This document shows positions 1 to 21,249 of a stretch of 21,249 bases of DNA, piece by piece. Source of the stretch: a virus; the IMG/VR virus record IMGVR_UViG_3300033144_000504, positions 1 to 21,249 of that record; one strand, written 5' to 3'. The notes below the pieces were generated by a model that did not search any database, was not told where the DNA came from, and was given only the letters and a program-made list of their open reading frames with translations. Position numbers and translations under genes: made by a program. Within the stretch, counting starts at the first letter, position 1. Every line of letters begins with the position of its first letter.

Positions 1-1
1 C

Positions 2-550
2 GCAGTTCTTTACAAGTATTCTGATGCTAAAAACGTTTTAGTGTTTGATGACTGTGACTCTGTTTTTCAGGACGATCTTGCTCTTAACATTCTTAAGGCA
101 GCCCTTGACTCAGGTAAGAGCAGAAGAATTTGCTGGAACTCTGATTCAAGTCTTCTTAACAGAGAAGGTATTCCAAACTCTTTTGAGTTCAAAGGTTCAT
201 GTATCTTTATTACTAACTTGAAGTTTCAACACTTGAAGTCTAAGAAGTTACAAGATCACTTAGAAGCCCTTCAGTCAAGGTGTCACTTCTTGGATCTGAC
301 TATCGATTCTGACAGAGATAAAATGCTTAGAATCAAGCAGGTCGACAGGGACGCAGAAGGTGGTTTGTTCAAAGACTACAACTTTGAAAGAGGCGAAGGT
401 GCTGAAATCTTCAAATTCATGGAAGAGAATAGTCACAAACTTAGAGAAATCTCAATGAGAATGGCTCTTAAGATTGCTGACTTATTCAAAGTGACAGGTG
501 TTAATGACTGGAAAGTCTTAGCAGAGTCAACTTGCATGAAGATCAGATAA
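2..550 (+). CDS. AAA-type ATPase, 3' part of gene (5' end outside window)
   Basis: The frame is open from base 2 to the TAA at 548-550 and has no convincing start, so this is the C-terminal part of a longer protein. The visible 182 residues begin just before a Walker B-like strand, VLVFDDCDSVF. It is followed by a GSCIFITN segment that fits sensor 1 of an AAA ATPase. The Walker A loop would lie upstream of the window. The GTG at base 41 is inside the Walker B strand (the V of VLVFDD) and is not a credible start. Similar single-domain ATPases occur in marine T4-like phages, where their role is unknown to me; ATP-driven remodelling of DNA or protein is the general family activity. A strong terminator follows 18 bases after the stop, so this gene ends its transcription unit. 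Confidence 0.75.
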   Translation, partial: AVLYKYSDAKNVLVFDDCDSVFQDDLALNILKAALDSGKSRRICWNSDSSLLNREGIPNSFEFKGSCIFITNLKFQHLKSKKLQDHLEALQSRCHFLDLTIDSDRDKMLRIKQVDRDAEGGLFKDYNFERGEGAEIFKFMEENSHKLREISMRMALKIADLFKVTGVNDWKVLAESTCMKIR

Positions 551-567
551 CTCTGTGTCAGGAGTTG

Positions 568-594
568 GGGGCGGCTTAGGTCGCCCCTTTTTTA
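568..594 (+). terminator. Rho-independent terminator
   Basis: GGGGCG (568-573) pairs with CGCCCC (582-587). The stem can extend inward by a G-T and a C-G pair around a TTAG loop. A run of T (588-593) follows directly. It lies just after the ATPase gene and before the next transcription unit, which fits an intrinsic terminator. Confidence 0.92.
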
Positions 595-629
595 TTACCG
601 TTTTTATAGGTTAAAAGGACAAAAGGAAG

Positions 630-635
630 TATAAT
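630..635 (+). promoter_or_regulatory. -10-like TATAAT abutting the start codon
   Basis: TATAAT ends six bases before the ATG at 642, which would place transcription start on the A of the start codon. No good -35 hexamer is visible at 16-18 bases. AGGAAG (624-629) is present but 12 bases from the ATG, longer than is usual for a ribosome binding site. See the finding on leaderless genes. Confidence 0.45.
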
Positions 636-641
636 ATCAAC

Positions 642-1763
642 ATGAATATTGAAATGCAAACTAAGGAACAAGTCATCTTTTTTATGATGTCTACCTCTAT
701 TAGTTTATCTCATTACGATTACAAGTTTATATCAAACATGCAGTCCTTGACCCATGACAAAAAGCAGATTACATCTGGTCAAGCAGAGTTGTTTGATAAA
801 CTTTTGCACAAGTACAGAAAGCAATTTGCAACTAACGGGTTTGACTCAGGCGAATTAGTTATGTTGCCTTGGAAATGTCCTATTGTACCCAGTCTTCCTA
901 AATACACAAATGCTAATGTTGATTATGATGAGAGTACAAATCAATTGACTATTAGAGTCCCTTTTAAAAAGGACTTTATCTCTAACTTTAGAAAGGCAAT
1001 GAATGATCAATTTCCAGTTAATGATATAAACAACTCTGGAGATATTTGGCAGTGGCAAACTGAAAGTAAACGATACGAAGCAAAGCCTACTACCAGTGCA
1101 TTAAAGTTAGCATACGAAATATTGCCTCAATACTTTACAACAGTGTATCATAATGAAGTAAAAGACGTAATTCAAACATTAGAACAAACTGAAATAGAAT
1201 ACAAAGACCCGACATTGGTCTGCGTTGACGGAAAATATTCTATTGAATGTTCTAATTACGTGTTGGATGAGTTACTTGCAGACGTAACTTTGAATAACAC
1301 ACCTCAATGTCTATATCGAATGTCACAATTAGGTATAAATGTTGATGAGTCAGTCACACAGAACGATGAGAAATTATTGTTCGCATCATCTTATATTGTA
1401 GAATGTGATATAGATGATATCAACGATTGGTGTGAGTGGCTTAAAGAGTTGGATGTGGATGAAATTCTGTTAGGACGTGGCAGCCCACAATCCGGCGCAC
1501 TAGAACGAGTCACTGGTCGTTCAGCAGGCTTAGAAATCTTTAAAGAAGCACGGAATGCTTTTAAAGAATATGAGTTTGTAATGCATAAGAGTAGAGACTT
1601 ACTAGATAGTGAAAGTGCCTACTCATATGAAGGACCAAGCAGTACCAGTCTTCCTGTTTTAGTGCAATTTAACTCAATCGTTGAACCCGAACAATGTCAC
1701 GGGGCAGATCGCAATGGCAAAATTATTATAATTACAAATAGGAGAACCGTAAATATATCATAA
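642..1763 (+). CDS. Conserved phage protein of unknown function
   Basis: This 373-residue protein is not recognised with certainty. Near the N-terminus (about residues 36-60) it has a segment, ITSGQAELFDKLLHKYRKQF, of a kind I recall at the start of some phage helicase-associated proteins. There is no signal peptide, membrane segment or nucleotide-binding loop. The protein is acidic in its middle part. It opens the unit after the terminator at 568-594, and its stop overlaps the ATG of the receptor gene by one base (TAATG), so the two are probably co-transcribed. UvsW lies one gene further on, so a role in recombination or replication is possible but is only inferred from context. Confidence 0.8.
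   Translation: MNIEMQTKEQVIFFMMSTSISLSHYDYKFISNMQSLTHDKKQITSGQAELFDKLLHKYRKQFATNGFDSGELVMLPWKCPIVPSLPKYTNANVDYDESTNQLTIRVPFKKDFISNFRKAMNDQFPVNDINNSGDIWQWQTESKRYEAKPTTSALKLAYEILPQYFTTVYHNEVKDVIQTLEQTEIEYKDPTLVCVDGKYSIECSNYVLDELLADVTLNNTPQCLYRMSQLGINVDESVTQNDEKLLFASSYIVECDIDDINDWCEWLKELDVDEILLGRGSPQSGALERVTGRSAGLEIFKEARNAFKEYEFVMHKSRDLLDSESAYSYEGPSSTSLPVLVQFNSIVEPEQCHGADRNGKIIIITNRRTVNIS
1749..1755 (+). promoter_or_regulatory. Possible late-type promoter GTAAATA before the receptor gene
   Basis: GTAAATA ends seven bases before the ATG at 1763. It resembles the phage's other TAAATA elements, and transcription from it would begin about two bases before the start codon. The only purine-rich ribosome site, AGGAGA (1740-1745), is 17 bases from the ATG and would be lost from such a transcript. 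A TATAAT at 1727-1732 lacks a -35 partner. Confidence 0.3.
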
Positions 1764-3361
1764 TGTTTAAAATATCAGAAGAAGAAAAAAACTTCCACAT
1801 AAATTTTAGTCCTTTATATGCAGTAATAGTATTCATGCTATTCATGTTGTGGGCTAACGAAACACAATCGCAAGAAATTGAAGAAGTACTAGTAACAGGT
1901 GCGTACACTTACGAAACTGAATCAGATCCATCTAATGACGTAAATGTTTTAGAGTCAATTATACCTGAAGCAACAATATCTGGGGGTTACGGTTCTTTCA
2001 TGGGGTACAATGAACGTGGTACTCAAACTATACACACAACTATTTTTAGAAATGGTGTTCCTGCTAATGACGCCGGTAGTGGATGGTATGACTTCGGTCA
2101 TGATTTTGCGACAGGCAATGAAAAAGTAAAAATAGTAAATGGACCAACATCAGTTTTATATGGATCTGGTAGTTTGGGCGGTGCGATTTTTATTACTGAT
2201 GACCTGCAAGATGGCTCAGTCATTAGAGTCGGTGATACTACATTTGTCAGTCATACAAAGAACGGACTTAATCTTAGTTACTTTGATGCGAACAATGATA
2301 GTGTAAGAACTGACAATGATGAAAAAGACGGATACAATAACTTTACACTCAAAGGACAAAAAGAGTTTGGTGATTGGAAAGTAAATGTGTCTGGTACATC
2401 ATACGACTATGACTATGACAATTGTTATACTGCAAGTTTCTCACAGTCAAATGATTGTGTGCAATCAGGAAACAAAGGAACCTTATCAGTAAGGAATGAT
2501 AACTACACATTTGGTTATACATTTAATGATGCTGAATACGACACTGAAGGTGTGCAAACATACGAAAGTGAAGCAGAAAGAGCCTATGTAGATACTAGAC
2601 ATCAAGTTGGATCTACCCTAGTAGGTGGAACTGTAGAATATGAAAAGTATTCAGAATTTAGTAAGAACGAAATTTCAGTATATTCATTAACTGACTTTGA
2701 TTGGTTTGATCTAGGTTTTAGATTAAGTGAAGATGCATTTGTATATCGTGTAGGTGCAGAACGTGACAATTGGTTTGGTAGTTTCGGTACATCATATCGT
2801 AACCCAACTCTTTATGAACTGAATGGTGATGCTTGGACTTTACCTAACAAAAGTTTAGACCCTGAAGAAGCAGTAGGTGGAGAGATTGGATACAAGAACT
2901 TTACAGTATTCAAATACAAATTTAGTGAAGGTATCGATTACAGTTTTTCAGAATCAAAGTTTGTCAATACTGGTTCATACGATACTGAAGGCATTAGATA
3001 TACAAACGGGTTCTCAGTTAAGAGACTTAACATTACTAACATTGGTATAGAGTTAGGGTACACTAACAGTGATCAACCTCGTATTCCTGAATACAAAGCA
3101 ATCATTACATCTACAACTGACTTAGGTGGATATGATATCTCATTTAGATACACTGGACTATTCAACAGAGAGCCCGGTGCATATGATGGCACAGCAATGT
3201 TAGATCATGTTAGTTCACTTGACTATAAGATTGAGAAAACATTCCCTAACTTCTTGCTTTCATTTACAGTAAGAGATATACTTGATAATGACTTTGAGTT
3301 TGTACCTAACTACTCAGCAGGTGGTTTAGAATACTTCTTAACACTACAATTTAGGCCGTAA
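1763..3361 (+). CDS. TonB-dependent outer-membrane receptor homologue
   Basis: This 532-residue protein looks like a compact TonB-dependent transporter, a 22-strand outer-membrane barrel with a plug that imports iron-siderophores, vitamin B12 or similar ligands using host TonB-ExbBD. Residues 1-37 form a signal peptide with a hydrophobic core at about 18-31 (LYAVIVFMLFMLWA). A TonB-box-like IEEVLVTG follows at 39-46. The plug (about 47-150) has the expected FRNGVPAND at 95-103 (like the family's IDGVPxN) and VKIVNGPTSVLYGSGSLGG at 122-140 (like VEVLRGPxSxLYGSxxxGG). It seems about 20-30 residues shorter than usual at its start. The rest has alternating aromatic/polar barrel-like strands, with a Cys221-Cys232 pair that could close an external loop. 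It ends in LEYFLTLQFRP, close to the family's aromatic C-terminal strand. Overall length is near BtuB (about 594 residues precursor). It sits between phage genes, with a one-base overlap upstream and four bases before uvsW. The ligand cannot be read from sequence. It could instead mask receptors or compete for TonB. Confidence 0.85.
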   Translation: MFKISEEEKNFHINFSPLYAVIVFMLFMLWANETQSQEIEEVLVTGAYTYETESDPSNDVNVLESIIPEATISGGYGSFMGYNERGTQTIHTTIFRNGVPANDAGSGWYDFGHDFATGNEKVKIVNGPTSVLYGSGSLGGAIFITDDLQDGSVIRVGDTTFVSHTKNGLNLSYFDANNDSVRTDNDEKDGYNNFTLKGQKEFGDWKVNVSGTSYDYDYDNCYTASFSQSNDCVQSGNKGTLSVRNDNYTFGYTFNDAEYDTEGVQTYESEAERAYVDTRHQVGSTLVGGTVEYEKYSEFSKNEISVYSLTDFDWFDLGFRLSEDAFVYRVGAERDNWFGSFGTSYRNPTLYELNGDAWTLPNKSLDPEEAVGGEIGYKNFTVFKYKFSEGIDYSFSESKFVNTGSYDTEGIRYTNGFSVKRLNITNIGIELGYTNSDQPRIPEYKAIITSTTDLGGYDISFRYTGLFNREPGAYDGTAMLDHVSSLDYKIEKTFPNFLLSFTVRDILDNDFEFVPNYSAGGLEYFLTLQFRP

Positions 3362-3365
3362 TTAA

Positions 3366-4826
3366 ATGCCAGGAATAGCAACATTAAAAATTAAAGATGA
3401 AGTCAATCTAAAAATTGATGGACTTGAGTTAGATGCTCGTAGGGCACTAATGCAAAAGTTTGAGTTTGAGGTTCCTGGCGCACGTTACATGCCCAGTGTT
3501 AAGTTGGGAAGGTGGAACGGTAAGGTTAGTTATTGTAGTCTTGCCGGTTCTACTTACATCAATCTATTAGAAGACATTGTTCCTATCTTAGAAGAACTGA
3601 ACTATACAATTGAATTGGAAGACATGCGTGAATATCAAACGCAGTTTCAATTTGAAGAAGTTCATAAAGATTCTTTTAAAGACGTACTGTGGCCTAAAGG
3701 ACATGTCTGTGAGGGGCAACCAATTGAACTTAGAGACTATCAAGTTCAAGTTGTTAATGAGTTCTTAAAGAATCCTCAATCGATACAAGAAGTGGCTACA
3801 GGCGCAGGAAAGACTATTATGACAGCCGCACTAAGTAAAAGTGTAGAATCATATGGTCGAAGTATTGTGATCGTACCTAACAAAAGTTTAGTATCACAAA
3901 CCGAAGAAGATTATATCAACATGGGTTTAGATGTAGGTGTATACTTTGGTGATCGTAAAGAATATTTTAAACAACATACTATTTGTACTTGGCAATCTCT
4001 AAACATTCTATTAAAGAATACGAAAAGAGGTGAAGTAGAATGTACTATAGGAGAGTTCATTGAAGGTGTTGTTTGTGTCATTGTAGATGAAGTACATATG
4101 GCAAAAGCAGATGCATTGAAGCAACTGTTAACAGGCGTAATGTCACATGTTCCCATCAGATGGGGACTAACAGGAACCGTACCCAAAGCAAAGTATGAAT
4201 CAATTGCTTTGCAAGTAAGTTTAGGTCCTGTTATTAATAAACTATCTGCAAAAGAATTGCAGGATAAAGGAGTACTTGCTAAGTGTCACGTGAACATAGT
4301 ACAGTTACAAGACGAACAGGAGTTCAGTAACTATCAAAGTGAACTAAAACATTTACTCAGTGATGAAAAACGATTAGATAAGATGGCGAGTCTGATTGAT
4401 ACAATACAGGAGTCGGGTAATACTTTGATTCTTGTTGATCGTATCGCGGCAGGACATGCCCTTGTTGAACGTTTAGATGATGCAGTCTTTGTATCAGGAG
4501 GCATGAAAGTAAATGACAGAAAAGAAGAATATGATGACGTTGCCATTAGTGATAATAAAATCATTGTTGCTACTTATGGCGTGGCTTCTACTGGTATCAA
4601 TATTCCTAGGATTTTTAATCTTGTACTCATTGAACCAGGTAAGAGTTTTGTTCGTGTCATACAGTCAATCGGTCGTGGCATTCGTAAAGCAGAAGACAAA
4701 GACTTTGTTCAAATCTGGGACTTAACTAGTTCTTGTCGTTTTGCGAAAAGACACTTAACTCAACGTAAACATTTTTATAGAGAAGCAAACTATCCGTTTG
4801 TCGTAGAAAAATTAAACTACAAATGA
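3366..4826 (+). CDS. uvsW: UvsW-type SF2 DNA/RNA helicase
   Basis: This 486-residue protein matches T4 UvsW (about 500 residues), which unwinds R-loops and remodels or reverses replication forks during recombination-dependent replication. A small N-terminal DNA-binding domain (about 1-105, with GRWNGKVS at 48-55) precedes the two RecA-like lobes. The Q-motif-like ELRDYQ is at 121-126, Walker A ATGAGKT at 144-150, the DEVH box at 241-244, GLTGT (motif III) at 267-271 and QSIGRGIR (motif VI) at 433-440. All the main superfamily 2 motifs appear intact. The ATG lies four bases after the receptor gene's stop and has no clear Shine-Dalgarno site, so translation may be coupled to the receptor. The 49 bases after it carry a promoter. 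Confidence 0.95.
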   Translation: MPGIATLKIKDEVNLKIDGLELDARRALMQKFEFEVPGARYMPSVKLGRWNGKVSYCSLAGSTYINLLEDIVPILEELNYTIELEDMREYQTQFQFEEVHKDSFKDVLWPKGHVCEGQPIELRDYQVQVVNEFLKNPQSIQEVATGAGKTIMTAALSKSVESYGRSIVIVPNKSLVSQTEEDYINMGLDVGVYFGDRKEYFKQHTICTWQSLNILLKNTKRGEVECTIGEFIEGVVCVIVDEVHMAKADALKQLLTGVMSHVPIRWGLTGTVPKAKYESIALQVSLGPVINKLSAKELQDKGVLAKCHVNIVQLQDEQEFSNYQSELKHLLSDEKRLDKMASLIDTIQESGNTLILVDRIAAGHALVERLDDAVFVSGGMKVNDRKEEYDDVAISDNKIIVATYGVASTGINIPRIFNLVLIEPGKSFVRVIQSIGRGIRKAEDKDFVQIWDLTSSCRFAKRHLTQRKHFYREANYPFVVEKLNYK

Positions 4827-4840
4827 TTTCACCAATTAAC

Positions 4841-4869
4841 TTGATTAAACTGCAGGGAGCAGATATAAT
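4841..4869 (+). promoter_or_regulatory. Sigma70-like promoter, predicted leaderless start
   Basis: TTGATT (4841-4846), a 17-base spacer and TATAAT (4864-4869) form a near-consensus promoter. TATAAT ends six bases before the ATG at 4876, so transcription should start on the A of the start codon. The nearest purine-rich stretch, GGGAG at about 4856-4860, lies inside the spacer and would not be in the mRNA. Confidence 0.75.
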
Positions 4870-4875
4870 AACAAA

Positions 4876-5376
4876 ATGAGAATACTAACATTAGAAGACG
4901 AATATTATAATTTAGAAACGTTACCAGAAGAAATCGATGACCTTCGATTTGCAATTTTAGATAATTCTAATCCTACATTCGTGGATTACTATTATATTCC
5001 ACTTATCTTTTTAGAGTCATTCAATGCTCCAGCAGTTGTATTGCAAGTGGGAGATAAGCAGATTAAGATGCCAGTTGATTGGCAAGTGTTGATCGGTGAT
5101 GAAGAAGGTGGAGACTTAGAAACACTTCCATTATCGTCTTTAAATGACAGAGGCTTTTCAGTCTTCTCATTTAATCCGTTGTCATCATTCTCTCCAGGCT
5201 TTCTTCCTATAGAGATTATCGATATCTATTCAGATGTAACTTGGTATGCACCAAGACTACGTAATGGACAATTCTTGTGCGTACCCTTAGACGATGGTCC
5301 TAAGCCAAGGTGTATTTACTTTGTTAAAGAGATCAGTCGTAATTGTGAGGTAGTAGATTATGCACAGGTATTCTAA
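4876..5376 (+). CDS. Conserved T4-like marine phage protein, unknown function
   Basis: This is a 166-residue acidic soluble protein. It has no signal peptide, membrane segment or recognised catalytic motif. I recall related proteins in T4-like cyanophages, marked by the segment MPVDWQVLIGDEE...LPLSSLNDRGFSVFSFNPLSSF (about residues 70-115), but no function for them. It begins a transcription unit with its own strong promoter and apparently leaderless start. Its TAA overlaps the ATG of the next gene (TAATG), so the two are likely translationally coupled. Its neighbours belong to DNA metabolism, so a role there or in transcription is possible but not shown. Confidence 0.8.
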   Translation: MRILTLEDEYYNLETLPEEIDDLRFAILDNSNPTFVDYYYIPLIFLESFNAPAVVLQVGDKQIKMPVDWQVLIGDEEGGDLETLPLSSLNDRGFSVFSFNPLSSFSPGFLPIEIIDIYSDVTWYAPRLRNGQFLCVPLDDGPKPRCIYFVKEISRNCEVVDYAQVF

Positions 5377-6653
5377 TGGCTAGAGCAAAAACTCCAACAG
5401 ACGAAAAGTTTGAAAAGCAAGACTTTAATCTGTTCGAGGCAATAGCGGCAATCGATAAAAAAGATTACGGTTATTATGACAGATTAACAGCGGAGCAACA
5501 AAAGAAGTTTGTTCCGTTTATGATGTTGCATTGGATAAGTGTTGTAAAAGGTAAACGTGAGTTGTCACAATACTATTTACAAAGTGTTGACTATCATGCC
5601 AACAAACATTTGTTTAATGAAAACATTATGCATCATCCTAAATTACAATGGTTGATGTTATGTGCGGCAAGCCCGGGCATTGGTAAGCAATATCATCAAT
5701 GGATCCCTCATATCAAACAAGGTGTCAGTAAGTTAAAAGATAATGCAAAACCCAAAGACATAAAGGATTATTATAAAAAGGTATATCCTAAACTAACAGC
5801 AGGAGAACTGACTGAGATAGCAAAGTTGTTTTGTGAACAACACAAACGCAAAATGTATCTAGCAGAAAAGTTTCCAGAACTAAAATTTGATGAGGTAGAA
5901 TTACTTAGTGAACTCGTTACAGATAATGAAATCGAAGAAATAATGAAATCGAAGAATACGAAAAAGAACTTGGCAACTAAAAAGTTTGGTTGTGAATTTT
6001 GCGGCAGAAGTTTTGCAAAAGAAAGTACTATTGATAAACATCTTTGCGAACAGAAACGCAGATATGGCGATAAGAACCTTAAGGGTAATCGTATAGGTTT
6101 CAACGCATGGTTAAACTTCTATGCACAAAACACTTCTAGCAAAAAGCAAAAGACTTATATAGACTTTACTAAAAGTTCTTATTATCTAGCCTTTGTCAAA
6201 TTCGGTCATTACTGTGTTAACACAAGATGTATTAATGTCAATCGTTATGCAGATTGGTTGCTTAGAAATCAAATTAGAATTGATAGTTGGAATAGTGATA
6301 AAAACTACACTAAGTTTATTATTGAATATCTGAGACAAGAAAATGCTTTAGATGCAATTGCTCGTAGCATGGAGACTCTTATCGAAATTTGTAAAGATGA
6401 TCAGATAGAAAGTAAAGATGCATTTAGATATGGTGCTCCAAACAGAATCTGTTATGAAGTCACAACAGGAAGAGTATCGCCTTGGTCTTTGTATCATAGT
6501 GAGTCTGGTTTAGAGTTTTTAAGTAAGTTAGATGAAGTACAACAAAAGATGGTATTAGAATACATTGATCCTGAAAAGTGGGCAATTAAATTTAAACGTG
6601 ATGAAGATGCCGTCAATGAAGTAAAAGAGTTATTGAGGCAAGCCGGATATTGA
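5376..6653 (+). CDS. Clamp-loader small subunit-like (gp62-type) N-terminus joined to a C2HC zinc-finger protein
   Basis: The 425-residue protein seems to hold two modules. Residues about 17-115 (FNLFEAIAAIDKKDYGYYD...FVPFMMLHWIS...HPKLQWLML...GIGKQYHQWI) follow the pattern of T4-like gp62, the small clamp-loader subunit that helps load the sliding clamp. This match is from memory and is moderate only. Residues about 203-425 start with a zinc-binding motif, C206-x2-C209-x12-H222-x-C224, followed by a basic EQKRR. This resembles a conserved phage zinc-finger protein family that I recall as a stand-alone gene. A charged, helical linker (about 115-200) joins them. The start ATG overlaps the upstream stop, and the TGA overlaps the TTG start of the next gene. 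DNA binding by the finger part is likely but inferred. Confidence 0.7.
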   Translation: MARAKTPTDEKFEKQDFNLFEAIAAIDKKDYGYYDRLTAEQQKKFVPFMMLHWISVVKGKRELSQYYLQSVDYHANKHLFNENIMHHPKLQWLMLCAASPGIGKQYHQWIPHIKQGVSKLKDNAKPKDIKDYYKKVYPKLTAGELTEIAKLFCEQHKRKMYLAEKFPELKFDEVELLSELVTDNEIEEIMKSKNTKKNLATKKFGCEFCGRSFAKESTIDKHLCEQKRRYGDKNLKGNRIGFNAWLNFYAQNTSSKKQKTYIDFTKSSYYLAFVKFGHYCVNTRCINVNRYADWLLRNQIRIDSWNSDKNYTKFIIEYLRQENALDAIARSMETLIEICKDDQIESKDAFRYGAPNRICYEVTTGRVSPWSLYHSESGLEFLSKLDEVQQKMVLEYIDPEKWAIKFKRDEDAVNEVKELLRQAGY

Positions 6654-7042
6654 ACACAGTAGAAGTACACTTACAATTTTATCAATTGGATGGTCGATGG
6701 AAAGGACATGACATGTTTAAGTGGTGTTGTGTTACTAAAACTCCTCCTAAGTATGAACGTTTTCATCCTAGACCTCTAGCACATTCTGATTTGTCTTCTA
6801 TCATAAATTTTAATAAAGTACGAGATTGGTGTTGGGATACATGGGGACCTAGTTGTGATATGAAAGATTATGACAGGGTGCATGAACTGTCAAACTTTAT
6901 GAGCCTTGCACAATACAATGACAGTACATACGATACACTAAATGAAAACTGGTGTTGGTCTAATGAAGAAGATCATAAGCAACGTAGAATATATCTAGCA
7001 GGTGATGAAGAACGTGTGTGGCTAGAAACGAGGTGGCAATGA
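6650..7042 (+). CDS. Small Trp/Cys-rich protein, possibly Api92-like
   Basis: This is a 130-residue protein. The start is taken as TTG at 6650, overlapping the upstream TGA in TTGA; GAGG at 6635-6638 is 11 bases before it. An internal ATG at 6704 is a less likely alternative because it would leave a 50-base gap in otherwise overlapping genes. The protein is rich in Trp and Cys. Its middle part (INFNKVRDWCWDTWGPSCDM, about residues 46-65) recalls the WxxxNWGTKW pattern of Api92-like proteins with a ferredoxin-like fold, but this is a weak resemblance. No catalytic motif is seen. The stop overlaps the next start (ATGA). Function unknown. Confidence 0.7.
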   Translation: MNTVEVHLQFYQLDGRWKGHDMFKWCCVTKTPPKYERFHPRPLAHSDLSSIINFNKVRDWCWDTWGPSCDMKDYDRVHELSNFMSLAQYNDSTYDTLNENWCWSNEEDHKQRRIYLAGDEERVWLETRWQ

Positions 7043-7833
7043 GTCAATGGCACGGTGGAAAAGGTTCCGCACCTAGAAAGGGTGAGAATCAAAAAGCCTA
7101 TGCCGCTAACTATGATCGTATCTTTGGTCAAGTATCTAAACTTTCACATGAAGGTCGTGGCTTTGACATCAAAAAGAATGTCATATCAGACGACCTTATT
7201 CAACGTATAAACGATAGAAAAGATGAACTCTACCCTGTACGAGCATCCACACATAAGAAGCAGTATGCAGAAGCAGAGGCATGTAAAAAACTGTTTGGCA
7301 TTGCTGTATGGTGGAGTCAACTTACAGATGATTGGGACGAAGTAAAAGAGATACATGAACTTATCTATCCTGAAATTAGCAAACATTTAGATGATGCAGT
7401 ATTCTATGCAAGTGATATCGTAACAATCAATGGTCCAAGCAGATGGGTAGGACCTCACATTGATACACCGCATCGATTTAAAAAATATAATAAAAGAGAA
7501 AACAATGATGTCTGTGGCATACAAGTTATCATTCCACTTGATGACTTAGACAAAGACACAGGAGCAACTGGACTTATCCCTTACAGTCATCAGAAAGATT
7601 GGGATATACAAGATTGCTATGAAGGTTTGCATGATGAATACTTTTTAGAAAATGCAGAACAGTATGATATGCCAAAAGGTAGTATCTTGTTTTATAATAC
7701 TCGTTTGATGCATTCTACTATGCCATTGCATTTACCCAAAAAACGTTCCATTCTATTGATTAATTACCTCAGAAGTGATATAATAGTAGAAATAAGAAAC
7801 GAAGATAACGTATGGAGTAGTAATGGCAAATGA
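7039..7833 (+). CDS. PhyH-family Fe(II)/2-oxoglutarate dioxygenase with a phage N-terminal peptide domain
   Basis: This 264-residue protein belongs to the phytanoyl-CoA dioxygenase-like (PhyH) fold of Fe(II)/2-oxoglutarate oxygenases, which hydroxylate small molecules, lipids or modified bases. The iron facial triad is visible as H140-x-D142 (GPHIDTPH) and H225 (RLMHSTMP). R236 (KKRSILL) is the likely 2-oxoglutarate binder. Residues 1-30 (WHGGKGSAPRKG at 4-15, then NYDRIFG at 24-30) match a short phage peptide that I know mainly as a separate small gene, so this looks like a fusion. ATG 7039 is chosen because GAGGTGG (7030-7036) precedes it and it overlaps the upstream stop as ATGA; a GTG at 7018 is also in frame. 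The substrate is unknown. Confidence 0.88.
   Translation: MSQWHGGKGSAPRKGENQKAYAANYDRIFGQVSKLSHEGRGFDIKKNVISDDLIQRINDRKDELYPVRASTHKKQYAEAEACKKLFGIAVWWSQLTDDWDEVKEIHELIYPEISKHLDDAVFYASDIVTINGPSRWVGPHIDTPHRFKKYNKRENNDVCGIQVIIPLDDLDKDTGATGLIPYSHQKDWDIQDCYEGLHDEYFLENAEQYDMPKGSILFYNTRLMHSTMPLHLPKKRSILLINYLRSDIIVEIRNEDNVWSSNGK
7756..7784 (+). promoter_or_regulatory. Sigma70-like promoter inside the dioxygenase gene
   Basis: TTGATT (7756-7761), a 17-base spacer and TATAAT (7779-7784) with an extended -10 TG two bases upstream (7776-7777) form a near-ideal promoter. Transcription should begin near 7791, giving a leader of about 32 bases ahead of the exonuclease ATG at 7823 with GGAG at 7815-7818. 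It would express the exonuclease-to-deformylase genes independently of upstream genes. Confidence 0.75.
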
Positions 7834-8365
7834 CGTAATGATAGATATGGAGACTCTGAGTACAGATCCTGATTGTGTTATTCTAACAATCGGTGCTGTT
7901 CGTTTTGATCCTATGGGTAATGGAGTCGCAGAAAAACTAGAACTACGTCCTGAAATAGATTCACAAACTGAAGATTTTAATAGACACATAAATCCAGATA
8001 CACTAAGGTGGTGGGGAGAACAAAGTGAAGAAGCAATCAATGAAGCAATGGGCGACAACGATAGAATCTCGTTTAAAGATGCTATGGATAAACTCTATAA
8101 ATTCTGTTGGAACCGTAGAGCAGTTTGGAGTAATGGTGCTGGTTTTGATGTTGTTGTGGCTGAAAACGCCTTTAGGCAATTAGAAATGTCGATACCTTGG
8201 CCCTTCTATACTATTAGAGATACAAGAACAATTTATGATCTTTGTAATGTGTCTCTTAAAGATGGTCAAGCAGTAACGTCTCACAAGGCTGTAGAAGATG
8301 CAGAACATCAAGCAGTCGTTGTGCAACGTGCATATCAGAAACTTAAACAAGCAGGACTTAAATGA
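7823..8365 (+). CDS. DexA-like DnaQ-fold 3'-5' exonuclease
   Basis: The 180-residue protein is a DEDD-type 3'-5' exonuclease. Exo I is MIDMET with D8 and E10, exo II includes the GAGFD segment with D109, and exo III is SHKAVEDAEHQ with H154 and D159. SNGAGFD and PFYTIRDTRT are typical of the Rv2179c/ExoVIII-type branch, which includes T4 DexA, a single-strand DNA exonuclease. It is somewhat shorter than T4 DexA (about 227 residues). The start overlaps the dioxygenase stop by 11 bases but has its own Shine-Dalgarno site and promoter. Its last bases overlap the next ATG (ATGA). An RNA substrate is an alternative to DNA, since the branch includes exoribonucleases. Confidence 0.88.
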   Translation: MANDVMIDMETLSTDPDCVILTIGAVRFDPMGNGVAEKLELRPEIDSQTEDFNRHINPDTLRWWGEQSEEAINEAMGDNDRISFKDAMDKLYKFCWNRRAVWSNGAGFDVVVAENAFRQLEMSIPWPFYTIRDTRTIYDLCNVSLKDGQAVTSHKAVEDAEHQAVVVQRAYQKLKQAGLK

Positions 8366-8943
8366 GTATACAGTCAGACATTGACATAGACTTTGGGGAC
8401 AGAACTCAATTATTGAAATTGATTAAGCATGTTCCTGCGGCAATGCGTGATGTACAGCCTATGAAAAAACATCCAACTGGCGTATACATAACAGATGTAC
8501 CCTACGATCCTGTAAATGATATGTGTTCTTTAGATTATAAAGAAGCAGATCAAAGAGGGTACTTCAAGTTAGACTTATTGAATGTAAACGTCTATCAACA
8601 TGTACAAGACGAGTTGCATTTGATAAGTCTAATGGCAGAACCAAACTGGGAACGATTGAAAGAGCGGGACTTTGTAGAAAAACTAATACATCTTAACAAA
8701 CAATATGATGTTATGCAAAAGATGCCTGAGCCCATTAATAGTATTCCTAGATTGGCAATGTTTCTTGCTGTGATTCGTCCAGCAAAGAGAAATCTTATTG
8801 GTCATACATATAAAGACATAAGTAATAGTGTATGGATTGATAACAATACGGGGTATGTGTTTAAAAAATCACATGCTGTCGCATATGCACATCTTGTTGT
8901 AGTGCATATGAACTTATTAGAGGAGAAGGATGGGACAATATGA
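8362..8943 (+). CDS. Miniature DnaE-like (DNA polymerase III alpha core) protein
   Basis: The 193-residue protein carries, in the right order, short segments that recall bacterial DnaE (about 1,100 residues). SDIDIDF (5-11) is like PDFDVDF, which carries two catalytic aspartates. PTGVYITDV (38-46) is like the TGVHAAGVVI segment. YFKLDLLNV (67-75) is like KFDFLGL with the third aspartate, here D71. IPRLAMFLAVIRPAKR (128-143) is like the segment ending in YRPGP. FKKSHAVAYA (167-176) is like FNKSHAAAYAL. All three likely metal-binding aspartates (D8, D10, D71) are kept, yet most of the palm, thumb and fingers, the PHP domain and the clamp- and DNA-binding regions are missing. I recall similar proteins in marine T4-like phages annotated as polymerase III alpha-like. 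Polymerase activity is doubtful. It overlaps the exonuclease gene by ATGA. Confidence 0.75.
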   Translation: MSIQSDIDIDFGDRTQLLKLIKHVPAAMRDVQPMKKHPTGVYITDVPYDPVNDMCSLDYKEADQRGYFKLDLLNVNVYQHVQDELHLISLMAEPNWERLKERDFVEKLIHLNKQYDVMQKMPEPINSIPRLAMFLAVIRPAKRNLIGHTYKDISNSVWIDNNTGYVFKKSHAVAYAHLVVVHMNLLEEKDGTI

Positions 8944-9202
8944 TGAAGTCGTACAACGACAAAGAGAACTATTAGAGGCCGAAGAATGGGCTAAAGGCGT
9001 TAAGGCCGTTCATGCACATTCATTTACGTCACTGTGGTATGAAACAAATCCAGATAGAACAGGTGATGATTTACGTGTGTTAGATGTAGAATATAATGAT
9101 AGTACGGTTCATCGACAATATATTGTATCAGGCAAGACAGAAATAATCGGCACACCATTGAAAGGTGATGCATTAAGAGACAAATATTTAAGTAGGGGAT
9201 AA
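8930..9202 (+). CDS. Small protein of unknown function
   Basis: This is a 90-residue protein with no recognised domain. The N-terminal 30 residues are charged and likely helical (RQRELLEAEEWAKGVKA). The rest looks like short strands. The ATG at 8930 lies within the end of the upstream gene and follows a strong AGGAGAAGG-type ribosome site (about 8920-8929). Its stop overlaps the deformylase ATG (TAATG). The tight overlaps on both sides support it as a real gene. Function unknown. Confidence 0.75.
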   Translation: MGQYDEVVQRQRELLEAEEWAKGVKAVHAHSFTSLWYETNPDRTGDDLRVLDVEYNDSTVHRQYIVSGKTEIIGTPLKGDALRDKYLSRG

Positions 9203-9759
9203 TGGAAGAATTTACACTTGAACTAATACCAGAAAGAGATCCTAGATTAAAGGAACCTTGTGAACCATGGGACTTTAAACTTGACGGTGATCCAACTGAA
9301 TTAATTAAAGCAATGACTAAGGTTATGTTTAATCCTAATCATCCTGGTATTGGTTTAGCGGCACCTCAGTGCGGTGTAATGAAAAATATATTCATCATGG
9401 GTACAGATGAAAAGTTAATGGCTTTTATCAATCCTCAAGTCGATGAACTAAAAGGTGAAAAAGAATTATTCCTAGAAGGGTGTTTAAGTTTTCCTGATCT
9501 ATGGTTACATGTTCCAAGACACTCTGAATGCGTAGTATCTTATCAACAAATTGACGGGGAAGTTGTATCAGACAAACATCTTACTGGTATGCAAGCCCGT
9601 GTATTCTTACATGAGTTTGATCATCTATTAGGCGTAACGTTTGAAGAACGTGTGCAAAGTAAAATGAGTTTAGAATTGGCTAAGAAACGTAGAGCAAAAA
9701 AGATACGTCAAAAGGCTAAGATGATTAAGAGACTTAGTAAGACCGCTTCACTAAAGTAA
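9202..9759 (+). CDS. def: Peptide deformylase
   Basis: This 185-residue metalloenzyme removes the N-terminal formyl group from new polypeptides. All three family motifs are intact: GIGLAAPQ (49-56), EGCLS (92-96) with metal ligand C94, and HEFDH (137-141) with ligands H137 and H141 and catalytic E138. The C-terminus (about 152-185) is a highly basic tail with many Lys and Arg, perhaps for ribosome contact. Deformylases are known in marine T4-like phages, where they are thought to aid turnover or maturation of host and phage proteins. The native metal is usually Fe(II). The 3' end overlaps the 3' end of the minus-strand gene by 26 bases, and no terminator lies between these convergent genes. 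Confidence 0.96.
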   Translation: MEEFTLELIPERDPRLKEPCEPWDFKLDGDPTELIKAMTKVMFNPNHPGIGLAAPQCGVMKNIFIMGTDEKLMAFINPQVDELKGEKELFLEGCLSFPDLWLHVPRHSECVVSYQQIDGEVVSDKHLTGMQARVFLHEFDHLLGVTFEERVQSKMSLELAKKRRAKKIRQKAKMIKRLSKTASLK

Positions 9760-10180
9760 TAGACTTTCGTTTAACTCTTTTCTTTTGAAAGTCAGTCATA
9801 CTGACAATAGGTCCATGTAATAATGTCAATGACTTATTATTGAATGTTCGTAAGAAGGGTTTGAACATTGCCCACTCTGCTTTTAAAAATAAGTGAATAG
9901 GTATTTGACGATTAGATTCCCACCACCAGATATCACCTAACTCTAAAAACTTAAGTCGTTTATCTGCATCGATTATTGCACCATAATCATAGATAGTTGT
10001 AACAAGATCATCACGGTTCTGAACAATACCCACAAAGTCTTGTCCTGCATATTGTAATACTGAAATGAAGGGGTGTGACTCTGTTAATTTTTGAAAAAAG
10101 TCGATTGGTTTCTTTGAATCTGTCATATCTGTAAAGTATTTAGTACGTTGAAAAAAATGGTCAAATTTCTTGGTTGACAC
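9734..10180 (-). CDS. Conserved phage protein of unknown function, only minus-strand gene
   Basis: This 148-residue protein is the sole gene on the minus strand. The C-terminal half has FLELGDIWWWESNRQIPIHLFL (about 79-100) and later HGPIVSMTDFQKKRVKRKS (about 122-140). I recall such segments in conserved but uncharacterised proteins of T4-like cyanophages. There is no signal peptide or catalytic motif that I recognise. The GTG start at 10180 has no visible Shine-Dalgarno site; the ATG 19 codons in (MTDSKK) is an alternative. It overlaps the deformylase gene tail to tail, and its start is only 8 bases from the divergent late promoter at 10188, so the two could interfere. Many short functional modules in T4-like phages are isolated in this way, but no role is claimed. 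Confidence 0.82.
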   Translation of the reverse strand: MSTKKFDHFFQRTKYFTDMTDSKKPIDFFQKLTESHPFISVLQYAGQDFVGIVQNRDDLVTTIYDYGAIIDADKRLKFLELGDIWWWESNRQIPIHLFLKAEWAMFKPFLRTFNNKSLTLLHGPIVSMTDFQKKRVKRKSITLVKRSY

Positions 10181-10187
10181 ACGTAGA

Positions 10188-10195
10188 GATAAATA
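10188..10195 (+). promoter_or_regulatory. Late promoter GATAAATA
   Basis: GATAAATA matches the late promoter form (NATAAATA) reported for T4-like cyanophages and close to T4's TATAAATA. Predicted start is near 10201. AGGAGA (10204-10209) then lies nine bases before GTG 10219. A TTGACA at 10174-10179 with a poor TATTCT (10196-10201) at 16 bases might add a sigma70 start in the same place. Confidence 0.75.
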
Positions 10196-10218
10196 TATTC
10201 TATAGGAGATTAAAATTT

Positions 10219-11019
10219 GTGTCTTACACTACATCAGTATATACATATACAGTCAGACAAGTCGTTGTGGTTCTGTCAGGCACAAGCCCGAGGAAATATA
10301 TGCCAGTTTATTCAAAACCATTAACGTTAAATAAAGGCGTTGACAATCAATTACAGTTTCAGTTTCTGAATCAGGAACAGAAGCCTGTGGATCTATCATC
10401 AATTGCTACAGCAAATCAACAAATATCTTTTAGAGCAATTAATTCAGATGGTACCGAAATCCTTTTAAGAAAAGCATTGACTCCAGTGTTCGATGTCAAT
10501 GGTATTTTTCAATTGAATACGACTGCCGCAGAAATTGAAAACATTGAATCACAACAATGTTATTATTCATTAGAATGGCCAAGTGGTAATCTTAATTTAC
10601 CTGTATTTGTAGATTCTAAAGCAGGAGCAAGAGGAGACTTAAACATAGTTGACTCTATTCTCCCTTCATATGTTCCTTCACAACTAGTTACAATACCCAG
10701 TGATGAAACTTTACCAAATGCAAATGCAAATGCAAACTCTGAAGCAGTAACATTTTACTCAAGTATTATTAATACACAAGACAATCCTGTACTTACTACA
10801 TCAATTGACTACAAAGATTATGTTGGTAACGTAACACTACAAGGTTCTACTCTCGTTGATTCTGGATTCTATGATATCAATTCGTATCGATATGGCAATG
10901 CCGCAAATGGTGCTAGTGAGTCTGGAACTATAGGGTATACTATCAGCGGTTATCATCCGTTTATCAAAGTTAAATTTGAAGCAAATGTGGGTAACATTGT
11001 AACTATTTTGGCAAGATAA
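10219..11019 (+). CDS. Virion/baseplate-type structural protein (BppU-like N-terminal pattern)
   Basis: With GTG 10219 as start the protein has 266 residues. This start is chosen because AGGAGA (10204-10209) is nine bases upstream and the late promoter just before it; a TTG at 10174 lies upstream of that promoter and can be rejected. The segment from MPVYSKPLTLNKGVDNQLQFQFLN (about 28-51) resembles N-terminal domains of phage tail or baseplate proteins such as the BppU type, and I recall close relatives among structural proteins of T4-like cyanophages. The rest is beta-rich. Residues about 168-173 are a short Asn-Ala repeat (NANANAN) coded by repeated GCAAAT, which may link an N-terminal particle-bound part to a C-terminal beta domain. 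Late expression fits a particle protein. Confidence 0.82.
   Translation: MSYTTSVYTYTVRQVVVVLSGTSPRKYMPVYSKPLTLNKGVDNQLQFQFLNQEQKPVDLSSIATANQQISFRAINSDGTEILLRKALTPVFDVNGIFQLNTTAAEIENIESQQCYYSLEWPSGNLNLPVFVDSKAGARGDLNIVDSILPSYVPSQLVTIPSDETLPNANANANSEAVTFYSSIINTQDNPVLTTSIDYKDYVGNVTLQGSTLVDSGFYDINSYRYGNAANGASESGTIGYTISGYHPFIKVKFEANVGNIVTILAR
10713..10735 (+). repeat. Short tandem repeat of GCAAAT in coding sequence
   Basis: About four copies of an AATGCA/GCAAAT six-base unit code for alternating Asn-Ala in the structural protein at 10219-11019. It lies at the junction of the two apparent domains. Such a repeat could vary in copy number by slippage, which would change linker length without shifting frame. 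Confidence 0.7.
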
Positions 11020-11033
11020 GTTATCCAATCTTC

Positions 11034-11062
11034 TTGTTTTCACTCTAAATTTATCGTATAAT
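11034..11062 (+). promoter_or_regulatory. Sigma70-like promoter, predicted near-leaderless start
   Basis: TTGTTT (11034-11039), a 17-base spacer and TATAAT (11057-11062) form a good promoter. Seven bases separate TATAAT from the primase ATG at 11070, so the transcript should start on or within a base of the start codon. No Shine-Dalgarno sequence is present before the gene. It drives primase and helicase. Confidence 0.75.
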
Positions 11063-11069
11063 AACAAGT

Positions 11070-12044
11070 ATGTTTGATATACTTACGATTGTCCCTGGCA
11101 AAAAGAAACAGACGCAGAGTGGATGGACTTCATTCAATGCGCCTTGTTGTCAGCACAATGGGCATAACCCTGATAAAAGAATGCGAGGGGGTATTAAAGC
11201 AGACGGAGATGATTGGCAATATCATTGTTTTAATTGTGGCTTTAAGTGTGGCTTTAAATTAGGTAGAGCAATTAGCAAACGTACACGTAACTTCTTAACG
11301 TGGTGTCATATGCCAGACCAAGATATTAATAAATGGTCTTTGCATTCTATTCAGCACAAAGATTTGTTAGATTCTATTTTACGTAAAAAGAAACAAATTA
11401 AGTTGCCGAAGTTTAAAGAACAACCAATGCCAGAAGGTGAGTTGATTTATACTGCAAACAAAGATCATCAAGTGTATATTGATTACTTGAACAAAAGAGG
11501 ATTACAACATAATGATTATCCTTTTATGGTTAACCCTACAGCACAAGGTAGACAAGCGGAAGGTATAATTATCCCTTATACATATGAAAACAAAGTTGTT
11601 GGTAGTACAATTAGATTTATGGACGACAGAAATCCTAAGTTCATAAATGATCAGCAACAAGGATATGTGTTTGGTGTTGATTTACAAAAAGAAGAATGGC
11701 AAGTTGTATTAGTATTTGAAGGTATCTTTGATGCGATTTCAATGAATGGATTAGCATTGACACATGATACAATTAATGACAATCAAGTTGCTGTAATTAA
11801 CAAATTGGGTAAACGTGTTATTGTTGTTCCTGATCAGGATCAAACAGGTTTAGGCATCTGTGAAAGAGCATTAGAACTAGGTTATGATGTGTCTTTACCC
11901 AACTGGTCAGAAGATATTAAAGATGCAAATGATGCTGTAATTAAATATGGTCGTCTGAATACATTACTAAGTATATTAGACTCTGCTACAAACAGTAAAA
12001 TAAAAGTAGAAGTTATGAGGAATAAAATTGCTAAAAGAATTTAA
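11070..12044 (+). CDS. 61: DNA primase, T4 gp61 type
   Basis: This 324-residue protein matches the T4 gp61 primase (342 residues), which makes RNA primers for lagging-strand synthesis with the gp41 helicase. The N-terminal zinc-binding domain has Cys/His ligands within C26-C27-x-H29 and C53-x2-C56 (YHCFNCGF). The TOPRIM domain has VFEGIFDAIS with E217 and D221, then VVPDQDQTG (253-260 region) with D255 and D257 for metal binding. The zinc-binding and TOPRIM motifs I would expect are visible and appear intact. It starts with ATG 11070 under the promoter at 11034-11062 without a ribosome site. Its last 17 bases overlap the helicase gene, the usual sign of coupled synthesis of two primosome partners. 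Confidence 0.94.
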   Translation: MFDILTIVPGKKKQTQSGWTSFNAPCCQHNGHNPDKRMRGGIKADGDDWQYHCFNCGFKCGFKLGRAISKRTRNFLTWCHMPDQDINKWSLHSIQHKDLLDSILRKKKQIKLPKFKEQPMPEGELIYTANKDHQVYIDYLNKRGLQHNDYPFMVNPTAQGRQAEGIIIPYTYENKVVGSTIRFMDDRNPKFINDQQQGYVFGVDLQKEEWQVVLVFEGIFDAISMNGLALTHDTINDNQVAVINKLGKRVIVVPDQDQTGLGICERALELGYDVSLPNWSEDIKDANDAVIKYGRLNTLLSILDSATNSKIKVEVMRNKIAKRI

Positions 12045-13443
12045 CGTAGAAGTACAAGAATTGTTCTTAAGAATGATGATAACAAACGCAGAGTTGTTTG
12101 TTAGGGTCAATAATATCTTTAACGCAGAAAACTTTGATAGAAGATTAAGACCTGTTGCAGAATTTATGAGAGAACATTCAGAGCAATATAAAATATTGCC
12201 GGACTCTACACAAATCAAAGCAACAACAGGCGAAACAATCGACATGGTCGAGGGTATGGATGAAGGTCATTACGACTGGTTTATGACTGAATTTGAATCG
12301 TTTACTCGTAGACAAGAATTAGAAAGAGCAATCATGTCATCGGCAGACTTGCTAGAGAAAGGTGACTATGATCCTGTTGAAAAGTTAATCAAAGATGCAG
12401 TACAAATATCATTACAAAGAGACTTAGGTATCGATTACTTTGAAGATCCTAGGGCTCGTCTTATGCATCTTAAATCTAGTAATGGTCAAGTATCATGTGG
12501 TTGGCCCTGCTTAGATCAAAAACTCTATGGGGGTTTTAATAAGGGCGAACTGCAAATCTTTGCTGGGGGTTCGGGTTCAGGTAAGTCATTGTTTATGCAA
12601 AATCTATCAGTCAATTGGGTAGAGCAAGGCTTATCAGGGGTGTACATCACACTAGAATTGAGTGAAGAACTATCAGCAATGCGTATTGATTCTATGTTGA
12701 CTGATACCAAGTCTAAGGAAGTATTTAAAGACTTAGACAATGTTGAAATGAAAGTTAAGATGAAACAAAAAGCCGCAGGTAACTTTAGAATTAAATATAT
12801 GCCGGCTCAGTCTACAGTAAATGATTTGAGAGCATATGTTAAAGAATTACAGATACAAACAGGCATGAAATTAGACTTTATGTGTGTTGACTATTTGGAT
12901 TTGTTAATGCCAGTAAGTGCTAAAGTAAGTCCTAGTGACTTGTTTGTTAAAGACAAGTATGTATCAGAAGAATTACGTAACTTGGCAAAAGAGTTTGATT
13001 TAGTATTCGTAACTGCATCACAGTTAAACAGAAGTTCAGTTGATGAAATTGAATTTGATCACAGTCATATCTCAGGTGGTATATCAAAAATCAATACAGC
13101 AGACAACGTATTCGGTATCTTTACGTCACGTAGCATGAGAGAACGCGGTCAGTATCAAATTCAGTTAATGAAGACAAGATCAAGTTCAGGGGTAGGACAA
13201 AAAGTCGAATTAGCATTTGATATTGAGACATTGCGTATTACAGACCCAGGAACTAACGCACCAACACATAATACATCACAACCATCTGCACAAGCAATTA
13301 TGGATAAGTTTAAAACTACATCACAAGTAGGGCAGACTAATGAAATAGTCGAAAATCAAGTAGAGCCTGAAGAAAAAAGAGTCAATGGTGATGTACAAAG
13401 TACAAAATTAAAATCATTACTTAATACTTTGAAAGACAAATAA
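12028..13443 (+). CDS. 41: Replicative DNA helicase, T4 gp41 (DnaB-like) type
   Basis: This 471-residue protein fits T4 gp41 (475 residues), the hexameric 5'-3' helicase that drives the fork and binds primase. An N-terminal helical domain (about 1-140) leads to the RecA-like core. Walker A is GGSGSGKS (180-187), and the Walker B strand is LDFMCVDYLDLL with D288. SQLNRSS, later in the core, fits the DnaB family H3-type motif, and residue segments after it (HISGG, LMKTRSS) fit the loop and arginine-finger region. The start is TTG at 12028, with GAGGAA (12016-12021) upstream and overlap with the primase gene. The C-terminal 70 residues are low in complexity, rich in Gln, Asn and Thr, and may be a flexible tail for partner binding. 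Confidence 0.93.
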   Translation: MLKEFNVEVQELFLRMMITNAELFVRVNNIFNAENFDRRLRPVAEFMREHSEQYKILPDSTQIKATTGETIDMVEGMDEGHYDWFMTEFESFTRRQELERAIMSSADLLEKGDYDPVEKLIKDAVQISLQRDLGIDYFEDPRARLMHLKSSNGQVSCGWPCLDQKLYGGFNKGELQIFAGGSGSGKSLFMQNLSVNWVEQGLSGVYITLELSEELSAMRIDSMLTDTKSKEVFKDLDNVEMKVKMKQKAAGNFRIKYMPAQSTVNDLRAYVKELQIQTGMKLDFMCVDYLDLLMPVSAKVSPSDLFVKDKYVSEELRNLAKEFDLVFVTASQLNRSSVDEIEFDHSHISGGISKINTADNVFGIFTSRSMRERGQYQIQLMKTRSSSGVGQKVELAFDIETLRITDPGTNAPTHNTSQPSAQAIMDKFKTTSQVGQTNEIVENQVEPEEKRVNGDVQSTKLKSLLNTLKDK

Positions 13444-13465
13444 TATCCAAAATGGTCATGGTTGA

Positions 13466-13472
13466 CTAAATA
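13466..13472 (+). promoter_or_regulatory. Late promoter CTAAATA
   Basis: CTAAATA follows the helicase gene. The predicted start is near 13478, on the AAGGAAA ribosome site (13478-13484) before ATG 13493. The element overlaps a TTGACT (13462-13467), which is not matched by a -10 hexamer. Confidence 0.6.
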
Positions 13473-13492
13473 GTAGTAAGGAAATTAAACTT

Positions 13493-13735
13493 ATGCAGAA
13501 GAAAACAAAAAGCCTTTTAGAAGAACTGGAAAATTTTGGTAGTAACCGAGATATACCACATATTGTTGAATCACGCGGCAACAATATCATTACCAGTGCT
13601 GTAAATTTAATTGAATTTATTCAACGCAACTATGATGACGTTCAGGCTGAACAATTAGAAAAGAAACTGCTAAGTGCTATCCGAGGAAGAGACAAGACAC
13701 GTTTTTCAAAAACGATTAAAAAATATCAAGGGTAA
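13493..13735 (+). CDS. Small conserved phage protein, unknown function
   Basis: This 80-residue, largely helical and charged protein has a HIVESRGNNIITSAVNLIEFI segment (about 22-42). It resembles a small conserved protein that I recall from T4-like cyanophages, with unknown role. It has neither signal peptide nor catalytic motif. It is the first gene after a late promoter and directly precedes the large assembly or virion candidate at 13744, so it may be a small head or scaffold component; that is a context guess. A clear AAGGAAA ribosome site is nine bases before ATG. Confidence 0.8.
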   Translation: MQKKTKSLLEELENFGSNRDIPHIVESRGNNIITSAVNLIEFIQRNYDDVQAEQLEKKLLSAIRGRDKTRFSKTIKKYQG

Positions 13736-13743
13736 GCAGTCAA

Positions 13744-15318
13744 ATGAAATTTGATGATGTCATTAAAATAGAAGAAGGTATATTCAACCGCAAACCAAAA
13801 GCCGATCAAATGCCTTCAATTTCTGGTGGAGACTTAACATACAGAGACCAACTAGCACACAAAATTTTTACAACCAACTTTGTAAGTGATTGTTTGAGTT
13901 CAATTCAAGCAGGATTACAATCTGGATTAATTGCGCCTGCAGGTGGTGCAGACGGACCAGACTCTAATATCGATGTTGATGGTAAAACAGATGATGGTCG
14001 TTTAATTCCTGGATTCCAAGAAAAAATGAGAAGAATGTTCAATCCTAAAATGACGGGACATGAAAAATATGGTTACTATGAACCATCTAAAGGTAATCCT
14101 ACAGCATATAATAACTTGACTGGTTCAACCGACAAAATTTGGCAACAGTATACGATCAAGCAATTAAAGCAAGGTGGTTATCCCGCTAATCCTAAGGGAA
14201 TGACAGATCAGGAAATCAAAAGAGCATATCCAGGTTGGAATGGTGCATTAGATGAAAACATTATGGAAAGCCTTGATTATCAATACGTTCAACTGGATAC
14301 TATATTAGAAAGTATTATCGATGAGCAAATTGCAGATCAGAGAGACTTGTATACATTCTTAACTGATTGGTATGGACAATGGATGGCTGGTGTCGATCTT
14401 TCTAAAACTAAAGGGGTATCTAATTCTATCATTAAACAGATACAAGATCAGTACCAAAAATCAAAAAACCCTATGAAGCCAGACATCAATAGACAATTGA
14501 TAAACAAATTAGCACAAGCCGCATGGGGTGCATCAAAATCTGCTGGTGTTATGACTGCTGGCGCAAAAGATGCAGGAGCAAATCCTAAGCAACAAAAAGA
14601 TTTAGAGGATGCGATTGCCGGTGATACTGCTCCTCAGAAAAAAACAAATGGTCATGATGACAGTGTTGATTTTAGAGTAAAAGAGGGTGTCAAATTAGAA
14701 GTCGGTGGTAGACAATTTGTATTTATGGTCAATGGCCCTAACAGACAATGGATTGATGTAGAAACTCAACAACCTGCACAGACAGTTTATGTCAATGCTC
14801 TTAACAAATATGTTAAAGAGAATCCTGAATACCAAGAAGACATGTCTGTTGGTCGACCAACAGTGGATCAACAAGAATTACCATTAGGAGGAGATAATCA
14901 ATCATCTAATCCTACTATTGATACAGCAACAGGTAAAGTTCAAGGTGGCGGTGGCGGCGACCGGAACCCTGAGCCAGCAGAGCCTAAGTCAGGTGGAAGT
15001 AGAGTTAAGGGCGGTGAATATCGGGAACCGGAAGCCAAAAATGACGAGCAAAGTTTTAGTATGTCAAATTATCCCCGAGGCGCTCAACTACAGTCAGGTG
15101 GTCAAACATATACATGGCATGGCGCTAGATGGACAAGTAAAGAAACAGGTCGTATAGCAACTAGAGACATGGCACAAAAACTCAATCAATATGCACTGGA
15201 CCAGTTAGCAAAAGGTGACGTAGGTGGTACAGATTATAGTCAAAAAGATCAAGTTGCAGAATCTCTAACATACTCATCATTAAGAGCAGAAAAAATAGCA
15301 TCATTGAAAACGAGGTAA
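13744..15318 (+). CDS. Large late protein with two degenerate C-terminal repeats, probable virion or assembly protein
   Basis: This 524-residue protein is not recognised. Residues about 34-60 (DQLAHKIFTTNFVSDCLSSI) start a helical region. Around 170-215 lies a helical segment ending in LTDWYGQWMAGVDLSKTKG. A Gly/Pro/Glu-rich low-complexity linker covers about 385-440, with a stretch of Gly at 402-406. Two related units flank it: GVKLEVGGRQFVFMVNGPNRQW...LNKY (about 315-360) and GAQLQSGGQTYTWHGARW...LNQY (about 446-490). Both have G..(L)..GG..(F/Y).(F/W)..(G/A).(R).W, then a region ending in LN-Y. This suggests repeated small beta domains joined by a flexible linker. The gene lies in the late block eight bases after its neighbour. 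A structural or scaffold role is inferred. Confidence 0.75.
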   Translation: MKFDDVIKIEEGIFNRKPKADQMPSISGGDLTYRDQLAHKIFTTNFVSDCLSSIQAGLQSGLIAPAGGADGPDSNIDVDGKTDDGRLIPGFQEKMRRMFNPKMTGHEKYGYYEPSKGNPTAYNNLTGSTDKIWQQYTIKQLKQGGYPANPKGMTDQEIKRAYPGWNGALDENIMESLDYQYVQLDTILESIIDEQIADQRDLYTFLTDWYGQWMAGVDLSKTKGVSNSIIKQIQDQYQKSKNPMKPDINRQLINKLAQAAWGASKSAGVMTAGAKDAGANPKQQKDLEDAIAGDTAPQKKTNGHDDSVDFRVKEGVKLEVGGRQFVFMVNGPNRQWIDVETQQPAQTVYVNALNKYVKENPEYQEDMSVGRPTVDQQELPLGGDNQSSNPTIDTATGKVQGGGGGDRNPEPAEPKSGGSRVKGGEYREPEAKNDEQSFSMSNYPRGAQLQSGGQTYTWHGARWTSKETGRIATRDMAQKLNQYALDQLAKGDVGGTDYSQKDQVAESLTYSSLRAEKIASLKTR

Positions 15319-15320
15319 AA

Positions 15321-16469
15321 ATGAACCTCAGTGAATCATTATCTAATACTCTACGTACATTAGAAAAAATCAATTTAGTCGAAGCAAAAGGACACTTAGA
15401 TCATCCAGAAGATTTAGTGTTCTTAGGCGACGTTGAGGGTGCAAAACAAGCAATAAGTGCAATGGAAAAAACTATTGCATCACCTGGTACAATCACAATT
15501 AAGTGGGACGGTTATCCTGCTCTAATCTTTGGACGTGATCAAAAAGGTAGATTTTCTATCATGGACAAACATATGTTCAATAAGAAAGACGGTACAGGTA
15601 GACAAGTCTTTTCCCCACAAGAATTTAGACAGTATGATAAAAACAGAGGTGTTGATCGAGGAGATTTGTATGCTCTTATCGATAGTATTTGGCCTGGACT
15701 AGAAAAAGCAGACCGAGGATCATTAGGTTACTATTGGGGAGACTTACTCTTTGCTAAACCATTAGAAGACCAAGATGGTTATTATTCATTTAAAATGAAT
15801 CCAAATGGTATTGCATACAAAGTTAAAGCAGATAGTGAAGTTGGACACATGTTGAAAGGTAAAACAGCAGGAGTAGGTGTACACACATTTATTCCAGCAA
15901 ATGCAGAAACTACAGATGAGTCCTCATCACTTGACGGCACGATAGGGAACTTACATAACAATAGTGATGTTGCAATTGTTCCTAGTAAGATGCCGATCAC
16001 ACCAAAGATAAAAATGCCTAGTAAACTAAAGTCACAAGCAGAAGCAGAAATTGCACAGCACGGAGACAATGTAAGAATATTAATGAACTCTGCACCACAG
16101 GCACGTAATGCATTCAACTCTTTGTTTACTGTATTCATTAATAAAAAGATTGTCGCCAAAGACTTATCTAACTTATATAATGATTTCCTTCAATTCATTG
16201 AGCAACGTCCAATGACTGACTCTATGAGACAAAAGATTACAAATCATTTTAATTCACACAAAGAAGGTGTGATGGGTGCATTTAAGATTTGGATTGCATT
16301 ATATAACTTAAAACAAAACATTGTAGATCAATTAGACAAAGCCGCAGAGTCTAGTCCTGTGAAAGGATATTTAGACGATGGTAGTGAAACACATGAAGGT
16401 TTCGTTGCTAACGGACTCAAGTTTGTCAACAGAATGGGCTTTTCTGCTCAAAATCTCGCCGCAAAGTAA
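15321..16469 (+). CDS. Putative covalent nucleotidyltransferase (ligase-superfamily-like)
   Basis: This 382-residue protein carries the KxDG signature of DNA/RNA ligases and mRNA capping enzymes in TITIKWDGYPALIFG: K61 would be the nucleotide-bound lysine, with D63 and G64. YYWGDLL (138-143 area) fits motif III (acidic residue after a hydrophobic strand), and THEGFVANGLKFVNR near the C-terminus (about 350-370) fits motifs IV-V (EGxV...xKxV). The spacing between III and IV is unusually long, filled by a helical region, so this would be a divergent or inserted member. I recall a family of phage proteins of this kind, under DUF6267, whose reaction is not established. GAGGT (15311-15315) is the ribosome site, three bases after the upstream stop. 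Its place in the late block is odd for a ligase. Confidence 0.8.
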   Translation: MNLSESLSNTLRTLEKINLVEAKGHLDHPEDLVFLGDVEGAKQAISAMEKTIASPGTITIKWDGYPALIFGRDQKGRFSIMDKHMFNKKDGTGRQVFSPQEFRQYDKNRGVDRGDLYALIDSIWPGLEKADRGSLGYYWGDLLFAKPLEDQDGYYSFKMNPNGIAYKVKADSEVGHMLKGKTAGVGVHTFIPANAETTDESSSLDGTIGNLHNNSDVAIVPSKMPITPKIKMPSKLKSQAEAEIAQHGDNVRILMNSAPQARNAFNSLFTVFINKKIVAKDLSNLYNDFLQFIEQRPMTDSMRQKITNHFNSHKEGVMGAFKIWIALYNLKQNIVDQLDKAAESSPVKGYLDDGSETHEGFVANGLKFVNRMGFSAQNLAAK

Positions 16470-16497
16470 TATATCACCGTATTTTTTTGATAAAGGA

Positions 16498-16504
16498 CTA
16501 AATA
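16498..16504 (+). promoter_or_regulatory. Late promoter CTAAATA for the abundant structural gene
   Basis: CTAAATA ends six bases before the predicted start at 16510, which coincides with the A of a short leader ORF's ATG. It heads a 70-base leader before the structural gene at 16580. No gene is seen in 16470-16579 apart from this leader ORF. Confidence 0.7.
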
Positions 16505-16509
16505 TTAGT

Positions 16510-16575
16510 ATGAACCTCATGGTGAGGGACAACAAAACTTACAGACTCGGAACGAGTCTTACAAAAAAGGAATAG
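16510..16575 (+). CDS. Possible 21-residue leader ORF
   Basis: An ATG at the predicted transcript start opens a 21-codon frame that ends in TAG at 16573-16575, five bases before the structural gene's ATG. The peptide (MNLMVRDNK...) has no recognised feature. Its 3' part contains the hairpin at 16543-16559 and the Shine-Dalgarno AAGGAA (16567-16572) of the next gene, so ribosomes on this ORF would open the hairpin and reach the next start. This arrangement could be coupling or chance; no other support is available. Confidence 0.3.
   Translation: MNLMVRDNKTYRLGTSLTKKE
16543..16559 (+). promoter_or_regulatory. Seven-base-pair hairpin in the mRNA leader
   Basis: AGACTCG (16543-16549) pairs perfectly with CGAGTCT (16553-16559) around a GAA loop. 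It lies in the leader of the structural gene, eight bases before the ribosome site AAGGAA (16567-16572). It has no T-run after it, so it is not a terminator. It may stabilise the transcript or tune translation. Confidence 0.7.
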
Positions 16576-16579
16576 AAAA

Positions 16580-16951
16580 ATGGCACAATTTACAAGAGCA
16601 AATGGTGACTTTTACCCAGTATTGCGTTTAGATGCAACTGGATACAGCAACCCAGGAGTTAACGCGGTCGAGAGTGCGGCTACAGTTCAGCCTCAAGGAC
16701 CTAAGTTAGACTTCTTTAACATTGAGTTAGCAGATATCGCGGCTAACACAACTAAAGCAAACATCGCAATGTTAACAATTCAGCAAAAAGCAATTGTTTA
16801 CATCTACGAGTTTACTAATGACGCAACTGATGACCTTTCAATCGCAGTATATCCTACTGGCGCTTGGGACGCAACTACTTTAGCATCTGCAATCGATGCG
16901 GCTTGTGGTGGAACATCAACTGTTGTAGCATCAGCAACTTTCACTAACTAA
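16580..16951 (+). CDS. Small virion structural protein, probably abundant
   Basis: This 123-residue protein has the Ala/Thr/Asn-rich composition of a compact particle protein. I recall similar sequences in marine T4-like phages, marked by an N-terminal AQFTRANGDFYPVL and a later VQPQGPKLDFF (about residues 36-46). No catalytic motif or signal peptide is seen. It stands alone between its own late promoter with leader hairpin (16498-16579) and a strong terminator (16975-17000), with a good AAGGAA ribosome site seven bases before ATG. This layout, the same as for highly expressed head or tail genes in T4-like phages, suggests a high copy number in the particle. Capsid decoration or a tail component are both possible. 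Confidence 0.82.
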   Translation: MAQFTRANGDFYPVLRLDATGYSNPGVNAVESAATVQPQGPKLDFFNIELADIAANTTKANIAMLTIQQKAIVYIYEFTNDATDDLSIAVYPTGAWDATTLASAIDAACGGTSTVVASATFTN

Positions 16952-16970
16952 GTTTTTAGTTAACGAATTA

Positions 16971-17000
16971 AAAAGCCTCTTTTATTAGAGGCTTTTTTTT
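16971..17000 (+). terminator. Rho-independent terminator
   Basis: GCCTCT (16975-16980) pairs with AGAGGC (16987-16992) around TTTATT and is followed by eight T (16993-17000). Preceding A bases can extend the stem against the T-run. It closes the structural gene at 16580-16951. Confidence 0.95.
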
Positions 17001-17005
17001 GGCTA

Positions 17006-17012
17006 CTAAATA
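17006..17012 (+). promoter_or_regulatory. Late promoter CTAAATA, predicted leaderless start
   Basis: CTAAATA lies just after the terminator and ends five bases before ATG 17018. The predicted transcript start is the A of that ATG. No Shine-Dalgarno site exists between the terminator and the ATG. Confidence 0.65.
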
Positions 17013-17017
17013 CTAAC

Positions 17018-17452
17018 ATGAAAACTATAACTTGCTTCACATTGTTTGACATTACTCATACTAATGTTCTTAACAGGTCAAAGCCTGTTGGAGACAATCA
17101 CCAGTTATGGCAAGTTCAAAGAAATTCACAAGCAAACTTTGATACTATATTACAATGCATAAGTTTGCGAGGCAACCCAGACATATTACATTACCCTCAT
17201 CGTATAGAGGCAGACACAGAAGACTCCCCGTTTGGATTCTTAATAGATTCAGATGACTTTCATTATTGGAAGTTTGATTTTAAAGTACAGAACAATTCAG
17301 TTTTTGATGACAACATAGATGCTTTAGGTTATCTTGTAAAAGATTGCCATGAGATACCTATGATTAGATGTGGAACAGAAAGTGTAGACTTACCGAACTT
17401 TTTAGACACTACACCTGAATTAAATAATATATACTTTATGGAGAATGTATGA
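17018..17452 (+). CDS. Conserved T4-like marine phage protein, unknown function
   Basis: This is a 144-residue soluble acidic protein. The N-terminal CFTLFDITHTNV and the following RNSQANFDTILQCISLRGNP (about residues 5-55) recall a conserved protein of T4-like cyanophages for which I know no function. There is no membrane segment or recognised active site. The gene starts immediately after a terminator and late promoter, with an apparently leaderless start. Its TGA overlaps the next ATG (ATGA), so the next gene is probably translated by re-initiation. Late timing suggests assembly, packaging or virion function, which is inference. Confidence 0.8.
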   Translation: MKTITCFTLFDITHTNVLNRSKPVGDNHQLWQVQRNSQANFDTILQCISLRGNPDILHYPHRIEADTEDSPFGFLIDSDDFHYWKFDFKVQNNSVFDDNIDALGYLVKDCHEIPMIRCGTESVDLPNFLDTTPELNNIYFMENV

Positions 17453-18009
17453 AAAAGAAGACGAATGTAGCGGATGCTCGTAACAAAATCAAGCAGATGT
17501 TTAGAGCAGAAATGATTAAAGAATTAAAAAATCTTTACATCAGCAATGATAACTATGGTATTAAAGCCTTCGGTAAATATAAAATACGTAACTCAAAATC
17601 AACAGGATTATATGATGTTACTGAAAAGAACTGGGACGAATCTTATGAATTTATCAATGCCAAACATGCTATGGCTTATTGTGTCTTCTGTCATAATCGT
17701 CAAAGTGAAAGGGCAACAGAAGTATATCAACTAGATGGTAAGTTAGCGGCTATTAATTTAGATATTGCTGTTCATACACGTGGATATAAAAATCCTAAGC
17801 AAGATTTGGATTACAGACTAATTCAACTGACTAAATTACAGCATGATTTAAGTAGAAAAAAACAAATTGTACAAAGTTTAGAAACTCTAATAAATACATC
17901 TAAAGAACAACAACGTAGAATCTTTGAATTACATAAAAAGAATCGGTATAAAAAGTCCAGAAATTCTGCGGAACAAGATAAATACAATATATCTACGACA
18001 GATTACTAG
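17449..18009 (+). CDS. Basic coiled-coil protein, unknown function
   Basis: The 186-residue protein is rich in Lys and Arg. Residues about 124-165 (LDYRLIQLTKLQHDLSRKKQ...ETLINTSKEQQRRIFELHKK) are predicted from the pattern to be a long amphipathic helix or coiled coil. The N-terminal half includes a short region with Cys-x2-Cys-like spacing (YCVFCHNR, about 77-84) but no second pair, so zinc binding is not supported. I believe related proteins occur in T4-like marine phages without assigned function. It overlaps the upstream stop (ATGA). The late promoter candidate for the following gene lies in its last 35 bases. Confidence 0.75.
   Translation: MKKKTNVADARNKIKQMFRAEMIKELKNLYISNDNYGIKAFGKYKIRNSKSTGLYDVTEKNWDESYEFINAKHAMAYCVFCHNRQSERATEVYQLDGKLAAINLDIAVHTRGYKNPKQDLDYRLIQLTKLQHDLSRKKQIVQSLETLINTSKEQQRRIFELHKKNRYKKSRNSAEQDKYNISTTDY
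17977..17984 (+). promoter_or_regulatory. Late promoter GATAAATA inside the upstream gene end
   Basis: GATAAATA lies 34 bases before ATG 18019. The predicted start near 17990 gives a leader with AGGAAT (18007-18012) as ribosome site. It matches the promoter at 10188 exactly over eight bases. Confidence 0.6.
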
Positions 18010-18018
18010 GAATTTAAT

Positions 18019-18756
18019 ATGAAACTTAATGATTTAAACAAGCAAGAAGTAGCGGTCACTGCTTTAAAAGAAAATTTTGAAGTTGATCTAAACATCAAAG
18101 GCTTAAACAAAATACAAACTCAAACTATGCATAACAAAGTTAAAGGTTTGATTGCAGAAGCAAAACAATCTTCTAACTTCGGAGCAGAGTATCCATCATA
18201 TATGAAATTAGTATTTATGGAACAAGCCCTAAGAGAGCATTATAAAGTTGCTCCTGAAGCACCAAGAACTAAAGTGATTACTGAAAACGAAGAAGTTAAC
18301 AGATCACAAGTTATTCTTGCCGCACAAGATATGGTTGACTCTGTACAGAAAATGTTAGAAGAAGTTTCAGATATGTTAGTCAAAGAAATGCCTGCATTAG
18401 TTGACTCTGTTCAAACAGAAATTGGCGTTAACGAAGCACAAGCATTTGATCAAACAACTGGTCAAGCATTAGCAGAATTAAATCAGTGTTTAGTATCTGT
18501 TAAAGGTCAACTTGATCAAGCATTAGCAGGTATTACTGGTGGACAAGTTGTAGATGCATTCGACGGTGACGTAGACTCAAGCATGGGTGACGGAGAAGTT
18601 GGAGTTGACAGCATGGATGTTTCAGCACCAGCACTTGACGTAACAGGCGATATGGGAACTGACGTAGTAGATGTCAATGCACCAGAAGTTGTCGGCGATG
18701 TCGAAGACGTAAACGTAGACGTATCAACAGGACCAGTCGGTAGAGCAAAAAGGTAA
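18019..18756 (+). CDS. Acidic-tailed late protein, possible head scaffold or virion protein
   Basis: This 245-residue protein has a helical N-terminal two thirds, with RSQVILAAQDMVDSVQKMLEEVSDML at about 94-120, a segment I recall from conserved proteins of T4-like cyanophages. The last 75 residues (from about 165) are very acidic and contain repeated Asp-Val, Gly-Asp and Ser-Met units. They end in a basic GRAKR. This layout, a helical body with an acidic low-complexity tail, is seen in prohead core or scaffold proteins, but other late proteins share it. It follows a late promoter and AGGAAT ribosome site. The gene is six bases before its neighbour, likely part of one operon. Confidence 0.78.
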   Translation: MKLNDLNKQEVAVTALKENFEVDLNIKGLNKIQTQTMHNKVKGLIAEAKQSSNFGAEYPSYMKLVFMEQALREHYKVAPEAPRTKVITENEEVNRSQVILAAQDMVDSVQKMLEEVSDMLVKEMPALVDSVQTEIGVNEAQAFDQTTGQALAELNQCLVSVKGQLDQALAGITGGQVVDAFDGDVDSSMGDGEVGVDSMDVSAPALDVTGDMGTDVVDVNAPEVVGDVEDVNVDVSTGPVGRAKR

Positions 18757-18761
18757 AGCAC

Positions 18762-19133
18762 ATGAGGCTTTACGAGTTTGTCGATGCTCAGGACAGTAAT
18801 GCGATGGCAGCCAGCATCGTGGCTGTTTCCAATCAACTAAAACAACATGTTGAAGACGGATCCATCGATGCTGATAACTATACAGTAGATCAATTACTCG
18901 ACACATTCCAAGACAATGATATTATACTTGACGTACAAGACTTGTACACAATGTTAGAAAAGCCACTTCTTAAAAGTGTCATCGCAAATATTCAAGGTGA
19001 TAAAGTAATCTTTAAAGGTCATGAACCCGTTAGTATCCAACCGGGACAAGACAAGCAATCTGATGGTGAAAAAACTGTTGATAAAATGGCTAAATCAGCA
19101 ATGAAAAAAGATCGCGGCGCCTTCAAAATATAA
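18762..19133 (+). CDS. Small late protein, unknown function
   Basis: This is a 123-residue protein. The N-terminal part (MRLYEFVDA...) and a helical middle (NYTVDQLLDTFQDNDIILDVQDLYTML, about 39-66) are followed by a basic C-terminal tail (VDKMAKSAMKKDRGAF). No catalytic motif is seen. Short T4-like phage proteins that start with MRL/MKLYEF and end with such a basic tail are common near head genes, but I cannot name this one. It follows the acidic-tailed protein by five bases, with AAGG (18750-18753) as ribosome site. The opposite charge of its tail to that of the neighbour's may be relevant to binding. Confidence 0.75.
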   Translation: MRLYEFVDAQDSNAMAASIVAVSNQLKQHVEDGSIDADNYTVDQLLDTFQDNDIILDVQDLYTMLEKPLLKSVIANIQGDKVIFKGHEPVSIQPGQDKQSDGEKTVDKMAKSAMKKDRGAFKI

Positions 19134-19144
19134 ACCCAATACAC

Positions 19145-19194
19145 TTTACTCGCAATATAAATTACTTTATAATAACTTATTAAGGTATTAAATA
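19145..19194 (+). promoter_or_regulatory. Double promoter region before the A-type Fe-S carrier gene
   Basis: Two elements are visible. TTTACT (19145-19150), 17 bases, TATAAT (19168-19173) is a fair sigma70-like promoter, with start near 19180 and a leader containing AAGG. TTAAATA (19188-19194) is a late-type element that ends five bases before ATG 19200 and so would start on the A of ATG. Use of both would allow early and late expression. Confidence 0.55.
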
Positions 19195-19199
19195 CAAGT

Positions 19200-19517
19200 A
19201 TGGAAGTCACAGATATAGCAAAAACAAAAATTAAAGACCATTTAGAAAACCGTGGTAAAGGTATCGGAATTCGTATAGGTATTGAAACTACTGGCTGTAG
19301 TGGATATGCTTATAAACTTGAATTCGCAGATGCTATCAATGACGAAGACATCATTAATGAGTACGACGGATTTTCTATATTAATAGATCCTAAGGCTAAC
19401 AGCATACTTGAAGGAATCACAGTAGACTATCAAAAGCAAGGTTTGAATGAAGGTTTTGAATTCATCAATCCTTTAGAGAAAGCACGTTGTGGTTGCGGAG
19501 AGAGTTTTACAATTTGA
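19200..19517 (+). CDS. A-type iron-sulfur cluster carrier (IscA/SufA/ErpA family)
   Basis: The 105-residue protein matches the length and pattern of HesB/IscA-type carriers, which bind Fe-S clusters and pass them to target proteins. The conserved cysteines are present: C33 in TTGCSGYAY, and C99 and C101 in RCGCGESF close to the C-terminus. The start ATG at 19200 is chosen by the promoter layout and matches the family's usual N-terminus (VTDIAKTKIKDHL). Homologues are known from marine phage genomes as auxiliary metabolic genes. It lies in a late-type promoter context and shares TTGA with the next start. Which of IscA, SufA or ErpA is closest cannot be judged. In this window it pairs functionally with the TonB-dependent receptor. 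Confidence 0.93.
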   Translation: MEVTDIAKTKIKDHLENRGKGIGIRIGIETTGCSGYAYKLEFADAINDEDIINEYDGFSILIDPKANSILEGITVDYQKQGLNEGFEFINPLEKARCGCGESFTI

Positions 19518-20386
19518 AGCACATACAAATATCACACTTAGTTGTTAACGGCTGTAGTTACACATATGGACATGGTATCTCAGACCCAATTAAAGATGGG
19601 TGGGCATCGATCATTGCGAAACGATTGGGTGTCCCTTTAGTAAATCTTGCAGTTCCTGGACAAGGCAATCAAGCAATTTTTCGCAGAACTAATCGTTACT
19701 TTTATAAAGATTTGTTTAACGACAATAATCCTTTTTATATACATGCATACTCCCAAGCATCACGCAGAGAAGCCTATATATCTTCTGAAAATCGATATGT
19801 TATCGTAGGTGGAGAAGGTCATATGGCTCAAGTAGAAAAAGAAATAATCAGAGAATCGGATGACTTTTATTATTGTTTAGCAGAACAAGAAAAATTACAT
19901 ATTTGGGCTAGTATTAATCATTTGTTAGATACACATCATGTTCCACATCTAATGACTGATTACATGCCTTGTTGTAATGGTAAAACAGAGCAATGGATAG
20001 AAGATAATGAAACAATACTTAAAAATGAACTTTATCTACACAATGGTAAGTTAGAAAATTTTAATATGGTTACACAAGAATTTGAAAAAACAATCTGTCA
20101 ACATGAAACTGAAGCAGGGCATAAACACTTAGCCGAATATATTTGGAAAGAATTTAATAAACGTTATACATATGAAGTTGTTGAAAAAGATTGTGCAACA
20201 TTACATGACATATTAATCATTCCTCCATACAATCAAGAGGAACTAGATAAAAGTCACAATGATCCTATTAATTATTATCCAAGAGAATTTTGTAGGAACA
20301 TTTATTACTTCCACGAACTAGGATTAGACTACTTAACTAAAAACTGGGACGGTAAACCAGAAAACGAAGAATCAATGAGGCCCTAA
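19514..20386 (+). CDS. SGNH/GDSL-like hydrolase
   Basis: From TTG 19514 the protein has 290 residues. The start is chosen because TTG overlaps the upstream TGA (TTGA), as in the gene at 6650, and GGAGAGAG (19497-19504) precedes it; an ATG at 19487 is in frame but inside the Fe-S carrier gene. The N-terminus LVVNGCSYTYGHGI (9-22) is SGNH block I with S15 as nucleophile, NLAVPGQGNQAIFRR (about 44-58) fits blocks II-III (G and N), and HETEAGHKHLAEYIW (about 196-211) fits block V with the catalytic His. The family removes acyl groups from lipids, sugars or glycans. Similar proteins are frequent in marine T4-like phages, and their substrate is unknown. No signal peptide is seen, so it acts in the cytoplasm or on the particle. 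Confidence 0.82.
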   Translation: MKHIQISHLVVNGCSYTYGHGISDPIKDGWASIIAKRLGVPLVNLAVPGQGNQAIFRRTNRYFYKDLFNDNNPFYIHAYSQASRREAYISSENRYVIVGGEGHMAQVEKEIIRESDDFYYCLAEQEKLHIWASINHLLDTHHVPHLMTDYMPCCNGKTEQWIEDNETILKNELYLHNGKLENFNMVTQEFEKTICQHETEAGHKHLAEYIWKEFNKRYTYEVVEKDCATLHDILIIPPYNQEELDKSHNDPINYYPREFCRNIYYFHELGLDYLTKNWDGKPENEESMRP

Positions 20387-21075
20387 TGATCACACAAAAA
20401 TATCCATACCAAGAATTAAAAAAGAAAAACTTTGATGGTTCACGCAAATATCTTACACCAGACGGCGGTAAACTTCCTAGTGTAACGACTATCTTATCTG
20501 CAACGCAATCAGAAGAAAAGAAAAAAGGATTGCAAGAATGGCGCAAAAGAGTTGGCTATGCTAAAGCACAAGAGATCACTACAGAAGCCGCAGGTCGCGG
20601 AACACGTATGCATAAATGGTTAGAAAACTATGTGTTAAGTGATACTGGAGACATGGGGCAATACGGATCTAATCCGTATAGTAAACAAAGTCACATTATG
20701 GCACAAGAAATTGTTGATAAAGGTCTAGTCAACTGTGAAGAATTTTGGGGAACTGAAGTAACATTATACTTCCCTCAAATTTATGCAGGTACAACTGATT
20801 TAGTTGGGTTGCATAAAGGTGATGAAGCAATCATGGATCACAAACAAACTAACAGACCTAAAAAACGTGAGTGGATTGACGATTACTTTATTCAATTAGC
20901 GGCTTACGCAGATGCACATAATGAACTATACGGCACAAATATTAAGAAAGGTGTCGTGTTTATGTGTAGTAAAGACTATGAATACCAAGAGTTTATTGTA
21001 GAAGGCAATGAGTTCGACAAGTATCATCAACAATGGTTAAAGAAGTTAGAAGAATACTATACTAAGTACATCTGA
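20386..21075 (+). CDS. PD-(D/E)XK (RecB/Cas4-like) nuclease
   Basis: The 229-residue protein shows the core of a RecB-type PD-(D/E)XK exonuclease: RGTRMHKWLEN with H76 (motif I), E124, AGTTDLVG with D138 (motif II), IMDHKQT with D151 and K153 (motif III), and FIQLAAYADAHNELYG with Q170 and Y174. The region before (PSVTTILSATQSEEKK, about 31-46) is typical for phage members of this group. It probably degrades or trims DNA ends during host DNA breakdown or recombination; Cas4-like cysteines for an Fe-S cluster are not evident, so it is probably not an Fe-S nuclease. The ATG overlaps the SGNH gene stop (TAATG). It is followed by the inverted repeat at 21086. Confidence 0.9.
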   Translation: MITQKYPYQELKKKNFDGSRKYLTPDGGKLPSVTTILSATQSEEKKKGLQEWRKRVGYAKAQEITTEAAGRGTRMHKWLENYVLSDTGDMGQYGSNPYSKQSHIMAQEIVDKGLVNCEEFWGTEVTLYFPQIYAGTTDLVGLHKGDEAIMDHKQTNRPKKREWIDDYFIQLAAYADAHNELYGTNIKKGVVFMCSKDYEYQEFIVEGNEFDKYHQQWLKKLEEYYTKYI

Positions 21076-21085
21076 TAAAATGCCA

Positions 21086-21104
21086 CATTGATTTAAAATC
21101 AATG
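21086..21104. repeat. Perfect inverted repeat
   Basis: CATTGATTT and AAATCAATG are perfect inverted copies around a single A. A stable hairpin would have a stem of about seven pairs. No T-run follows on the plus strand, so intrinsic termination is only weakly supported. It ends exactly at the G that begins the late promoter GATAAATA (21104-21111), so it could also be an operator-like site. Confidence 0.7.
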
Positions 21105-21119
21105 ATAAATAAGTATAAT
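21104..21119 (+). promoter_or_regulatory. Late promoter GATAAATA with overlapping TATAAT
   Basis: GATAAATA (21104-21111) is followed by TATAAT (21114-21119). AAAGGAAA (21121-21127) is the ribosome site for ATG 21140. The two elements could give closely spaced late and sigma70-like starts, though no -35 match for TATAAT is clear. Confidence 0.6.
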
Positions 21120-21139
21120 CAAAGGAAAAGATTAGACTT

Positions 21140-21249
21140 ATGAGCATTATACAAATCTCTAAAATTCAACAAAGGGCTGGTAACCTAGTTGATTTACCAC
21201 AATTAGACGAAGCAGAAATCGGTTTTGCCAGTGATGCAAAAAGAGTCTT
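21140..21249 (+). CDS. Tail-type structural protein, N-terminal 36 residues only
   Basis: The gene runs off the window. The visible part, with IQISKIQQRAG near the start and DLPQLDEAEIGFASDAKRVF at about residues 18-37, matches the pattern GDLPxLxxGExGxAxDTxxLF seen at the N-terminus of tail or fibre-type proteins in T4-like marine phages. I recall these proteins as particle-anchored at this end, with a variable C-terminus. AAAGGAAA at 21121-21127 is the ribosome site and a late promoter precedes it. Since most of the protein is missing, host-recognition function is inferred only. Confidence 0.78.
   Translation, partial: MSIIQISKIQQRAGNLVDLPQLDEAEIGFASDAKRV

Follow-up and report, generated by a model that had tools for sequence, protein, structure and literature searches.

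The window analysed here is the whole 21,249-nucleotide stretch of the IMG/VR virus record IMGVR_UViG_3300033144_000504. Near its left end lies the C-terminal part of an AAA-like ATPase gene (PHROG 1250; positions 41 to 550), for which the AAA assignment comes from our reading of the full-length homologue in L005. It is followed by a gene for a 373-residue protein (642 to 1763), by the gene for a 532-residue TonB-dependent receptor resembling the vitamin B12 receptor BtuB (1763 to 3361), and by the DNA helicase gene uvsW (3366 to 4826), recognized by profile matches and locus comparison. All four genes are on the plus strand. The receptor gene fits tightly between its neighbours, as the first-pass annotation had pointed out: its start codon shares one base with the upstream stop (CATAATG), and four bases (3362 to 3365) separate it from the ATG of uvsW at 3366. 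Its base composition resembles that of the neighbouring genes. No T4-type late promoter (TATAAATA) was found within the window.

The receptor begins with a Sec signal peptide (residues 1 to 36; 1763 to 1870), recognized from sequence, conservation and a hydrophobic peak around residues 13 to 30, the n-region of which (KNFHINFSPLY) is unusually long and conserved. Cleavage probably occurs directly before QEIEE; relatives carry a conserved AxA-like site followed by (D/Q)EIEE. The Ton box IEEVLVTG (residues 39 to 46; 1877 to 1900) aligns with DTLVVTA of BtuB, and its residues I39, E40, E41 and V44 are at least 90% conserved among 71 rows. Next comes the plug domain (residues 47 to 146; 1901 to 2200), delimited by Pfam, conservation and the BtuB alignment, whose N-terminal part is shorter than that of BtuB. 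A search with the plug families gave a match above the curated cut-off for residues 61 to 141 (PF07715, E 1.3e-8, profile positions 27 to 107 of 107), and PF07715 was also matched by all 30 of 30 family rows. The Pfam barrel family PF00593 did not match the window protein and matched 4 of the 30 family rows, the best at 1.2e-11. The top NCBIfam match was TonB-B12 (TIGR01779; E 2e-11, 43.1 bits), a model also matched by 24 of 30 family members. Since the BtuB equivalog cut-off of that model is 599.7 bits, the receptor counts, by this rule, as BtuB-like and not as a BtuB ortholog.

The remainder of the protein is a 22-stranded beta-barrel (residues 151 to 530; 2213 to 3352). An AlphaFold2 model built from 71 phage homologue rows, which replaced a poorer 30-row model (pLDDT 68.6), reached pLDDT 81.7 and pTM 0.81 and has exactly 22 barrel strands, the number that TonB-dependent receptors need. 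In this model, strands 1 to 6 span residues 151-157, 159-166, 169-178, 189-202, 205-218 and 232-244; strands 7 to 12 span 248-261, 264-282, 285-296, 299-311, 315-322 and 326-334; strands 13 to 18 span 337-346, 368-377, 380-394, 399-419, 425-436 and 444-454; and strands 19 to 22 span 457-467, 483-493, 497-506 and 521-530. The C-terminal strand is aromatic-rich, as first described, but it ends in a proline (QFRP) and in neither Phe nor Trp. Taken together, the signal peptide, the Ton box, the plug match and the 22-strand model strongly support the presence of a complete TonB-dependent receptor within a T4-like phage genome, which had been proposed from the letters of the sequence.

By fold as well as by profile and sequence, the nearest ligand class is that of the B12 transporters. 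At least 15 of the first 17 Foldseek matches in the PDB were E. coli BtuB or other B12 transporters. The top VIA-align match was the BtuB:TonB complex 2gsk (Z 34.9, 2.6 A over 488 residues), ranks 1 to 15 were B12 transporters, and the heme receptor ChuA came next (Z 30.2). Searching PDB sequences with the single window protein gave no match, and a profile of 30 relatives found BtuB and nothing else. Homology to E. coli BtuB (TIGR01779; PDB 2gsk, 1nqh) extends over the full length (23% identity, E 2e-14; hhalign 97.9%), and the two proteins have in common a Ton box, a plug, a 22-strand barrel and acidic residues in extracellular loops L2 and L3. In contrast to BtuB, the mature phage receptor is about 100 residues shorter, its plug lacks part of the N-terminal unit, L5 and L8 are turns, L3 has an invariant Cys pair, and the letters of the plug apices are different. 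In addition, it scores 43 bits against an equivalog cut-off of 600, and no riboswitch was found in the phage.

Conservation, measured in a family with members down to about 38% identity, is highest at the plug apices (residues 73 to 86 and 98 to 118; 3.58 and 3.75 bits). High values were also obtained for L9 (3.57 bits), the Ton box (3.56), L2 (3.37), L3 (3.19) and L7 (3.05), compared to 2.67 for the strands and a whole-protein mean of 2.76, while most periplasmic turns and L4, L5 and L8 are poorly conserved. Plugs of TonB-dependent receptors are generally better conserved than barrels, and part of the plug conservation is therefore expected. Conserved apices and ligand-side loops are, in turn, what would be expected if the family binds one ligand. 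The pattern of apices, Ton box, L2, L3 and L9 speaks for a receptor that takes up a single common ligand more than for a passive decoy.

Two of these loops deserve attention. Model, BtuB alignment and conservation place L2 at residues 179 to 188 (DSVRTDNDEK; 2297 to 2326), in which D184, N185 and E187 are near-invariant; D189 comes next, and the stretch coincides in position with the L2 calcium site of BtuB. L3 comprises residues 219 to 231 and is considered here together with Cys232 (2417 to 2458). D217 and D219 are near-invariant acidic residues of this region, D219 being kept in every sequence, and the site matches the position of Y229-D230 in BtuB. The calcium cage residues of BtuB we take to be D179, D193, D195, D230 and D241. 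L2 and L3 of BtuB have been placed at residues 177-197 and 227-241, with a calcium cage of five aspartates (PMC7360065). The acidic phage residues therefore sit at calcium-cage loop positions, in a part of the alignment that is gapped. Because of these gaps, and because similar L2/L3 acidic motifs are present in other BtuB-like receptors, the motif supports the subfamily and not the ligand. The Cys221/Cys232 pair singled out earlier is invariant in 71 of 71 rows, and it may form a disulfide clamp in L3. Strand boundaries and positions in the sequence are the basis of what is said here on both the pocket and the disulfide. In the clade of the window, L5 and L8 have shrunk to turns of two and four residues, whereas in one sister subclade they are long, up to 62-73 residues. 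Such short loops count against cobalamin as the ligand: according to work cited in PMC7360065, E. coli BtuB binds B12 less well when part of L8 is removed.

The gene occupies a recurrent genomic site. Downstream of the receptor, uvsW is the next gene in 89 of 120 loci, and the PHROG 1250 gene lies upstream in 94 of 120; these two genes form the right and left borders of the insertion site. In the subclade of the window, the 373-residue gene stands between the PHROG 1250 gene and the receptor. Relatives with uvsW about 67-76% identical have the same neighbours and no receptor, which leaves a clean empty site. In many of these receptor-less relatives the homologue of the 373-residue gene abuts uvsW directly, and this gene is thus a marker of the empty site and not a dedicated partner of the receptor. 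A second receptor position, between a nucleosidase-like gene and baseplate genes, accounts for seven tree rows, and the tree requires four changes between the two positions. The baseplate genes resemble T4 gp25 and gp5; we named the genes at this position by reading their sequences. Each of 13 contigs searched has a single receptor copy. The wider group includes another 16 contigs on which no plug domain was found, and four of these are 335-364 kb long. As the contigs are fragments, absences of this kind are weak evidence.

The carriers are jumbo T4-like phages. The best uvsW relatives among isolates are Phosso, PA5oct, Atu_ph07 and GAP32, and uncultured relatives of the window contig reach 335-364 kb; on these sequence relationships, the window contig is assigned to the same group. 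We take the carriers to be marine, from the phage group and our reading of the sample series. A Gp23 capsid model gave no match, and its control was silent as well. Empty sites and plug-less relatives indicate that jumbo T4-like phages from the environment carry the receptor repeatedly, as an accessory gene. The first-pass annotation, which did not regard such a gene as a common part of T4-like genomes, is right for deposited isolates but not for these environmental phages. It was also right in considering an assembly error unlikely. Identical copies of the gene are present on two other contigs, which, together with the adjacent uvsW, shows that it is not a chimera. Assembly error and bacterial contamination were both discarded given at least 172 contigs with relatives, the constant neighbour and a composition like that of the surrounding genes.

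Scanning IMG/VR with the single protein turned up relatives on 79 contigs, from 100% down to about 30% identity, and a scan with the alignment raised the number of contigs encoding relatives to at least 172. Cellular homologues are a different matter. An alignment scan of 84,980 bacterial and archaeal species genomes, which used short conserved peptides and so misses distant homologues by design, found no close cellular homologue (47 pattern matches, two of them weak local relatives). Plasmids gave distant BtuB and other TonB-dependent receptors, one small bacterial phylum gave weak matches, and deposited phages had no relative except BtuB records that look bacterial but are filed as phage. 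A tree built by a quick method, with a small bacterial sample of 13 receptors, placed all 71 of 71 phage sequences in one fully supported group on a long branch. These data suggest that the relatives form one deep phage-only clade, of which bacterial genomes have so far shown no member. A recent origin from a named bacterium was discarded on the same grounds, with no close bacterial relative and a single long branch holding the phage receptors.

The receptor gene is under purifying selection, with dN/dS of 0.08-0.23 among near relatives. Distances between receptors track those between UvsW proteins (Mantel r 0.785, 0 of 999), which indicates that the gene has long been resident in jumbo T4-like phages. 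Alleles have also been swapped at the fixed locus, judging from sequence comparisons: between L060/L061 and L036/L037/L040, UvsW is 98.4% identical and the receptors are about 62% identical. Likewise, synonymous divergence between the window and L006 amounts to 0.84 in the receptor gene against 0.18 in uvsW, which points to allele replacement.

Putative TonB-dependent receptors have been noted before in large phages. A fold search of BFVD returned one clear viral match, A0A8D9FQQ5 ("TonB-dependent receptor SusC [uncultured marine phage]", E 3e-10), which we connect by name to Mar_Mega_1 (OU342829.1). It is larger (805 residues), with TM 0.61/0.43 to the window receptor. The marine megaphage Mar_Mega_1 is annotated with a putative TonB-dependent receptor "SusC", said to be present also in LR745206, as an annotation only (PMC9723777). 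This is likewise a TonB-dependent receptor of a large environmental phage, although of a different phage lineage. LR745206 gave two plug-domain matches, and tblastn of the window receptor against it gave no match at E 1. Pelagiphage Skadi has a "TonB-dependent receptor" annotated among tail and capsid genes and read as adsorption-related (PMC10504331). Its likeness to the present protein is in name only and its description sets it apart; the receptor family had no match at E 1 in the deposited phage collection that could be assigned to the Skadi annotation. The T4-like methylophage Melnitz encodes the curli pore genes csgGF, proposed to act in lysis control (PMC9004378). These are also outer-membrane channels of a marine T4-like phage, but they differ in fold and family and would serve lysis and not import.

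The best-supported function of the receptor is import, because the whole anatomy of energised transport, including the Ton box, has been kept and the ligand-facing parts are the most conserved. We give a probability of about 0.6 to a phage-owned, BtuB-type TonB-dependent importer that would work in the infected cell. Sec would export the receptor during infection, the BAM machinery would fold it into the outer membrane, and host TonB-ExbB-ExbD would energise it there via the conserved Ton box. One scarce small ligand, most likely cobalamin or a related corrinoid, would bind between the plug apices and L2, L3, L7 and L9, and its import would support phage replication. Expression, localisation, transport, ligand and benefit are all inferred. 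On 13 contigs, all of them fragments, neither TonB (PF03544) nor a BtuF-like binding protein (PF01497) was matched, which suggests reliance on the host for the inner steps. The earlier idea of a phage importer for iron, cobalamin or another nutrient is thus retained as far as import is concerned, and the ligand side is narrowed to a BtuB-like receptor.

Cobalamin or a related corrinoid is the leading guess for the ligand, although a tentative one. BtuB comes first by profile, sequence and fold, and siderophore receptors rank lower. On a sister contig, the receptor of which is 83% identical, another gene product combines B12-binding and radical-SAM domains and might consume cobalamin on the side of the phage; jumbo relatives that have no plug domain carry this type of protein as well. 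No cobalamin riboswitch or other Rfam element was found in the regions scanned, from five sources. Supply of cobalamin to a B12-dependent ribonucleotide reductase was rejected, as both sister contigs that carry the enzyme encode class Ia NrdA/NrdB and not the B12-dependent class II. Among the bacterial relatives whose L2/L3 pattern is similar, some receptors lie next to ABC substrate-binding or iron ABC genes. Such neighbours, and plug apices that align with those of BtuB and are conserved among phages but have not kept the E. coli BtuB residues, mean that likeness to BtuB does not prove B12.

These observations lead to iron, the strongest of the alternatives and still a rather unlikely one. 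An importer for a ferric siderophore would feed class Ia ribonucleotide reductase, PhyH-type oxygenases and Fe-S proteins. Genes for an IscA-like Fe-S protein and a PhyH-type 2OG-Fe oxygenase lie in the window itself, the class Ia enzyme is present on the two sister contigs, and a BtuB-like bacterial receptor adjoins iron ABC transporter genes. The consistent ranking of B12 transporters above siderophore receptors argues against this explanation. As for heme, receptors of that class (TIGR01785/TIGR01786) have an axial histidine in L7 between FRAP and NPNL motifs. No histidine is present in the L7 segment (residues 342 to 370) of the window protein or of the relatives inspected, and a canonical bis-His heme receptor was therefore rejected.

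A role in competition between phages or in protection from bacteriocins is clearly unlikely, but several features fit it. The receptor would occupy TonB through its Ton box, or replace host receptors by a loop-poor one, blocking entry of TonB-dependent phages or colicins; TonB sequestration and a superinfection block had both been named as alternatives in the first-pass annotation. Few parts are as well conserved as the Ton box, L5 and L8 are reduced to turns in the clade of the window, and the alleles swapped next to a nearly identical uvsW would suit such a conflict. However, a TonB trap needs the Ton box only, and conservation peaks at the plug apices and in the loops on the ligand side, while the sister subclade carries long L5 and L8 loops. 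A mixed explanation, by which a loop-poor phage receptor replaces that of the host and imports cobalamin while offering TonB-dependent competitors fewer loops, seems improbable as well. It is highly improbable that the gene is a useless bacterial capture, a virion component or misassembled sequence, considering its many carriers at a constant site, purifying selection, the deep phage-only clade, its composition, and a Sec signal unsuited to a virion part.

Putative TonB receptors in megaphages and the single Skadi annotation were already known; the present family is different and compact. What is new is a compact, BtuB-like, phage-only clade of TonB-dependent receptors at a fixed site in jumbo T4-like phages. 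In the open-access literature, we found no report naming phage- or virus-encoded TonB receptors by phrase, and none joining auxiliary metabolic genes with a phage BtuB.

Most of the auxiliary metabolic genes known from viruses exert their effect within the cell. A phage-owned BtuB-type importer, if this is its true function, would mean that phages also remodel uptake at the outer membrane and in this way change who obtains the vitamin B12 or iron present in seawater. With this family, the few TonB receptors recorded from viruses gain a compact barrel of the BtuB type. It also connects to the proposal that nutrients and phages vie for shared receptors, and makes it testable whether a micronutrient limits infection. 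In this regard, our results suggest that jumbo phages may rework the uptake of the infected cell from seawater.

In seven loci (L048, L052, L054, L058, L059, L116 and L121) the phage-encoded BtuB-like TonB-dependent receptor occupies a second genomic site. A nucleosidase-like gene borders it there on one side and baseplate genes resembling T4 gp25 and gp5 on the other, as read in L048, L054 and L116. In the tree, second-site receptors were interspersed with those located beside uvsW. In alignment A1, the receptor N-termini of loci L034-L079 carry signal peptides of two interchangeable types, one reading KNFHINFSPLY... and the other EEFFHKHILKITFIIC..., and both precede an almost identical mature receptor, as in L046 versus L061. 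When L060/L061 were compared with L036/L037/L040, the adjacent uvsW was still 98% identical while receptor alleles had been wholly replaced.

Plug domains were also located in the megaphage LR745206.1 (79335-79634 and 138255-138581), in two frames of 883 and 666 codons. Two more phage proteins, secreted by appearance and one with long Asn-Thr repeats, are encoded at L005:1-2189 (-).

The window itself encodes a PhyH-type 2OG-Fe oxygenase (7018-7833, +), a peptide deformylase (9202-9759, +) and an IscA-like Fe-S cluster protein (19200-19517, +; TIGR02011, E 2e-39). The PhyH-matching frame is far longer in several relatives (about 600 codons or more).

Contig L256 (IMGVR_UViG_3300018416_002064) carries a phage-encoded B12-binding and radical-SAM protein (10337-12685, -), a possible cobalamin user, adjoined by a DegT-type aminotransferase fragment. 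Relatives of this protein were found in 183 IMG/VR contigs, including jumbo contigs of 335-364 kb.
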